From positions 2,221,906-2,285,905 of the forward strand of contig NZ_VULY01000018.1 of assembly GCF_009696485.1 (NCBI RefSeq): DNA of 64,000 nucleotides, read 5' to 3'. The notes beneath the pieces were generated by a model. The model had not been told where the DNA came from. It made no database searches and worked only from the letters and a program-made list of their open reading frames with translations. Source of the DNA: Suipraeoptans intestinalis (lineage in GTDB: Bacteria; Bacillota; Clostridia; Lachnospirales; Lachnospiraceae). This document shows, one piece after another, positions 1 to 64,000 of this stretch. The translations under genes were made by a program, and so were the position numbers. Every line of letters starts with the position of its first letter. Position 1 is the first letter of the stretch.

Positions 1-24
1 TTGCAGAAGAAACAGGAGGCTGTA

Positions 25-1038
25 GTGAATAAGATCATAGAAAATCCGGATACCATATTAGAGGATATGGTAGAGGGGTATCTTGTGTTAAATCAGGGGA
101 GGATCCGTCCCATCTGTGATGAGTCGGGACAGCCGATCAAAGGAGCGCTGACAAAGGTACACGGAAGGAACAAGGTCAGCATCGTGATCGGCGGTGGAGC
201 GGGAAACGAACCGTGGTGCCTGGAATATGTGGGAAAAGGAATGGCGGATGCAGTCGTTTCTGGAAATGTCTACATGGCGCCTCCGGCCTTTTCTCTTCTG
301 GAGGCCGGAAAAGGGATTTATCATGAAAAGGGGATCCTGTTTGTAGGAACCAACCATATGGGAGATCTTCTGAATTTTGAACTGGTGGGAGAATTGCTGG
401 CAACAGACCCCAAAGAGCGGATCGAAACAGAATGTGTATTTGTGAATGACGACGTTGTCAGTGATGAAAAACCGGAAAGAAGAAGAGGGATCGCCGGCAT
501 TTTTTATGCGGTAAAAATGGCGGGAGCGGCTTCGGAAAAAGGCCTGGATCTGGCAGAATGTAAAAGGATCACGCAAAAAGCCATCGACCGCACAAGGACG
601 ATGACGGTGACAACCTCTGCCGGAGTGATGCCTTCCAACGGGATTCCCATGGCGGATCTTCCGGACGGATATGTGGAATATGGCATGGGCTTTAACGGAG
701 AACCGGGAATCAGGCGGGAAAAGCTTCCGGCAGCTTCCGTGATGACAGAGTATATGCTGGAAACTCTGATGGAGGATCTCAAGCTGAGAAAAGAGGAAGA
801 GCTGGCAGTGCTGATCAGCGGTCTGGGAGGAAGCAGCCGGCTGGAGCTTTTGATCGTGGTGCAGCAGGTAAGCAAATGGCTGCGCCATCGTCAGATCCCG
901 GTGTTCCGGATAGAACAGGCAGATATTTTCTGTCCGCAGGAGACAGGAGGATTTTCTGTTACAGTACTGGCACTGGATGAGGAGTTAAAGCCATATTTCC
1001 TGCATCCGGCGGAGATTGACAGATATCACAGAGAATAA
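25..1038 (+). CDS. DhaK-like dihydroxyacetone kinase subunit, active-site His replaced
   Basis: The protein (337 aa) matches the DhaK fold of PEP-dependent dihydroxyacetone kinases: a GGGAGNEP loop near residue 57, a GDLLNFE segment near 113, and MGFNGEPGI near 221. In E. coli DhaK the matching motifs are GGGSGHEP and GIHGEPGI. Their histidines bind dihydroxyacetone, one of them covalently. Both are asparagine here (about N61 and N224), while the acidic NDDV segment remains. The GTG at 25 is chosen because AGGAGG lies 5 nt upstream; an in-frame TTG at base 1 has no visible site. A dhaL-like gene follows directly. No DhaM is visible. Family membership is clear, but the substrate is not: it may bind another carbonyl compound non-covalently, or act as a sensor. 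Confidence 0.85.
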   Translation: MNKIIENPDTILEDMVEGYLVLNQGRIRPICDESGQPIKGALTKVHGRNKVSIVIGGGAGNEPWCLEYVGKGMADAVVSGNVYMAPPAFSLLEAGKGIYHEKGILFVGTNHMGDLLNFELVGELLATDPKERIETECVFVNDDVVSDEKPERRRGIAGIFYAVKMAGAASEKGLDLAECKRITQKAIDRTRTMTVTTSAGVMPSNGIPMADLPDGYVEYGMGFNGEPGIRREKLPAASVMTEYMLETLMEDLKLRKEEELAVLISGLGGSSRLELLIVVQQVSKWLRHRQIPVFRIEQADIFCPQETGGFSVTVLALDEELKPYFLHPAEIDRYHRE

Positions 1039-1055
1039 GCATACGGGTGAAGATT

Positions 1056-1715
1056 ATGACGGCAATAGATAGCAATGAAGTAAGACAGATGTTTTGTGCA
1101 GTAAGCAGACGCATGATCGATATGGAACCATACTTGACGGAGATCGATAACCGAGTAGGAGACGGAGACCACGGAATCGGCATGAAGATTGGATTTTTAC
1201 AGGTGGAAAAGGTTCTTTCCGCCGGAAGGTATGACACGGTTAATCAGGTGTTCCGGGAGATCGGATATACGCTTCTGAAAGTGATGGGCGGAGCGTCGGG
1301 CGTTCTTTTTGGAACCATGTTTGTCAGCGGACTTGTGGGAATGGAAGAGAAGAAACAATTTACGATGGAAGACTTTGCATGCCTGTTCCAAAAATCTGCA
1401 GAAGCGCTGACCAGGCGGGGAAAAGCCGGAATAGGCGATAAGACTATGATGGACGCATTGATCCCGGCGGCCGGAGCGATGAAAGAGGCTTTGGATCTGC
1501 CTTTGGAGGAAGGGTTTCAAAAGGTCGCCAAGGCGGCAGAGGCGGGAATGGAGTACACAAAAGAATGTGTAGCAGCCTTTGGAAGGGCAAGGTACTACAA
1601 GGACAAGGCAAAAGGCTTCCAGGATGCAGGGGCGACCTCCGTCTATCTTATTTTTCAGACCATGGCCGACTGGATCGTAGGGCACGCAGAAAAGCATCGG
1701 GAGGAAACAGTGTGA
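1056..1715 (+). CDS. dhaL: DhaL-like ADP/ATP-binding subunit of dihydroxyacetone kinase
   Basis: This 219 aa protein carries the DhaL signatures: GDGDHG with the upstream Asp (Mg-nucleotide ligands) in the first third, GGASG, GDKTMMD, and a C-terminal DAGATS. In the known system DhaL holds the nucleotide that phosphorylates the substrate bound to DhaK. All metal-binding aspartates appear present, in contrast to the altered DhaK-like partner upstream. The ATG at 1056 is preceded by GGGTGA; an in-frame GTG at 1047 would add three residues. The gene ends overlapping the start of the downstream PfkB-type kinase, so the three are probably one operon. Confidence 0.9.
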   Translation: MTAIDSNEVRQMFCAVSRRMIDMEPYLTEIDNRVGDGDHGIGMKIGFLQVEKVLSAGRYDTVNQVFREIGYTLLKVMGGASGVLFGTMFVSGLVGMEEKKQFTMEDFACLFQKSAEALTRRGKAGIGDKTMMDALIPAAGAMKEALDLPLEEGFQKVAKAAEAGMEYTKECVAAFGRARYYKDKAKGFQDAGATSVYLIFQTMADWIVGHAEKHREETV

Positions 1716-2674
1716 TAGGAACAATGACTTTGAATCCATGTATGGACAAGACCATTACCATTGATGGATTTCACTACGGAGGGCTGAACCGGACCAACGA
1801 AGTCCGGGTGGACGCTTCGGGAAAGGGGATCAACGTATCGATCGCCCTGACGCAGCTGGGCCGGGAAGTGCGCAGCTTCGGAATTGAATTTGAAAACGGA
1901 AGCGAACTGTTCCGGAAACAATTAAAAGAACAGGGGATTTCGTATGAAAGCATTCTGGTTCCGGGAAATTTAAGAGAAAATATCAAGATCCGAAACAGCA
2001 GGGACCGGATCACAACAGAACTGAATCAGAGAGGAGATTACCTTTCTCCCTCTCATGTAAAAGAGTTTTTGGAAAAGCTGTACCAACAGATTCCAAAGCT
2101 GGACGTATTGGTGATCACAGGCTCTGTGCCGTGCGGTGTGGAAACGGACGTATATGCTTCCGTCATCCGGTACGCCAACTGTCACGGGGTAAAATGTATT
2201 CTGGATGCGGAAGGGGAGCTGCTGCTTCGGGGGATCAAAGAAAAGCCGTACCTGATAAAGCCCAATTTTTTTGAGCTGGTCACGGCATTCCATCTGGAGA
2301 AAAAGGGCATGGGAGAGCTGTTGAAGGTGTGCAGGGAAATCCTGCAAAGTGGAGTAAAAGTCATATGCCTGTCCATGGGAGAGAAAGGCGCTTTGATCCT
2401 GGATCGGGAGGAAATTTATTTCTGCCGTCCCAATACATTGGACGTTAAGAGCACACAGGGGGCAGGAGATTCCCTTGTAGCAGGACTTTGCTCTGCCATA
2501 GAAGACGGAAAAGAGCTGTCACAGATGCTTCGCTATGGGGTGGCGGCCGCGCAAGGCTCTCTGATAAAACCGGGAACCCTGCTTTGCACCAGAGAGGACT
2601 TTGAGCATTTTTATCCGATGATACAGATCGAACGGATCGATGAAAAGTCTTTGGAAGGGCTGCTGGACTTTTAG
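1712..2674 (+). CDS. PfkB-family hexose kinase (1-phosphofructokinase / tagatose-6-phosphate kinase type)
   Basis: This 320 aa protein begins with the IGTMTLNPCMDKTI type of start seen in FruK/LacC enzymes. It has SGKGINVSIAL (substrate binding) and a C-terminal TQGAGDSLVAG with the catalytic Asp, the hallmark of PfkB kinases. Such enzymes phosphorylate fructose-1-phosphate, tagatose-6-phosphate or related sugars at the cytoplasmic stage of sugar catabolism. The GTG start at 1712 has GGGAGG 7 nt upstream and overlaps the dhaL stop, which indicates translational coupling. The exact substrate cannot be read from sequence. It is the last gene of the operon and is followed by a terminator. Confidence 0.9.
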   Translation: MIGTMTLNPCMDKTITIDGFHYGGLNRTNEVRVDASGKGINVSIALTQLGREVRSFGIEFENGSELFRKQLKEQGISYESILVPGNLRENIKIRNSRDRITTELNQRGDYLSPSHVKEFLEKLYQQIPKLDVLVITGSVPCGVETDVYASVIRYANCHGVKCILDAEGELLLRGIKEKPYLIKPNFFELVTAFHLEKKGMGELLKVCREILQSGVKVICLSMGEKGALILDREEIYFCRPNTLDVKSTQGAGDSLVAGLCSAIEDGKELSQMLRYGVAAAQGSLIKPGTLLCTREDFEHFYPMIQIERIDEKSLEGLLDF

Positions 2675-2789
2675 GGGACACCCGGGGAAGCCCGGGAAGA
2701 AAACAGAAATGGTGGAATGTTCCGGGCGAAAGCGCGGAAGAAAGATAAAACAGACAGAGACAACAAAAACAAAAGAGCGAAAAAGAGAC

Positions 2790-2847
2790 AGAGCCATTGC
2801 GGACAGGAAAGAAGAGCTTCACCTGCGGTGGCTTTGTTTTTTATTTT
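2790..2847 (+). terminator. Rho-independent terminator of the dhaK-dhaL-pfkB operon
   Basis: An 11-bp stem pairs AGAGCCATTGC (2790-2800) with GCGGTGGCTTT (2825-2835), using three G-T wobbles, across a 24-nt loop. A run of T follows directly. Confidence 0.75.
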
Positions 2848-3009
2848 GCGTGGGACAGTCAGGAATCTGTGCAAAAGGCATAAAGCCGGAGTTATAGATC
2901 AACACGTTTTGACCTATAAGCCTAAAGCCGCTCCGTATGAAGAAGGGGAAATCGGGATTAACTATTGATAAAATAAAAACAGACGGTGGAAGGGGGAAAA
3001 GAAATTTGC

Positions 3010-3015
3010 TATAAT
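3010..3015 (+). promoter_or_regulatory. -10 box (extended) for the exporter operon
   Basis: A perfect TATAAT is preceded by TGC, giving an extended -10 (TGCTATAAT). The -35 region is poor, as is common for extended -10 promoters. The start codon follows about 20 nt downstream. Confidence 0.6.
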
Positions 3016-3036
3016 GAGGCGGTTAGGAGAGAAACG

Positions 3037-4227
3037 ATGCAGATAGTACAGTTAGCAAACAGAGAAAAAATGGAACAGGAGGACTTCCTGAAAGAAGTAA
3101 AAGAAAGGGAGTTTCCGGCAGAAGCTCTTCAAAAAGCGGAGAAAAAGGGCGGAACGGAAGAAATCTATGTTTTGGAAGAGGAAGGGGTGAAAGCAGTCGC
3201 GCTGCTCCTTCCCCTGAAAAACCGAAAGGCCAGTATCCGTTGCCTGGTGGTCAGACCGGAAGAGAGAAGAAGAGGCTATGGAAAAAAACTGCTGCAGTTT
3301 TTATGCAGGGAATGCAGCAGGCGGTTTGATACCCTGTATGGGTTTTCCTGTGGGGAGGAAGGGATTGAATTCTACAAGGCCTGCGGCTTTGTCAATTCCC
3401 ATATGGAAACGGATGCCACCTATCTGAAACGGATGCTGGATTCCCAGATCGACGTCAAAAAGGTTGTGGACATGGCCATGGAAGCAGGCAGGATCCTTTT
3501 GAAAAATGGAGCGGAGATCTTCCGGGTGGAAGAAACCATTACCCGGATCTGCAGGCATTTTGACGTAGAAACGGTAGAAATTTTCACATTAAGTCATGCG
3601 ATCTTCGTCAGTGCGGAGGATGGAATGAACCAAACCTATACGAAGGTGCAGCAGGTGCCTTTATCTTCTCCCCATCTGGGGATCGTGACAGAGGTCAATT
3701 CTCTTTCCAGAAGGATCGAGGCAGGGGAGATAGAGCTGTTTCAGGCGGTGGAGATCCTGAAGGAGATCGACAGGATGCCGCCGAAGAAAAGCTATTTTCA
3801 GATTTTGGCGGCAGGGATGGGAAGCGGATTTTTTGGTTATCTGCTGGGAGCCAGCCAGGTGGAAAGTCTCATTGCAGGGGGGATCGGAGCGCTATTATAT
3901 GTGTGGGTGCTTTTTTCCAGAAAACACCGGATCTCAAAGATTATCACCAACATTTCGGGAGGAATGATCATCACTACGCTGGCGCTTTTGGCCGGACAGA
4001 TTCCATTGCCTTTTCCCATCCGGCTGGAGGGAATGATCATCGGGGCTATCATGCCGCTGGTGCCGGGGCTTGCCTTTGTCAATGCCATCCGGGAGATTGC
4101 CGACAGTGATTTTCTGGCGGGGACTGTACGGATGATCGACGCACTTCTCGTGTTTGTATACATCGCCGTAGGAGTTGGAATCACGCTGAGTGCATACAGC
4201 AAGATGATGGGAGGGATGGGACTATGA
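3037..4227 (+). CDS. GNAT acetyltransferase domain fused to ThrE-type threonine/serine exporter domain
   Basis: The protein (396 aa) has two parts. Residues 1-130 look like a GNAT acetyltransferase: VVRPEERRRGYGKK (acetyl-CoA loop R-x-x-G-x-G) and FYKACGF near 112. From about residue 133 it is a ThrE/DUF1212 protein: a soluble segment with NGAEIFRVEETI, then several hydrophobic helices from about 265 to the end. ThrE proteins export threonine and serine, usually with a small YjjB-type partner, which is the next gene. ATG 3037 has AGGAGA 6 nt upstream. An internal ATG at 3433 marks the domain boundary but has no ribosome-binding site, so a true fusion is likely. The role of the acetyltransferase domain is unknown. 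Confidence 0.85.
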   Translation: MQIVQLANREKMEQEDFLKEVKEREFPAEALQKAEKKGGTEEIYVLEEEGVKAVALLLPLKNRKASIRCLVVRPEERRRGYGKKLLQFLCRECSRRFDTLYGFSCGEEGIEFYKACGFVNSHMETDATYLKRMLDSQIDVKKVVDMAMEAGRILLKNGAEIFRVEETITRICRHFDVETVEIFTLSHAIFVSAEDGMNQTYTKVQQVPLSSPHLGIVTEVNSLSRRIEAGEIELFQAVEILKEIDRMPPKKSYFQILAAGMGSGFFGYLLGASQVESLIAGGIGALLYVWVLFSRKHRISKIITNISGGMIITTLALLAGQIPLPFPIRLEGMIIGAIMPLVPGLAFVNAIREIADSDFLAGTVRMIDALLVFVYIAVGVGITLSAYSKMMGGMGL

Positions 4228-4691
4228 TCAAAGAAGTGATAACCAGCCTGATCTGCCCCTTCTTTGGAACCATCGGATATGCGGTCATGTTTCAGGTGCC
4301 CAAAAAATATTATGTCAGCTGCGGACTTACGGGAATGCTGGGATGGATCGTGTACCACACGGCCAACATGCGGGTATCGGCGGGAGTGTCGGCCTTTTTG
4401 GGCGCACTGGTGGTGGTACTGTTTTCCAGGATGCTGACGGTCCGGATGAAGTGCCCCATTACGATTTTTCTGGTATCCGGTATTTTTCCGTTGGTGCCGG
4501 GGGCCGGGATCTATTTTACCGCCTATTATTTCGTGACCAATCATTTTGCGCGGGCGGCGGCTCAGGGAATGGAGTCTGTCAAGATCGCCTTTGGGATCGT
4601 TTTGGGTATTGTACTGGTGGTCTCCGTTCCGAGAGATCTGTTTTCCTGGTCTTACTGGAAGGAAAAGCGGATCCGGAAGAAACAGGGCTGA
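4224..4691 (+). CDS. YjjB-type small subunit of threonine/serine exporter (DUF3815)
   Basis: This 155 aa membrane protein has about four or five hydrophobic helices and the PLVPGAGIYFTAYY motif typical of the second half of ThrE exporters. The preceding protein ends in the related PLVPGLAFVNAIRE region. In many Firmicutes the exporter is split into a large ThrE-like and a small YjjB-like protein that work together. Its ATG overlaps the stop of the preceding gene in ATGA form, so the two are translationally coupled. Confidence 0.88.
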   Translation: MIKEVITSLICPFFGTIGYAVMFQVPKKYYVSCGLTGMLGWIVYHTANMRVSAGVSAFLGALVVVLFSRMLTVRMKCPITIFLVSGIFPLVPGAGIYFTAYYFVTNHFARAAAQGMESVKIAFGIVLGIVLVVSVPRDLFSWSYWKEKRIRKKQG

Positions 4692-4694
4692 TTG

Positions 4695-4724
4695 TTGATA
4701 GACAGAAAGCATTTGTGTTACAAT
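4695..4724 (+). promoter_or_regulatory. Sigma-A-type promoter for gltX
   Basis: TTGATA (4695-4700) and TACAAT (4719-4724) are separated by 18 nt, just after the exporter operon. The gltX start is about 35 nt downstream. Confidence 0.7.
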
Positions 4725-4758
4725 GAACATATCAAGGAAAGAAAGAAGGAAACTGGAA

Positions 4759-6219
4759 ATGAGTAAGGTAAGAACAAGATTTGCACCCAGCCCCACAGGC
4801 CGGATGCATGTAGGGAACCTGAGAACGGCGCTGTATGCCTATCTGATCGCGAAGCATGAGGGAGGAGATTTTATGCTGAGGATCGAGGACACAGACCAGG
4901 AACGGTTTGTGGACGGGGCGCTGGAGATCATCTACCGCACACTGGAAGAGACGGGACTGGTACACGATGAAGGTCCGGATAAGGATGGAGGAGTAGGCCC
5001 CTATGTACAGAGTGAACGGAACAGATCCGGTCTGTATCTGCAATATGCAAAACAGCTGATCCGGCAGGGAGACGCCTATTATTGTTTTTGTGACAAGGAG
5101 AGGTTGGAATCTTTAAGAAGCCAGGTATCCAGCGAGAATGGGACGGAGATCGTTGTGTACGACAAACACTGCCTGCACTTATCCCAGGAGGAGATCGAAA
5201 AGAATCTGGCGGAAGGGAAGCCCTATGTGATCCGGTTTAATATGCCTACAGAGGGAATTACCACATTCCAGGATGATATTTACGGATCGATTTCTGTTCC
5301 CAACAAGGAGATGGAGGATCTGATTCTGATCAAATCAGACGGATATCCCACCTACAATTTTGCCAACGTGATCGATGATCATTTAATGGGCATTACCCAT
5401 GTGGTAAGAGGAAATGAATACCTTTCCTCAGCACCCAAATACAATAAAATCTATGAAGCTTTCCGATGGGAAGTACCGGTCTATGTGCACTGTCCTTTGA
5501 TCACGGATGAGAATCACAAGAAGCTGAGTAAGAGGTGCGGACATTCCTCCTACGAGGATTTGATCCAGCAGGGATTTGTGAAGGATGCAGTGGTGAATTA
5601 TGTGGCGCTTCTGGGCTGGTGTCCTTCTGGCAATCAGGAGATCTTCTCGTTGGAAGAGCTGGTCAGGGAGTTTGACTACCATCATATGAACAAGTCTCCC
5701 TCTGTATTTGATATGACAAAGCTGAAATGGATGAACGGAGAATACCTGAAAGCAATGGACTTTGATACCTTCTTCCGGATGGCGGCGCCCTATCTGGAAA
5801 AAGTGATCAAAAAGCCTTACGATCTGGAAAAGATCGCAGCTCTGGTCAAGACGAGGATTGAGATCCTGCCGGATATCTGTGAGCAGATCGACTTTTTCCA
5901 GCAGCTTCCGGAATATGATACGGCGATGTACTGTCATAAGAAAATGAAGACGAATGAAGAAAATTCCCTGGAGGTACTGCGGGAAGTCCTTCCCATTCTG
6001 GAGAAACAGGAATCCTTTGAGAACGACGCTTTGTTTGCAACATTGAAAGCTTATGCAGAAAGTATAGAAAAGAAGATCGGCTATGTGATGTGGCCGCTTC
6101 GGACGGCGGTGTCGGGAAAGCAGAGCACACCGGGCGGGGCTACGGAGATTATGGACATTCTGGGAAAAGAAGAGTCTCTGGAGAGGATTCGTCAGGGGAT
6201 CCGCCTGCTGGAACAATAG
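4759..6219 (+). CDS. gltX: Glutamate--tRNA ligase
   Basis: This 486 aa class I aminoacyl-tRNA synthetase charges tRNA-Glu with glutamate in the cytoplasm. The HIGH-type signature is [19 protein letters not shown] at the N-terminus. The KMSKS-type loop is KLSKRCGH near residue 257. The C-terminal third is the helical anticodon-binding region, ending with [13 protein letters not shown]. The start at 4759 gives the standard N-terminus ([14 protein letters not shown]), with GAAGGA 8 nt upstream; an in-frame ATG at 4723 overlaps the promoter -10 box and is rejected. It is probably cotranscribed with the helicase gene 10 nt downstream. Confidence 0.96.
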
Positions 6220-6229
6220 GAGAATCTAT

Positions 6230-8119
6230 ATGAGTTTGGATGAAGCTCAGTCTAGGGCGGCAGCCCATCTTGACGGGCCCTGCATGGTGATCGCAGGGCC
6301 CGGTTCGGGAAAAACATTTACCATCTTACAGCGAATTGAACAACTGCTGAAAAAAGGGGTAAGACCGGAAGAAATTTTGGTCATTACCTTTACAAAGTAT
6401 GCGACAAAAGAAATGCGGCAACGGTTTTATGAAGCAAGAAGAGGGAAACCTCTTCCTGTTACATTTGGGACATTTCACGGAATCTATTATGGGATCCTCC
6501 GATGGGCCTATGGCTGGGATGCGTCCTGCCTTCTGGATGAAAGCCGCCGTTATGAACTTTTGGAAAAGGCATACAGAGAAAGTCTGACGGGCGATTTTCT
6601 CCGGGAAGATACAGAAGAAAAGAAAGACCTGCTGAAGGAGCTGGGAGATGAGATCAGCAGAGTCGCAAATTGCGGATGGACGGCTTCTTATGTGCCGAAG
6701 GTTACAGACCGGCAGAGGTTTCTAAAAATCTGCCGCAGTTATCAGCAGTTAAAGCGCAGGGAAAACAAGATTGACTTTGACGATATGCTGATTTTGTGCC
6801 GGAATCTGCTTCGGGATCATCCGGATATTCTGAGAAAGTGGCAGAAAAGATTTTCTTACATCCTGGTGGATGAATTTCAGGATAGTAACCCTGTACAGTA
6901 TGAGGTGCTAAAGCTTTTGGCTGCGCCCCGGAACAATCTGTTTGTAGTAGGGGACGATGATCAGTCTATTTATGGATTCAGGGGAGCGAAGCCTCATATC
7001 ATGCAAAGCTTTCTGAAAGACTTCCCGACAGCCGGGAGGATCTGCCTGGAAGTAAACTATCGTTCCACCGCACACATCGTGTCAGGGGCTTCCAGGGTCA
7101 TTCGCCATAACCGGGAACGTTTCGCAAAGAACATACGATCCGGGCGGGAAAAAAGCAAAACGGTACATATTCAGGAGACCAGAGATGCCATGGAGGAAGG
7201 AAGATACGTACTTCGCAAGATTCTTTGCCTGCGGGAAGAAGGGATCAGGGCAGGAGAGATCGCTGTACTGTTCCGCACGGCAAGAGAAGGGGGCCTGATA
7301 GCGGAGCTTTTGACCAGACAGGGGATTCCTTTTGACAGGAAAGAGCAGGAGAGGGATCTGTATCATCACTTTGTGGGAAGGGATCTTTGCAGCTATTTGA
7401 AACTGGCGGCAGGAAAAGGGAAAAGAAAGGATTTTCTACGGGTGGCCAACAGGCCGAACCGGTATCTTTGTCGGGATGCTTTGCGGGAAGAGGAAGTGTC
7501 TTATGAAAGTCTGCGAAGATTTTACTGCGACAAGCGGTGGATGCAGGAGCGAATCAGCCAGTGGGAGGAAGAGATGGAGACCATCAGGCTTTGGACGCCC
7601 TTTGCTGCCATGGAATATATTCGAAAAAAGGTAGGATATCACGGATTTTTGAAAGAATACGCTCAGAAAATGCAGCTGTCTTTGGAAGAACTGGAGGAGA
7701 TCCTGGATGAGATCCAGCAGAGAGCCAAAGGCTGTAAGACGCTGGAGGAATGGTTTGATCTGACAGAAGAATGTCAAAGGGAAGCGGAACGAAAAAAAAG
7801 AAGGCGCAGAGAGGGCGGAGAGGAAAGCAAAGCGGATGCGATCCGGCTCCTTACCATACACGGCTCCAAGGGGCTGGAATTTGAAGCGGTATTTGTGATC
7901 CGGGGAAACGAGGGAAGCATCCCCTCCAGAAAGGCCAGAACGGCGGAGGAGCTGGAGGAAGAAAGAAGACTGTTCTATGTGGCGATGACCCGGGCAAAAG
8001 ACCGACTGTATATCAGTTATATCAAAGAAAAAAACGGGAAAGAACAAGTTCCTTCCCGCTTTGTGGGTGAAGTCATGCAGGCAGAGGACTATTCCTCTTC
8101 TCCTTCCTCAAACTCCTGA
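6230..8119 (+). CDS. UvrD/PcrA-like superfamily 1 DNA helicase, short form
   Basis: A 629 aa SF1A helicase with all core motifs: Walker A AGPGSGKT near residue 22, VDEFQDSNPVQYE (motif II), GDDDQSIYGFRGA (motif III), NYRST, TIHGSKGLEFEAVF (motif V) and FYVAMTRAKDRLYI (motif VI). It unwinds DNA 3'-5' in repair or recombination. It is shorter than PcrA/UvrD (about 720-750 aa), with a reduced insert domain and no C-terminal Tudor-like tail, so it is probably a paralogue rather than PcrA. The ATG has a ribosome-binding site overlapping the gltX stop. Its 3' end overlaps the convergent DUF1292 gene by 31 nt. Confidence 0.92.
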   Translation: MSLDEAQSRAAAHLDGPCMVIAGPGSGKTFTILQRIEQLLKKGVRPEEILVITFTKYATKEMRQRFYEARRGKPLPVTFGTFHGIYYGILRWAYGWDASCLLDESRRYELLEKAYRESLTGDFLREDTEEKKDLLKELGDEISRVANCGWTASYVPKVTDRQRFLKICRSYQQLKRRENKIDFDDMLILCRNLLRDHPDILRKWQKRFSYILVDEFQDSNPVQYEVLKLLAAPRNNLFVVGDDDQSIYGFRGAKPHIMQSFLKDFPTAGRICLEVNYRSTAHIVSGASRVIRHNRERFAKNIRSGREKSKTVHIQETRDAMEEGRYVLRKILCLREEGIRAGEIAVLFRTAREGGLIAELLTRQGIPFDRKEQERDLYHHFVGRDLCSYLKLAAGKGKRKDFLRVANRPNRYLCRDALREEEVSYESLRRFYCDKRWMQERISQWEEEMETIRLWTPFAAMEYIRKKVGYHGFLKEYAQKMQLSLEELEEILDEIQQRAKGCKTLEEWFDLTEECQREAERKKRRRREGGEESKADAIRLLTIHGSKGLEFEAVFVIRGNEGSIPSRKARTAEELEEERRLFYVAMTRAKDRLYISYIKEKNGKEQVPSRFVGEVMQAEDYSSSPSSNS

Positions 8120-8379
8120 GTATCCAGCCATTCATCGAATAAATCGGCAACGATCTCGTATTCCTCATCATCTTCGATGTTTTCCAGATCCGGCTCCTTG
8201 CCCTCTTCTTCAATGTACCGATACAAGAAGACGTCTCCTTCCTCGTTAGGTTCGCCGTCTTCCGTCAAGGGCAAAAGAGCGATGTACTCCTTATCATTGG
8301 CTTCCAGGATCGTCAAAATCCCACACTGAACTACTTCGTCGTCATCCAGGGTCAGTTCAACCGTTGTAAAATCATCCAT
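8089..8379 (-). CDS. DUF1292 family small acidic protein
   Basis: A 96 aa, very acidic protein. Its first 60 residues match the DUF1292 pattern: a short beta-rich domain with YIALLPL followed by VFLYRY. The C-terminus is almost all Glu/Asp. These proteins are widespread in Clostridia and Bacilli (YrzB-like) and have no established function. The start is supported by AAGGAG 7 nt upstream. The 3' end overlaps the helicase gene tail-to-tail, with no terminator between them. Confidence 0.88.
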   Translation of the reverse strand: MDDFTTVELTLDDDEVVQCGILTILEANDKEYIALLPLTEDGEPNEEGDVFLYRYIEEEGKEPDLENIEDDEEYEIVADLFDEWLDTQEFEEGEEE

Positions 8380-8449
8380 GTTCCTATCTCCTTTTCTCTG
8401 TCTATGCCCTTACTTTAACAAAGTGACAGGGGAAAAGCAAGGAGAATAG

Positions 8450-8478
8450 TAGTCAAATGAAGCAAAATGGTGTAAAAT
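8450..8478 (+). promoter_or_regulatory. Possible promoter for the sugar-binding lipoprotein gene
   Basis: TAGTCA (8450-8455) and TAAAAT (8473-8478) are spaced 17 nt apart, about 40 nt before the GTG start. The -35 matches 4 of 6 consensus bases. Confidence 0.4.
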
Positions 8479-8516
8479 ACAGAGGAATATGGAAAGCAGA
8501 AAACAGGGAGGTCATA

Positions 8517-9554
8517 GTGACAGTGAATCATAAAAGACGAATCGGTCTGCTCCTGCTTTGTATGCTGGTAGTCTGCGGGCTGGCAGGCTGCAAGAGAAAC
8601 GTGGGAACACCGGAAGATAATGCGGTTAAAACGAACGAGGAAACGAAGGAAGAAAAAAAAGCGGACGAAGAAGAGGAAGCTGTGAAGGAAGAGGGACATC
8701 TGCTTGGATTTACGGCAGTAGATATGGAGAACCCTTATTATGTCACGCTGGAGGCTTCCACCAGACAGGTGGTGGAAGAGGCGGGGTGTCGTATGATCAC
8801 CAAAAATCCGGCCTCGGACGCAAAACTTCAGGCACAACAGATTGAAGAGATGATCGAAGAAGGAGTGGAAGTGATATTTCTGGCCCCGGTCAACTGGGAG
8901 GAGATCACTCCCTCCTTGGAGGCTTTGAAGCAGGCAAATATTAAGATCATCAACATAGACACCCAGGTAAAGGAGAGCGCCTATGTGGACGCCTATATAG
9001 GATCGGATAATAAGAAAGCGGGCTATATCTGCGGGGAAGATCTGATAGAAAAGTGTCCGGAAGGCGGAAAGATCGCTATTTTGGAGTCGCCGTCCCAAAA
9101 TTCGGTCAATGAGCGGATGACAGGATTTGAGGAAGCGATCGCCAAAGCAGAAAAAGGCTTTGAGGTGGTGGCGCGTGAAGATACCGGAGGAAAGCTGGAG
9201 AGGGCGCTTGAGGCTGTCCAACAGATTCTAAAAGACCACGAAGACATCAAAGCCATTATGTGCGGCAATGATCAAATGGCCGTAGCAGCCAAGACGGCAG
9301 CGAACCTGACCGGGCGGGCGGATATTCTCATTTATGGGGTGGACGGATCTCCGGACATTAAAAAAGAATTGAAGAAGCCGGACAGCCAGGTAGCCGGAAC
9401 GGCCGCCCAGTCCCCCATCAATATGGGACAGAAAGCGGCGCAGACAGCCATTAAGATTATAGAAGGCGAAACCTATGAAAAAGAAGTTTATGAGGATGTG
9501 TTCCTGATCAATCGAGACAATGTAGAAATGTACGGCGCAGACGGATGGCAATAG
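8517..9554 (+). CDS. Sugar-binding lipoprotein, periplasmic-binding-protein type 1 (RbsB-like)
   Basis: A 345 aa protein with a lipoprotein signal peptide (KRR, hydrophobic stretch, lipobox LAGC about residue 25), an acidic Lys/Glu-rich linker, then a type-1 periplasmic-binding fold: FTAVDMENPYY near 65, NIDTQV, and CGNDQMAVAA and YGVDGSPD in the C-terminal lobe. It should sit on the outer face of the membrane and bind a sugar. The GTG start at 8517 has GGGAGG 5 nt upstream and gives a clean signal peptide; the frame itself runs further upstream. No ABC permease or ATPase lies nearby. The next gene, a GH13-like protein, is 12 nt away and probably cotranscribed. Confidence 0.88.
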   Translation: MTVNHKRRIGLLLLCMLVVCGLAGCKRNVGTPEDNAVKTNEETKEEKKADEEEEAVKEEGHLLGFTAVDMENPYYVTLEASTRQVVEEAGCRMITKNPASDAKLQAQQIEEMIEEGVEVIFLAPVNWEEITPSLEALKQANIKIINIDTQVKESAYVDAYIGSDNKKAGYICGEDLIEKCPEGGKIAILESPSQNSVNERMTGFEEAIAKAEKGFEVVAREDTGGKLERALEAVQQILKDHEDIKAIMCGNDQMAVAAKTAANLTGRADILIYGVDGSPDIKKELKKPDSQVAGTAAQSPINMGQKAAQTAIKIIEGETYEKEVYEDVFLINRDNVEMYGADGWQ

Positions 9555-9566
9555 CCGGGAGGTAGT

Positions 9567-11321
9567 ATGAAGGAAACAAAAGGAAGGCCTCTTCCTCTGG
9601 GGGCTTCGGTGGAGGGAAAACGGGTCAACTTTGCTGTGGAAGCAGAGGAAAAAGCAAGATGTCAGGTGCTGCTCTACAAAAAGGGAGAGCCGTTGCCCTT
9701 TAAAGAGATTCCCATGAAGGGGAGAATAGGAAAAGTCCATTTTACAGGCATTTCCGGGATGGATCCGGCGGATTGGGAATATAATTTCCTGATAGACGGC
9801 GTGATAAGCCAGGATCCCCGTGCCAGAAGGCTGATAGGAAGGGAGATCTGGAACGATCCCAAGGAAAAAGACCCCCATGAGGTGCGCTGCGGTTTCCTTT
9901 CGTCAGAATATGACTGGGAAGGAGATGAGCCGGTCTTTCTTCCTTACCAGAAGGCCATCGGATACAGCCTCCATGTCCGGGGCTTCACCATGCATTCCTC
10001 CTCCGGGGTAATCGGAAAGGGAACCTTTCAGGGGGTTAGGGAAAAGCTTTCCTATCTGAAAGAGCTGGGAGTCAACCAGTTACATCTCCTTCCTGTTTAC
10101 GATTTTCAGGAGAAAAAAGATCCCCTGAACTACTGGGGATATGGAGAAGGCTTCTATTTTGCGCCAAAATCGGCTTACGCGGCTTCGGGCGACGGGGAAA
10201 AAGAACTGAAAGATCTGGTAAAGACGATGCATCAGGAGGGGATAGAGGTAGTTTTGGAGCTGCCTTTCGCACAAGGGACCTCTCCCCAGCTGATGGAGGA
10301 GTGTGTCCGTTTTTACCGGATGGAGTATCACATAGACGGGTTTGTGCTGGATGAATGGAATGCTCCCGTATCGGCCATCCGAAAAGACCCGGTGCTGGCA
10401 GGAAGCAAGATCATGACCAGGCAGCCGGAGTTTTCCAAAGTCATGAGACGGTTTTTAAAAGGAGACGAGGGAATGGTGGAGGGAGTCATGTACTGGCTTC
10501 GCCGTTACACGGCGAAGGAAGAGCAGTACCATGAGATCACGTCCCATACAGGATTTACCCTGCATGACCTGGTGTCCTACGACAGGAAGCATAATGAGGG
10601 AAACCTGGAGAATAACCGGGATGGAACCGACTATAATTACAGCTGGAACTGTGGGGAGGAAGGGGAAACCCGAAAAAGAACCATACAGAATCTCCGGAAA
10701 AATCAGATCAAGAATGCATTTTTCCTTCTGCTGACAGGTCAGGGAACTCCCTGCATCCTAAGCGGAGATGAATTTTCCAATAGTCAGAAAGGAAACAACA
10801 ACCCCTATTGCCAGGATAATGCGATTACCTGGCTGGACTGGCGGGAGCTGAAAAAAGAAAAACAGTTGTTTGAATTTGTAAAGGGTTTGATCCGGATCCG
10901 AAAGGATTATCAGATTTTCGGACAGCCGGAGGAGCTGACGGGGAATGACAGAAAAGGGGTAGGGATCCCGGATATCTCCTATCACGGAGAGCATGCCTGG
11001 CGCGTTCCCTCGGAGATTTCCAGCAGGCAGCTGGGGATCCTGTATTCCGGACAGACGGTAAATGACAGATCGGTATTCATTGCCTACAATATGCACTGGG
11101 AGGAACATGATTTTGCGCTTCCGGTCCTGCAGAGGAAAAAACGGTGGTACAAGCTTGCAGGAACAAGGGAAGGGATTCTGGAAGCTTTTGAGGAGTTGGA
11201 GGATCAGAGGATGATCCGGATAAAAGAAAGAAGCATTGTACTTTTGGCAGAAGGGGAAAGGAAAGAGAAGCAAAAAGGATATGAAAGCTTGGCAACATTT
11301 CAGGACGATCAGCCGTCATAA
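9567..11321 (+). CDS. GH13 (GlgX/isoamylase-like) protein, probable pseudoenzyme
   Basis: This 584 aa protein has an N-terminal CBM48-like domain (about 8-90) and a GH13 barrel resembling debranching enzymes, with the family-typical YDRKHNEGNLENNRDG near residue 338 and the LLTGQGTPCILSGDEF block. Catalytic positions are degraded. Region I reads ELPFAQ instead of DVVxNH. Region II GFVLD keeps the nucleophile Asp (about D262) but lacks the conserved Arg. Region III (about 278-286, SKIMTRQPE) has no acid/base Glu at the expected place. Region IV reads SHTGFTL where active enzymes have HDGFTL. There is no signal peptide, so it is cytoplasmic. It may bind rather than cut alpha-glucan. ATG 9567 has GGGAGG upstream. 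Confidence 0.85.
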   Translation: MKETKGRPLPLGASVEGKRVNFAVEAEEKARCQVLLYKKGEPLPFKEIPMKGRIGKVHFTGISGMDPADWEYNFLIDGVISQDPRARRLIGREIWNDPKEKDPHEVRCGFLSSEYDWEGDEPVFLPYQKAIGYSLHVRGFTMHSSSGVIGKGTFQGVREKLSYLKELGVNQLHLLPVYDFQEKKDPLNYWGYGEGFYFAPKSAYAASGDGEKELKDLVKTMHQEGIEVVLELPFAQGTSPQLMEECVRFYRMEYHIDGFVLDEWNAPVSAIRKDPVLAGSKIMTRQPEFSKVMRRFLKGDEGMVEGVMYWLRRYTAKEEQYHEITSHTGFTLHDLVSYDRKHNEGNLENNRDGTDYNYSWNCGEEGETRKRTIQNLRKNQIKNAFFLLLTGQGTPCILSGDEFSNSQKGNNNPYCQDNAITWLDWRELKKEKQLFEFVKGLIRIRKDYQIFGQPEELTGNDRKGVGIPDISYHGEHAWRVPSEISSRQLGILYSGQTVNDRSVFIAYNMHWEEHDFALPVLQRKKRWYKLAGTREGILEAFEELEDQRMIRIKERSIVLLAEGERKEKQKGYESLATFQDDQPS

Positions 11322-11895
11322 AATCATTGTGATGAAGCATTGTTTTCAAGTGGGACTTTACTGGCAGGGACTGACCCATGATCTGTCCAAATATTCGCCC
11401 ACAGAGTTTCTGGTGGGCTGCCGATATTATCAGGGAACACAAAGCCCCAATAATGCGGAGCGAAAAGATAAGGGATATTCCAGAGCATGGCTGCATCATA
11501 AGGGACGGAACAAGCATCATTATGAATATTGGATGGATTACAGTATGAATCCGAAAGAGGGGATCGTGGGCTTAAAAATGCCGCCCAGGTATGTGGTCGA
11601 GATGTTTTTGGACAGGATTGCCGCTTCCAAGACCTATAAGGGAGAGAGTTACACGGATGACTGTCCGCTCCAGTATTATCAGCAGGCGATTGAGCGATTT
11701 CCCAATGTGGCAGGGGGAGGTCGGATGATCCACCTGGAAACGGAGGCGCTGCTTCGCTGCCTTCTTACCATGCTGGCCAGAGAGGGAGAAAAGAAGACGT
11801 TTGCCTATATCCGATCTGAGATTCTGAAAAAAGGGTACCCGGATACGCTGCATCTGCAGATATTGCAGCAGAAGGACGAGGAATGGACGAAGTAG
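11281..11895 (+). CDS. DUF5662 family protein
   Basis: A 204 aa soluble protein whose sequence (KHCFQVGLYWQGLTHDLSKYSPTEF, then AWLHHKGRNKHHYEYW) matches a family common in gut Clostridia and annotated as DUF5662. The HDLSKYS and HHKGRNKHH motifs suggest a metal-binding, HD-like helical domain, but no activity is established. The chosen ATG 11281 gives the family N-terminus (MKAWQHFRTISRHK) and overlaps the GH13-like gene by 41 nt, so it belongs to the same transcription unit. A terminator follows about 100 nt downstream. Confidence 0.8.
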   Translation: MKAWQHFRTISRHKIIVMKHCFQVGLYWQGLTHDLSKYSPTEFLVGCRYYQGTQSPNNAERKDKGYSRAWLHHKGRNKHHYEYWMDYSMNPKEGIVGLKMPPRYVVEMFLDRIAASKTYKGESYTDDCPLQYYQQAIERFPNVAGGGRMIHLETEALLRCLLTMLAREGEKKTFAYIRSEILKKGYPDTLHLQILQQKDEEWTK

Positions 11896-11994
11896 ATCCT
11901 GAAAGGCAGCCGTGATAAAGGAAACGGCATGCCCTGCTGCGGAAGAATCTTTGCGGAGCATTTTTGTCCCATAGGACGAAATTTCCTATGAAAC

Positions 11995-12026
11995 AAAAAA
12001 AGCCCTTGAAAATCAAGGGCTTTTGG
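11995..12026. terminator. Bidirectional terminator between the DUF5662 gene and tRNA-Leu
   Basis: A near-perfect hairpin AAAGCCCTTGA / TCAAGGGCTTT with a 3-4 nt loop (about 11998-12023). An A-run precedes it and T residues follow, so it can serve both the plus-strand operon and the minus-strand tRNA gene. Confidence 0.85.
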
Positions 12027-12048
12027 ATCAAAATAGACAAATAAAAAA

Positions 12049-12133
12049 TGCGGAAGATGGGACTTGAACCCACACAAGCGCATTGCTTACAAGATCCTTA
12101 GTCTTGCTCGTCTGCCAGTTCCGACACTTCCGC
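12049..12133 (-). tRNA. tRNA-Leu (anticodon AAG)
   Basis: The reverse complement folds as an 85-nt class II tRNA. The acceptor GCGGAAG pairs with CTTCCGC, with discriminator A. The anticodon arm is CAAGA-CTAAGGA-TCTTG. A long variable arm (AAGCAATGCGCTT) and a GTGGGTTCAAGTCCCAT T-arm follow. In the seven-base loop CTAAGGA, T33 is followed by A34-A35-G36, so the anticodon is AAG, reading CUU and, if A34 becomes inosine, other CUN codons. CCA is not encoded. The same-codon-box tRNA usually seen in Firmicutes has GAG or TAG here. A promoter lies immediately upstream on the minus strand. Confidence 0.96.
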
Positions 12134-12157
12134 ATAGACAATTGCTGTCCGAAAAAC

Positions 12158-12186
12158 ATAATACTACATTGAAAATGAAAAGTCAA
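12158..12186 (-). promoter_or_regulatory. Promoter for tRNA-Leu
   Basis: On the minus strand, TTGACT (12181-12186) and TATTAT (12158-12163) are 17 nt apart. The tRNA 5' end is 25 nt past the -10 box, implying a leader of roughly 18 nt. Confidence 0.7.
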
Positions 12187-12232
12187 CTAAAAATCTAGGG
12201 AAATCCATCACGACCAGAAGGAGATGAAAGAG

Positions 12233-13237
12233 ATGACCATACGTGAGCAGATGGAGCTTTGGGAAGAAGAGTATTTGAGCCCATATGCCGCTAAAAGCGC
12301 CAGATCCAGAGGCAGAGAAAGAGAGGAAGAGGAGTGTGATATCCGGCCGATCTTCCAAAGAGACAGGGACAGGATCCTGCACTGTAAGTCTTTTCGCAGA
12401 ATGAAACAAAAGACACAGGTATTCCTCATGCCGGAGGGAGACCACTACAGGACGAGGCTGACCCATACCCTGGAGGTTTCCCAAAACGCAAGAACCATAG
12501 CCAAGGCGCTGCGTCTCAATGAAGATCTTACAGAGGCCATTGCGCTGGGGCATGATCTGGGGCATCCTCCCTTTGGGCACGCGGGAGAAAGGGCGCTGGA
12601 TGAAGTATGCTCCCTGGGATTTCAGCATAATCGGCAGAGCGTGCGAGTAGTGGAATGTCTGGAAAAGGAAGGCAAGGGACTGAATCTGGCGTGGGAGGTA
12701 CGGGACGGGATCTTACATCACAAAACCAGCGGTTCGCCCGGTACCCTGGAGGGCCAGGTAGTACAGCTGTCGGATAAGATCGCCTATCTGAACCATGATA
12801 TTGATGACGCTATCCGGGGCGGGATCCTGACAGAGGAAGATCTGCCCAGGGAATGCACGGAGATCCTGGGGAAAAGTATAAGGGCGAGACTTGACACCAT
12901 GGTCCATAATGTGATCACCAGCAGTATGGGAAAAGACAGGATCTCCATGTCGCCGGAGGTGATGGAAGCTACCAGACGTCTCCGCCGGTTTATGTTTGAA
13001 CAGGTGTATCTGAATCCCCAGGCAAAGGGGGAAGAGGCGAAAGCGATCCATCTGGTGACCAGTCTGTATGAATACTATTTAAAACAGGAGACGCTTCTTC
13101 CGTCCCTGTATCTGCAGATGATGGAGAAGGGAGTGCCGAAAGAACAGGCAGTCTGCGACTATATCACAGGGATGACAGACAGCTACGCCATCAAACAGTT
13201 TGAAACTTATTTCGTCCCAAAGGTCTGGAAGATCTGA
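12233..13237 (+). CDS. dgt: Deoxyguanosinetriphosphate triphosphohydrolase-like protein (HD domain)
   Basis: A 334 aa dNTP triphosphohydrolase of the HD superfamily. The metal-binding HD motif is [13 protein letters not shown] near residue 106, preceded by [12 protein letters not shown], which supplies the first metal histidine. Members cleave dNTPs to nucleosides and triphosphate in nucleotide-pool control. In Clostridia the gene commonly precedes dnaG and rpoD, as here, which suggests a linked replication/transcription operon. ATG 12233 is preferred because AAGGAG lies 9 nt upstream; the ATG at 12224 directly abuts that site. Confidence 0.93.
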
Positions 13238-13264
13238 GGGAACTCTATAGACAGGAGGACAGCT

Positions 13265-15043
13265 TTGTATTATTCAGACGATATCGTAGAGGAAGTGCGG
13301 TCTAAAAATGACATCGTAGATGTGGTATCCGGCTATGTGAAACTGACAAAAAAAGGAAGAGACTATTTTGGATTGTGCCCATTTCACAACGAAAAGACGC
13401 CTTCCTTTTCTGTCAGCGGCTACAAGCAGATGTACTATTGCTTTGGCTGCGGGGCGGGAGGGAATGTATTTTCCTTCCTGATGGAATACGAAAATTATTC
13501 CTTCCTAGAGGCGCTGGAGGAACTGGCGAAACGAGCAGGGGTAGATCTGCCGAAGCAGGAGTATTCCGAAAAAGACAGAGAAAGAGCCAACGAAAAAGAA
13601 ACACTTTTGGAAATACAGAAGGCAGCAGCCGGTTACTATTACTTCAAGCTTCGGAATCGGGAGGGGGAAACAGCTCTGTCTTACCTGAAAAACCGGGGGC
13701 TTTCGGATGATACCATGAATGTGTTTGGGCTTGGATATGCAGGGAAATACAGCAGCCACCTGTATCAATATCTGAAGGGCAAAGGCTATGCGGACGAGAT
13801 GATCGCCAAGGCGGGGCTGATCACAGTAGATGAAAAGAGGGGAGCCAACGATAGATTTTGGAACCGGGTCATGTTTCCCATTATGAACGCCAACCATCGG
13901 GTGATCGGATTCGGTGGCAGAGTCATGGGGGACGGAACTCCCAAATACCTGAATTCTCCGGAAACGCTCATTTTTGACAAGAGCAGGAATCTTTACGGGT
14001 TGAACCGGGCAAAAAGCACCAGAGAATCGTATTTTCTCCTGTGTGAGGGGTATATGGATGTGATCGCTTTGCATCAGGCGGGATTTACCAATGCAGTAGC
14101 CTCCCTGGGAACGGCGCTGACGGTGGGGCACGCCTCTTTGATCCGCAGATATGTAAAAGAAGTCTACCTGATTTATGACAGTGACCCGGCAGGAGTTCGG
14201 GCAACGCTGCGTGCCATGCCCATCCTGAAGGAGGCGGGGCTTTCCGTAAAAGTGGTACGTTTAAATCCCTATAAGGATCCGGATGAATTCATAAAAAATA
14301 AGGGGGCAAAGGCCTTTGAAGAAAGGATCCGGGATGCGGAAAACGGATTTCTCTTTTCCATTACCGCATCAGAAGGGGACTATGACATGGATTCTCCGGA
14401 AGGAAAGACCCAGTTTATGCGGGAAACGGCAAAGAGACTGACAGAGTTTGAGGAGGAGATCGAGAGAAATTATTATGTGGATGCAGTGGCTAAAAAATAT
14501 GGGGTAAAAGCGGAGCATCTCAGAAGCCTGATGGAAAAACAGGCGATTCAGATGGGCTTGGCCAGACCGGTGCTTCGGGCTAAGTCGGCCAGAAAAAGTG
14601 TGACAGAAAAAGAAAACGGTCTTCTGCAATCGCAAAAAGCCCTACTTACCTGGATGACGGAGAATGTTTCCATATACAGACAGGTGAAGGAATATCTGAA
14701 GCCGGAAGATTTTTCCGGAGAGCTTTACAAAACGGTGGCAGAAATGATCTACCGGCAGTATGAGGAAGGGCAGCTGAATCCGGCAAGGCTGATTAATCAT
14801 TTTACGGAAGAGGAGGAGCACCGGCAGGTAGCTGCCTTGTTTCACACCAAACTGAACCAGCTGCATACGGTGCAGGAGCAGGAAAAAGCATTGGGAGAGA
14901 TGGTGCTGCGAATCAAGCAGAACAGTCTGGATGAGGCGACAAAAGCCCTGGATCCCACCGATATGGCGGGACTCCAGCGGCTGGTGGAGGCCAGAAGGCA
15001 GCTGCAGAAGATGGAAAAGATCACGATACGGCTGGAATCTTAA
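13265..15043 (+). CDS. dnaG: DNA primase
   Basis: This 592 aa protein synthesises RNA primers at the replication fork. The zinc-binding domain is N-terminal, with CPFHNEKTPSFSV and CFGCGAGGNVF (residues 38-65). The catalytic Toprim core includes LCEGYMDVIALHQAGF near 260 and YDSDPAG near 305. The C-terminal part is the helicase-interacting region. Translation starts at TTG 13265, with AGGAGG 6 nt upstream; the start MYYSDDIVEEVRSKNDIVDVV is the usual DnaG N-terminus. Confidence 0.96.
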   Translation: MYYSDDIVEEVRSKNDIVDVVSGYVKLTKKGRDYFGLCPFHNEKTPSFSVSGYKQMYYCFGCGAGGNVFSFLMEYENYSFLEALEELAKRAGVDLPKQEYSEKDRERANEKETLLEIQKAAAGYYYFKLRNREGETALSYLKNRGLSDDTMNVFGLGYAGKYSSHLYQYLKGKGYADEMIAKAGLITVDEKRGANDRFWNRVMFPIMNANHRVIGFGGRVMGDGTPKYLNSPETLIFDKSRNLYGLNRAKSTRESYFLLCEGYMDVIALHQAGFTNAVASLGTALTVGHASLIRRYVKEVYLIYDSDPAGVRATLRAMPILKEAGLSVKVVRLNPYKDPDEFIKNKGAKAFEERIRDAENGFLFSITASEGDYDMDSPEGKTQFMRETAKRLTEFEEEIERNYYVDAVAKKYGVKAEHLRSLMEKQAIQMGLARPVLRAKSARKSVTEKENGLLQSQKALLTWMTENVSIYRQVKEYLKPEDFSGELYKTVAEMIYRQYEEGQLNPARLINHFTEEEEHRQVAALFHTKLNQLHTVQEQEKALGEMVLRIKQNSLDEATKALDPTDMAGLQRLVEARRQLQKMEKITIRLES

Positions 15044-15133
15044 GCTGGCATTCCAGGGAGTTTTTTGATACAATCATAATACTTTGTGGCAGAAATAGAG
15101 ATGGATGAGAGAAGATAGACGGAGGTAGATAAA

Positions 15134-16243
15134 ATGGACGAGCAGGCAGTAAAATTTTTAGAGAAGCTGAAAGATCTGGTAGCACTGGGAAAAAAGAAAA
15201 AAAGCATTCTGGAGATCCAGGAGATCAATGATTTTTTTGCGGATATGGAGTTGGAATCCGACCAGATGGAAAAGGTGTTTGAATACCTGGAGGTCAACAA
15301 CATCGATGTGCTGCGGATCAGTAGCGATGATGATATTGACGCGGTGGAGCTGGAGATCAGCGAGGAAGAAGAGGTAGACGTTGAGAAGATCGACCTGTCT
15401 GTACCGGACGGGATCAGCATTGAAGACCCGGTGCGCATGTACTTAAAAGAGATCGGGAAGGTGCCTCTTTTGACGGCGGAAGAAGAAGTAGAGCTTGCCA
15501 AAAGGATGGCGGACGGAGACGAGGAAGCAAAGAAAAGACTGGCGGAAGCCAACCTTCGTCTGGTAGTCAGCATTGCCAAGAGATATGTGGGAAGAGGAAT
15601 GCTGTTTCTGGATCTGATCCAGGAGGGAAACCTGGGACTGATCAAGGCGGTAGAAAAGTTTGACTATCATAAGGGCTTTAAGTTCAGTACCTATGCCACC
15701 TGGTGGATCAGACAGGCGATCACAAGGGCTATCGCAGACCAGGCAAGAACCATCCGGATCCCGGTGCATATGGTGGAGACGATCAACAAGCTGATCCGGG
15801 TATCCAGGCAGCTGCTGCAGGAACTGGGAAGAGAACCGTCTCCGGAAGAGATTGCGGAGCATATGGATGTACCGGTAGAAAAGGTCAGGGAGATCCTGAA
15901 AATTTCTCAGGAGCCGGTGTCTTTGGAGACTCCGATCGGAGAAGAAGAAGACAGCCATCTGGGAGATTTTATCCAGGATGACAACGTTCCGGTGCCGGCA
16001 GAGGCGGCAGCGCAGACGCTTCTGAAGGAGCAGCTGGACGAGGTACTGGATACCCTGACAGAGAGAGAGCAGAAGGTTCTGCGCCTGAGATTTGGAATGA
16101 ATGACGGGAGGGCCAGAACGCTGGAGGAAGTAGGAAAAGAGTTTGACGTAACCAGAGAGCGGATCCGGCAGATCGAGGCAAAGGCCCTTCGCAAGCTTCG
16201 CCATCCAAGCCGCAGCAGGAAGCTGAGAGACTATCTGGATTAA
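15134..16243 (+). CDS. rpoD: RNA polymerase primary sigma factor (sigma-A / RpoD)
   Basis: A 369 aa sigma-70 group 1 factor that directs RNA polymerase to housekeeping promoters. An acidic region 1.1 fills the first ~100 residues. Region 1.2 is [11 protein letters not shown]. Region 2 includes [20 protein letters not shown] (-10 recognition). Region 4.2 carries [18 protein letters not shown] (-35 recognition). The long non-conserved insert of proteobacterial RpoD is absent, as in Firmicutes. It starts at ATG 15134 after GGAGG. It follows dnaG by 90 nt; a weak TACAAT in that gap might be an internal promoter. Confidence 0.97.
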
Positions 16244-16254
16244 AGAGAGGATTT

Positions 16255-16959
16255 ATGGAATTATCAAAAAGACTGCAGGCAGTGGCGGATATGGTCCCGC
16301 CGCAGGCGGCAGTGGCGGATATAGGGACAGATCATGCCTACATTCCCATTTATTTGACAGAGCATCGGCTGGCAAGGCGGGTCGTTGCCATGGATGTGGG
16401 AAAGGGTCCCTTGGAACGTGCAAGAGAACATGTCAGGCAGTATGGATATGAAGACCGGATAGAACTCCGACTGTCAGACGGGCTGGAGCAGCTGAAGCCG
16501 GGCGAGGCAGATACTATGGTGGCAGCGGGGATGGGAGGCCCTCTTATGATCCGGATCCTGGAGCAGGGAAGAGACCGGGTTAAAGAGCTGAAAACCTGTA
16601 TCCTTCAGCCACAGTCGCAGATGGCAGAAGTCAGAAAATATCTGGAAGAGCGGCAGATGCAGGTGACAAAAGAAGATATGGTGGAAGAAGACGGGAAATT
16701 TTATCCCATCCTAAAGGTGGAGCATGGAAAAGAAAGCTGTCTGTCGCCGCTGGAGCTGCAGTATGGAAGAAGACTGCTTGCCGGTCGGCATCCTGTGCTG
16801 AGGCGGTTCCTGGAGAGAGAGTACCGGATAAAAACAGAGATCCGCAGGGAACTTTTCAAAGAAAAAGAAAGTGCTCGTGCAAAGAAAAGGCTGGCCTGTC
16901 TGGAGGAAGAAATCGAGCTTGTGGTGCAGGCGCTGTCCTGTTACGGAGTGGACATCTGA
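16255..16959 (+). CDS. trmK: tRNA (adenine(22)-N(1))-methyltransferase TrmK
   Basis: A 234 aa SAM-dependent methyltransferase that methylates A22 in tRNA. The start LSKRLQAVADMV, the SAM-binding VADIGTDHAYIPIYL near residue 20, and AAGMGGPLMIRIL (catalytic region) near 90 match TrmK. The C-terminal half is a helical, coiled-coil-like segment. In Firmicutes trmK often sits between rpoD and a Nif3-family gene, exactly the order here. It starts 11 nt after rpoD, so it is probably cotranscribed. Confidence 0.93.
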   Translation: MELSKRLQAVADMVPPQAAVADIGTDHAYIPIYLTEHRLARRVVAMDVGKGPLERAREHVRQYGYEDRIELRLSDGLEQLKPGEADTMVAAGMGGPLMIRILEQGRDRVKELKTCILQPQSQMAEVRKYLEERQMQVTKEDMVEEDGKFYPILKVEHGKESCLSPLELQYGRRLLAGRHPVLRRFLEREYRIKTEIRRELFKEKESARAKKRLACLEEEIELVVQALSCYGVDI

Positions 16960-17008
16960 AGATACTGCGAAAGTGACAGGGAAGGAAGGACATAAGGAGG
17001 AACAAAAG

Positions 17009-17791
17009 ATGCTTTGCAGCAAGATCATAGAAGAGATCGAGAAAGCATACGACAGGGCGTATGGGATGGAAGGAGACAATGTTGGTCTTTTGACGGGAAG
17101 GACAACAAGAGAGGTCAAGTATATCTATGTGGCGGTAGACGCGGTAGGGGAAACAATCCAAAGAGCAAAGGAAGCAGGAGCAGATATGCTGCTTACCCAT
17201 CATCCCATAATCTATGGTTCGCTCAGGCAGATCACAGACCAGACGGCTCTGGGCAGAAACTTGTTGTATCTGATAGAAAACGGGATTCCCTGTTACGCGC
17301 TGCATACGAATTATGATGTGATCTCCATGGCAGAAAAAGCTTCTGACCGGCTGAGACTGGTCAGGCGGGAAGTCCTTCTTCCTACCTGCGAGGAGGCAGG
17401 GAAGCAGATGGGGATCGGACAGGTGGGAGAACTTCCGGAGGAGATGCTTCTGAAGGACCTGGCGGCGGTGGTAAAGAAAGCGTTTCAGGCGGAAGGGATC
17501 CGCACCTTTGGACGGCCGGAAAAAAAGATCCGCAAAGTAGCGATCTGTCCCGGATCCGGGCGAAGCGCACTGGAAAGTGCCTTGAAAAAAGGTGCGGACG
17601 TACTGATCACCGGTGATATCGGCCACCATGACGGACTGGACGCCATGGAGCAGGGAATGGCAGTGATGGATGCAGGCCATTATGGGATCGAGCAGATCTT
17701 TTTGCAGGACCTTACGGAAGAATTGAGAAGGATGTTTCCCGACATTACCGTGACAGCAGAAGAGAGGCACTCTCCCTTCTTTGTTTCCTAG
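17009..17791 (+). CDS. Nif3-like dinuclear metal-center hexameric protein
   Basis: A 260 aa protein of the Nif3/YqfO family. The metal ligands are visible in LTHHPIIYG near residue 62, HTNYD near 97, and the C-terminal GDIGHHDGLDA and GHYGIEQ segments. These proteins form hexameric rings with two metals per subunit; a GTP cyclohydrolase-like activity was proposed, but the role is unsettled. ATG 17009 is selected by AAGGAGG 8 nt upstream; the frame extends far upstream into trmK, which is not credible. The insert found in longer B. subtilis YqfO is absent. Confidence 0.92.
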   Translation: MLCSKIIEEIEKAYDRAYGMEGDNVGLLTGRTTREVKYIYVAVDAVGETIQRAKEAGADMLLTHHPIIYGSLRQITDQTALGRNLLYLIENGIPCYALHTNYDVISMAEKASDRLRLVRREVLLPTCEEAGKQMGIGQVGELPEEMLLKDLAAVVKKAFQAEGIRTFGRPEKKIRKVAICPGSGRSALESALKKGADVLITGDIGHHDGLDAMEQGMAVMDAGHYGIEQIFLQDLTEELRRMFPDITVTAEERHSPFFVS

Positions 17792-17882
17792 GAAATACCG
17801 GGCCGCAGGCTTCCTTCTCATCTGCAGAAAAGCAAAGGAGAAGGAAAAGGCAGGAGACGATGAAGAAAGAAAGGAGGATGGG

Positions 17883-19553
17883 ATGGAAAACGGCGTTTAT
17901 CAGGTAAAGATAAAAGGGACAACAAAAGTGTTTCCGGAAGGAACTACGCTAAAAGAGGTGGCGGAGCAGTTTCAGGAAGCATACAGATTTCCTGTCGTGC
18001 TGGCGTTTGTAGATGGGAAACTGCAGGAGCTGCATAAGAGGCTGACAAAGGATTGTGAGATCTGTTTTGAGACCATAGCTGACAGCCTGGGCTATAATGC
18101 TTATCAAAGAAGTCTTTGCCTTCTTATGGTAAAAGCCATTCACGATCTGGATCAACATACCTACAGACATAAAGTCAGGATCCACTATTCCATCAGTGGA
18201 GGATATTACTGTACCCTTACCAATCAGGAAACCTGTGAGAAAGATTTTCTGGAAAAGGTAGAAGCACGGATGCGAGAACTGGTAAAGATGAATCTGCCGA
18301 TAGAAAAAACCTCCGTGCATACGGATGAGGCTATTTCCAGATTCCGCAGATACAGAATGTTTGACAAGGAAAGACTGTTTCGCTACAGAAGAGTTTCCCG
18401 GGTCAATCTGTACCGCATCAATGAATTTGAAGACTACTATTATGGATATATGGTTCCGGAAACAGGGATTTTAACGCAGTTTCGCCTGCAGGCCTATGAA
18501 GAAGGGTTTGTCCTGTTGTTTCCGGTAAAATCCAGTCCTGACAGGGTGGCGCAGTTTCAGCCGCCCAGAAAACTGTTTCAGGTGATGCAGGAATTCACCA
18601 GATGGGGAGATATGCAGGGAATTGAGACGGCGGCGGACTTAAATGATGCCGTGACGGGAGGACATACCCGGGAAATGATCCTGGTGCAGGAGGCGCTGCA
18701 GGAAAAGAAGATCGCAGAACTGGCAGAAAGGATCTCAAAAGATGGAAAAAAGAAGATCATCCTGATTGCAGGGCCTTCTTCTTCCGGAAAGACTACTTTT
18801 TCGCACCGTCTTTCAATCCAGCTTCGGGCAAATGGTATGAAGCCGCATCCCATTGCGGCGGATAATTATTTTGTGGAGCGGGAGGATACCCCTAAAGATG
18901 AGAACGGCGAATATGATTACGAATGCCTGGAAGCTTTGGACCTGGAGCTGTTTAGCCGACAGATGCAGGAGCTTTTGGAAGGAAGGGAAGTAGATCTTCC
19001 CACCTTCAATTTCAAGACAGGAAAAAAAGAATATGGTCTGCAGAAAAAGAAACTCCAGAAGAACGATGTCTTGATCATTGAAGGCATCCATTGCCTGAAT
19101 CCGAAGATGACACAGCATATGCCAAAGGATGCGCAGTTTAAGATCTATATCAGTGCGCTGACCCAGCTGAATATCGACGAGCATAACCGGATCCCCACCA
19201 CAGATGGGAGGCTGATCCGCAGGATCGTGCGGGATGCCAGAGTTAGGGGAGCGTCCGCGCAGAAGACCATTGCCATGTGGGACTCTGTAAGAAGAGGAGA
19301 GGAAGCTTATATTTTTCCTTATCAGGAGCAGGCGGACGTCATGTTTAATTCTGCTTTGATCTACGAAATCGCTATCCTGAAGCCTTATGTGGAAGCCAAT
19401 CTGTTTGGCATCGACAGACAGAGTCCGGAATATCTGGAGGCAAAAAGGCTTTTGAAATTCATGGACTATTTTGTGGGGATCGGAAGTGAAAACGTTCCGG
19501 ATAATTCTCTTCTAAGGGAGTTTATCGGAGGAGGATGCTTCTCCGTGACCTGA
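17883..19553 (+). CDS. TGS-domain nucleoside (uridine-type) kinase
   Basis: A 556 aa protein. Residues 1-60 resemble a TGS domain (GTTKVFPEGTTLKEVAEQF). The middle part (about 60-270) resembles the second-additional-domain region of threonyl-tRNA synthetase, with HYSISGGYYC. From about 285 there is a P-loop kinase of the uridine kinase/phosphoribulokinase class: LIAGPSSSGKTTFSHRL, then HPIAADNYF and DVLIIEGIHCLN. It probably phosphorylates a nucleoside. The ATG at 17883 has AGGAGG 5 nt upstream; the longer frame starting at 17781 overlaps the preceding gene and lacks a site. The run of plus-strand genes ends here with a terminator. Confidence 0.88.
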   Translation: MENGVYQVKIKGTTKVFPEGTTLKEVAEQFQEAYRFPVVLAFVDGKLQELHKRLTKDCEICFETIADSLGYNAYQRSLCLLMVKAIHDLDQHTYRHKVRIHYSISGGYYCTLTNQETCEKDFLEKVEARMRELVKMNLPIEKTSVHTDEAISRFRRYRMFDKERLFRYRRVSRVNLYRINEFEDYYYGYMVPETGILTQFRLQAYEEGFVLLFPVKSSPDRVAQFQPPRKLFQVMQEFTRWGDMQGIETAADLNDAVTGGHTREMILVQEALQEKKIAELAERISKDGKKKIILIAGPSSSGKTTFSHRLSIQLRANGMKPHPIAADNYFVEREDTPKDENGEYDYECLEALDLELFSRQMQELLEGREVDLPTFNFKTGKKEYGLQKKKLQKNDVLIIEGIHCLNPKMTQHMPKDAQFKIYISALTQLNIDEHNRIPTTDGRLIRRIVRDARVRGASAQKTIAMWDSVRRGEEAYIFPYQEQADVMFNSALIYEIAILKPYVEANLFGIDRQSPEYLEAKRLLKFMDYFVGIGSENVPDNSLLREFIGGGCFSVT

Positions 19554-19587
19554 AAAGTCTGTTGCTGTCATTATGATGAAATGCCAA

Positions 19588-19636
19588 AGAGCCCGTTTCC
19601 TCGGTATTATCCAGAAGGAACAGGCTCTCTTTTTTG
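19588..19636. terminator. Bidirectional terminator between the nucleoside kinase and the polyamine operon
   Basis: A long stem pairs AGAGCCCGTTTCCT with AGGAACAGGCTCT, with one or two mismatches. A T-run follows on the plus strand (19630-19635) and a shorter one on the minus strand. It separates two converging transcription units. Confidence 0.8.
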
Positions 19637-19662
19637 GCGCTATAAAATATGTTCTGGGAAAT

Positions 19663-19698
19663 GACCTCCCATGAAGTAATGACCTCCCATGAAGTAAC
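19663..19698. repeat. Tandem 18-bp direct repeat
   Basis: Two head-to-tail copies of GACCTCCCATGAAGTAAT, differing only at the last base, lie downstream of the polyamine operon and of the terminator. No inverted structure or gene is associated. It is probably a local duplication. Confidence 0.8.
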
Positions 19699-19751
19699 GA
19701 CAAAACCTGAAAGGGCAATACATATTATCAATGGCATCAGAGGCGGTAGCT

Positions 19752-21635
19752 TTAACGGGATTTCACTTCCCTCCACATCTGATTGTAGATCCTGTCGTTT
19801 TTTTCTCCGAGAAAATTAAAGGTTTCACAGTTTTCCAGCTGCTGGGCTGACGGGAAGGCCACCGGACTGTTGCGGATCGCCTCATCCTTGATCAGCTCTC
19901 TGGCAGCTTCATTCGGAGTAGAGTAAGTAATATAATCAAAATTCATCTTGGCAATATCGGCACGGCAGAGGAAGTTAATAAAGGCCTCTGCATTTTTTTT
20001 ATGCTTTGCATTTTTGGGGATCACCCAGGAATCGATCCAGACATTGGAGCCTTCCTGCGGGATCACATACTCCAGGTCAGGGTTTTCCGACTGGGTGTAG
20101 ATGGCTTCCCCGGAATAGATCACGCCGATGGCCGCCTCGTTCCCGATCATCTTATCCCGAACCTGATCGATCACATAAGCCTGAATCAGAGGCTTTTGCT
20201 TCAAAAGCAGAGCTTTTGCCGCTTCCAGTTCATCCAGATCCGTGGAATTCAGGGAATATCCCAGATATTTTAAAGCAACGCCGAAGGCATCCCGCACACT
20301 GTCCTGCATCAGGATATTGTTCTTGTATTTGGGATCCCACAGAATGGACCAGCTGGTGACCGGTTCGGTGACCATGGTCTTGTTATAAAGGATCCCTACA
20401 GTTCCCCAGCAATAGGGGACGGAGTACTTATTTTCCGGATCAAACTGCCGGGACTGATCCAGGTAGGTTTGTCCGATGTTTTTAATGTTGGGAATGTTCG
20501 TATAATCGATCTCTGCCAGAAGATCATTTTGGATCATACGCTGGATCATGTAGTCAGAGGGGCAGACCACATCATAGGCGATGGCGCCCGACTGGATCTT
20601 GGGGTACATGATCTCATTGGTCTCAAATTCCTCATAGACCACCTGGATCCCTGTTTCTTTTTCAAACAGTTCCAGAATCTGGGGATCCATATATTCTCCC
20701 CAGTTGTAGACGATCACCTGGTTATCGCTGCTTAATTTATCGCGGGAGGCGTAGAAAACGCCGCTTATGGTGATCAGAAGGATCATAACAGCCGGCACCA
20801 CTTTTTTCAGCACGAAGGTACTGACAGCCTGCCGTTTAGACACGCCGGAAGCGGCCGGATGCCGGCCCTTCTTTTCGTCAGGAGCCAGATTCACCAGGAT
20901 CATCAGCAAAAGCACAGAAAGAAACAGCAGGGTAGAAAGAGCGTACATTTCCGGCTTGATCCCTTTTCGTACTTCACTGTAGATTTTTGTGGAAAGGGTG
21001 TCTACCCCGGGCCCTTTTGTAAAGTGGGTGATGATAAAATCGTCCAGGGACATGGTAAAGGCCAGCAGAAATCCGGAAGATACGCCGGGCAGGATGTCCG
21101 GGAATACCACTTTAAAAAAAGCATACAGGGGGGAAGCTCCCAGATCCAGAGCTGCCTCGTAGGTGCTTACATTGGTCTGCTTCAGCTTTGGCATGACGCT
21201 CAGGATCACGTAGGGAATATTGAACGTGATATGTGCGATCAGGATCGTGGAGAAGCCAAGCGAAAAGCGAAACGCGATAAACAAAAGCATCAGGGAGATA
21301 CCGGTTACGATATCGGCATTTAACATGGGGATATTGGTAACGCCCATCATGACGGTACGGTATTTCTTTTTCATGGAATGAATGCCGATGGCGGCTGCCG
21401 TACCGATCAAAGTGGCGATCAGGGCAGACAGCAGAGCGATCAGAAGAGTGGTATAAAGGGCACTCATGATCTGATCGTTCTGAAACAGGCGCTCGTACCA
21501 TTTCAGGGTAAATCCTCCCCATTTTGACCGAGACTTGGAGCTGTTAAAGGACAGAACCATTAAAGTCACGATAGGAGAGTAAAGCAGTATAAAAATAAGA
21601 ACCAGATAAAACCGTTGTAAAAATCTGCGGATCAA
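19752..21635 (-). CDS. Spermidine/putrescine ABC transporter: permease PotC fused to binding protein PotD
   Basis: This 627 aa protein joins two transporter parts. Residues 1-265 are a PotC-type permease with about six membrane helices and the ATPase-contact EAA loop (AALDLGASPLYAFFKVVFPDILPG). After a short basic linker and another hydrophobic helix (about 280-300), residues 310-627 form a PotD-type binding protein beginning VIVYNWGEYMDPQILELFEKETG. In separate systems PotD is a free or lipid-anchored protein; here it is tethered outside by the extra helix. The start is TTG 21635, which overlaps the potB stop, with GGAGG upstream. It is the last gene of the operon. Confidence 0.93.
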   Translation of the reverse strand: MIRRFLQRFYLVLIFILLYSPIVTLMVLSFNSSKSRSKWGGFTLKWYERLFQNDQIMSALYTTLLIALLSALIATLIGTAAAIGIHSMKKKYRTVMMGVTNIPMLNADIVTGISLMLLFIAFRFSLGFSTILIAHITFNIPYVILSVMPKLKQTNVSTYEAALDLGASPLYAFFKVVFPDILPGVSSGFLLAFTMSLDDFIITHFTKGPGVDTLSTKIYSEVRKGIKPEMYALSTLLFLSVLLLMILVNLAPDEKKGRHPAASGVSKRQAVSTFVLKKVVPAVMILLITISGVFYASRDKLSSDNQVIVYNWGEYMDPQILELFEKETGIQVVYEEFETNEIMYPKIQSGAIAYDVVCPSDYMIQRMIQNDLLAEIDYTNIPNIKNIGQTYLDQSRQFDPENKYSVPYCWGTVGILYNKTMVTEPVTSWSILWDPKYKNNILMQDSVRDAFGVALKYLGYSLNSTDLDELEAAKALLLKQKPLIQAYVIDQVRDKMIGNEAAIGVIYSGEAIYTQSENPDLEYVIPQEGSNVWIDSWVIPKNAKHKKNAEAFINFLCRADIAKMNFDYITYSTPNEAARELIKDEAIRNSPVAFPSAQQLENCETFNFLGEKNDRIYNQMWREVKSR

Positions 21636-22462
21636 AATGCATTTCCCTCCCCGTCTTTATCGTATTTGGCTATAAGCGCCATGCTGATAATAATGAATAT
21701 CATTAAAACAAGAGACAGTCCGCTGCCTACGTTCCAGTTGCTTCCCTGCTTGAATTCCTGCTCGATGACATTTCCGATCAGCAGGATCTTGCTGCCGCCC
21801 AGAAGGTCGGAGATCACAAAGGTAGTAAGGGCAGGGACAAATACCATGGTAATGCCGCTGATGATCCCGGGAACGCTAAGGGGCAGGATGATCCGGAGAA
21901 AAGTCTGTACCGGATTGGCGCCCAGATCCCTTGCAGCTGCGATCACATCTTTGTCGATCTTGGAAAGAACGTTATAGATGGGCAGGACCATAAAGGGCAG
22001 GAAATTATAGACCATCCCCAAAATGATAGCATAGGGCGTGTTGATGATCTTCAGGCCGGGCAGATGAAGAAAATGCAGGATGGCATTGATGGTGCCGTTT
22101 TTTTCCAGAAGATTCTGCCATGCCAGCGTCCGAAGCAGAAAGTTCATCCACATAGGCAGGATGAAGATCAGCACAATGAAGCTGGACTGGTTCATCTGAA
22201 AATCCCGCAGGATCATGGAAAGGGGATAGGCCAGAAGCAGGCACAAAAGCGTGCTGATAAATGCAAGTAAAAGGGCCAGACCCAGCGCTTTCAGGTTTTC
22301 CGGGGTAGTGATCTTTGCCAGGTTCAGCAAAGTAAAATTCTTTTTGGTGTCTGTCAGTCCGTAATAAAAAATCATGATCAGGGGGATGATGATAAACGAG
22401 ATCATCCAAAACAGGTAGGGACCGGACAGAAGCTGTTTGAGTTTTCTGTTCTTATTCTTCAA
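21632..22462 (-). CDS. potB: Spermidine/putrescine ABC transporter permease PotB
   Basis: A 276 aa inner-membrane permease with about six hydrophobic helices and the EAA loop ([25 protein letters not shown]) that docks on PotA. I choose the TTG at 22462 because GGAGG lies 9 nt upstream. An in-frame ATG at 22480 would add six residues but has its only purine-rich site downstream of it. The start overlaps the 3' end of potA, and the stop overlaps the PotC-PotD start, so the three genes are translationally coupled. Confidence 0.93.
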
Positions 22463-23525
22463 TGGTAGCCGCCTCCGCATCTTCTGATTCTGGTTTTTTC
22501 ATGATCTGGATATTAAAAGGGTCTACCTGGATGCCTACTTCGGTACCGACCTCCACCAGATCGGTACTGTGGACCAGCCATTCAAAATTGTTGGCGAGGA
22601 CTTCCATCTCATAGTGGACGCCTTTGAAGATCAAGTGTGTGACCACACCCTCTATGATGCCGTCCTCCGGCTTCACCAGATCGATATCCTCAGGACGGAT
22701 CACGGCGTCCACCGGCTGATTTTTTCCGAATCCTACATCCACACAGGGAAAATTGGCGCCCAGGATCTTTACCAGCTTATCCTCCACCATGGTGGCGGAG
22801 AGGATATTGCTTTCCCCGATAAAATCGGCGACAAAAGCGTTCTTAGGCTCATTATAAATATCCTCCGGCGTTCCGATCTGCTGGATGTAGCCCTGGTTCA
22901 TGACCACGATGGTATCGGACATGGTAAGCGCTTCTTCCTGATCGTGGGTCACATAGACAAAGGTGATTCCCAGTTCGTTTTTCAGGCGGATCAGTTCGTA
23001 CTGCATATCCTGGCGAAGCTTGAGATCCAAAGCTCCCAGCGGTTCGTCCAGAAGAAGAACCTTGGGCTCGTTGACGATGGCGCGGGCGATGGCGATCCGC
23101 TGCTGCTGACCGCCGCTGAGGGAATCCGGCATCCTGTCTTCAAAGCCTTCCAGATTGACCAGCTTTAGGGCATAACGGATCTTGTCCTGGATATAAGCCT
23201 TGGTCTTTCCCTTGATTTTCAGACCGAATGCAATATTGTCGGCAATGGTCATGTTGGGGAAGAGCGCATACTTTTGAAACACGGTATTTAATTGGCGCTT
23301 ATTGGGAGCCAGGTCGGTAATATCCTGCCCGTCAAAAACGACACTTCCGGTATCGGGAGATTCAAATCCGCCTAAAATACGCAGGAGAGTCGTTTTTCCG
23401 CAGCCGCTGGGACCCAGCAGTGTGAGAAATTCATTTTCCCGGATGTACAGGTTCAGATCATCCAGAACCAGATTACTCCCGTAAGATTTTGAAATGTGTG
23501 TAAGGTCAATTAATTTGTGCGACAT
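22452..23525 (-). CDS. potA: Spermidine/putrescine ABC transporter ATP-binding protein PotA
   Basis: A 357 aa ABC ATPase that powers polyamine import. Walker A is [12 protein letters not shown] near residue 38, the signature is [14 protein letters not shown] near 137, Walker B is [12 protein letters not shown], and the H-loop is [10 protein letters not shown]. The C-terminal ~110 residues form the TOBE/regulatory domain of the PotA type ([11 protein letters not shown]). The gene lies 34 nt after the XRE-cupin regulator on the same strand, so the regulator heads the operon. Confidence 0.95.
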
Positions 23526-23559
23526 GGCAATCTTCCTCCGATCATGTAATGGTATGGGG

Positions 23560-24099
23560 TTAGAAGCTGGGAGGCGTGCTGACCCAGATAATGACAGCGC
23601 CCGAGGGGGAACCCGCTTCTATATAGTGTTCCCGGTTTGGGATAAAATAAAAGGCTTCTCCTTTTTTTGCAAGATGAACATCATTCCCGATATGAAGGCG
23701 GATACTTCCCTTCAGGACATAACCAAATTCCTCTCCTTCATGGGGAATGTCCCGGTAGGTGCTTCCGCCGGGGCCCAGAGTCAGACGGATGGGTTCCATC
23801 ATATTTTTCTGCGCATTGGGGATGATCCATTCTGTCTTGTTGTTCAACTGGGTTTCTTCTTTTTCAAAGTAGTCTTCGTCGCGGAACACGACCTGCTCTT
23901 TGGTGTCCTCCTGAAAAAAAGCGCTGATGGTGGTTCCCAGACACTGCAGGATATCCACCAGAGTAGAAATCGAAGGGGAGGTCAGATCCCGTTCCAGCTG
24001 GGAGATGAAGCTCTTGGACAGTTCCGCACGATCAGCCAGTTCCTCCTGGGTCAGATCTTTGGCGATCCGAAGCTGACGAAGCTTGTTTCCTATGTTCAT
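23560..24099 (-). CDS. XRE-family transcriptional regulator with C-terminal cupin domain
   Basis: A 179 aa regulator. Residues 1-65 form an HTH_XRE domain ([29 protein letters not shown]). Residues 105-175 form a cupin barrel ([19 protein letters not shown]), which usually binds a small ligand. Family members such as PuuR-type regulators sense polyamines or amino-acid derivatives. Its position in front of potA-potB-potCD suggests it controls this transporter. The start is at 24099, with AAGGAG upstream; an extension to 24162 runs through A/T-rich leader sequence and is not needed. Confidence 0.92.
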
Positions 24100-24168
24100 A
24101 ACAGTCTCCTTTTGTGTTAAATAAAAATAAACACAGAGTTTAGTATTTATTAACTTTACCAAAACACA

Positions 24169-24197
24169 TTATACTATGTATCTGCAAAAAATCAAGA
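24169..24197 (-). promoter_or_regulatory. Promoter of the XRE-cupin/pot operon
   Basis: On the minus strand a perfect TATAAT (24169-24174) lies about 70 nt before the regulator start. The best -35 is TCTTGA at 17 nt, or TTGATT at 15 nt spacing; neither is strong. Confidence 0.55.
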
Positions 24198-24272
24198 TGA
24201 AAAAAAGATATTTTTCACGTATGTTTTGGAAATTTGAAAGGGATGGAATCAGGGGCCTCGGCGGAGGCGTTT

Positions 24273-24328
24273 CGAAAAAATACCGGAGAATTTTTCTGAC
24301 ATTTTTGCGTATCCGAAAAACTCTCCGG
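24273..24328 (-). terminator. Rho-independent terminator of maf-aroC
   Basis: On the minus strand CCGGAGAGTTTTTC pairs with GAAAAATTCTCCGG (one bulge), followed by TATTTTTTCG. It begins 16 nt past the aroC stop. The sequence between here and the pot promoter holds no gene. Confidence 0.8.
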
Positions 24329-24343
24329 CAGGATGACAAATCG

Positions 24344-25462
24344 TTAAAACGAATCCTGAAAGGAAGCGTTGTAGATCTTTTTCAGAGCGTCCAGACGGGA
24401 AGAGGCATGAAGAAGCAGCAGGTCCGCAAGAGTCAGGGCTGTCATGGCCTCTACCACACTGACGACCCGCGGGACAATGGAAGGGTCATGCCTTCCGGAA
24501 ATGGACAAAACCGTGTTTTCTCCCGTTTGTGTAACCGTATCCTGAGGCAGACCGATAGACGGGGTGGGCTTTACAGCCGCACGGAAAAGCAGCAGATCCC
24601 CGTCGCTGATCCCCCCCAGTATGCCGCCACCGTGGTTGGAGGATTTATGGATCCGGCCGTTGTCGGCAAAAAAACAGTCGTTGTACTGACTTCCAAGGAG
24701 AGAGGAAGCGGCAAAGCCAAGACCGAATTCAATCCCCTTGATCCCACCGATAGAAAGGATGGCATGGGAAAGCAGGGCGTCCAGCTTTTGGAAAACAGGC
24801 TGCCCAAGACCCGCCATAAGGCCGCGGACATGACATTCTACCACTCCGCCGCAGGAATCTTTCTTTTTCCGGTTCTCCTGCAGGAGCAAGAGAGCCTTCG
24901 AAGAAAGACCCTCATGAGGGAGGGAAACGGGAGAGCGGGGGAGAAAAGCAAAATCTTCCTCTCCCTCCGGCAGGTGAATGGGGCCGAGAGCGCGCGTAAA
25001 GGCGGTTATGGAAATACCGAATTCTTTCAGGAGAAGGGAAGCCACCGCTCCGGCGGCGACACGGGCGGCAGTTTCCCGTCCGGAGGAACGTCCGCCTCCC
25101 CTGTGATCCCGGATCCCATATTTTTGCTGGAAAGAAAAGTCGGCATGGCCGGGGCGGAAGCAGTGCTTCATCTGTTCGTATTCTTCCGGTCTCGTGTCCG
25201 TATTGGGAATCAGAAGACTGATGGGAGTCCCGGTGGTATACCCGTTGAAAACGCCGGATAGGATCTGCACCTGATCGGCTTCCTGTCGAGAGGAGACAGC
25301 CGGGGAAACGCCCGGACGTCTGCGGTCCAAAAATGGCTGTATGTCCCGGGCAGAGAGGGGAAGGCCTGCCGGGCAGCCGTCGATTACGACGCCGGTCGCC
25401 TCTCCATGAGATTCCCCCCAGGTTGAGATCTGAAACAGTTGTCCATAAGTAGATCCAGACAT
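24344..25462 (-). CDS. aroC: Chorismate synthase
   Basis: This 372 aa FMN-dependent lyase converts EPSP to chorismate, the last step of the shikimate pathway in the cytoplasm. The signatures are GESHGEATGVVIDGCPAG at residue 16, RRPG, RGGGRSSGRETAARVAAGA near 125, and the C-terminal RHDPSIVPRVVSVVEAM. The length is normal. The start is ATG 25462, with AAGGAGG 7 nt upstream in the end of maf. It is cotranscribed with maf. Confidence 0.96.
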   Translation of the reverse strand: MSGSTYGQLFQISTWGESHGEATGVVIDGCPAGLPLSARDIQPFLDRRRPGVSPAVSSRQEADQVQILSGVFNGYTTGTPISLLIPNTDTRPEEYEQMKHCFRPGHADFSFQQKYGIRDHRGGGRSSGRETAARVAAGAVASLLLKEFGISITAFTRALGPIHLPEGEEDFAFLPRSPVSLPHEGLSSKALLLLQENRKKKDSCGGVVECHVRGLMAGLGQPVFQKLDALLSHAILSIGGIKGIEFGLGFAASSLLGSQYNDCFFADNGRIHKSSNHGGGILGGISDGDLLLFRAAVKPTPSIGLPQDTVTQTGENTVLSISGRHDPSIVPRVVSVVEAMTALTLADLLLLHASSRLDALKKIYNASFQDSF

Positions 25463-25465
25463 AAG

Positions 25466-26098
25466 CTACCTCCTTTGCAAGTCTGTCTGTAAATGTATCT
25501 GCGGGATTTCCAGAAGCTTCTGATACAGAAGTCCAACAGGAAGGCCCACTACCGTGTAAAAATCTCCCTGAATGGATTTTACCATCAGAGAACCAAAATC
25601 CTGTATGCCATAAGCGCCGGCCTTATCCATGGGAGAACCGGATCGCAGGTAAGCACAGATGATATGGCGCATGGCCGGCGAATCTTTAAAAAATTCTACC
25701 GTGGCAAAGGAAGAAAAAGTGTGGTCATAGGAAGGGGCAAGCAAAGTGACGCCGGTATAGACCCGGTGAGTGATCCCGCACAGGGATAACAGCATTTCCT
25801 CCGCCTCTTTGGGATCGCCGGGCTTTTCCAGGATCCGGTCGCCGGATACCACCACCGTGTCTGCTCCGATCACCACGTCGGAGGGGAAGCTTCGGAAGAC
25901 GGAAAGAGCCTTTTCACGAGACAGGGCTTTTGTAAGATGGTCCGCCTGCCGATAGGCATCCAGGTGAGCCGTCTGTGACCGGATCTTCTGAGAGATGGAA
26001 GCCTCCTCACAAGGAGCGGTCCTTACAGAAAAGGAAAGACCGCAAAGCTCAAGGAGCTGTCGCCTTCGGGGAGACTGACTGGCTAAAATGATCTGCAA
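25466..26098 (-). CDS. maf: Maf-family nucleotide pyrophosphatase
   Basis: A 210 aa Maf protein. The N-terminal LASQSPRRRQLLELCG is the substrate loop, and VIGADTVVV near residue 80 carries a metal-binding Asp. Maf enzymes hydrolyse nucleoside triphosphates such as dTTP, UTP or modified bases, cleansing the pool or limiting septation. A TTG start at 26098 fits: AAGGAGG lies 8 nt upstream and the product begins at the conserved ILASQSPRR. A GTG at 26116 would put the ribosome-binding site inside the gene. Confidence 0.92.
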   Translation of the reverse strand: MQIILASQSPRRRQLLELCGLSFSVRTAPCEEASISQKIRSQTAHLDAYRQADHLTKALSREKALSVFRSFPSDVVIGADTVVVSGDRILEKPGDPKEAEEMLLSLCGITHRVYTGVTLLAPSYDHTFSSFATVEFFKDSPAMRHIICAYLRSGSPMDKAGAYGIQDFGSLMVKSIQGDFYTVVGLPVGLLYQKLLEIPQIHLQTDLQRR

Positions 26099-26208
26099 GA
26101 TGGTATCCTCCTTCACAGTAAAAATCTATCTGAACACAGAATAGTACATTCTACGGAAAAAGGAAAGAAAAAATCGAGGGGGAAAGTTCTCACTTAGCAT
26201 AAAAGGAG

Positions 26209-26299
26209 GCGGGAATTCCTCCCGCTGAAAGGACTTTTTGTACAAAATTAAGTGTAAGAAACACTTTTGCTGTACTTTTAAAAGTAGTCATACTATAAT
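26209..26299 (+). promoter_or_regulatory. Promoter region of the L,D-transpeptidase gene with three dyads
   Basis: A perfect TATAAT occurs at 26294-26299, about 50 nt before the gene. The -35 position is occupied by a perfect 14-base palindrome, TACTTTTAAAAGTA (26273-26286). Upstream are a small hairpin AAGTGT-aagaa-ACACTT (26250-26266) and a GCGGG/CCCGC dyad (26209-26225). There is no good -35 hexamer, so an activator, repressor or alternative sigma factor is plausible. No gene is seen in 26099-26346. Confidence 0.5.
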
Positions 26300-26346
26300 A
26301 AGAATTGTTATGATATTTCGGTAAGGTTCTAAAGGAGTATGGATAG

Positions 26347-27831
26347 ATGACAAGGAAGAGAAAGAGAAGAAACTGGAGGAGAGAAAAGGCAATTGAAAAA
26401 TCTGTGGAAAAAGTAGGTAAAAAAGCCAAAGGGATGTCGAAAGGACTGAAGATCACCCTGATCATCCTGGGCTCCCTGCTGGGAATCCTGTGCCTGATAT
26501 ATGCAGGGTTTATTTTGTATTTCCAAAGTCATTTTCTCTTCTATACCAAGATAAATGGAAACGATTTTTCGCTGAAAAACGTAAAACAGGTAGAATCGTT
26601 TATGGAAAAGCAGGTGGAAGGCTATGCGCTGACGCTGGAAGAATCTGACGGAGATACGGAAGAAATCAGAGGGGCGGATATTTCACTGGAATATGTAAGG
26701 GGAGAGGAGCTGAACCGGCTGGTGAAGGAGCAGGATTCTCTTTTCTGGATAAAATCCCTGTGGAAGCATCCGAAGATCACGGCAAAGGTGGGAGTGTCTT
26801 ACAATGAATCCCAACTGGAAGGCGTGATCAAGCGTCTGGAGATCATGAAGCCGGAAAATCAAAAGCCGTCTGCCAATGCCCATCCTGAATTTCAGGTGGA
26901 CCATTTTGTGGTGGCGCCGGAAGTGATCGGAACGGAAGTGAATACGGAGCAGTTCAACAAGGAGGTCAGGGAAGCCATCGACGGGTTCCGCCCCAGATTG
27001 GACATGGTAAAAAAGGGCTGTTACATCCTGCCCAAGTATTTGTCCGATTCCAAGGAAGTGATCCAGGCGGCCAAGGACATGAACACCTATCTGGGAGCCC
27101 AGATCACCTACGACCTGACTCCGGTGACGGAAGTGGTGGATTCTGCCGTGATCTCCCAGTGGGTCAAGGTGGACGACAATATGCAGGCTTCTTTCGACGA
27201 GGAGGCGGTCCGGGGATATGTGCAGTCCCTGGCGGAAAAGTATGACACCAAGGGAAAGCCGAGAAATTTCACAACGGCCACAGGAGAAGTGGTGACGGTA
27301 GAGGGAGGCAGCTACGGCTGGAGGATCGATCAGGATGCGGAGTATGACGCGCTGCTTGCAGATATCAAGAACGGAACGGTAGTGACACGGGAGCCAAATT
27401 ACAGCAGCCGGGCGGCAAGCCACTCCGGAAACGACGTAGGAGGCACCTATGCCGAAGTAAACCTGACCACACAGATGATGTATTATACCCAGAACGGACA
27501 GGTGGTTCTGGAATCCCCCATCGTAACCGGCAATCCCAACCTGGGAAGAAATACGCCCCAGGGCGTTTATACCGTGGCATATAAAACCAGAAACGCAGTG
27601 CTTCGGGGAAGAAAACTGGAAGACGGAAAATACGAATATGAATCGCCGGTACAGTATTGGATTCCATTTAATGGGGATATCGGGTTCCATGACGCCAGCT
27701 GGCAGCCTACCTTCGGGGGAGACTGGTATCTTCACAACGGATCCAGGGGCTGTATCAATATGCCCACAGACAAAGCGGCTCAGCTATATGATCTGATCAG
27801 TGCGGGAATTCCGGTGGTTTGTCATTTTTAG
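26347..27831 (+). CDS. L,D-transpeptidase (YkuD domain) with membrane anchor
   Basis: A 494 aa cell-wall enzyme. A basic N-terminus (residues 1-33) precedes one membrane helix (about 34-60). Two extracellular domains follow, like the putative peptidoglycan-binding type found in clostridial transpeptidases. A C-terminal YkuD domain starts near 365 (YAEVNLTTQMMYYTQNG) and carries the catalytic motif HNGSRGCINMP, with the Cys nucleophile. Such enzymes make 3-3 peptide crosslinks or attach proteins to peptidoglycan. The start ATG 26347 has AAAGGAG 12 nt upstream, in the conventional orientation. It is followed closely by tgt. Confidence 0.94.
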   Translation: MTRKRKRRNWRREKAIEKSVEKVGKKAKGMSKGLKITLIILGSLLGILCLIYAGFILYFQSHFLFYTKINGNDFSLKNVKQVESFMEKQVEGYALTLEESDGDTEEIRGADISLEYVRGEELNRLVKEQDSLFWIKSLWKHPKITAKVGVSYNESQLEGVIKRLEIMKPENQKPSANAHPEFQVDHFVVAPEVIGTEVNTEQFNKEVREAIDGFRPRLDMVKKGCYILPKYLSDSKEVIQAAKDMNTYLGAQITYDLTPVTEVVDSAVISQWVKVDDNMQASFDEEAVRGYVQSLAEKYDTKGKPRNFTTATGEVVTVEGGSYGWRIDQDAEYDALLADIKNGTVVTREPNYSSRAASHSGNDVGGTYAEVNLTTQMMYYTQNGQVVLESPIVTGNPNLGRNTPQGVYTVAYKTRNAVLRGRKLEDGKYEYESPVQYWIPFNGDIGFHDASWQPTFGGDWYLHNGSRGCINMPTDKAAQLYDLISAGIPVVCHF

Positions 27832-27848
27832 GAGAAGAAGAGGTTAGA

Positions 27849-28976
27849 ATGTATCAGATACAAAAGAAAGACGGACGTGCCAAGCGAGGAAGGCTTCAGA
27901 CGGTGCACGGCGTAATAGAAACTCCGGTATTTATGAACGTGGGAACGGCTGCAGCCATAAAAGGAGCCGTTGCCACGACGGATCTGCAGGAGATCCGCAC
28001 CCAGGTGGAACTGTCCAACACATATCACCTGCATGTAAGGCCGGGGGATCAGATCGTAAAAAAACTGGGAGGCCTGCATAAGTTTATGAACTGGGACAAA
28101 CCGATCCTGACGGATTCCGGCGGGTTTCAGGTGTTTTCCCTGGCGGGTCTTAGAAAGATCAAGGAAGAAGGCGTCTATTTCCAGTCTCATATTGACGGCA
28201 GAAAGATTTTCATGGGGCCGGAGGAGAGTATGCAGATCCAGTCGAATCTGGCATCCACCATCGCCATGGCCTTTGATGAATGTCCCTCCAGTACGCTGGA
28301 CAGAGACTACATCGGTCATTCCGTGGATCGGACGACCAGATGGCTGGTTCGCTGTCAGGAAGAAATGAAACGCCTGAATGCACGACCGGATACCATCAAT
28401 TCCCACCAGATGTTATTTGGAATCAACCAGGGAGGCGTATTTGAAGATATCCGCATCCGCCATGCAAAGGAGATCAGCCGCCTGGATCTGGACGGGTATG
28501 CGGTAGGAGGACTGGCAGTGGGAGAATCCCACGAGGAGATGTATCGGATCCTGGACGAGGTGGTTCCGTATCTGCCGGAGGAAAAACCGACCTATCTGAT
28601 GGGCGTAGGAACGCCTGCCAATATCCTGGAAGCGGTAGAGAGAGGCGTGGACTTTTTTGACTGTGTCTATCCCAGCAGGAACGGACGGCACGGCCATGTA
28701 TATACCAACAGCGGGAAGAAGAATCTTTTCAATGCAAAATACGAGCTGGATGACAGACCTATCGAAGAGGGATGCCGGTGTCCGGCCTGCCGGAATTATT
28801 CCAGAGCCTACATCAGGCATCTGCTGAAAGCAAAGGAAATGCTGGGAATGCGGCTCTGTGTTCTGCATAACCTGTATTTTTATAATACTATGATGGAGGA
28901 GATCCGTCAGGCGATCGAGGCAGGAAACTACCGGGAATATAAGAAAAGAAAGCTGGACGGGATGCAGGGAAAGTAG
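27849..28976 (+). CDS. tgt: Queuine/preQ1 tRNA-ribosyltransferase
   Basis: A 375 aa TGT that exchanges guanine-34 of GUN-anticodon tRNAs for preQ1 in queuosine synthesis. Visible are the substrate site ILTDSGGFQVFSL (Asp nucleophile region), FGINQGG, and the zinc site CRCPACRNYSRAY with a downstream His. ATG 27849 is chosen over 27819, which lies within the preceding gene's end. No preQ1 riboswitch or other queuosine genes are visible in the window, so preQ1 or queuine synthesis or salvage must be elsewhere. Confidence 0.96.
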   Translation: MYQIQKKDGRAKRGRLQTVHGVIETPVFMNVGTAAAIKGAVATTDLQEIRTQVELSNTYHLHVRPGDQIVKKLGGLHKFMNWDKPILTDSGGFQVFSLAGLRKIKEEGVYFQSHIDGRKIFMGPEESMQIQSNLASTIAMAFDECPSSTLDRDYIGHSVDRTTRWLVRCQEEMKRLNARPDTINSHQMLFGINQGGVFEDIRIRHAKEISRLDLDGYAVGGLAVGESHEEMYRILDEVVPYLPEEKPTYLMGVGTPANILEAVERGVDFFDCVYPSRNGRHGHVYTNSGKKNLFNAKYELDDRPIEEGCRCPACRNYSRAYIRHLLKAKEMLGMRLCVLHNLYFYNTMMEEIRQAIEAGNYREYKKRKLDGMQGK

Positions 28977-28994
28977 AGAAATCTTTAAAATAGC

Positions 28995-29023
28995 TTGATG
29001 AAATAAGAGATATTGTGTATGAT
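28995..29023 (+). promoter_or_regulatory. Promoter for yajC
   Basis: TTGATG (28995-29000) and TATGAT (29018-29023) are 17 nt apart, immediately after tgt and about 35 nt before the yajC start. Confidence 0.65.
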
Positions 29024-29059
29024 AGCAATTGACAATCTAAGAAAGCAGGAGGAAAAAGG

Positions 29060-29365
29060 ATGTACGCATTAGCAGCACAGGGATTGGGAGGAAACTGGGG
29101 AGTCCTTCTTATCGTATATGTAGTCATATTCGGGGGATTCTGGTTCTTATTCATGAGACCACAGAAAAAGGAACAGAAAAGGATTCAGGCAATGATCGCA
29201 GAGCTGGAAGCAGGAGATACTGTATTGACCACCAGTGGGTTTTACGGAGTGGTGATCGATGTGTCAGAAGAAGATATCATTGTAGAGTTCGGAAGCAACA
29301 AAAACTGTCGTATTCCGATGCAGAAGTCGGCTGTTGCAAGAGTAGAAAAGGCGTCAGAGGCTTAA
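29060..29365 (+). CDS. yajC: Preprotein translocase subunit YajC
   Basis: A 101 aa protein with one N-terminal membrane helix (about 11-31, VLLIVYVVIFGGFWFLFM). The family motif RPQKKEQKR follows, then a small cytoplasmic beta domain (GDTVLTTSGFYGVV). YajC associates with SecDF in the Sec translocon. The tgt-yajC order is conserved in many bacteria. AGGAGG lies 7 nt upstream of the ATG. No secD or secF follows here. Confidence 0.95.
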   Translation: MYALAAQGLGGNWGVLLIVYVVIFGGFWFLFMRPQKKEQKRIQAMIAELEAGDTVLTTSGFYGVVIDVSEEDIIVEFGSNKNCRIPMQKSAVARVEKASEA

Positions 29366-29684
29366 TAGATAACAGTTGTGTGAAAAGGAGAAGGTATGAT
29401 CTTGCAGGGAAACCTGAAGGTCGTACCTTTTTTGCAGCCGTGCGGTGAAGGAACTTTCCGAAGAGGGAACTGCCTGCACCTCTCTGGAGTATGCCATACG
29501 GCTGGGGAAAGAGGTCTCGCAACAGGAGAAGGAGAAGTAGAAGCAGGCGGTCTAACGGCAAGAAAAGAGCAGGGAAAAAGCAGGAAAAAATCCCGGAAAA
29601 CCAGTGTTTTGTACAGATCCTCGTACAATCTGTGTACAAAATCAAGTGCATAAACAAAAACGGAAATTATTATTAAAATGTCTA
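29366..29684. other. Gene-poor spacer between yajC and pflB, with a possible gene remnant
   Basis: About 320 bases before the pflB promoter. Frame 29418-29540 reads 40 residues (core AVKELSEEGTACTSLEYAI) that look like a real protein C-terminus, but two in-frame stops lie just upstream and there is no start. This may be a decayed gene. A different frame with a good AAGGAG and ATG at 29396 gives an 85-residue Arg/Gly/Lys-rich product with no protein-like features. A dyad at 29607-29641 is listed separately. Confidence 0.35.
29607..29641. promoter_or_regulatory. Inverted repeat upstream of the pflB promoter
   Basis: TTTTGTACAGAT and ATCTGTGTACAAAA face each other, with a third GTACAA between them. 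The element ends 44 nt before the -35 box of pflB. It could be a binding site for a redox or fermentation regulator; a Rex-type TTGTGA...TCACAA match is not present. A hairpin without a T-tail is the alternative. Confidence 0.45.
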
Positions 29685-29713
29685 TTGAAAAAGAGGGAAG
29701 CCGGTGTTATACT
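29685..29713 (+). promoter_or_regulatory. Promoter for pflB-pflA
   Basis: TTGAAA (29685-29690) and TATACT (29708-29713) are 17 nt apart, about 47 nt before the pflB start codon. This is a strong sigma-A match. Confidence 0.75.
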
Positions 29714-29759
29714 CGCCCTGTAATTGATAACAAATCTCAATTTGAAGGGAGAATCAGAT

Positions 29760-32024
29760 ATGGCAGGCAACGGATATGAAGGAAGAGAATGGGATGGATT
29801 TCGCGGAACAGGATGGAAGGAAACCGTAGATGTCAGACGGTTCATCCAGGAAAATTACAAACCCTATGAGGGGGATGAAAGCTTCCTGGAAGGTGCCACA
29901 GAAGCCACGAATCGCCTGTGGGGCAGACTGCAGGAGCTTCAAAAGGAAGAAAGAGCAAAAGGGGGCGTGCTGGACATGGAAACCCAGGTGGTTTCCGGAA
30001 TCACTGCTTACCCGGCAGCTTATATCCTTCCGGAGGAGAAGGAGCTGGAAAAAGTGGTGGGACTGCAGACCGACAAACCGCTGAAAAGAGCCTTTATGCC
30101 CTATGGGGGGATCAATATGGCAGAAAAGGCATGCACGACCTACGGCTATACGCCCAGTGAAAAGCTGCATGAGATCTTTACCAAATACCACAAGACCCAT
30201 AATCAGGGAGTGTTTGACATCTACACGCCGGAGATGAAACGGGCCAGAAAGAGTAAGATCATTACAGGACTTCCGGATACCTACGGAAGAGGACGGATCG
30301 TAGGAGATTATAGAAGGGTGGCGCTTTACGGCCTGGATTTCCTGATCGAAAAGAAGGAGCAGGATTTTGCCAACAGCGAGCGGCATGGTTTAAGAAGTAC
30401 AGATTTCCGGCTGCGGGAAGAGATCCGGGATCAGATCAAGGCGCTCCATGAAATGAAAGAGATGGCGCAGATCTACGGATACGACATTTCAAAACCGGCA
30501 AAGGATGCCAGGGAGGCGGTGCAATGGCTGTACTTCGGATATCTGGCAGCCATTAAGACCCAGAACGGAGCAGCCATGAGCGTGGGAAGGATTTCCGCTT
30601 TTCTGGATATTTATCTGCAAAGAGATCTGGAGAGGAATCTTTTAACAGAGGCAAAAGCCCAAGAACTGATCGACCATCTGGTGATGAAGTTCCGTATGGT
30701 AAAATTTGCAAGGATCCCTGCCTACAATGAACTGTTTTCGGGAGATCCGGTGTGGGCGACCCTGGAGGTGGCCGGTCTGGGGCAGGACGGAAGAAGTATG
30801 GTAACCAAAACGGACTTCCGGTTCCTGCACACCCTGGAGAATATGGGACCGTCCCCGGAGCCTAATCTGACGGTGCTGTATTCCCAGCGGCTTCCGGAGA
30901 AATTTAAGAAATATGCGGCCTACATCTCCATTGCCACCAGTTCCGTGCAGTATGAAAATGATGATGTAATGCGGCCGGTGTGGGGAGACGATTATTCCAT
31001 CTGCTGCTGTGTATCTGCCACGCAGACGGGAAAAGAGATCCAGTTTTTTGGAGCGAGAGCCAATCTGGCCAAGTGCCTTCTTTACGCTATCAATGGAGGC
31101 GTGGATGAAAAAAGCAAGGCGCAGGTAGGACCGGCCTATGAGAAGATCACTTCGGAATACCTGGACTATGACGAGGTGATGAAGAAATATGACGATATGA
31201 TGGAGTGGCTGTCCAAGCTGTATGTAGATACCCTAAATATGATCCACTATATGCATGATAAGTATTACTATGAGGCGGCAGAAATGGCGCTGATCGACAG
31301 TGATGTAAGGCGGACGTTTGCCACAGGAATCGCAGGATTTTCTCATGTGATCGATTCTCTTAGCGCGATCCGGTATGCAAAGGTAAAACCTGTCCGTGAT
31401 GAAAACGGAATTGCAGTGGATTTTGAGATCGAAGGGGACTTTCCCAGATATGGAAATGACGACGACAGGGCGGACCAGATCGGAGTTTGGCTTTTGGAAA
31501 CCTTTATGGCAAAATTGAAGAAGTGCCATACCTACAGGGATTCCGAGCCCACCACCTCTGTTCTGACCATTACCTCCAATGTGGTTTATGGAAAGGCAAC
31601 GGGAACTCTGCCGGATGGAAGAAAGGCGGGAGAACCGCTGGCTCCGGGAGCCAATCCTTCTTATGGAGCAGAGACCAACGGACTGTTAGCTTCTCTGAAT
31701 TCTGTCGCAAAGCTTCCCTATGAGCTGGCGCTGGACGGAATCTCCAATACTCAGACCATCAGCCCGGATGCGCTGGGACACAGTGAGGAAGAACGAAAGG
31801 AAAACCTTACCAGGATCATGGACGGATATTTCCAACAGGGAGCTCATCATCTGAACGTCAACGTATTCGGAACAGAGAAGCTGGTGGATGCTATGGAGCA
31901 CCCGGAAAAACCGGAATACGCCAACTTTACCATCCGTGTGTCCGGCTATGCGGTAAAATTTATCGACCTGACGAGAGAACAGCAGCTGGATGTGATCGCA
32001 AGAACCTGCCATAAATCCATGTAG
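29760..32024 (+). CDS. pflB: Formate C-acetyltransferase (pyruvate formate-lyase)
   Basis: A 754 aa glycyl radical enzyme that splits pyruvate with CoA to acetyl-CoA and formate during anaerobic fermentation. The active-site Cys pair is in ICCCVSATQ near residue 428, followed by the conserved [11 protein letters not shown]. The radical Gly lies in the C-terminal RVSGYAVKF. The length fits PflB. ATG 29760 has GAAGGGAG upstream and gives [14 protein letters not shown]; a start at 29724 would lie next to the promoter. The activating enzyme follows directly. Confidence 0.97.
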
Positions 32025-32072
32025 GAAAACGAAGCAAACAGTGTGTCGCCGACAAAAGAGGGGGGAAGGAAG

Positions 32073-32798
32073 ATGGAAGGCTATGTACATTCAATAGAGA
32101 CCTTTGGATCTGTGGACGGTCCGGGAGTGCGGTTTGTGATCTTCCTGTCGGGCTGTGGCTTTCGCTGCCAGTACTGCCACAATCCGGATACCTGGAAACT
32201 TCATGCGGGGACACGGCGCACGGCAGAAGAACTGATAGCGCAGGCAAAAAAGTATAGGCCCTACTGGGGAGAAACCGGTGGGATTACCGTCAGCGGGGGA
32301 GAACCGCTGCTACAGATAGATTTTTTGACCGAACTGTTCCAAAAAGCAAAAGAAGAAGGGATCCACACGGTACTGGATACCGGCGGAGGTCCTTTTACCA
32401 GGCAGGGAAGATTTTTTGTAGCGTTTGAAAAGCTGATGCAGTATACGGATCTGATCCTCCTGGATCTGAAACAGATGGACGAGGCACAGCACAGACGTCT
32501 GACCGGTCACACCAATGCCAACGTCAAGGAACTGGCCAGATATCTGGCAGAAAAGAAGAAACCGGTCTGGATCCGACACGTTCTGGTTCCCGGAAGGACG
32601 GACAGCAAGGAACATCTTTGTCAACTCAGGGATTTTCTGGATACTCTGTCCAATGTGGAGCGGGTGGAGGTGCTTCCTTACCACACCATGGGAGCCTACA
32701 AATGGAAAGAACTGGGAATGGTCTATCCGCTGGAAGGCGTCCTGCCTCCCAATCAGGAAAGCATAGAGTACGCAAGAAAAGTCCTGAAAGCAAGATAG
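32073..32798 (+). CDS. pflA: Pyruvate formate-lyase activating enzyme
   Basis: A 241 aa radical SAM enzyme that generates the glycyl radical on PflB. The 4Fe-4S motif is CGFRCQYC (C-x3-C-x2-C) near residue 27, followed by the CHNPDTW segment typical of PFL activases. TVSGGEPLLQ is the SAM-binding GGE motif. ATG 32073 is preceded by a purine-rich GGGGGAAGGA. The gene lies 48 nt after pflB and ends before a strong terminator. Confidence 0.96.
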   Translation: MEGYVHSIETFGSVDGPGVRFVIFLSGCGFRCQYCHNPDTWKLHAGTRRTAEELIAQAKKYRPYWGETGGITVSGGEPLLQIDFLTELFQKAKEEGIHTVLDTGGGPFTRQGRFFVAFEKLMQYTDLILLDLKQMDEAQHRRLTGHTNANVKELARYLAEKKKPVWIRHVLVPGRTDSKEHLCQLRDFLDTLSNVERVEVLPYHTMGAYKWKELGMVYPLEGVLPPNQESIEYARKVLKAR

Positions 32799-32841
32799 GA
32801 AACAAGATCCGATGGAGGCGAAAAGCTGCCAAAAAAGCGCA

Positions 32842-32889
32842 CAGAGTCAGAAATTCCGGCATAGCCGGAAGCTGGCTCTGTTTCTCTTT
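32842..32889 (+). terminator. Terminator of pflB-pflA
   Basis: A two-tier hairpin: CAGAGTCAG / CTGGCTCTG outside and TTCCGGC-ata-GCCGGAA inside, followed by TTTCTCTTTC. Confidence 0.85.
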
Positions 32890-32909
32890 CACTTTAGCAA
32901 ATTAAATTC

Positions 32910-32938
32910 TTGAAATCTCAAAGGAAATGCGCTATGAT
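32910..32938 (+). promoter_or_regulatory. Promoter for leuB and the downstream branched-chain/serine genes
   Basis: TTGAAA (32910-32915) and TATGAT (32933-32938) are 17 nt apart, about 38 nt before leuB. The leader is too short for a T-box or leader-peptide attenuator. Confidence 0.7.
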
Positions 32939-32976
32939 AACAGGCATATAGATTTTTATAGAAAAGAGGGAAACAG

Positions 32977-34068
32977 ATGGATTGGAAGATAGGAGTCATA
33001 AAGGGAGACGGAATTGGACCCGAGATCGTAGAAGAGGCGATGAAAGTGTTGGACGCAGTGGCGCGGCTGTACGGACACAACTGTCAGTACCGACAGCTTT
33101 TGATGGGAGGAGCTTCTATTGATGTGCACGGAGAGCCCCTGACCGATCAGATGGTAGAAGAGGCAAAAGCCTGCGATGCCATCCTGATGGGATCCATCGG
33201 AGGAGATCCTGCAGTGTCTCCCTGGTATCGTCTGGAACCGTCCAAAAGACCGGAAGCAGGACTTTTGAAGCTGCGGAAAGAGCTGGGATTGTTTGCCAAT
33301 CTAAGGCCGGCGGTTTTATATGATACCCTAAAAGAAGCCTGCCCTCTGAAAGAGAGCATTACGGAAGACGGATTTGACATGATGATCGTTCGGGAGCTGA
33401 CAGGCGGCCTCTATTTTGGAGAGCGGTACACAAAGGAAGTGGACGGAGTCCGGACGGCGGTAGACACTCTGACCTATCAGGAGGAGGAGATCCGCAGGGT
33501 AGCGAAAAAGGCCTTTGAGATCGCAAGAGCCAGAAAAGGGAAGGTAACCAGTGTGGACAAGGCAAATGTTCTGGACACCTCCAGGCTTTGGAGATCAGTG
33601 ACAGAGGAGATCAGGACTTCTTATGCAGACGTGGAACTGGAGCATATGCTGGTAGACAACTGCAGTATGCAGCTGGTAAAGAACCCACGGCAGTTTGATG
33701 TGATCCTGACGGAAAATATGTTTGGAGATATCCTGTCGGATGAGGCCAGTATGATCACCGGCTCCATTGGGATGCTGCCCTCCGCCAGCCTGAAAGAGTC
33801 GGATTTTGGCCTGTATGAGCCAAGCGGAGGGTCTGCGCCGGATATTGCAGGTAAAGGGATCGCCAATCCCATTGCAGCCATCTTGTCGGCAGCGATGCTG
33901 CTTCGGTTTACCTTTCATCTGGAAGAGGAGGCAGACTGCGTGGAAGAAAGCGTCAGGAATGTGTTGAAGCTGGGATACAGAACCGCAGATATTATGACAG
34001 ACGGAAAAAAGCAGGTAGGAACCAGAGAGATGGGTAGTCTTATTGCGGAAGGACTGCGAAAAAAGTAA
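32977..34068 (+). CDS. leuB: 3-isopropylmalate dehydrogenase
   Basis: A 363 aa NAD-dependent enzyme of leucine synthesis. Signatures: GDGIGPEIVEEAMKV at the N-terminus, ANLRPAVLY near 109, RELTGGLYFG near 132, VDKANVLDTSRLWR near 190, and the metal/coenzyme region NMFGDILSDEASMITGSIGMLPSA. The length is typical. No leuA, leuC or leuD lies nearby. It is followed, after 156 bases with no gene, by ilvD. Confidence 0.96.
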   Translation: MDWKIGVIKGDGIGPEIVEEAMKVLDAVARLYGHNCQYRQLLMGGASIDVHGEPLTDQMVEEAKACDAILMGSIGGDPAVSPWYRLEPSKRPEAGLLKLRKELGLFANLRPAVLYDTLKEACPLKESITEDGFDMMIVRELTGGLYFGERYTKEVDGVRTAVDTLTYQEEEIRRVAKKAFEIARARKGKVTSVDKANVLDTSRLWRSVTEEIRTSYADVELEHMLVDNCSMQLVKNPRQFDVILTENMFGDILSDEASMITGSIGMLPSASLKESDFGLYEPSGGSAPDIAGKGIANPIAAILSAAMLLRFTFHLEEEADCVEESVRNVLKLGYRTADIMTDGKKQVGTREMGSLIAEGLRKK

Positions 34069-34224
34069 AGAGTATAAGGCAAACAGATAAGAGGCCCAAA
34101 AGGCAGACATAAACGTAAGAGAGAAAAACAGCAGACCGAAAAAATCATAAGCTTACAGGCCCAAAAGTTTAAAAGCAGAAAGAGGATCGTCCAGGATCAG
34201 AAAAAGAAAGGAAAGAGATCAAGT

Positions 34225-35901
34225 ATGAGAAGTGATACCGTAACAGAAGGAAAACAGCAGGCACCCCATCGTTCGTTGTTTCGCGCGCTGGGATTTACGA
34301 AGGAAGAAATGAATCGTCCCATCGTAGGGATCGTAAGCTCACACAATGAGATCGTGCCCGGACACATCAATCTGGACAAGATCGTAGACGCCGTAAAGAT
34401 GGGAGTGGCCATGGCGGGAGGAACGCCGGTGGTATTTCCGGCCATCGCTGTTTGTGATGGGATTGCCATGGGACATATCGGGATGAAGTATTCCCTGGTA
34501 ACCAGGGATCTGATCGCAGATTCTACGGAAGCGGTGGCGATGGCCCAGCAGTTTGATGCTTTGGTAATGGTTCCCAACTGCGACAAAAATGTACCGGGTC
34601 TTTTGATGGCGGCAGCCAGGATCAACGTGCCTACCATTTTTGTCAGTGGCGGGCCTATGCTGGCAGGAAAAGTCAAAGGGAAAAAGACCAGCCTGTCCAG
34701 CATGTTTGAAGCGGTAGGAGCCAATGCGGCAGGGCTGATCACAGAGGAAGAACTGTGTGAGTATGAAGAAAAAACCTGTCCTACCTGCGGTTCCTGCTCC
34801 GGCATGTACACGGCCAACAGTATGAACTGTCTGACGGAAGCGCTGGGAATGGGACTGAAGGGAAATGGCACGATCCCGGCCGTCTATTCCGCCAGGATCC
34901 GTCTGGCAAAAGAAGCCGGAATGCAGGTGATGGAGCTTTTCAGAAAAAATATCCGCCCCAGGGACATTATGACAAAGGAAGCCGTCTTAAACGCATTGAC
35001 GGTGGATATGGCTTTGGGCTGCTCTACCAACAGTATGCTCCATCTTCCGGCCATTGCCCATGAGATCGGAATGGATTTTGAAATTGATTTTGCAAATGGA
35101 ATCAGCGAAAAGACGCCCAACCTCTGTCATCTGGCGCCGGCGGGAAACACTTACATGGAGGATCTGGAAGAAGCCGGAGGGGTCTATGCAGTGATGGCGG
35201 AACTGAATAAAAAAGGCCTGCTTCATACAGACTGTATGACGGTAACAGGAAAGACGGTGGGAGAAAATATCACAGCTTCCCGTAATTTAGATGAAGACGT
35301 GATCCGCCCCATCGAGCGTCCTTATTCCCAGACGGGGGGACTGGCCGTGCTGAAGGGGAATCTGGCACCGGACGGAAGCGTGGTAAAGCGGTCGGCGGTG
35401 GTGGCAGAAATGCTGCGGCATGAGGGACCGGCAAGAGTCTTTGAATGTGAAGAGGATGCGATTGCGGCCATCAAGGGAGGCAGGATCCAGCCGGGCGATG
35501 TGGTGGTGATCCGATATGTAGGGCCAAAGGGAGGACCGGGAATGCCGGAGATGTTAAATCCCACCTCGGCCATTGCAGGAATGGGTCTGGGCTCCAGCGT
35601 GGCGCTGATTACAGACGGACGGTTCAGTGGAGCCTCCAGAGGCGCTTCCATCGGACATGTGTCTCCGGAGGCGGCAGTAGGAGGCCCTATCGCACTGATC
35701 CGGGAGGGAGACCGGATCCAGATCGACATTCCGGCGCTTACTCTAAATGTAAAGCTGTCGGAGGAAGAACTGGAAGAGCGAAGGAAGCAGTGGAAACCGA
35801 CAGAACCAAGGATCACCACCGGATATCTGGCCCGGTACGCAGCCATGGTCACATCCGGCAACCGGGGAGCTATCCTGGAGGTACCGGGGAAAAACGCGTA
35901 A
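34225..35901 (+). CDS. ilvD: Dihydroxy-acid dehydratase
   Basis: A 558 aa iron-sulfur dehydratase that makes the 2-keto acids of valine and isoleucine. Visible are the cluster cysteines in [15 protein letters not shown] and [16 protein letters not shown], the [14 protein letters not shown] segment, and the C-terminal [22 protein letters not shown]. The start is ATG 34225, with GAAAGGAAAGAG upstream. The preceding 156-nt gap contains a repeated AGGCCCAAAAG (near 34092 and 34158) but no clear promoter, so it is probably in the leuB transcript. Confidence 0.97.
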
Positions 35902-35986
35902 AACAGATCAAAAAGCAGAACCTGCAAGAATGGGCAGAGGTTCAGAGGGATCCTGAAAAGAAGTTAGAAAAACAGAGGAGAAGAGT

Positions 35987-37663
35987 ATGCAGTTGACGGG
36001 AGCGGAGATTGTTATTGAGTGTTTAAAGGAACAAGGGGTGGATACGGTATTCGGGTATCCGGGAGGAGCAATTTTAAATGTGTATGATGCACTGTACAAG
36101 CATCAGGATGAGATCCGGCATATCCTCACCTCCCACGAGCAGGGAGCGGCGCATGCGGCAGACGGATATTCCAGAGCTACGGGAAAAGTGGGCGTCTGCT
36201 TTGCTACCAGCGGGCCGGGAGCCACCAATCTGGTAACGGGGATCGCCACGGCGTATATGGATTCCATTCCCATGGTGGCGATTACCTGTAACGTGGGAGT
36301 TGCCCTTCTGGGAAAGGACAGCTTTCAGGAGATCGATATTGCAGGGATCACACTTCCCATTACGAAGCACAATTTTATCGTAAAGGATGTAAACAAACTG
36401 GCAGATACCATCAGAAAAGCGTTTGTGATCGCAAAAAGCGGAAGGCCGGCGCCGGTTCTGATCGACATCCCGAAGGATGTGACGGCGAACAAGGCAGAAT
36501 ATACCCGGCAGGAAAGAACGCCTTCCAAGAAAGAGGAGATTTGCTGTTCTCAGGAATTGGAAGGAGCGTTGAAGCTGATCAAAACCTCCAAAAAGCCTTA
36601 TATTTTTGTGGGGGGCGGAGCCGTTCTGTCAGAGGCCAGCAAGGAACTGCTGGAGTTTGTGGACAAGATGGATGCACCGGTAACCGATTCTCTTATGGGA
36701 AAAGGCGCATTTCCGGGAACCGATGAAAGATATACCGGCATGCTGGGCATGCACGGCACCAAGACGGCTAATTTTGGGGTCAGCGAGTGCGATCTTTTGG
36801 TGGTCATTGGAGCGAGGTTCAGCGATCGTGTTACGGGAAATGCCAAAAAATTTGCGAAGAATGCCAAAATCCTGCAGATCGATATCGACGCAGCGGAAAT
36901 GAATAAGAATGTTCTGATCACCCAGGGGATCGTGGGAGATATCAAGACGGTGCTGCAGCAGTTAAATAAAATCCTGCCGCAGCAGGAGCACAGGGAATGG
37001 ATGGAAAAGATCCGGGAAAATAAGGAGAAATATCCGCTTCGTTATAATCCGGAGACGCTGACAGGACCTCATATCATAGAAGAGATCTATCGGCAGACCC
37101 AGGGAGATGCCCTGGTGGTGACAGAAGTGGGACAGCACCAGATGTGGGCGGCACAGTATTACAAATATAAGGAGCCCAGAACATACCTGACGTCAGGCGG
37201 ACTGGGAACGATGGGCTACGGCCTGGGAGCTTCCCTGGGAGCCAAGGTGGGAAGGCCGGAAAAGACAGTCGTTAACATTGCGGGAGACGGCTGCTTCCGT
37301 ATGAATATGAACGAGATCGCAACGGCAGTCCGACACCAGATTCCCATCATTCAGGTGGTTATGAACAACCACGTTCTGGGAATGGTCAGACAGTGGCAGG
37401 ACCTGTTTTACGAAAAAAGATACTCCGCCACCATCCTGGAGGACAAGGTGGATTTTGTGAAACTGGCGGAAGCTATGGGAGCCGTGGGAATACGGGTAGA
37501 AACGAAGGAAGAATTTGCAGAAGCATTCAAAAAAGCTCTGAAACTGCAGGAACCGGTGGTACTGGACTGCCAGATCGGCTGTGACGATAAGGTATGGCCG
37601 ATGGTGGCTCCGGGCGCCGATTTAAGCAAGACATTTGATGAGACGGACAAAAGGGAGGGCTAA
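35987..37663 (+). CDS. ilvB: Acetolactate synthase, large (catalytic) subunit
   Basis: A 558 aa thiamine-diphosphate enzyme that condenses pyruvate to acetolactate or acetohydroxybutyrate. The N-terminal domain has VFGYPGGAILNVYDAL with HEQGAAHAADGYSRATGK (catalytic Glu). The TPP-binding motif is GDGCFRMNMNEIATAVRH with VVMNNHVLGMVRQWQ. No regulatory ilvN/ilvH subunit is adjacent, so it lies elsewhere or is missing. The gene is 85 nt after ilvD and 2 nt before serC, which suggests co-expression of branched-chain and serine synthesis. Confidence 0.96.
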   Translation: MQLTGAEIVIECLKEQGVDTVFGYPGGAILNVYDALYKHQDEIRHILTSHEQGAAHAADGYSRATGKVGVCFATSGPGATNLVTGIATAYMDSIPMVAITCNVGVALLGKDSFQEIDIAGITLPITKHNFIVKDVNKLADTIRKAFVIAKSGRPAPVLIDIPKDVTANKAEYTRQERTPSKKEEICCSQELEGALKLIKTSKKPYIFVGGGAVLSEASKELLEFVDKMDAPVTDSLMGKGAFPGTDERYTGMLGMHGTKTANFGVSECDLLVVIGARFSDRVTGNAKKFAKNAKILQIDIDAAEMNKNVLITQGIVGDIKTVLQQLNKILPQQEHREWMEKIRENKEKYPLRYNPETLTGPHIIEEIYRQTQGDALVVTEVGQHQMWAAQYYKYKEPRTYLTSGGLGTMGYGLGASLGAKVGRPEKTVVNIAGDGCFRMNMNEIATAVRHQIPIIQVVMNNHVLGMVRQWQDLFYEKRYSATILEDKVDFVKLAEAMGAVGIRVETKEEFAEAFKKALKLQEPVVLDCQIGCDDKVWPMVAPGADLSKTFDETDKREG

Positions 37664-37665
37664 AA

Positions 37666-38757
37666 ATGAACAGGGTTTACAATTTTTCAGCAGGACCGGC
37701 AGTGCTGCCAGAAGAGGTGTTAAAAGAGGCGGCAGATGAGATGCTGGATTACGCAGGAACAGGGATGTCTGTGATGGAGATGAGCCATCGATCCGACAGG
37801 TTTCAACGGATCCTGGACGAGGCAGAGCAGGATCTGAGAGATCTGATGAAGATTCCAGAAGAGTACGCGGTACTCTTTCTGCAGGGAGGAGCTTCCCAGC
37901 AGTTTGCGGCCATTCCAATGAACCTGATGCAAAATAGAGTGGCTGATTATATTGTAACCGGACAGTGGGCCAAAAAGGCCAGCGAAGAGGCGAAAAAATA
38001 CGGAACCGTTAACATTTTGGCTTCTTCTGCCGACCGTACCTATTCCTACATTCCAGACTGCAGTGATCTGCCTGTGTCAGAGAAGGCAGATTATGTGTAT
38101 ATCTGCGAAAATAATACGATTTACGGTACGAAATTTTCCAGTCTTCCCAACACAAAGGGAAAGATCCTGGTATCGGATATTTCCTCCTGTTTTCTGTCAG
38201 AGCCGGTGGATGTCACCAAATATGGACTGCTTTTCGGAGGCGTACAGAAAAATATCGGTCCGGCAGGAACGGTGATCGTTATTATCCGGAAGGATCTTAT
38301 CCGGGACGAGGTACTGGAGAAAACACCGACAATGCTGCATTATAAAATTCAGGCAGAAGCAGGATCTTTGTACAACACGCCGCCGGCCTATGGGATCTAT
38401 ATCTGTGGAAAGGTATTTCGCTGGCTGAAAAGGATGGGCGGCCTGGAAAATATGAAGCAATACAATGAAAAGAAGGCGGCGGTGCTGTACCGGTATCTGG
38501 ATGAAAGCCGGCTCTTTTCTCCCACGGTACAGGGAAAGGACCGTTCGCTGATGAATGTTCCTTTTGTGACCGGCAACAAAGAACTGGATGGGAAGTTTAT
38601 AAAAGAGGCGGAGCAGGCAGGTCTGAAATCCCTGAAAGGACATAGAAGTGTAGGAGGAATGCGGGCAAGCATCTACAATGCCATGCCCATAGAAGGGGTG
38701 GAAGCTCTGGTTGCCTTTATGAAGAATTTTGAAAAGGAGAACGGGGATCATGTATAA
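37666..38757 (+). CDS. serC: Phosphoserine aminotransferase
   Basis: A 363 aa PLP enzyme that converts 3-phosphohydroxypyruvate to phosphoserine. The start YNFSAGPAVLPEEVLKEA is diagnostic. The PLP lysine lies in FGGVQKNIGPAGTVIVI near 198. The C-terminal GHRSVGGMRASIYNAM is also conserved. The ATG follows the ilvB stop after 2 nt, with GGGAGG upstream. It overlaps serA by 8 nt, so the serine pair is translationally coupled. Confidence 0.97.
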   Translation: MNRVYNFSAGPAVLPEEVLKEAADEMLDYAGTGMSVMEMSHRSDRFQRILDEAEQDLRDLMKIPEEYAVLFLQGGASQQFAAIPMNLMQNRVADYIVTGQWAKKASEEAKKYGTVNILASSADRTYSYIPDCSDLPVSEKADYVYICENNTIYGTKFSSLPNTKGKILVSDISSCFLSEPVDVTKYGLLFGGVQKNIGPAGTVIVIIRKDLIRDEVLEKTPTMLHYKIQAEAGSLYNTPPAYGIYICGKVFRWLKRMGGLENMKQYNEKKAAVLYRYLDESRLFSPTVQGKDRSLMNVPFVTGNKELDGKFIKEAEQAGLKSLKGHRSVGGMRASIYNAMPIEGVEALVAFMKNFEKENGDHV

Positions 38758-39913
38758 ATATCATTGCTTAAACCCCATTGCCAAGGTGGGGACGGATACG
38801 TTTACGGGAGAGTATGAGGAGACTCCGGAGATATCCCAGGCAGATGTGATCCTGGTCAGAAGCGCTTCCATGCGGGAGATGGAATGGCAGGAGGGAACGC
38901 TGGCAGTGGCAAGAGCCGGAGCCGGAGTGAATAATATCCCCTGCGATGTATGTGCGGAAAAAGGGATCGTGGTATTCAACACACCGGGAGCCAATGCCAA
39001 TGGGGTCAAGGAACTGGTGATCGCCGGAATGCTTCTGGCATCCCGGGACATTGTAGGAGGGATCCGCTGGGTAGAAGAAAAGGAAGGAAGCGGCAATATT
39101 GCCAAAGAGACGGAAAAAGCCAAAAAAGCCTTTGCCGGCTGCGAGCTGGTGGGGAAAAAGCTGGGTGTGATCGGTCTGGGAGCCATCGGAGTCCTGGTGG
39201 CCAACAGCGGCGTCCATCTGGGGATGGAGGTCTATGGCTATGATCCTTATGTATCTGTAGAATCGGCATGGAAATTATCCAGAAACATCCATCACACCAG
39301 ATCCCTGGAGGAGTTGTTCCAGGACTGCGATTATATTTCTGTCCATGTGCCTGCCAATGAACATACAAAGGGGATGATCGATGCAAACGCCATCCGCCAG
39401 ATGAAACAGGGAGTGGTGATTCTGAATTTTTCCAGGGACCTTCTGGTAAAGGAAGAAGACATGCTGGAGGCTATGAAAGAGGGAAAGGTGCGCCACTATG
39501 TGACGGATTTTCCCACGCCGATGATGGCAGGAGCAAAAGGAGCTATCGTCATTCCGCATCTGGGCGCTTCCACAGAAGAGGCGGAGGACAATTGTGCCAA
39601 AATGGCGGTGCAGGAGCTTCGGAGCTACCTGGAACATGGGAATATTAAGAATTCTGTCAACTATCCGGACTGCGATATGGGATTTCGGGGAAAAAATACC
39701 CGCATCTTGTTGCTGCACCACAATGTTCCCAATATGATCGGGCAGTTTACCAGGATCCTGGCAAGAGACAATATGAATATTGCGGACATGGCAAACAAAA
39801 GCAAGGGCGGATATGCGTACACCATGATCGACATTGATACGCCGGTACCGGAAGGATTGGCGGAAGAACTCAGAAACGTGCCGGAGGTGCTGAAAGTCCG
39901 GATCATACGCTAG
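38750..39913 (+). CDS. serA: D-3-phosphoglycerate dehydrogenase
   Basis: A 387 aa NAD-dependent enzyme, first step of serine synthesis. The Rossmann motif is GVIGLGAIGVLVANSG near 146. The catalytic Arg is in LNFSRDLL, and the His in VIPHLGASTEEAEDN near 268. The C-terminal ~75 residues form an ACT domain (HHNVPNMIGQFTRILARDNMNIADM). The position that carries the catalytic Glu in E. coli SerA (DVFPTEP) reads TDFPTPM here. ATG 38750 has AAGGAG 9 nt upstream. It is the last clear gene of the leuB-serA series. Confidence 0.94.
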   Translation: MYKYHCLNPIAKVGTDTFTGEYEETPEISQADVILVRSASMREMEWQEGTLAVARAGAGVNNIPCDVCAEKGIVVFNTPGANANGVKELVIAGMLLASRDIVGGIRWVEEKEGSGNIAKETEKAKKAFAGCELVGKKLGVIGLGAIGVLVANSGVHLGMEVYGYDPYVSVESAWKLSRNIHHTRSLEELFQDCDYISVHVPANEHTKGMIDANAIRQMKQGVVILNFSRDLLVKEEDMLEAMKEGKVRHYVTDFPTPMMAGAKGAIVIPHLGASTEEAEDNCAKMAVQELRSYLEHGNIKNSVNYPDCDMGFRGKNTRILLLHHNVPNMIGQFTRILARDNMNIADMANKSKGGYAYTMIDIDTPVPEGLAEELRNVPEVLKVRIIR

Positions 39914-39967
39914 ATGGAAAAACAGTTTCAGAAAATAAAAAATTATGCACAAAAACAAGGTGTAAAA

Positions 39968-40001
39968 ATTGTAAAATTCATACAAAAGTAATCTTTACAA
40001 T
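39968..40001. promoter_or_regulatory. Inverted repeat between serA and a small frame
   Basis: ATTGTAAA (39968-39975) and TTTACAAT (39994-40001) form an 8-bp dyad with an 18-nt spacer in A/T-rich sequence. It could be an operator. TACAAT at 39996-40001 could serve as a -10 box, but no -35 is evident. Confidence 0.35.
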
Positions 40002-40054
40002 CCGACTTCCCGGTGCTACAGTTTGTGTAGACCAAGAAGAAGGAAGTGAGAAGT

Positions 40055-40132
40055 ATGCTGAAGGTTATTTCTGTTATCAAAGACTGCCTGAAAGAGGAGA
40101 CTGCATTGACCAGCTATCTGGCAAAGCACTAG
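40055..40132 (+). CDS. Possible 25-residue small protein
   Basis: ATG 40055 with AAGGAAGTGA upstream opens a 25-codon frame, MLKVISVIKDCLKEETALTS plus YLAKH. The predicted peptide would be a short amphipathic helix. A strong terminator lies about 90 nt downstream and an inverted repeat upstream, so the segment between serA and prs looks like a small separate transcription unit. The peptide resembles nothing I know. It could equally be a fragment, or the RNA itself may be functional. Confidence 0.35.
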   Translation: MLKVISVIKDCLKEETALTSYLAKH

Positions 40133-40213
40133 AGCTAAGAGCGCAAGGATCAGCGTATCCGTACAGGCAAAAAGACATTTTGGACATCGATAGAAGCGGC
40201 AGCATGGGACATA

Positions 40214-40260
40214 GAAAAACCACCGTCTTACGAAACAGTATCGTAGGGCGGTGATTTTTA
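40214..40260. terminator. Bidirectional terminator between the small frame and prs
   Basis: CACCGTCTTACGA (40221-40233) pairs with TCGTAGGGCGGTG (40241-40253) with G-T wobbles. ATTTTTA follows on the plus strand, and GGTTTTTCT on the minus strand, where it would end prs transcription. Confidence 0.85.
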
Positions 40261-40262
40261 TG

Positions 40263-41438
40263 TTATCCGGAAATTGACCGGGATTTGCGGTGTTCCTCCA
40301 GAAGACAGTGGATCTTTTCGGTAGGATTCAACACAGAGCCGATGGAAATATCATGGTTCAGGGCGTCGATGATGACAGCCAGAAATTTGCTTAAGTCTGC
40401 CTTGATAAAATAAGGCTTCTGACAGATCTGAGGCGGCAGATAAGTGAGATTGGTGGTAATGACCCGATGGACATAGCCTCTTTCGTAGTAGTCATCAAAT
40501 TTGTCTAGACCTTCCGTGAACAAACCGAAGCAGGCACACAGGAAAACCTTCTTGGCGCCTCTTTCTTTCAGCTGCTTTGCCACGTCCAGGATGCTGTCGC
40601 CGGAGGAGATCATGTCGTCTACCACGATCACATGCTTGCCCCGAACGTCGTCTCCCAAAAATTCGTGGGCCACAATGGGGTTTTTGCCGTTGACCACAAC
40701 AGAATAATCTCGGCGTTTATAGAACATTCCCATGTTTACGCCGATAACGTTGGAGAAATATACGGCGCGGTGCATGGCTCCCTCATCGGGACTGACGATC
40801 ATCAGATGCTCCTTATCCAGAGGAAGATCCGGCTCCGTCTGCAAAAGAGCTTTCATAAACTGGTAAGGGGGATTAAAATTGTCAAATCCATGAAGGGGGA
40901 TAGCGTTTTGTACCCGGGGGTCATGGGCATCAAAGGTAATGATGTTGCTGACTCCCATTTCTACCAGCTCCTGGAGGGCAAAGGCACAGTCCAGGGATTC
41001 CCGCTTGGTCCGCTTGTGCTGCCGGCTTTCATACAGGAAGGGCATGATCACATTGATCCGGTGGGCTTTTCCTGTGGCGGCTGAGATGATACGCTTCAGA
41101 TCCTGGTAGTGGTCATCCGGGGACATATGATTGGTGAGACCGTTGACAGTGTAGGTCAGACTGTGGTTGCATACGTCTACAAGAATGAACAGATCCTTTC
41201 CCCGGGAAGATTCGTTCAGGATGCCCTTGGCTTCTCCCGTTCCAAACCGGGGACATTCGCAGTCCAGCAGATAGGTGTCGGGATAATGGCAGCAGGCCAG
41301 CTGTCCGGTGGGAAATTCCTTTCGGAAACCAAGGATGTGCTGATTGATTTTTTCGCCCATAGCAGTGCAGGATTTTAAGGCTGCGATCTTCAAGGGAGCT
41401 ACAGGCAGTGCGTTTTCCAATAGTTTAATGTTTGGCAT
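40263..41438 (-). CDS. prs: Ribose-phosphate pyrophosphokinase, long clostridial form
   Basis: A 391 aa protein with the PRPP-synthetase signature VVDDMISSGDSILDVAKQL near residue 280, plus YESRQHKRTKRESLDCA and a TFDAHDPRVQNAIP segment matching the ATP and metal regions of Prs. It makes PRPP from ribose-5-phosphate and ATP for nucleotide, His and Trp synthesis. Normal Prs is about 310-320 aa; this one has an extended N-terminal part and extra internal segments. The start is ATG 41438 with AGGAGA 7 nt upstream. Confidence 0.9.
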   Translation of the reverse strand: MPNIKLLENALPVAPLKIAALKSCTAMGEKINQHILGFRKEFPTGQLACCHYPDTYLLDCECPRFGTGEAKGILNESSRGKDLFILVDVCNHSLTYTVNGLTNHMSPDDHYQDLKRIISAATGKAHRINVIMPFLYESRQHKRTKRESLDCAFALQELVEMGVSNIITFDAHDPRVQNAIPLHGFDNFNPPYQFMKALLQTEPDLPLDKEHLMIVSPDEGAMHRAVYFSNVIGVNMGMFYKRRDYSVVVNGKNPIVAHEFLGDDVRGKHVIVVDDMISSGDSILDVAKQLKERGAKKVFLCACFGLFTEGLDKFDDYYERGYVHRVITTNLTYLPPQICQKPYFIKADLSKFLAVIIDALNHDISIGSVLNPTEKIHCLLEEHRKSRSISG

Positions 41439-41494
41439 GAGGTTCTCCTGTGAAATATAGATAACGATCCTTTTCCAACGTGTTTCCAACCATT

Positions 41495-41524
41495 ACTATA
41501 GCACCGAAGAACAAAACAGGTCAA
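41495..41524 (-). promoter_or_regulatory. Promoter for prs
   Basis: On the minus strand TTGACC (41519-41524) and TATAGT (41495-41500) are 18 nt apart, about 57 nt before the prs start. Confidence 0.65.
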
Positions 41525-41552
41525 CCGGGAAGTTGCCGAAAAAAGCGTAGGA

Positions 41553-41582
41553 TTGGACGAAATGAAAAAGGTCATGTATAAT
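41553..41582 (+). promoter_or_regulatory. Promoter for the DUF512 radical SAM gene
   Basis: TTGGAC (41553-41558) and a perfect TATAAT (41577-41582) are 18 nt apart, divergent from the prs promoter. The ATG at 41581 lies inside the -10 box, so translation must begin further downstream. Confidence 0.7.
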
Positions 41583-41622
41583 GATCGTATTACAGGAGAC
41601 TTTGAGAGGATTGAAAAAAGTT

Positions 41623-42933
41623 ATGAGTCAGGGACATGTGATAAAGCAGGTAACGGAAGGCGGAATCGCCTGGGAGATGGGAATCGAGGCAGGCGACAGG
41701 CTGATCTCCATTAACGGGAAAGAGATCGAGGACGTGTTTGACTACCATTTTCTGGTACAGCAGGAGGAACTTCTGGTACTGATCCAAAAGGAAGACGGAG
41801 AGGAATGGGAGCTGGAGATCGAAAAAGAAGAGGAGGAGGATCTGGGGATCGGATTTGAGCAGGGACTGATGGATGAGTACCGTTCCTGCCGAAACAAATG
41901 CATCTTCTGCTTTATCGATCAGATGCCGAAAGGCATGCGGGACACCCTGTATTTTAAAGACGATGATTCCCGTCTGTCTTTTCTGCAGGGCAACTATATT
42001 ACCCTGACCAATATGAGCGAGGCAGATGTAGAAAGGATCATCCGTTACCGGCTGGAGCCCATCAACATCTCTTTTCATACCACCAATCCCAAACTCCGGT
42101 GCGAGATGCTGCACAACAGGTTTGCGGGGGAAGCGTTGAAAAAGGTGGACCGGTTCTATGAAGCGGGAATCCAGATGAACGGGCAGATCGTTTTGTGCAA
42201 GGGGGTCAACGACGGAGAGGAGCTGGAAAGAAGCATCGAAGATCTCAGCAGATATCTGCCGTATCTGCAAAGTGTTTCCGTGGTTCCGGTAGGACTGACC
42301 AGATTTCGCGATGGACTTTATGAAATGCAGCCTTTTCAAAAGGAGGATGCCAAAAAGGTGCTGGACACCATAAAATCCTGGCAGAAAAAGCTGTATGAGG
42401 CTCACGGAGTCCACTTTATCCACGGAAGCGACGAATGGTATCTTCTGGCACAGGAGCCTTTGCCCAGGGAAGAGTGCTACGACGGATACCTTCAGCTGGA
42501 AAACGGAGTAGGAATGCTGACGCTTCTGGAAAATGAATTTCAGGAAGCGTTGAAAAAAGAGAAAAAGGACGCCAGAAAAAGAAGCGTATCCATTGCAACA
42601 GGAGCTTTGGCTTATCCGCGGATCCAGCGCATGGCAAAGCAGATGGAAGAGATCTATGAGGAAACAAAGATCCGTGTGTTTTGTATCCGAAATGATTTTT
42701 TCGGGGAGAGGATCACGGTGTCGGGCCTGATCACCGGACAGGATCTTATTCGGCAGCTAAAGGACAAAGAGCTTGGGACGAGGCTTCTTCTCCCCTGTAA
42801 TATGTTCCGGAACGGGGAAGAGGTATTTCTGGATGACCTCACCCGGCAGCAGGTAGAGGATGCTTTACAAGTGAAGATAGATATTGTAAAATCAAGCGGA
42901 CAAGATTTTGTAAATGCCATCAAAGACGTATAG
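41623..42933 (+). CDS. DUF512 family protein with PDZ and radical-SAM-like domains
   Basis: A 436 aa protein. Residues 1-60 form a PDZ-like domain (GGIAWEMGIEAGDRLISINGK). A radical-SAM-type cluster motif CRNKCIFCFIDQMPKGMR (C-x3-C-x2-C) lies near 87. The DUF512 domain occupies the C-terminal half. The family is common in Clostridia, and the gene often sits directly upstream of der, as here. Its substrate is unknown. I chose ATG 41623 because earlier in-frame starts overlap the promoter or lie very close to the expected transcript start; TTG codons at 41602 or 41611 remain possible. Confidence 0.88.
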   Translation: MSQGHVIKQVTEGGIAWEMGIEAGDRLISINGKEIEDVFDYHFLVQQEELLVLIQKEDGEEWELEIEKEEEEDLGIGFEQGLMDEYRSCRNKCIFCFIDQMPKGMRDTLYFKDDDSRLSFLQGNYITLTNMSEADVERIIRYRLEPINISFHTTNPKLRCEMLHNRFAGEALKKVDRFYEAGIQMNGQIVLCKGVNDGEELERSIEDLSRYLPYLQSVSVVPVGLTRFRDGLYEMQPFQKEDAKKVLDTIKSWQKKLYEAHGVHFIHGSDEWYLLAQEPLPREECYDGYLQLENGVGMLTLLENEFQEALKKEKKDARKRSVSIATGALAYPRIQRMAKQMEEIYEETKIRVFCIRNDFFGERITVSGLITGQDLIRQLKDKELGTRLLLPCNMFRNGEEVFLDDLTRQQVEDALQVKIDIVKSSGQDFVNAIKDV

Positions 42934-42960
42934 ACGCAGGTAGAAGCAGTGCAGAGAAAA

Positions 42961-43106
42961 ACACAGGCTACAGGCAGAAAAGTGTACGATGCAGGCAGAA
43001 AACACAGGCTACAGGCAGAAAAGTGTACGATGCAGGCAGAGAACACAGGCTACAGGCAGAAAAATGCATGATGCAGGCAGAGAACACAGACTACAGGCAA
43101 AAGTAC
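42961..43106. repeat. 41-bp tandem repeat, about 3.5 copies
   Basis: Copies start at 42961, 43002, 43043 and 43084 (partial), each beginning ACACAGGCTACAGGCAGAAA or a one-base variant. Each 41-bp unit is itself two half-units sharing a CAGGCAGAAA core. Because 41 is not a multiple of three, a coding repeat is unlikely. It fills most of the DUF512-der intergenic gap and ends about 45 nt before der. Confidence 0.92.
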
Positions 43107-43150
43107 AAACAGAAAAAGACGGACAGGAAAAAGCAGATAGGAGAAGATAG

Positions 43151-44473
43151 ATGAGTAAACCGGTAGTGGCGGTAGTAGGACGTCCAAACGTAGGAAAATC
43201 TACATTGTTTAACGCACTGGCAGGAGAGATGATCTCCATCGTAAAGGATACGCCGGGAGTGACCAGGGATCGTATTTATGCGGATGTGTCCTGGCTGGAT
43301 AAGGAGTTTACCCTGATAGATACGGGAGGAATCGAGCCGGAGAGCGGGGATGTGATCCTGTCTCAGATGAGAGAACAGGCACAGATCGCCATTGATACGG
43401 CAGACGTGATCCTGTTTCTGACGGATGTCAGACAGGGGCTGGTGGATGCGGATTTCAAAGTGGCAGATATGCTGAGGCGATCCCAGAAGCCGGTGGTTCT
43501 GGCAGTGAACAAGGTGGACAATTTTGAAAAATTCATGCCGGATGTGTACGAATTTTACAATTTGGGAATCGGAGAGCCAAAGCCCATCTCCGCAGCGGGA
43601 AAACAGGGACTGGGAGATCTTTTGGACTGTGTGGCAGATCATTTTCCTCAGGGATTGGAAGGAGAGGAAGAGGATGAAAGGCCAAGGATCGCCATTGTGG
43701 GGAAACCCAACGTAGGAAAATCCTCTATCATCAACCGGATCCTGGGTGAGCAGAGGGTGATCGTATCGGATGTGGCAGGAACCACAAGAGATGCCATTGA
43801 CACGGATGTGAAGCGGGGAGACCGGGAGTATGTATTTATTGATACAGCGGGACTTCGCAGAAAGAATAAGATCAAAGAGGAACTGGAACGATACAGCATC
43901 ATCCGCACGGTGACAGCCGTGGAGCGGGCAGATGTGGTGCTGGTGGTGATCGACGCGGCGGAAGGGGTCACGGAGCAGGACGCCAAAATAGCCGGGATCG
44001 CCCATGAGCGGGGCAAGGGGATCATCCTGGTGGTCAACAAATGGGATGCGCTGGAAAAGAATGACCGAACCATGCGGGAATATGAAAATGAGCTGAGAAG
44101 GATCCTTTCCTTTATGCCCTACGCCCAGACCATGTATATTTCGGCTCTGACAGGGCAGAGGGTGGAAAAACTGTTCGACGCCATCGACACGGTCATTGCA
44201 AACCAGACGTTAAGGATCGCTACCGGCGTTCTGAACGAGATCGTGACCGAGGCGGTTGCCATGCAACAGCCGCCGTCAGATAAAGGGAAGCGCCTGAAGA
44301 TCTACTATATCACCCAGGTATCTGTGAAGCCGCCGACTTTTGTTATTTTTGTGAATGACAAGGAACTGATGCATTTTTCTTATACCAGGTATCTGGAAAA
44401 CAAGATCAGAGAGGCGTTTGGCTTCGGAGGAACGTCCCTGAGATTTTTCGTGCGGGAAAGAAAGGAAAAGTAA
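43151..44473 (+). CDS. der: Ribosome biogenesis GTPase Der (EngA)
   Basis: A 440 aa GTPase with two tandem G domains, required for 50S subunit assembly. G domain 1 has GRPNVGKSTLFNAL (residue 9) and NKVD. G domain 2 has GKPNVGKSSIINRIL near 184, DTAGLRRK and NKWDALEK. The C-terminal KH-like domain ends with the typical ISALTGQRVEKLFD to GGTSLRFFVRERK region. AGGAG lies 8 nt before the ATG. It starts the der-plsY-gpsA order common in Clostridia. Confidence 0.97.
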   Translation: MSKPVVAVVGRPNVGKSTLFNALAGEMISIVKDTPGVTRDRIYADVSWLDKEFTLIDTGGIEPESGDVILSQMREQAQIAIDTADVILFLTDVRQGLVDADFKVADMLRRSQKPVVLAVNKVDNFEKFMPDVYEFYNLGIGEPKPISAAGKQGLGDLLDCVADHFPQGLEGEEEDERPRIAIVGKPNVGKSSIINRILGEQRVIVSDVAGTTRDAIDTDVKRGDREYVFIDTAGLRRKNKIKEELERYSIIRTVTAVERADVVLVVIDAAEGVTEQDAKIAGIAHERGKGIILVVNKWDALEKNDRTMREYENELRRILSFMPYAQTMYISALTGQRVEKLFDAIDTVIANQTLRIATGVLNEIVTEAVAMQQPPSDKGKRLKIYYITQVSVKPPTFVIFVNDKELMHFSYTRYLENKIREAFGFGGTSLRFFVRERKEK

Positions 44474-44474
44474 G

Positions 44475-45122
44475 ATGGAGCGACTGGTGTGTTTGGCTGT
44501 AGGGTATGCCTTTGGACTGATACAGACAGGATACTTGTGCGGGAAGTTTCAAAAAAAAGATATCCGGACGATGGGTAGCGGTAATGCGGGGACGACTAAT
44601 GCTCTTCGGACGCTGGGATGGAAGGCCGGTCTGGTCACGTTTCTGGGAGACGTATTAAAATGCGTCCTGGCAGCGGGAGTAGTTACGCTTCTGTATGGGA
44701 AGAGCCATCCGGATACCATAGTTCTTCTGGTGTTTTATACGGGACTGGGAGCGGTGCTAGGACACAACTATCCTTTTTATCTCAGATTCAAAGGGGGAAA
44801 GGGCATTGCGGCAACAGGGGGACTGGTGATCAGTACGCTGCCTCCCCATCTGACGCTGCTTTGTCTGGCGGTGTTCGTCCTGGTGATCTGGGGAACCAGA
44901 TACGTTTCTCTGGGATCTCTGCTGGGAGTGACCGCCTATCTGATCGTAGTCCTGGTGTACGGGAGATGCGGCGGATTTCATGTACCGCCTTTTGCCCTGC
45001 GGGAAATCTACATCATTACCGGAATTCTGGTGATTTCCGCTCTTTTCAAGCACAAGGAGAACATCAAAAGGCTTCTGAACGGGACAGAAAACAAACTGAG
45101 CATCAAAAAGAAGAGTGAATAG
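44475..45122 (+). CDS. plsY: Acyl-phosphate:glycerol-3-phosphate acyltransferase
   Basis: A 215 aa integral membrane enzyme with about five helices that acylates glycerol-3-phosphate from acyl-phosphate, the first step of phospholipid synthesis. The three active-site loops are visible: GSGNAGTTNALRTLG near 36, GHNYPFYLRFKGGKGIAATGG near 96, and a C-terminal KHKENIKRLLNGTE. It starts 1 nt after der and runs into gpsA, which supplies its substrate. Confidence 0.96.
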   Translation: MERLVCLAVGYAFGLIQTGYLCGKFQKKDIRTMGSGNAGTTNALRTLGWKAGLVTFLGDVLKCVLAAGVVTLLYGKSHPDTIVLLVFYTGLGAVLGHNYPFYLRFKGGKGIAATGGLVISTLPPHLTLLCLAVFVLVIWGTRYVSLGSLLGVTAYLIVVLVYGRCGGFHVPPFALREIYIITGILVISALFKHKENIKRLLNGTENKLSIKKKSE

Positions 45123-45141
45123 GCAGAAAGGAAGTGAAGGT

Positions 45142-46155
45142 ATGGCAAAAGCAGGAGTGATCGGAGCAGGCAGCTGGGGAACAGCCCTTGCCCTGCTGCT
45201 GTGCGGCAACGGACATGAGGTAACGGTCTGGTCTATTAATGAAGAGGAAGTCAAGGAGTTGGATACCAAGAGGGAGCATACATCCAAGCTTCCGGGAGTA
45301 AAGCTTCCAGAGGAAATGAAGTTTACCACCGATCTGCAGGAGGCTGTGTGTGGAAAAGACTTTCTGGTACTGGCAGTGCCTTCTCCCTTTACCAGACAGA
45401 CGGCAAGAAAGATGGCTCCTTACGTAAAAGAGGGACAGGTGATCGTAGATGTGGCAAAGGGGATCGAAGAATCTACCCTGATGACGCTTTCCCAACAGAT
45501 CCAGCAGGAAATCCCACAGGCGGATGTGGCAGTCCTGTCCGGTCCCAGTCATGCGGAGGAGGTGGGCCGCGGGCTGCCTACAACGGTCGTCATTGGCGCC
45601 AAGACGGAACAGACGGCAGAATGGCTGCGGAATATTTTCAGAAATGAAGTGTTCAGAGTCTATATCAGCCCCGATATTCTGGGAATGGAATTGGGAGGAT
45701 CTCTGAAAAATGTGATCGCCCTGGCAGCCGGCATTGCAGATGGAATGGGATACGGGGATAACACGAAGGCAGCCCTGATCACCAGGGGAATCGCGGAGAT
45801 TGCGCGGCTGGGAGTCGCGATGGGAGGAGCCTTTGAAAGTTTTGCGGGGCTGACCGGGATCGGCGACCTGATTGTAACCTGTGCCAGTGTACACAGCAGG
45901 AACCGGAAAGCCGGTTATCTGATGGGACAGGGCAAGACCATGCAGGAGGCGATGGATGAAGTGCAGATGGTGGTAGAAGGAGTCTATTCCACCAAAGCTG
46001 CGGTAAAGCTGGGAGAAAAGTACAACATTGCCCTGCCTATCGTTAATCAGGTCAATGCCGTTTTGTTTGAAGGAAAGTCTCCCAGGGAGGCAGTCAATGA
46101 GCTGATGCTGCGGGACGGAAAACCGGAGCATACGGCACTGACCTGGCAGGATTAG
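45142..46155 (+). CDS. gpsA: Glycerol-3-phosphate dehydrogenase [NAD(P)+]
   Basis: A 337 aa cytoplasmic enzyme that makes sn-glycerol-3-phosphate for phospholipids. The Rossmann motif GVIGAGSWGTALALLL starts at residue 5. VAKGIEESTL, GPSHAEEV and LKNVIALAAGIADGMGYGDNTKAALI follow; the last holds the catalytic Lys region. ATG 45142 has AAGGAAG upstream; the frame opening at 45115 overlaps plsY. It forms a lipid-precursor pair with plsY. Confidence 0.97.
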   Translation: MAKAGVIGAGSWGTALALLLCGNGHEVTVWSINEEEVKELDTKREHTSKLPGVKLPEEMKFTTDLQEAVCGKDFLVLAVPSPFTRQTARKMAPYVKEGQVIVDVAKGIEESTLMTLSQQIQQEIPQADVAVLSGPSHAEEVGRGLPTTVVIGAKTEQTAEWLRNIFRNEVFRVYISPDILGMELGGSLKNVIALAAGIADGMGYGDNTKAALITRGIAEIARLGVAMGGAFESFAGLTGIGDLIVTCASVHSRNRKAGYLMGQGKTMQEAMDEVQMVVEGVYSTKAAVKLGEKYNIALPIVNQVNAVLFEGKSPREAVNELMLRDGKPEHTALTWQD

Positions 46156-46219
46156 AATAGTGCAGGTCAGATCATAGAGTCCTGTCAGACAGACAGGAAA
46201 AAGCAAGGAGTAAGGTTTC

Positions 46220-46588
46220 ATGAAAGTATTTAAGCAACTGGGAATTCTTCTGATACTCTGCCTTTTGGCAGAGTTTTTCGTGTCGCTTCTTCCGATATCC
46301 TTTCCAAGCAGCGTGATGGCGATCCTGATTTTGTCGGTGCTGCTGGTGTCTGAGGTGATCAAAGAGCATCATATCCGGGAAACGGCAGATTTTTTACTGG
46401 CGAACATGGCGCTGGTGTTTGTGCCGATGGCAGTGCGGATGCTGGGAGAGCTGGATGTTTTAAAAGGGCATGTGTCGGGATTTCTGGCAGTAGTCCTGTG
46501 CTCGCTGCTTCTGACCTTTTTCGGGGCCTACGGATCGGCGCGCCTGGTGCAAATCTATCAAAGGAAGAAGGCGAAGAGACATGAATGA
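46220..46588 (+). CDS. lrgA: LrgA/CidA family holin-like protein
   Basis: A 122 aa membrane protein with four hydrophobic segments (from ILLILCLLAEFFVSLL to LLLTFFGAYGSARLV). LrgA/CidA proteins resemble phage holins. They act with LrgB/CidB in murein hydrolase control, and in some species carry pyruvate or other small metabolites. AAGGAG lies 9 nt upstream of the ATG. It overlaps lrgB by 8 nt. Confidence 0.9.
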   Translation: MKVFKQLGILLILCLLAEFFVSLLPISFPSSVMAILILSVLLVSEVIKEHHIRETADFLLANMALVFVPMAVRMLGELDVLKGHVSGFLAVVLCSLLLTFFGAYGSARLVQIYQRKKAKRHE

Positions 46589-47267
46589 TATCTGGAATAA
46601 CCCGTTATTTGGGATTGTGTTGACGATAGGAGCGTTTGAAATCGGGCGGGCCGTCGCAGCCCGGGTAAAGCATCCCATTGCCAATCCGCTCCTGATCGCA
46701 ATGCTGATCTGTTTTGGCTGGCTGAAACTGTTTCGGATCCCCATGGACAGCTATATGAAAGGGGCCAGATTTATCGAGGCATTTTTGATCCCATCCACAG
46801 CCGTACTGGGACTTTCTGTTTACCGACAGAGAAAAATCTTAAAGGAACAGTTTTTTCCGATCCTCACAGGCTGCTTTGTAGGAAGTCTGATCTCCATGGG
46901 AAGTACGGTGATCCTTTGCCGGATGCTGGCATTAAATTCCGGGATCCTGCATTCTCTGCTCCCCAAATCTGTAACCACAGCCATTGCGCTGGATCTTTCC
47001 AGTCAGATGGGAGGAGTGAAGGCGCTGACCATTATGGCCGTGATCCTTTGCGGGGTGGGAGGAGCCATCCTTCATCCGCTGGTGATCCGGTTTCTGAAAC
47101 TTTCTGACCCGGTGGCTATTGGCGTGGCCTTTGGAACGGCCAGTCATGCCGTAGGAACAGCCAGAGCGCTGGAGATGGGAGAGGTGGAAGGCGCTGTCAG
47201 CGGAGTTGCTATGGGAGTGGCAGGAATCTGTACCGTTGTGATTGCATTATTGGTACAGATGTTATAA
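46581..47267 (+). CDS. lrgB: LrgB/CidB family protein
   Basis: A 228 aa membrane protein with about seven helices. It contains the family segments NPLLIAMLICFGW, LLPKSVTTAIALDLSSQMGG near 130, and GTASHAVGTARALEMGE near 188. It pairs with LrgA, and the overlap of the two genes indicates coupled translation. No lytSR two-component regulator is nearby. The next gene follows after 34 nt. Confidence 0.92.
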   Translation: MNDIWNNPLFGIVLTIGAFEIGRAVAARVKHPIANPLLIAMLICFGWLKLFRIPMDSYMKGARFIEAFLIPSTAVLGLSVYRQRKILKEQFFPILTGCFVGSLISMGSTVILCRMLALNSGILHSLLPKSVTTAIALDLSSQMGGVKALTIMAVILCGVGGAILHPLVIRFLKLSDPVAIGVAFGTASHAVGTARALEMGEVEGAVSGVAMGVAGICTVVIALLVQML

Positions 47268-47301
47268 AATCTAAGAAGAGGAAAAGAACAGGAGGTTGCA
47301 T

Positions 47302-47772
47302 ATGAAAGTTGCAATATTGACAGCCAATACAAAGGTATATAGAGGACAGGATACAGATGAAAGCGGGCAGGTGCTGGAAGAGCTGATCGAAGATGCAGGG
47401 CTTGAGGTGGTATTTCGCAGAGCGCTGCCGGTAGATCGGGAGGTTCTGGAATCTGTTCTGGCAAGTATCGCAGACGATGAGATGGCAGATCTGATCCTGA
47501 CGACGGGAGGAGCGGGCTGCAACCCGGGAGACTGTACCCCGGAGGCCACTACTGCCGTGATAGAAAGACCGGTGCCGGGGATCCCGGAAGCACTGAGAGC
47601 CAACGCCATGCAGCTGACCAAGAGAGCCATGCTGAATCGTGGGACGGCAGGGATCAGAGGAAGGGTCCTGATCGTAAATCTTCCGGGCAAATCGCATGGA
47701 GCAAGAGAAAGCCTGAAGTATTTGCTTCCGGAACTGGTAAGAGCCGTGGAAGTGATTCAGAAAGAGGGCTAG
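47302..47772 (+). CDS. MoaB/Mog-family molybdopterin-binding domain protein
   Basis: A 156 aa protein of the MoaB/MogA fold. Near residue 70 it has LTTGGAGCNPGDCTPEATTAVIE, followed by PGIPEALRANAMQL and the C-terminal NLPGKSHGARESL, which fit MPT adenylyltransferase-type proteins. ATG 47302 has AGGAGG 6 nt upstream; a TTG at 47296 is too close to that site. No other molybdenum-cofactor genes are visible in the window. Mog or MoaB function cannot be distinguished here. Confidence 0.9.
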   Translation: MKVAILTANTKVYRGQDTDESGQVLEELIEDAGLEVVFRRALPVDREVLESVLASIADDEMADLILTTGGAGCNPGDCTPEATTAVIERPVPGIPEALRANAMQLTKRAMLNRGTAGIRGRVLIVNLPGKSHGARESLKYLLPELVRAVEVIQKEG

Positions 47773-47778
47773 TCATTC

Positions 47779-48480
47779 ATGAAAATAACGTATTTGGGAC
47801 ATAGTGGCACAGTAGTAGAGCTTACCGAAAGTATCCTTGTTTTTGACTACTATAAGGGAAGTGTTCCCTCTTGGCCTGTCGGGAAAAAGGTGTATGTGTT
47901 TGTGAGCCATATCCATTTTGACCATTACAACCCGGAGATCTTTTGCTGGGAGAGACAGATTTCCGACATTACCTACATTCTTTCTGATGATATTTTGGAG
48001 GACAGCGTACCGGTTGACTGCAGGAGCAGGGTACGGTTCGTAGGCGCCAGGAAGACAGTCCAAATAGATGAGATGACGATCAAAACGCTTCGCTCTACCG
48101 ATGAGGGTGTGGCGTTTTTTGTTCACGCGGAGGGAAAGCGCATCTATCACGCAGGAGATCTGCACTGGTGGCACTGGAAGGAAGAGGGAGCCATCTTCAA
48201 TGAGATGATGCGGAGAAAATACCAGGGAGAGATCAAAAAGCTGTCAAAAGAGACGATAGACCTTGCATTTCTCCCGGCAGATCCCAGGCAGGAGGAAGCC
48301 TATGTATGGGGGATGGCGTACTTTTTGGAGCAGGTGGAGGTGAAGCGGGTGTGTCCCATCCATCTGTGGGGGAAATATGATGTCTGCCGTCAATTAAAAG
48401 AAGAGGCCTGCCTGGAGGCGTACCAAGACAGGATCGTTCTTGTAACACGGGAAGGAGAGGTATTTGAATGGGAGGATTAA
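47779..48480 (+). CDS. MBL-fold metal-dependent hydrolase
   Basis: A 233 aa metallo-beta-lactamase-fold protein. The metal motif is SHIHFDHYNP (H-x-H-x-D-H) near residue 43, with a second ligand in YHAGDLHWWHW near 116 and a His in CPIHLWGKYD near 193. There is no signal peptide. The substrate is unknown. It starts 6 nt after the moaB-type gene and its end overlaps rnhA by 13 nt, so the three probably share a transcript. Confidence 0.88.
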   Translation: MKITYLGHSGTVVELTESILVFDYYKGSVPSWPVGKKVYVFVSHIHFDHYNPEIFCWERQISDITYILSDDILEDSVPVDCRSRVRFVGARKTVQIDEMTIKTLRSTDEGVAFFVHAEGKRIYHAGDLHWWHWKEEGAIFNEMMRRKYQGEIKKLSKETIDLAFLPADPRQEEAYVWGMAYFLEQVEVKRVCPIHLWGKYDVCRQLKEEACLEAYQDRIVLVTREGEVFEWED

Positions 48481-48968
48481 AGAAAAAGGTGGATCTGTAC
48501 AGCGACGGCGCCGCACGGGGCAACCCAAACGGTCCGGGTGGCTATGGAACTGTGTTGGAGTATACAGATGCAAAAGGAGAACTTCATACCAAAGAAATGT
48601 CTCAAGGCTATGCGAGGACCACAAACAACCGGATGGAGCTGATGGCGGTGATCGTGGGCCTGGAGGCGTTGACAGTGCCCTGCATGGTAACCGTGTATTC
48701 CGACTCCAAGTATGTGACAGATGCATTTAACCAGGGCTGGGTGGATTCCTGGCTGAAGCGGGGATGGAAGAGAGGGAAAAACGAGTCTGTTAAAAATGTA
48801 GACCTGTGGCAGAGACTGTTGAAGGCAAAGGAGCGACATGAGGTAACCTTTGTCTGGGTAAAAGGGCATGCAGGCCATCCCCAGAATGAACGGTGCGACC
48901 AGTTGGCTACCACTGCGGCGGACGGAGAGGATCTGATAGAGGATGATCCGGAGTTCTCCCAGTGTTGA
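48468..48968 (+). CDS. rnhA: Ribonuclease HI
   Basis: A 166 aa RNase HI that cuts RNA in RNA-DNA hybrids. All four catalytic residues are in context: YSDGAARGNPNGPGG (Asp), NNRMELMAV (Glu), VYSDSKYV (Asp) and GHPQNERCDQLA (Asp). AAGGAG lies upstream within the preceding gene. The length fits bacterial RNase HI. Confidence 0.96.
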   Translation: MGGLKKKVDLYSDGAARGNPNGPGGYGTVLEYTDAKGELHTKEMSQGYARTTNNRMELMAVIVGLEALTVPCMVTVYSDSKYVTDAFNQGWVDSWLKRGWKRGKNESVKNVDLWQRLLKAKERHEVTFVWVKGHAGHPQNERCDQLATTAADGEDLIEDDPEFSQC

Positions 48969-49058
48969 GAAATTCCGAAGAAGGAATTTAGAAAAAACGT
49001 ATATCGTCAACCACAAAAGGAGCACAAATTCACACAAAAGGAACACAGGCGGCAGTGT

Positions 49059-49087
49059 TTGTCAAACAAGACAGAATATGTTATAAT
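49059..49087 (+). promoter_or_regulatory. Promoter for RNase P RNA
   Basis: TTGTCA (49059-49064) and a perfect TATAAT (49082-49087) are 17 nt apart. The predicted transcript start coincides with the 5' end of the P1 helix. Confidence 0.85.
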
Positions 49088-49093
49088 GTGGAA

Positions 49094-49442
49094 CTGCAAG
49101 TAAGACAGGTAATCGCAGCTGCAAGGCCGAAAGGCAGCAGTTGAGGAAAGTCCGGGCTTCACAGGGCAGGGTGCCGGATAACGTCCGGTGGAGGTGACTC
49201 TAAGGAAAGTGCAACAGAAATATACCGCCTGATGATTCAGGTAAGGGTGGAAAGGTGGTGTAAGAGACCACCGCCTTGCTGGTAACAGCAAGGGTCCCTG
49301 TAAACCCCACTCGAAGCAAGACCGAAAAAAGACAAGGTGGCGGCCCGTCACGTCTTAGGTAGGTCGCTAGAGCCTGTCGGCGACGGCAGGCCCAGATAGA
49401 TGATTACCCACGACATAACCCGGCTTATCGTCTTACTTGCAG
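49094..49442 (+). ncRNA. rnpB: RNase P RNA (M1-type ribozyme)
   Basis: About 349 nt. The ends pair to form P1 (CTGCAAGTAAGAC with GTCTTACTTGCAG). The conserved core is present: GAGGAAAGTCCGGGCTTC, ACAGAAATATACCGCC, and the 3' block AGATAGATGATTACCC...ACATAACCCGGCTTATCG. It is the catalytic RNA that matures tRNA 5' ends. The GGTAAGGGTGGAAAGGTGGTG region and overall layout fit the class A-like form found in Clostridia rather than the Bacillus type B form. Confidence 0.97.
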
Positions 49443-49504
49443 CTTGATGAAAGATTCAAGTCAGGACTGCTGACATAGGCAAATACAAGTTGAATAAATT
49501 TTGG

Positions 49505-49550
49505 AAAGAGGACTTTATACACCACCAAGGTGCAGAAGTCCTCTTTTTTG
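49505..49550 (+). terminator. Terminator downstream of rnpB
   Basis: AAGAGGACTT (49506-49515) pairs with AAGTCCTCTT (49536-49545), with an inner CACC/GGTG helix and TTTTTTG after it. It may also end pyrI transcription from the minus strand. Confidence 0.88.
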
Positions 49551-49574
49551 TACGGTCTGTTTTTTAGGAGCCTT

Positions 49575-50009
49575 TTACCTGTGCTTTTCTTCACAGTACT
49601 GGCAGCGGTAGATCTCATTTTCTTCGTCGGTCAGGACAAATACATGATCCAGTCCCTGCTCAATAGAAGTAATACATCTGGGGTTTTTGCAGCGGATGAC
49701 ATTGGTGATTTTTTTGGGAAGCTGCAGCCTTTTTTTGGCTACGACCTCAGAATCCTTAATGATGTTGATGGTAATATTGTGATCGATGAACCCCAGAATA
49801 TCAAAATCAATAAAATCAATGGGACATTCGATCTTCATAATGTCCTTTTTCTGCATCTTACTGCTTTTGGCATTTTTGATAATGGCAACACAGCAGTCCA
49901 GCTTGTCCAGATGCAGGTATTTGTAGATCTCCATGCTTTTTCCTGCCTGGATATGATCCAGCACGAACCCTTCTTCGATTTTCCCTACGTTCAATGTGTT
50001 TTTTACCAT
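49575..50009 (-). CDS. pyrI: Aspartate carbamoyltransferase regulatory subunit
   Basis: A 144 aa protein that binds nucleotide effectors and the PyrB trimer. The N-terminal effector domain includes [22 protein letters not shown]. The C-terminal zinc site is [12 protein letters not shown] with CQYCEEKHR. It overlaps the pyrB stop by 7 nt. Its presence implies allosteric control of ATCase by nucleotides, as in enteric bacteria; many other Firmicutes lack PyrI. Confidence 0.96.
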
Positions 50010-50938
50010 GTTTTTCCTCCTTCTACCTGGATACCCAAAAGAGTCAGGATCAACGCCATACGAATATAGACCCCGTACTGTGCCTGTCGGAAATAGGCGG
50101 CTCTGGGATCGGCGTCTACTTCCACAGAGATCTCGTTGACACGGGGAAGGGGATGGAGGATGAACATATCCTCTCTGGCCAGCTTCATTTTGGCAGCGTC
50201 CAGGATATAGAAATCCTTCATTCTGACATAGTCCTCCTCATTAAAGAAACGTTCCTTCTGTACCCGGGTCATATAGAGGATGTCCAGGGTTGGAAGCGCT
50301 TCCTCCAGACGAACGACCTGCTGGTAGGGGACCTGTTCTTTATCCAGAACATCGTGACGGATGTAGCCGGGCAGCCGGAGCTCTTCCGGAGAGATCAAAA
50401 CAAATCGGATGTTGGGATAACGAACGAGTGCATGGATCAGAGAATGGACAGTACGGCCAAATTTCAGATCGCCACACAGACCGATGGTCATATTTCCGAG
50501 ATGCCCTTTTAAGGAGCGGATGGTTAAAAGATCGGTTAAGGTCTGGGTGGGATGCTGATGTCCGCCGTCGCCGGCGTTAATGACGGGAATGGAAGAATGA
50601 TGCGCGGCTACCATAGGCGCTCCCTCTTTTGGATGACGCATGGCACAAATATCAGCATAACAGGAAATCGTACGGATGGTGTCGGCGACACTTTCGCCTT
50701 TGGCGGCGGAGCTGGAATCAGCGGATGAGAAACCTAAAATACTGCCGCCCAGATTTAACATGGCGGCTTCATGACTTAGACGGGTTCGGGTGCTGGGTTC
50801 GTAAAACAGTGTAGCAAGCTTTTTGCCGGAACATGAATGGGCGTATCGGGCGGGATTCTGTTCGATGTCCGCTGCGAGATCCATCAGTCTGTCCAGTTCT
50901 TCCGGCGAAAAATCAAGGGGACTCATTAAATGTCTCAT
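50003..50938 (-). CDS. pyrB: Aspartate carbamoyltransferase catalytic subunit
   Basis: A 311 aa enzyme that joins carbamoyl phosphate and aspartate, first committed step of pyrimidine synthesis. Carbamoyl phosphate is bound by [15 protein letters not shown] near 48. HHPTQTL-type [16 protein letters not shown] lies near 130 and [11 protein letters not shown] near 260. ATG 50938 ([11 protein letters not shown]) has AGGAG 7 nt upstream and is preferred over an upstream frame start at 50953. Confidence 0.97.
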
Positions 50939-50967
50939 AGGTATTCTCCTCATCTTTTTTTCCTACT

Positions 50968-50996
50968 ATCATAGACTATGTAGAAGGGTTTTTCAA
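50968..50996 (-). promoter_or_regulatory. Promoter for pyrB-pyrI
   Basis: On the minus strand TTGAAA (50991-50996) and TATGAT (50968-50973) are 17 nt apart, about 30 nt before pyrB. The leader is too short for a PyrR-type attenuator. Confidence 0.75.
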
Positions 50997-51095
50997 TGGG
51001 GAACAAGGAAAAAAATCACAGAAAAAACGGAAAGATTTCTGGCAGAAAAAATAAAAAAATCACAAAAACCAATGGGATATGGAAGGGAAATCCGA

Positions 51096-51101
51096 TATAA
51101 T
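51096..51101 (+). promoter_or_regulatory. -10 box for the AlkD-like gene
   Basis: A perfect TATAAT is preceded by GA-rich sequence, with no convincing -35. It is the best promoter candidate in the 289-nt pyrB to alkD gap, which is A-rich and holds no gene. Confidence 0.4.
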
Positions 51102-51227
51102 CAGAGAAACGGGAAACCGGATGATTTTGTGGCAGGATCAGGAGAAAAGGGGGTTCCCGGAAATAAAAAGAGCGAGAGGGCGGATCGCCTGATCCGGTTC
51201 AAAACAGGAAGGAGGAAGGTGCGGAAA

Positions 51228-51944
51228 ATGTCTATGTGGACGGCTTCGTACCAAAGAAACATGATCCTAGAAGAAATTAAGAAATGGATCCAGGAAGAAA
51301 AGGAAGAAGAGTACGGCAGGTTTCTCAGAAGGATCGTACCAAATCTGGAGGCAGGGCAGATACAGGGCGTGCGAACGCCCAAGCTTCGAAAGTACGCCAA
51401 GGAACTGAGCAGAAGAGGCGAGATAGGAGAATTCCTGACGGCGCTTCCCCATGGATCCTTTGAGGAAAATCAACTGCATGCGTTCCTGCTGGAGGGAGAA
51501 AAAGAGTATGGGGTCTGTCTGGAAAAACTGGAGATCTTTCTGCCTTACGTAGATAACTGGGCTACCTGTGATCAGCTGTCTCCCAAGATCTTCAAAAAGC
51601 ACCGCAGGCAGTTGCTGGAACGCATCCCGGACTGGCTGGCCTCTCAGAAAACCTATACCGTCCGATACGGGATCGGGATGTTGCTGATCCATTTTCTGGA
51701 GGAGGATTTTCAGGAAGAGTATCTGGACTGGGTGGCGCAGGTGGATTCGGAGGAATATTACGTAAATATGATGATCGCCTGGTATTTTGCAACGGCGCTG
51801 GCCAAGCAGTACCGGCAGGCGATTCTTTATCTGGAGGCCGGCAGACTGCCCCGCTGGGTACATAACAAGACGATACAAAAAGGGATTGAGAGTAATCGAA
51901 TTTCCAAAGAAACAAAAGACTATCTGCGCTCTTTGCGAAGATAG
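51228..51944 (+). CDS. DNA alkylation repair protein (AlkD-like, HEAT-like repeats)
   Basis: A 238 aa all-helical protein matching the AlkC/AlkD superfamily: GVRTPKLRKYAKEL near residue 46, ENQLHAFLLE, and the key VDNWATCDQLSPKIFKKH near 105. In AlkD an Asp and Trp in equivalent helices contact the damaged nucleotide. These proteins are DNA glycosylases for bulky or cationic alkyl-purines. ATG 51228 follows AAGGTG by 6 nt, and a GTG at 51219 is possible; the frame opening at 50823 lies opposite pyrB and is rejected. Confidence 0.88.
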   Translation: MSMWTASYQRNMILEEIKKWIQEEKEEEYGRFLRRIVPNLEAGQIQGVRTPKLRKYAKELSRRGEIGEFLTALPHGSFEENQLHAFLLEGEKEYGVCLEKLEIFLPYVDNWATCDQLSPKIFKKHRRQLLERIPDWLASQKTYTVRYGIGMLLIHFLEEDFQEEYLDWVAQVDSEEYYVNMMIAWYFATALAKQYRQAILYLEAGRLPRWVHNKTIQKGIESNRISKETKDYLRSLRR

Positions 51945-52049
51945 TCCTGGAAGATCCGGAAGAGGATACAGCCTGATGGGGAAAAGCCGGGTCTTGTGCG
52001 GATGAACCAAAGGAAGCCACCCGCAAAAACAGTTTTTGGACCGGCTTGT

Positions 52050-52071
52050 GGGGCAGACTTAAGTCTGCCCC
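52050..52071. repeat. Perfect 22-bp palindrome centred on the rqcH stop codon
   Basis: GGGGCAGACTTAAGTCTGCCCC is fully self-complementary. The minus-strand rqcH stop TAA is at its centre. On the minus strand the sequence after it is followed by AAAAACTGTTTTTGC rather than a simple T-run, so a classical terminator is only partly supported. Confidence 0.7.
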
Positions 52072-53807
52072 GGAAGCAGAGCCAGAGAAGAGATATCCGA
52101 GTCGATCACCAGCGAGTAATTGGTGTAATAAACTACAAATCCCGGCTTTCCGCCCTTGGGCTTTTTCACATGCTTTCGTTGCACATAATCAATTTCTACT
52201 TTGTCGTTTCCGCGGCTTTTAGAGTAATAAGCAGCCAGACGACCGGCATCTTCAAAAGCGGAAGTGGGCGGCTCTTTTTGTTTGGACTTCAGGATCACAT
52301 GAGAACCGGGAACACCTTTGGCATGGAACCACCAGTCATTTCCTTCTGCAAAGGAAAACGTCAGTTCCTCGTTTTGCAGGTTGTTCTTGCCTACATAAAT
52401 ATGGTAGCCGTCTCCCGTCAGATAGTGAAGAGGGCTGGAGGACCGGGAGGTCTTGCGCCTGGAAGTCTTTCTTTTGATGTATCCTGCCTGGATCAATTCT
52501 TCCTTGACCTGGATCAGATCTTCTTCCTCGGAAGCCAGATCCAGAGAGGCAGATACGGATTCCAGATACAGGATCTCTTTTTTGGTCTCTTCGATCAGAA
52601 GAGAGAGGGTTTCAAAGGTACGTTTTTTCTTGTTGTATTTTTCAAAATAGTGCTGTGCATTTTCAGAAGGGGACCGGTCGGGATCCAAAGGAATGCAGAC
52701 CTCTTCGTTGGTATAGTAGTTTAGGGCTGTCAATTGATGGGATTTGGGAGAAAGGCTGTATCCGTAGGTGTGGATCAGCTCTCCATAGATCCTGAACAGC
52801 TCCCTGTCTCTGGTATCGTCCAGCTGACGAGACTGTAGGTGGTACTTTTTTCGATTCCGTTCCAGAGCCGTTTGTACTACCTGACGCAGATCGGCGCTTT
52901 TTTGCCGGATCCGCACCAGCGTATTTTTCTGGGCATAGTAGTCCCGTAGCATTTGCGAGATGCCGGAAGGAGAGGAAGAAGGATAGGCCTGCTCAAAGCT
53001 CAGGAGCGAAAGAGCAGAAAACTCTTTGGGAAGTCCGTTGTCATAGTAGATCACAGGGGTAAACTGCCTGGTTTTTACCAGGTGCATCACCGCATCAAAC
53101 TGCCGATACAGAGCCGTTTTCTCAGAAAAAGAAAGCTGGGAAAAGGGAAGGGCAGAGTCCAGGGAAGCTCTGTGACAGATATCTTCGGAGGCCACGGGGC
53201 TGATTCCGGTAAAAGCGGTATAGATGGCCTTTCCCAAAGGAAGCTCTTTGCGGGAAAGAATCCGGGAAAATCCATCGAAGTCTACGGAAAGAGGATCTTG
53301 TTTTTCCATAGTGTTCGGTACGAAATAAGGGCGCTGGGGAAGCACTTCCCGCACAGAGCTGGTCTGGGAAGAAACGTGTTTGATGCTGTCTACGATCACA
53401 CGGTTTTCATCACAGAGGATCAGATTGCTGTGCTTGCCCATCAGTTCCATGATCAGATATTTTTGGCAGAGATCCCCCAGTTCATTGCGATGTTCAATGG
53501 TAAATTCTATGATCCGCTCCAAAGAAGGCTGTGAGATCCTGCAGATCCTTCCGTTTCCAATGTGCTTGCGCAGCAACATACAAAAATTGGGAGCAGTCAG
53601 GGGATTTGTTTTCGTATCTTTTGTCAGATAGACCAAAGGAAGAGAGGCGCTGGCGCAAAGACAGAGACGGTGAGTGCCTGAAACTGTTTTTATGGTCAGA
53701 AGCAGTTCATCGGGCTCCGGTTGTGCGATCTTTGCGATCCTTCCATCTAATAAAATACTGTGCAGCTCATGGGTAACAGCAGCTACTGTGATTCCGTCAA
53801 AAGCCAT
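52059..53807 (-). CDS. rqcH: Ribosome quality control protein RqcH / NFACT family
   Basis: A 582 aa NFACT protein (fibronectin-binding FbpA homologue). The start MAFDGITVAAVTHELHSILLDGRIAKI is the NFACT-N domain. The middle is long coiled-coil-rich helical sequence. The C-terminal NFACT-R domain has WFHAKGVPGSHVILK near 485. RqcH binds obstructed 50S-peptidyl-tRNA complexes and adds alanine tails that mark the stalled peptide for degradation. Transcription is from a promoter that overlaps the divergent yicC promoter. Confidence 0.95.
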   Translation of the reverse strand: MAFDGITVAAVTHELHSILLDGRIAKIAQPEPDELLLTIKTVSGTHRLCLCASASLPLVYLTKDTKTNPLTAPNFCMLLRKHIGNGRICRISQPSLERIIEFTIEHRNELGDLCQKYLIMELMGKHSNLILCDENRVIVDSIKHVSSQTSSVREVLPQRPYFVPNTMEKQDPLSVDFDGFSRILSRKELPLGKAIYTAFTGISPVASEDICHRASLDSALPFSQLSFSEKTALYRQFDAVMHLVKTRQFTPVIYYDNGLPKEFSALSLLSFEQAYPSSSPSGISQMLRDYYAQKNTLVRIRQKSADLRQVVQTALERNRKKYHLQSRQLDDTRDRELFRIYGELIHTYGYSLSPKSHQLTALNYYTNEEVCIPLDPDRSPSENAQHYFEKYNKKKRTFETLSLLIEETKKEILYLESVSASLDLASEEEDLIQVKEELIQAGYIKRKTSRRKTSRSSSPLHYLTGDGYHIYVGKNNLQNEELTFSFAEGNDWWFHAKGVPGSHVILKSKQKEPPTSAFEDAGRLAAYYSKSRGNDKVEIDYVQRKHVKKPKGGKPGFVVYYTNYSLVIDSDISSLALLPGQT

Positions 53808-53842
53808 AATCGTTCCTGCCTTTCTTTTTCAAAACATAGTAA

Positions 53843-53892
53843 ACCGGCCTGTGGATTCCGATCAAAACGGCATCAAAACCGGCGTGTGGATA
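53843..53892. repeat. Direct repeat in the rqcH leader
   Basis: ACCGGCCTGTGGATT (53843-53857) recurs as ACCGGCGTGTGGATA (53878-53892), 13 of 15 bases identical with a 35-nt period. Between them GATCAAAACGG is echoed by CATCAAAACCGG. Confidence 0.65.
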
Positions 53893-53893
53893 A
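53885..53893 (-). promoter_or_regulatory. DnaA-box-like sequence at the rqcH promoter
   Basis: The reverse complement reads TTATCCACA, identical to the strict DnaA box consensus. It abuts the -10 box of the rqcH promoter, where a bound protein would block transcription. One 9-mer alone can occur by chance. Confidence 0.35.
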
Positions 53894-53921
53894 GTATATC
53901 ATAGTTGACGGAATATGCCAA
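53893..53921 (-). promoter_or_regulatory. Promoter for rqcH
   Basis: On the minus strand TTGGCA (53916-53921) and TATACT (53893-53898) are 17 nt apart. It overlaps the yicC promoter. Confidence 0.7.
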
Positions 53922-53933
53922 ATGCCGTATAAT
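53905..53933 (+). promoter_or_regulatory. Promoter for yicC and downstream genes
   Basis: TTGACG (53905-53910) and a perfect TATAAT (53928-53933) are 17 nt apart, about 37 nt before yicC. Confidence 0.8.
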
Positions 53934-53970
53934 TACATGAGCATTTCAGAATGATCGCAGGAGGCGGGCC

Positions 53971-54852
53971 ATGATAAAGAGTATGACAGGGTTTGGACGA
54001 AGTGAGACAGAAAGCGGAGAACAAAGATTTACCGTCGAGATGAAAAGTGTCAATCACCGATATCTGGACATCAGCATACGGGTTCCAAGAAAGCTGAATT
54101 TTCTGGAAACGGCGGCAAAAAGTTACCTGAAGCAGAAGATCCAGCGGGGAAAAGTGGATGTCTTTATCGGCTATGAAGATCTGTCCCAGCGTTCTGCCTC
54201 CATCAAATATAATCGGGAAGCGGCAGGAGAATATCTGCATTACCTGAGACAGATGGCGGAGGAATTTGGACTGGAGCAGGATGTCCGGACATCTGTCTTA
54301 TCCAGATATCCGGAAGTGTTTACCATGGAAGAACAGTCGGCGGATGAAGACACTCTGTGGGAAGGGATGAAGGCCGCTTTGGATCAGGCAGCAAAGCAGT
54401 TTGTAGGATCCAGGATCCGGGAAGGAGAGCAGCTGGAGAAAGATATCTGCGAGAAGCTGGACGGCATGAGGAAGCTGGTGCTTCAGATAGAAGAGCGCGC
54501 CCCTCAGATTTTAGCGGAGTATCGCCGCAGGATCGAGGAAAAAGCGGCGGAGCTGTTAGAAAATGCCCAGATAGAAGAAAGCAGGCTGGCGGCGGAAATG
54601 GTACTGTTTGCAGACAAGATCTGTACAGACGAGGAGATCGTCAGGTTAAAAAGCCATATTCAGAGTATGCAGGATACGCTGGGGCAGATGGAAGAGGGCG
54701 TGGGACGAAAGCTGGATTTCATTGCGCAGGAAATGAATCGGGAGGCCAACACCATCCTTTCCAAGTCCAATGACCTGGAGACCTCCAATCTGGGGATCCA
54801 GTTAAAGACGGAGATCGAAAAGGTGCGGGAGCAGATCCAGAACGTAGAATAA
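53971..54852 (+). CDS. YicC family endoribonuclease-like protein
   Basis: A 293 aa YicC/YloC protein starting IKSMTGFGRSE, with VEMKSVNHRYLDISIR near 25 and the C-terminal DFIAQEMNREANTILSKS, both family hallmarks. E. coli YicC is a hydrolytic endoribonuclease that acts on small RNAs. In B. subtilis the homologue lies in a yloC-remA-gmk-rpoZ cluster; here gmk follows directly and no remA is present between. AGGAGG lies upstream of the ATG. Confidence 0.93.
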   Translation: MIKSMTGFGRSETESGEQRFTVEMKSVNHRYLDISIRVPRKLNFLETAAKSYLKQKIQRGKVDVFIGYEDLSQRSASIKYNREAAGEYLHYLRQMAEEFGLEQDVRTSVLSRYPEVFTMEEQSADEDTLWEGMKAALDQAAKQFVGSRIREGEQLEKDICEKLDGMRKLVLQIEERAPQILAEYRRRIEEKAAELLENAQIEESRLAAEMVLFADKICTDEEIVRLKSHIQSMQDTLGQMEEGVGRKLDFIAQEMNREANTILSKSNDLETSNLGIQLKTEIEKVREQIQNVE

Positions 54853-54867
54853 AGGAGCACAGGTTTG

Positions 54868-55485
54868 ATGAGAAGAGGGATTTTGACAGTGGTTTCCGGA
54901 TTTTCCGGGGCGGGAAAAGGGACGATGATGAAGCGTCTTCTGGAAAAGTATGACAGCTATGCCTTGTCTGTTTCCGCAACCACAAGACTTCCAAGAGAAG
55001 GAGAGCAGGAAGGCCGGGAGTATTTTTTTAAAACGACAGAGGCTTTTTTAGAGATGATAGAAAATGAGGAGCTGGTGGAGTATGCCAGATATGTGGATAA
55101 TTTTTACGGCACGCCCAAAGCCTATGTGGAACAGCAGCTGGCAGACGGGAAGGATGTGATCCTGGAAATAGAGATACAGGGAGCCAGAAAGATCAAAGAA
55201 AAGATTCCGGATGCGGTCCTTTTGTTTATTGCGCCGCCCAGCATGCAGGAGCTGAAAAGAAGACTTCTGGGGAGAGGGACGGAGACGGAAGAAATCATAC
55301 AGGCCCGTTTGGAGAGAGCCCAAAAAGAATCCGTGGGAATGGAGGATTATGACTATCTGATCATCAATGATGATCTGGATGTATGCGTGGAGGATGTTCA
55401 CCATATCATTCGCGGGGAACACAGGCGAACAGAAAGAAACAGAGAATTTATTAAACAGATTCAGGGAGAACTGAAAGGAGAATAA
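54868..55485 (+). CDS. gmk: Guanylate kinase
   Basis: A 205 aa kinase that converts GMP to GDP. The P-loop is VVSGFSGAGKGTMMKRLL near residue 9. The GMP-binding segment follows (SVSATTRLPREGEQEGREYFF). The LEIEIQGARKIKE segment is conserved. ATG 54868 (10 nt after AAAGGAG) is my choice; an adjacent TTG at 54865 is an alternative. It is coupled with rpoZ, 4 nt downstream. Confidence 0.95.
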   Translation: MRRGILTVVSGFSGAGKGTMMKRLLEKYDSYALSVSATTRLPREGEQEGREYFFKTTEAFLEMIENEELVEYARYVDNFYGTPKAYVEQQLADGKDVILEIEIQGARKIKEKIPDAVLLFIAPPSMQELKRRLLGRGTETEEIIQARLERAQKESVGMEDYDYLIINDDLDVCVEDVHHIIRGEHRRTERNREFIKQIQGELKGE

Positions 55486-55489
55486 AATT

Positions 55490-55726
55490 ATGCTGCACCC
55501 ATCTTATACAGATTTAATGAAAGTTGTAAACAAGGACGTGGAGGAAGGAGAGACCAAGGTAGTCAACAGCCGCTACTCCATCGTCATGGCAACGGCAAAG
55601 AGAGCCAGAGAACTGATCGACGGAGCAAGGCCGTTTGTGGAAGCAAAGAAGGGAGACAAGCCTCTTTCTACTGCTATCGATGAACTGAACCAGGCGCAGA
55701 TCAAAGTGGTGGGAACAGAGGAATAG
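55490..55726 (+). CDS. rpoZ: DNA-directed RNA polymerase omega subunit
   Basis: A 78 aa omega subunit, MLHPSYTDLMKVVNKDVE with NSRYSIVMATAKRARELIDGA, which contacts the beta-prime C-terminus and stabilises RNA polymerase. It follows gmk, the usual order. The ATG has AAAGGAG upstream. Confidence 0.95.
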   Translation: MLHPSYTDLMKVVNKDVEEGETKVVNSRYSIVMATAKRARELIDGARPFVEAKKGDKPLSTAIDELNQAQIKVVGTEE

Positions 55727-55795
55727 AGAACGAACAGACAGGATCACAGGCAGATGCACAGGTATCTGCCTGTTGCGGCGTAAAGGAGAAAACGG

Positions 55796-57124
55796 ATGAA
55801 TATATTGTTTGTGTCCCTGGGCTGTGACAAGAATCTGGTGGATTCGGAAGTCATGCTGGGACTCATAGACCAAAAAGGATATCGGATTGTAGATATGGAG
55901 GAAGAGGCAGATGTGATCGTGGTGAATACCTGCTGCTTCATCCATGATGCAAAGGAAGAGAGCATCCAGACCATCCTGGAGATGGCAGAATACAAGATGA
56001 CAGGACGCCTGAAAGGGCTGATCGTGACAGGATGTATGGCACAGAGATATCAGAAGGAGATCCTGGAGGAAATTCCGGAAGTAGACGCAGTTCTTGGGAC
56101 TTCTGCCTACGATAAGATCATAGAAGCGATCCAGAAGGCGGTGGAAGGCAAGGTCTCCGTTGCCATGGAGGAACTGGACGTCCTGCCGGAGGTGAGCGCA
56201 AAAAGGCTGGTCACGACAGGGGGACATTATGCCTACCTGAAGATCGCAGAAGGCTGCGACAAGCACTGCACCTATTGTATCATCCCGAAGCTTCGGGGAA
56301 GGTACAGAAGCGTCCCCATGGAGAAGCTGCTAAAAGAGGCAGAAGAACTGGTGGAGGGCGGTGTAAAGGAATTGATCCTGGTGGCCCAGGAAACCACCGT
56401 ATATGGGAAAGACCTGTATGGAGAACGATCTCTTTCAAAGCTTCTTAGGGAACTGTGCAAAATAGAAGAACTCAGGTGGATCCGCATCCTGTACTGCTAC
56501 CCGGAAGAGTTGGATGAAGAGCTGATCCGCACGATCCGGGAGGAGGAAAAGGTCTGTCCTTATCTGGATCTTCCTATCCAGCACTGCAATGACGAGATCC
56601 TGAAGCGGATGGGACGAAGAACCACCAGAAGACAGCTGGAGGAAATCATAGAAAAGCTGAGAAGGGAGATTCCGGATATTGCCCTTAGGACGACACTGAT
56701 CACCGGATTTCCGGGAGAAACAGAGCAGCAGCATGAAGAGCTGATGGATTTTGTGGACCGGATGGAGTTTGACCGCCTGGGCGTATTTCCCTATTCTCCG
56801 GAGGAGGACACGCCGGCGGCGTCCATGGAAGGACAGGTTTCGAATGAAGTAAAGGAAAGGCGGCGGCAAGAACTGATGGAGCTGCAGCAGGAGATCGTAT
56901 TTTCCGGATCGGAAGAGCTGATAGGCCGGGAGCTTTCGGTGATGATAGAAGGAAAGATCACGGAGGAAGACGTTTATGTGGGGCGGACATACCGGGACAC
57001 ACCCAATGTGGACGGGATGATTTTTGTCCATTCCGACGAAGCGTTTGTGTCCGGAGATTTTGTAACAGCAAGAGTAACAAAGGCGGCAGAATATGATTTG
57101 ATAGGAGAGGTGACAGAATCATGA
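55796..57124 (+). CDS. rimO: Ribosomal protein S12 methylthiotransferase RimO
   Basis: A 442 aa radical SAM methylthiotransferase that modifies an aspartate of ribosomal protein S12. The UPF0004 domain begins FVSLGCDKNLVDSEVMLG with further cluster Cys in VNTCCFIHDAKEES and VTGCMAQRY. The radical SAM motif is CDKHCTYCIIPKLRGRYRS near 150. The C-terminal TRAM domain covers the last ~65 residues. It overlaps pgsA by 4 nt (ATGA). Confidence 0.96.
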   Translation: MNILFVSLGCDKNLVDSEVMLGLIDQKGYRIVDMEEEADVIVVNTCCFIHDAKEESIQTILEMAEYKMTGRLKGLIVTGCMAQRYQKEILEEIPEVDAVLGTSAYDKIIEAIQKAVEGKVSVAMEELDVLPEVSAKRLVTTGGHYAYLKIAEGCDKHCTYCIIPKLRGRYRSVPMEKLLKEAEELVEGGVKELILVAQETTVYGKDLYGERSLSKLLRELCKIEELRWIRILYCYPEELDEELIRTIREEEKVCPYLDLPIQHCNDEILKRMGRRTTRRQLEEIIEKLRREIPDIALRTTLITGFPGETEQQHEELMDFVDRMEFDRLGVFPYSPEEDTPAASMEGQVSNEVKERRRQELMELQQEIVFSGSEELIGRELSVMIEGKITEEDVYVGRTYRDTPNVDGMIFVHSDEAFVSGDFVTARVTKAAEYDLIGEVTES

Positions 57125-57663
57125 ATTTACCAAATAAACTGACGGTATTAAGAGTGTTGATGGTTCCATTTTTTGTGTTTTTTATGTTGTCTGATGTAGC
57201 GGGAGAGGGAAGCAAATGGATCGCGCTGCTTCTGTTTTGCGGGGCAAGCTTTACCGATTTCCTGGATGGGAAGATCGCAAGAAGCAGAAACCTGATCACG
57301 AATTTCGGGAAATTTATGGATCCGCTGGCAGATAAGCTGCTGGTATGCTCCGCGATGATCTGTCTGATCCCCTCCGGAAAGTTATCGGCGTGGTTTGTGA
57401 TCATTATCATTGCAAGGGAATTTATCATCAGCGGATTTCGTCTGGTGGCCTCCGACCAGGGGGTGGTGATCGCCGCCAGCTACTGGGGAAAGTTTAAGAC
57501 GGTAGCCCAGATGGTTATGGTGATTGTGCTGATCGCAGATCTGGGAGGACCGTTCCATATCATAGGCAACGTACTCATTTGGGTATCCCTGATCCTGACC
57601 ATTGTGTCGCTGGTGGATTATGTGGCGAAAAATATCCAGGTACTTACAAAGGGAGGCATGTAG
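57121..57663 (+). CDS. pgsA: CDP-diacylglycerol--glycerol-3-phosphate 3-phosphatidyltransferase
   Basis: A 180 aa membrane enzyme for phosphatidylglycerol synthesis. The CDP-alcohol phosphotransferase motif D-G-x2-A-R...G-x3-D-x3-D is visible as TDFLDGKIARSRNLITNFGKFMDPLADKLL. It starts MNLPNKLTVLRVLMVP, typical of PgsA, and has about five hydrophobic helices. It lies between rimO and cinA, a conserved order in Firmicutes, and its start overlaps the rimO stop. Confidence 0.96.
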   Translation: MNLPNKLTVLRVLMVPFFVFFMLSDVAGEGSKWIALLLFCGASFTDFLDGKIARSRNLITNFGKFMDPLADKLLVCSAMICLIPSGKLSAWFVIIIIAREFIISGFRLVASDQGVVIAASYWGKFKTVAQMVMVIVLIADLGGPFHIIGNVLIWVSLILTIVSLVDYVAKNIQVLTKGGM

Positions 57664-57664
57664 G

Positions 57665-58936
57665 ATGACGGTAGAACTGATTTCTGTGGGAACAGAGATT
57701 TTAATGGGGAATATTGTCAATACCAATGCGGCTTTTCTGTCGGCTCAGTGTGTAGCACTGGGCCTTTCCTGTTATCACCAGAGCGTGGTGGGAGACAATG
57801 AAGGCCGTATGGAGGAGGCGATGCAGACGGCACTTTCCAGGTCGGAGCTGGTGCTCATAAGCGGCGGTCTGGGACCCACCAGGGACGATCTGACAAAAGA
57901 GGTGGCGGCAAAAGTCATGGAGAAAAAGCTGGTCATGGATATGCGTACCAGAGACAGGATCCAGGCGTATTTTGACCGGATAAAACGGCCGGATATTACG
58001 GAAAACAACTGGAAACAGGCCGTGGTGCCGGAGGGAGCCATCGTACTGGATAACGACAATGGAACGGCTCCCGGCCTGATTCTGGAAAAAGAAGGAAAAG
58101 CGATGATCCTTCTTCCGGGTCCTCCGGGAGAGCTGCTCCCGCTCTTTCAGAAAAAAGTACGCCCCTATCTGGAACAGCTTCAGGAGGAGAAGATGTATTC
58201 CTGCATGGTAAAGATCTGCTCCGTGGGAGAAAGCCGGGCAGAGACTATGGTGGCAGATCTTCTGGAGGGACAGACCAACCCTACCATAGCGCCCTACGCC
58301 AAGACGGGAGAGGTACACTTTCGCATTACCGCCAGAGAAAAAACGCAGGAAGCGGCAGAGCTTTTGATGGAGCCTGTGCTAAAAGAGATGAAACGACGCT
58401 TTGGAAGCCGGATCTATACCGTGCGGGAGGAGGAAACTCTGGAGGAGGTGGTGGTACGGCTGTTAGAGCAGGGACGCCTGACCATTACAACGGTAGAATC
58501 CTGCACCGGAGGCCTGCTTTCGGGACAGCTGGTAAATGTACCGGGAGCATCAAAGGTGCTGGAAAGAGGGTTTGTTACTTACTCCAATGAAGCCAAGATC
58601 CAGATGGTGGGAGTATCTCCGGTGACTCTGGAGGAAATGGGAGCAGTCAGTCAGGAGACGGCAGAAGAGATGGCAGAGGGCGGAAGGAAAGCGGCAGGAG
58701 CAGATGTAGGGATCAGCATCACGGGAGTGGCAGGTCCCGGAGGCGGAACAGAGGAAAAACCGGTAGGAATGGTCTGCATGGCCTGCAGTATCAGAGGGGA
58801 GATTCGCAGGGAAACCTTTTATTTTTCAGGGGACCGGGAAAAGATCCGCAAATCTTCTGTCGTGCAGGGATTAAATCTGATACGGGAAGAATTGCTGAAG
58901 TATCTGGAAGGACAGATATCCGGGGAAAGCGCCTGA
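57665..58936 (+). CDS. cinA: CinA family competence/damage-inducible protein (nicotinamide-nucleotide amidohydrolase)
   Basis: A 423 aa protein with two parts. Residues 1-170 form the MoCF/COG1058 domain (ELISVGTEILMGNIVNTNAAFLS, then ISGGLGPTRDDLTKEV). Residues about 265-420 form the CinA-C amidohydrolase domain (TVESCTGGLLSGQLVNVPGAS, GVAGPGGGTEEKPVG). Members hydrolyse NMN and ADP-ribose-type by-products. The ATG at 57665 follows GGAGG by 8 nt, immediately after pgsA. recA, which often follows cinA, is absent here. Confidence 0.93.
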   Translation: MTVELISVGTEILMGNIVNTNAAFLSAQCVALGLSCYHQSVVGDNEGRMEEAMQTALSRSELVLISGGLGPTRDDLTKEVAAKVMEKKLVMDMRTRDRIQAYFDRIKRPDITENNWKQAVVPEGAIVLDNDNGTAPGLILEKEGKAMILLPGPPGELLPLFQKKVRPYLEQLQEEKMYSCMVKICSVGESRAETMVADLLEGQTNPTIAPYAKTGEVHFRITAREKTQEAAELLMEPVLKEMKRRFGSRIYTVREEETLEEVVVRLLEQGRLTITTVESCTGGLLSGQLVNVPGASKVLERGFVTYSNEAKIQMVGVSPVTLEEMGAVSQETAEEMAEGGRKAAGADVGISITGVAGPGGGTEEKPVGMVCMACSIRGEIRRETFYFSGDREKIRKSSVVQGLNLIREELLKYLEGQISGESA

Positions 58937-59098
58937 AAAAGAGGAACAATACGGATTGGTTAGAAAATCAGGAAATTGGCCGGGATTTTCCGACAAAGTG
59001 CCAATTGACGAAAAAATTGATGTATGAGAGAATAAAACGAAGAGTAAGACAGTATGATCATATCATCTGAAAAATGCATAGTTGAAAGGAGTTTTATA
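58937..59098. other. Intergenic region before the scaffold/GGGtGRT pair
   Basis: It contains the dyad AATTGGC...GCCAATT (about 58972-59007) with no T-tail, and TTGACG at 59005-59010 with only a poor -10 (GAGAAT, 17 nt away). A promoter is likely somewhere here, because the operon downstream is self-contained, but I cannot place it firmly. Confidence 0.4.
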
Positions 59099-59791
59099 AT
59101 GATCTATTCACATGAAGTACAAATGATGTGTCCGGTAGCACAAGGTGCAAATCACGGACCGGCTCCGATTCCGGAAGAGGCGAAGTGGGTACAGGCAAAA
59201 GAGGTAAAGGACATTTCCGGTCTGACTCATGGAGTGGGCTGGTGCGCTCCCCAGCAGGGTGCATGTAAGCTGACTTTGAATGTGAAGGACGGGATCATTC
59301 AGGAAGCGCTGGTGGAAACCATCGGCTGCTCGGGAATGACTCATTCTGCAGCAATGGCGTCGGAGATCCTTCCGGGAAAGACTATTTTAGAAGCATTGAA
59401 TACAGACCTTGTCTGTGATGCCATCAATACAGCGATGAGAGAGCTGTTCCTCCAGATTGTTTATGGAAGGACCCAGAGTGCGTTCTCAGAGGACGGGCTT
59501 CCCATCGGAGCAGGACTGGAAGATCTCGGAAAGGGACTTCGCTCTCAGGTAGGAACCATGTACGGTACTCTGGCAAAAGGACCGCGTTATCTTGAAATGG
59601 CAGAAGGATACGTTACGGGAATCGCTTTGGACGACCACGATGAGATCATCGGCTACCAGTTTGTAAGCATTGGGAAGTTTACAGATTTCATCAAGGCGGG
59701 AGACGCTCCGAATGAAGCGTGGGAAAAAGCAAAAGGTCAGTATGGACGTGTTGCAGACGCTGCAAAGATCATTGACCCAAGAAAAGAGTAA
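59099..59791 (+). CDS. Iron-sulfur cluster assembly scaffold-like protein (NifU/IscU-like)
   Basis: A 230 aa protein with an IscU-like core. Cysteines occur in HGVGWCAPQQGACKLT near residue 44, ETIGCSGMTHSAAMASEIL near 78, and TDLVCDAINTAM near 104, a spacing like scaffold proteins that build Fe-S clusters. The N-terminal extension MIYSHEVQMMCPVAQGANHG has a further Cys, and the C-terminal ~100 residues have no known counterpart to me. AAAGGAG lies 8 nt upstream of ATG 59099. It is followed, after 43 nt, by the GGGtGRT gene. No iscS, sufBCD or other Fe-S gene is nearby. Confidence 0.85.
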   Translation: MIYSHEVQMMCPVAQGANHGPAPIPEEAKWVQAKEVKDISGLTHGVGWCAPQQGACKLTLNVKDGIIQEALVETIGCSGMTHSAAMASEILPGKTILEALNTDLVCDAINTAMRELFLQIVYGRTQSAFSEDGLPIGAGLEDLGKGLRSQVGTMYGTLAKGPRYLEMAEGYVTGIALDDHDEIIGYQFVSIGKFTDFIKAGDAPNEAWEKAKGQYGRVADAAKIIDPRKE

Positions 59792-59834
59792 GGTTGACGG
59801 ATGTCATTTAAAGAAAAAGCAGGAGGAAGAGTAA

Positions 59835-60845
59835 ATGGCTTTATTTGAATCGTATGAAAGAAGAATAGATAAAATCAACGAAGTATTACAGAGCTACGGG
59901 ATCGGATCGATCGAAGAAGCAGAAAAGATCACAAAAGAGGCGGGACTGAACGTGTATGATCAGGTAAAAGGGATCCAGCCTATCTGTTTTGAGAATGCCT
60001 GCTGGGCATATGTGGTAGGCGCTGCCATTGCCATCAAAAAAGGATGTCGCACGGCGGCGGAGGCGGCCGCAGCGATCGGAGAAGGGCTGCAGGCATTTTG
60101 TATTCCGGGTTCTGTGGCAGACCAGAGAAAAGTAGGTCTGGGACACGGAAATCTGGGCAAGATGCTTCTGGAAGAAGATACGGAGTGCTTTGCATTTCTG
60201 GCAGGGCATGAATCTTTTGCAGCGGCAGAAGGAGCTATCGGAATTGCAGAAAAAGCAAACAAGGTCCGGAAGAAACCGCTTCGGGTCATCCTGAACGGAC
60301 TGGGAAAGGATGCGGCGAAGATCATTTCCAGGATCAACGGATTCACCTATGTACAGACAGATTATGATTACTATACAGGAGAACTGAAAGAGGTGGAGAG
60401 GATCTCCTACTCCGAAGGACTCCGTGCAAAAGTAAACTGCTATGGAGCCAATGATGTCAGAGAAGGCGTTGCTATCATGCACAAGGAAGGCGTGGATGTT
60501 TCCATTACCGGAAACTCTACCAATCCGACACGCTTCCAGCATCCGGTAGCAGGAACCTACAAAAAAGAATGTATGGAGCAGGGGAAGAAGTACTTTTCCG
60601 TGGCTTCCGGAGGCGGTACAGGACGTACCCTGCACCCGGACAACATGGCAGCCGGTCCTGCCTCCTACGGTATGACGGATACCCTGGGACGTATGCACTC
60701 TGACGCACAGTTTGCAGGATCTTCCTCCGTACCGGCTCACGTGGAGATGATGGGCCTGATCGGAGCGGGGAACAACCCGATGGTAGGTATGACGGTAGCC
60801 GTTGCGGTTTCCATCGAGGAAGCGGCAAAAGAGGGAAAATTCTAA
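59835..60845 (+). CDS. GGGtGRT family protein of unknown function
   Basis: A 336 aa cytoplasmic protein carrying the motif that names its family, VASGGGTGRTLHPDNMAAG near residue 254, plus a Gly-rich HGNLGKMLLEEDTE, HESFAAAEGAIGIAEKANK and a C-terminal GAGNNPMVGMTVAVAVSIEEA. It looks like an alpha/beta enzyme with nucleotide- or cofactor-binding loops, but no reaction is known to me. It is consistently annotated next to a scaffold-like gene in Clostridia, as here. AGGAGG lies upstream of the ATG, and a strong terminator follows. Confidence 0.85.
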   Translation: MALFESYERRIDKINEVLQSYGIGSIEEAEKITKEAGLNVYDQVKGIQPICFENACWAYVVGAAIAIKKGCRTAAEAAAAIGEGLQAFCIPGSVADQRKVGLGHGNLGKMLLEEDTECFAFLAGHESFAAAEGAIGIAEKANKVRKKPLRVILNGLGKDAAKIISRINGFTYVQTDYDYYTGELKEVERISYSEGLRAKVNCYGANDVREGVAIMHKEGVDVSITGNSTNPTRFQHPVAGTYKKECMEQGKKYFSVASGGGTGRTLHPDNMAAGPASYGMTDTLGRMHSDAQFAGSSSVPAHVEMMGLIGAGNNPMVGMTVAVAVSIEEAAKEGKF

Positions 60846-60869
60846 ATTCTGCATCAGGATCAAACGATC

Positions 60870-60906
60870 AAAAGACATTCTGCTGGCTGGTGGAATGTCT
60901 TTTTCC
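60870..60906 (+). terminator. Terminator of the scaffold/GGGtGRT operon
   Basis: AAAAGACATTC (60870-60880) pairs perfectly with GAATGTCTTTT (60893-60903), with a 12-nt loop and T residues after it. Confidence 0.92.
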
Positions 60907-61083
60907 GGTCATAACGAAGGATCCGGGATCGTTTAGATATCCGGGACTTGTGATCGATCGTGGAGATAAAGTACAATTGAGTTCGCAGATAACGGCAGGG
61001 ATTTCCGGCTGTTTGACAATCCCTGTCCGACAGGGAAGAAGTGTAAGAGGCACAGATGGTAAAGGAAGGAGAACGGACAGAGA

Positions 61084-61995
61084 ATGAGGCAAGGGAGAGG
61101 AAAAGGAAGCAGAAAAGAAACCTGGGCGGTGTTGTCCATTCTTCTGGTCGTGATTCTGACCAGAGGAAAAGGATGGACCCAGATGCTTCCGATGTTTGGA
61201 GGAGAAACCAGATCGATTGAAAAGACGGTGGCAGAGGGAGAAATGAAGGTCACGTTTCTGGATGTGGGGCAGGGAGACTGTACCATTATCCAGACGAAGG
61301 ACCGGGCGATGATGATCGACGCAGGCAACAATGACCAGGGAGAAAAGGTGGTGGATACTTTGTACCGCCTTGGCGTGGAAAAGCTGGATTACCTCATTCT
61401 GACCCATCCGGATGCAGACCATATCGGAGGAGCGGATCATGTGCTGCGGCAGATTCCCACAGAACAGGTGCTGATGCCGGATGTTGTAAACGACACCATG
61501 ACCTACTATGAAGTCGAGGAACTGATCCGGGAAAAAGAAATTCCCGTCACACATCCGGAAGTAGGGAAAACATATCTGCTGCAGGACGCCGCGTTTACGA
61601 TTCTGTGTCCGGAGCGGACGGAAGAGGAGGACCTGAATGCGTCGTCTGTGGGAGTCAAGCTGGTACACGGAGACGTCTCCTTTGTAATGTGCGGGGATGC
61701 AGATACAGAGTCGGAGGAGCGCATGGTGAAAACCTTTGGAGAGGCGCTGCAGTGTGATGTGTTGAAATGCGGACATCATGGAAGTTCTACTTCCACCTCG
61801 GATGTATTCCTGAAAAAGACAGATCCTGCCTGGGCTGTGATCAGCTGCGGTGCAGACAATCCCTATGGACACCCCCACTGGGAGGTTTTGGAAAAGCTGG
61901 AGAGAGAGGATATACAGATCTATCGGACGGATCAGCTGGGAACGCTTACCGCAGTCAGTGACGGCAGGAATATCCACTGGGAAACAGCAAGATAA
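61084..61995 (+). CDS. ComEC/Rec2-type MBL-fold hydrolase, membrane-tethered or secreted
   Basis: A 303 aa protein. An N-terminal basic segment and one hydrophobic helix (about 13-26) act as signal anchor. From residue 54 it has the ComEC-like metallo-hydrolase domain: KVTFLDVGQGDCTIIQTKD, LTHPDADHIGGADHVL (H-x-D-x-D-H), and KCGHHGSSTSTSDVFL near 240. Stand-alone proteins of this type are thought to act on extracellular nucleic acid or phospho-esters, but activity is unproven. It lacks the ComEC membrane channel. AAGGAG is about 13 nt upstream. Confidence 0.9.
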   Translation: MRQGRGKGSRKETWAVLSILLVVILTRGKGWTQMLPMFGGETRSIEKTVAEGEMKVTFLDVGQGDCTIIQTKDRAMMIDAGNNDQGEKVVDTLYRLGVEKLDYLILTHPDADHIGGADHVLRQIPTEQVLMPDVVNDTMTYYEVEELIREKEIPVTHPEVGKTYLLQDAAFTILCPERTEEEDLNASSVGVKLVHGDVSFVMCGDADTESEERMVKTFGEALQCDVLKCGHHGSSTSTSDVFLKKTDPAWAVISCGADNPYGHPHWEVLEKLEREDIQIYRTDQLGTLTAVSDGRNIHWETAR

Positions 61996-62082
61996 CAGGT
62001 ATACCTTTGAGAAATGAGGGGCGGATCCATTTTTATCATACCAGTTGTCTGATTTGAGACAGACCTTATAAAAAGCTAAAAA

Positions 62083-62154
62083 CACTGTCCACGGTGCGGC
62101 AGATTTCAGGGAAGACCTGACTGTCTGCGTTCGATGGACAGTGCTTTTTATTTT
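62083..62154. terminator. Terminator between the ComEC-type gene and the DUF2229 gene
   Basis: CACTGTCCA (62083-62091) pairs with TGGACAGTG (62135-62143), with an internal CAGA...TCTG helix, and CTTTTTATTTT follows. It can end transcription from both converging genes. Confidence 0.75.
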
Positions 62155-62201
62155 ACGGGAAATGGTATCCGGTCTGCCGGAAACGGCACAAGGAATCCGG
62201 A

Positions 62202-64000
62202 TTATTCCTGACAAAGGGAGGCTTCCAGATTCTTGTGGGCGGTAGACAGCATCAGCTTGATGCGGTTCAGCTGGTTTACCTCGCTGGCGCCGGGATCAAA
62301 ATCAATGGCTACTACATTGGAGGAGGGGTGGATCCGGCGAAGTTCCTTGATGACGCCTTTTCCCACCACATGGTTGGGCAGGCAGGCAAATGGCTGCGTA
62401 CATACGATATTTGGCGCATCATTTTGGATCAGTTCCAGCATTTCGCCGGTCAGGAACCAGCCCTCACCTGTCTGATTTCCCAGGGAAACAAAGTCCGAAG
62501 CCATTTTTCCCAGATGACGGATATCCGCCGGGGGATCAAAATGCTTACTGTTTGCAAACGCCAAAGAGGCGGGCGCACGAAACCATTCCAGGACCCGGAT
62601 TCCAAGATTCCCCAGAACAGCCTTGGACTTTTTCATGCCCAGATGGGAAACCTTAAAATTCTGATTGTAGAAGCAGTAAAGCAGGAAGTCCAGAAGATCC
62701 GGCACAACAGCCTCGGCTCCTTCTTTTTCCAGCAGCTCCACCAGATGGTTGTTGGCAGCGGGAAGGAATTTTACCAGAATTTCTCCCACAACGCCCACCC
62801 GGGGCTTCTTTACATCTGTCAGAGGAATGTTCTGATCAAAATCTTCGATGATCTGCCGGCATAACTGCTTGAATTTTCTCCGGGAAGGGTAGGGGGCAGA
62901 CAGAAATTCCTGACATACCTTCACCCATTTTCGATGCATGGCGTCCGTGGATCCGGCAATCTGTTCATAGGGACGGATCCGGTAGACACACTTCATGAAA
63001 ATATCCCCTAAAACAGCGCCGTAGATTCCGCGCAGTACCAGGGAGGGAGTGATCTTGAATCCGGGATTGCCTTCCAGTCCGCTGAGGTTGATAGAGATCA
63101 CCGGGATATGGGAATATCCCGCTTTTTTCAAAGCTCTTCGGATAAAGCCGATATAATTGGAAGCACGACAGCCTCCTCCCGTCTGGCTGATGATGACGGC
63201 CAGTTTATCCGTATCATATTCTCCGGACAAGATTGCCTCCATGATCTGTCCCACCACGATCAAAGAAGGATAGCAGGCGTCATTGTTGACATATTTCAGT
63301 CCCACGTCCACCGCCTGCCTGTTGTCATTGGGCAGTACAGCCACCCGGTAGCCGGAAGCGCGAAACGCCGTCTCCAGTAGTTCAAAATGGATGGGCGACA
63401 TCTGCGGACACAGGATGGTGTACTCCTTTCGCATATCCTTGGTGAAGGGTACTTTTTTGATCGCGGAAGAAGCGGGATCGGACAGGCTCTGCCGCTGCTT
63501 TCTGACACGGATCGCGGCCAGAAGAGAGCGGATCCGGATACGGGCGGCTCCCAGATTGTTGACCTCGTCTATTTTCAGGGTGGTATAAATCTTGTTGGAG
63601 TGGGTCAGGATGTCCGCCACTTCGTCGGTAGTAACGGCATCCAGTCCGCAGCCGAAGGAGTTCAGCTGAATCAGCTCCAGGTTATCTGTCGTCTTTACAT
63701 AGCTTGCAGCAGCATAAAGACGGGAGTGGTACATCCACTGATCCATCACGTTCAAGGGTCTGTCTACGACGCCCAGATGGGAGATGGAATCCTCTGTGAG
63801 TACGGCAATATTATAGGAATGGATCAGTTCGGGGATACCATGGTTGACCTCCGGATCCATGTGATAAGGACGGCCGGCAAGGACGATTCCCTGATTGCCT
63901 GTTTCTTTCAGAAAGGCAAGTGTGCGTTCTCCCTCTTTTTGCAGATCCCTTCTGCAGCAGGCAAGTTCTTCCCAGGCAGCATGGACCGCCTGTTTGATCT
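62202..64000 (-). CDS. 2-hydroxyacyl-CoA dehydratase activase-like protein, DUF2229 (partial, runs off window)
   Basis: The C-terminal ~599 residues of a larger protein; the frame stays open through base 64000, so its start lies outside. The fragment includes [20 protein letters not shown] (DUF2229 start), then a region resembling a 2-hydroxyglutaryl-CoA dehydratase subunit: [42 protein letters not shown], and [17 protein letters not shown]. Conserved cysteines in these segments suggest Fe-S ligation. Full-length relatives are about 1,400 aa and carry one or two BadF/BcrA-type ATPase domains N-terminally, which I cannot see here. Members reduce or activate difficult substrates using ATP; this one is unassigned. 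Confidence 0.88.

Follow-up and report, generated by a model that had tools for sequence, protein, structure and literature searches.

A natural group of DhaK-like proteins without the covalent histidine and its possible role in ketose 1-phosphorylation

Capture of the substrate through a covalent bond to a histidine is a known mark of the dihydroxyacetone (DHA) kinases and holds for the ATP- and PTS-dependent groups alike (PMC6429413). The window analysed here, a stretch of 64,000 nucleotides from Suipraeoptans intestinalis, begins within an operon in which the DhaK-like subunit, hereafter DhaK', lacks this histidine. The question raised by the locus is what such a protein does, and whether it stands alone. 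A preliminary description, made from the letters of the window, had proposed either that the substrate is different and bound non-covalently or that the protein is a sensor like DhaQ, and had seen in the operon an uncharacterised sugar or ketose pathway.

The DhaK' gene (Table 1) starts with a GTG codon and shares its first eight bases with the 3' end of the DeoR gene before it, and its reading frame is likewise open further upstream, where there is a TTG at position 1. Alignments with the DhaK of L. lactis (3ct4) and the DHA kinase of C. freundii (1un8) place N61 and N224 at the two positions of the active-site histidines, His56 and the covalent His218 of E. coli DhaK, the numbering of which also serves for Ser80, Lys104 and Asp109. 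The replacement of both histidines by asparagine in the window, as originally described, is thus borne out, with the codons to match. The pocket is altered at more than these two sites, such that an account limited to them falls short: in the motif alignments Ser80 has become Ala85 and Lys104 Thr109, with Asp109 kept as Asp114. Judging from its PDB title, 3pnq is a crystal structure of E. coli DhaK(H56N) with Dha, so that the His56 change alone need not abolish Dha binding; a His-to-Asn change alone, moreover, does not prove that binding is non-covalent.

Table 1. Features of the window operon and of the URO-D rows. Plain numbers are window positions; L002 is the own-genome locus that carries the rest of the operon upstream of the window (window position = L002 position - 15000).
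Feature	Position	Strand	Remarks
Sugar-binding protein	L002 7816-8769		upstream of window
RbsA-type ATPase	L002 8860-10359		upstream of window
RbsC-type permease	L002 10380-11366		upstream of window
ROK kinase	L002 11406-12374		upstream of window
Class II aldolase	L002 12391-13260		upstream of window
PfkA	L002 13242-14204		upstream of window
DeoR-family regulator	L002 14229-15032	+	3' end in window at 1..32
DhaK-like subunit (DhaK'), Dak1 domain	25..1038	+	GTG start, 337 aa; without covalent His
GGGAGNEP motif	190..213	+	N61 (AAC 205-207) = E. coli His56 position
Ala85 codon	277..279	+	= E. coli Ser80 position
TNHMGD	349..366	+	Thr109 = Lys104 position; His111 = Tyr106 position; Asp114 = Asp109, kept
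GFNGEPGI motif	688..711	+	N224 (AAC 694-696) = covalent His218 position
DhaL, ADP/ATP-binding subunit	1056..1715	+	GDGDHG intact at 1158-1175
PfkB-family kinase, 1-phosphofructokinase branch	1712..2674	+	start overlaps DhaL stop by 4 bases
URO-D family protein, L078	L034:7978-9222		L078 = L034
URO-D family protein, L059	L035:7755-9005		L059 = L035
URO-D family protein, L060			~1.8 kb after DhaK'

In terms of family, DhaK' scores 262.6 bits against Pfam PF02733 (Dak1), for which the gathering score is 31.4, and 228 bits against TIGR02363 (DhaK), under the equivalog cut-off of 406.25, as does another group member (L041, 270.2). Its AlphaFold2 model (58-row alignment, pLDDT 94.9) matches E. coli DhaK with a Z of 44.9 and 1.9 Å over 327 residues, and DhaQ (2iu4) with a Z of 42.0; the former match indicates that the predicted DhaK fold is unchanged. 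The window DhaL scores 164.3 bits against PF02734 and 173.3 against TIGR02365, above the cut-off of 138.3, and keeps its motif, in line with the earlier statement that the fold markers and the DhaL partner are intact.

The protein is not an isolated oddity. In the window's family DhaK' matches occur in 72 of 299 genomes (128 matches in total), and among 30 of those loci that were read six, the window counted, are without the covalent histidine and 24 have both histidines. In a pattern search of 398 genomes from the phylum the GMGFNGE motif turned up in three, that of the window included, and a scan of 84,980 species, one genome each, with patterns around the motif yielded 48 loci, of which 33 are without the histidine, 14 are His-type and one, L082, leaves the site uncovered and was left out of the counts. 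Together with L087 and L088, both taken from the GMGFNGE search, and the window, the 33 make up 36 rows, 35 of them distinct because L054 and L087 are identical; L033-L037 are copies of other loci and were not recounted. Set against these are 56 His-type rows, namely the 14 scan loci with a readable histidine site, the second copies L068_1 and L091_1, and 40 control loci, hand-picked and hence non-random, which were taken down the score list, are partly shared with the 30 loci read and are all His-type. The group is drawn from Bacillota, Spirochaetota (Treponema) and Fusobacteriota.

At the covalent site the 36 rows have Asn (34) or Ser (2), an Asn count that is given by construction, since the patterns used to collect the group were built on the Asn motif, against His in 56/56 His-type rows. 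The His56 site, also His in 56/56 His-type rows, is replaced variably (N 29, C 4, L 3), such that the double change from histidine to asparagine, true of the window, does not describe the whole group. At the Ser80 site there is Ala in 36/36 rows versus Ser in 56/56. In other words, every row with Asn or Ser at position 224 also has Ala85 and a residue other than His at 61, as opposed to the His/Ser/His of all 56 His-type rows, which argues that the residue changes are not due to chance. The catalytic Asp109 is kept throughout (36/36 and 56/56), and the Lys104 site does not discriminate (T 28, G 5, N 2, A 1 in the group versus G 28, K 27, N 1). Set beside the DhaK of the DhaKL(M) systems of E. 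coli and L. lactis, DhaK' is thus alike in its fold, Dak1 domain, catalytic Asp and DhaL partner, and unlike in the covalent His (Asn/Ser), His56 (Asn/Cys/Leu) and Ser80 (Ala). His111, in TNHMGD, was considered as a catalytic histidine placed elsewhere in the protein and set aside, as it is not present in every member: the position, two residues past that of Lys104, is H in 30 rows, Y in 5 and F in 1, and Tyr in 56/56 His-type rows. Being specific to the group, it could nevertheless matter.

Trees built with the motif columns removed place the group on one side of a branch, both with 90 rows (SH-aLRT 94; L082, L084 and L085 left out) and, by a more careful method, with 72 rows (99/96; a further 18 near-duplicate or long rows dropped). 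As to whether the Asn-type DhaK proteins form a clade, then, the answer is that they fall into one group, with the window row on a long branch (1.14 and 1.15 in the two trees).

The group is also bound to its neighbours, the commonest order being regulator, DhaK', DhaL, PfkB, aldolase, binding protein, RbsA and RbsC; Caproiciproducens galactitolivorans is one species that carries the cassette. For loci with 8 kb or more of downstream sequence, a same-strand PfkB lies no more than 9 kb away in 25/26 group loci and 1/52 His-type loci, a contrast that, unlike the Asn count, does not follow from how the group was found, and that may miss some diverged homologues at His-type loci, as the references were mostly window-operon proteins, with one each from L034 and L036. 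The same loci have PfkB with the aldolase in 20/26 versus 0/52 cases, the set of DhaL, PfkB, aldolase, binding protein and RbsC again in 20/26 versus 0/52, and DhaL in 26/26 versus 50/52; over all rows PfkB is near 31/36 and 1/56, respectively. The co-occurrence with DhaL and PfkB that the preliminary description had thought worth checking is therefore real, and DAK proteins without the covalent histidine are one natural, cassette-bound group. In a literature search that took in few subscription journals, none of the entries listed dealt with such proteins or with the cassette, which is weak evidence of novelty. Such a group, tied to a compact catabolic cassette, offers a direct test of the purpose of the covalent bond.

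Within the cassettes the GDGDHG motif is kept in 35/35 DhaL proteins. L055 and L056 encode DhaK' and DhaL as a single fused protein (597-aa ORFs), and DhaL is fused to PfkB at L058:11019-12614 (531 aa), L062:11001-12587 (528 aa) and L066:1221-2831 (536 aa), the latter an arrangement of which we know no earlier report. Regulators near the 36 rows match the DeoR type (22/36) or the RpiR type (8/36). The aldolase match is absent near 6 of the 26 full loci, including both Treponema cassettes, and a ROK gene match is near only 6/36 rows, leaving 30/36 without. In a search with references from three sister loci, for those enzyme kinds only, RpiB and TpiA were each found near none of the 36 rows, polyol dehydrogenase near two and FGGY kinase near one. 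One outlying member, L057:6619-10954, has no PfkB near and lies next to genes for a zinc dehydrogenase and an aldolase-family protein; these may belong to a polyol route in which a ketose-1-phosphate is cleaved directly.

With regard to the phosphate donor, DhaM (TIGR02364) has no match in the window genome (97.13% complete), whereas the same search gave matches in E. coli, L. lactis and Haloferax volcanii, three of the 14 control genomes, so that the donor is probably ATP. It is in this lack of a DhaM match, and in its place in a cassette of PfkB, aldolase and importer, that DhaK' differs from the PTS-dependent DhaKLM systems.

The kinase and aldolase of the cassette point towards ketohexose phosphates. 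The window PfkB scores 288.4 against TIGR03168 (cut-off 216.4), which the L041 and L056 proteins pass too, and has the fructose 1-phosphate kinase 2abq as its best PDB match; against the 1-phosphofructokinase model TIGR03828 (cut-off 292) it reaches 283.9, with 298.8 for L041 and 297.9 for L056. R84 and N86 of the RxN motif, which in E. coli Pfk-2 has a role in phosphate binding, are invariant in the 30 full-length proteins among 32 cassette PfkB proteins. All four aldolases scored pass the ketose-bisphosphate aldolase model TIGR00167 (cut-off 215.6), the window protein at 305.6 and the others at 313.8-339.1. As to which bisphosphate, the window aldolase is just under the cut-off of the FBP-aldolase model (337.9; 343.05), and on the GatY model (cut-off 383) L056 passes at 384.7, with L041 (376.5) and L078 (369.5) below; between the FBP and tagatose-bisphosphate models (TIGR01859, NF009374), L056 passes both, and the window, L041 and L078 neither. 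The operon PfkB and aldolase are not sole copies, as the window genome, scored as 5.52% contaminated, has a second 1-phosphofructokinase-branch kinase and six other class II aldolase matches above cut-off. The window binding protein, finally, scores 126.1 against the RbsB model (cut-off 337), and the positions of Phe164 and Asn190, presumably ribose contacts in RbsB, are Gly in 27/27 cassette binding proteins, which suggests a ligand larger than ribose.

What emerges as the best reading, with a probability of about 0.5, is that DhaK'-DhaL would be an ATP-dependent ketose 1-kinase on a DHA-kinase scaffold, a ketohexose being the leading guess for its substrate. An ABC importer delivers its sugar unphosphorylated, and the CUT2 (RbsBAC-type) importer of the cassette would supply a free ketose, of which a ketohexose is the likeliest kind. 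DhaK' would then hold this ketose without a hemiaminal, by hydrogen bonds from Asn224 and the other altered pocket residues, perhaps in a ring form that has no free carbonyl; a substrate that is mostly cyclic would offer no carbonyl to trap, which fits the loss of the covalent histidine. In the DHA kinases the phosphate goes to the hydroxyl adjacent to the carbonyl, which for a ketose means C1. DhaL would accordingly move the phosphate of ATP onto the C1 hydroxyl, giving the very product that a 1-phosphofructokinase needs, after which PfkB would add the C6 phosphate and the class II aldolase would split the 1,6-bisphosphate into triose phosphates. Since the first phosphorylation is left open in the 30/36 rows without a near ROK gene, DhaK'-DhaL is the enzyme left over for it. 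That the pair is an active kinase, its phosphate donor, the position phosphorylated, the ketohexose and the non-covalent binding are all points that we infer from genes and their surroundings. To this extent the earlier suggestions of a different, non-covalently bound substrate and of an uncharacterised sugar or ketose pathway gain support from the single group, its co-occurrence with DhaL and PfkB, the aldolase and the importer, while staying at the level of proposals.

Some features do not sit easily with a ketose 1-kinase. A ROK kinase and PfkA are both encoded in the window operon (L002:11406-14204) and at L058, which suggests a second, 6-phosphate route converging on the operon aldolase; the two could handle the sugar by that route, DhaK'-DhaL then having some other job. 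Further points against are the six of 26 loci without an aldolase, the absence of PfkB from L057, and window PfkB and aldolase scores just under equivalog cut-offs.

A rival reading, unlikely but to be taken seriously, is that DhaK'-DhaL acts on some other ketose that is small or branched, or on a ketose derivative (tetrulose, pentulose, apulose, deoxy-sugar), and that the product passes to PfkB and the aldolase. In its favour, the binding protein is RbsB-like and the His-type sister group (L089-L099, L101, L103) has polyol dehydrogenase, TpiA-like and RpiB-like genes, as in tetrulose pathways, each near 3 of its 13 rows (families checked for L097). The sister group has Gly at the Lys104 position in 12 of 13 rows and Asn in one (L095), keeps both histidines, unlike the DhaK' group, and belongs to the His-type loci, in none of which (0/52) PfkB and the aldolase are both near. 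Its members are weak candidates for erythrulose- or tetrulose-type kinases, so few of the rows having polyol-type genes. If they are such kinases, a shift of the lineage towards longer ketoses may have begun before the histidine was lost, which counts for the ketose 1-kinase reading too. A ketose larger than DHA is also the substrate of LerK and DerK, the DAK-type erythrulose kinases of Mycobacterium, which go with an RbsB-type importer. The fit of PfkB and the aldolase to ketohexose (bis)phosphate models, together with the glycines of the binding proteins, speaks against the smaller sugars. Alternatively, the same three enzyme types could work as in liver fructolysis, with PfkB making a ketose-1-phosphate that the aldolase would split into DHAP and an aldehyde (glyceraldehyde, for instance), the latter being phosphorylated by DhaK'-DhaL; E. 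coli DhaK has indeed been crystallised with glyceraldehyde (1uoe, by title). We regard this triokinase role as distinctly unlikely, because the cassette PfkB is of the phosphosugar-using branch, with two of three proteins tested passing the 1-phosphofructokinase model and R84 and N86 invariant, and because TKFC binds its triose through His221 (PMC6429413), a grip that a triokinase would have no evident cause to give up.

The sensor reading, in which DhaK' is a non-enzymatic sugar sensor or co-activator like DhaQ of L. lactis, finds some appeal in the lost active-site histidines and the position of the gene directly after a regulator gene in the window. Yet DhaK' scores 160.3 bits on the DhaQ model (TIGR02362), far under the equivalog cut-off of 413.25; it pairs with an intact DhaL, the two proteins being fused in two loci and DhaL being joined to PfkB in three; and the nearby regulators are of the DeoR or RpiR type. 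Moreover, the single Dak1 match in the window genome means that there is no His-type DhaK there for DhaK' to regulate. By its PDB title (2iu4), DhaQ was crystallised with Dha, so loss of the histidine does not in itself make a protein DhaQ-like. An ATP kinase fits the intact DhaL, the fusions and the missing DhaM better than a sensor does, and a sensor is accordingly rejected as very improbable. Also rejected, and barely credible, is a pseudoenzyme decaying in one genome: the long branch of the window row would fit, but the same pocket recurs in 36 rows from three phyla, with the catalytic Asp, the DhaL motif and the cassette all kept.

For the ketose 1-kinase there is a haloarchaeal precedent. 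In Haloarcula hispanica, KHK, FruK and an aldolase lie in one cluster, KHK being of the PfkB superfamily (PMC11519228). The logic there is alike, consisting of importer, ketose 1-kinase, 1-phosphofructokinase and FBP aldolase, and the differences are that the 1-kinase is of the PfkB superfamily, where here it would be a DAK-type pair, that the aldolase is class I, and that the sugar enters as a hexitol via a CUT1 importer (PMC11519228). The TagK/GatY type of tagatose-1-phosphate route is similar in that a PfkB-family kinase acts on a ketose-1-phosphate ahead of a class II aldolase, and dissimilar in its importer, that of the cassette being of the ABC type. In that route it is the PTS that makes the 1-phosphate.

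If the ketose 1-kinase reading is right, bacteria would have reached a pathway of the haloarchaeal ketohexokinase type with a DAK-type kinase, and the cassette leads one to expect, in bacteria of the gut and mouth, a route for a keto-sugar that does not use the PTS. The fullest version of this proposal is more tentative, at somewhat under even odds: a bacterial ketohexokinase would have evolved a second time, from a DHA kinase that gave up its covalent histidine so as to bind, without a covalent bond, ketoses that are larger or cyclic, and would feed an unrecognised pathway from ABC importer through ketose 1-kinase and 1-phosphofructokinase to aldolase in Clostridia, Treponema and Fusobacteria.

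Several neighbouring genes are recorded here in their own right. In 3/36 rows a member of the URO-D family (PF01208; the L034 copy scores 66.0 bits) is encoded between DhaL and PfkB, and all three of these rows (L078, L059 and L060; Table 1) have Cys at the His56 site. An Oribacterium genome (L037:14294-17985) has a second, His-type DhaK, accompanied by a DhaL and by proteins of 337 and 340 aa, of which the former matches URO-D (36.8 bits) and the latter no Pfam family; by eye, this second locus lies beside branched-chain-type ABC genes. Just upstream of the sugar operon of the window genome (L002:106-7503) is a gene for a glycine/sarcosine/betaine reductase (PF09338, 705.3 bits); the gene run to which it belongs appears, by eye, to include thioredoxin reductase and thioredoxin.
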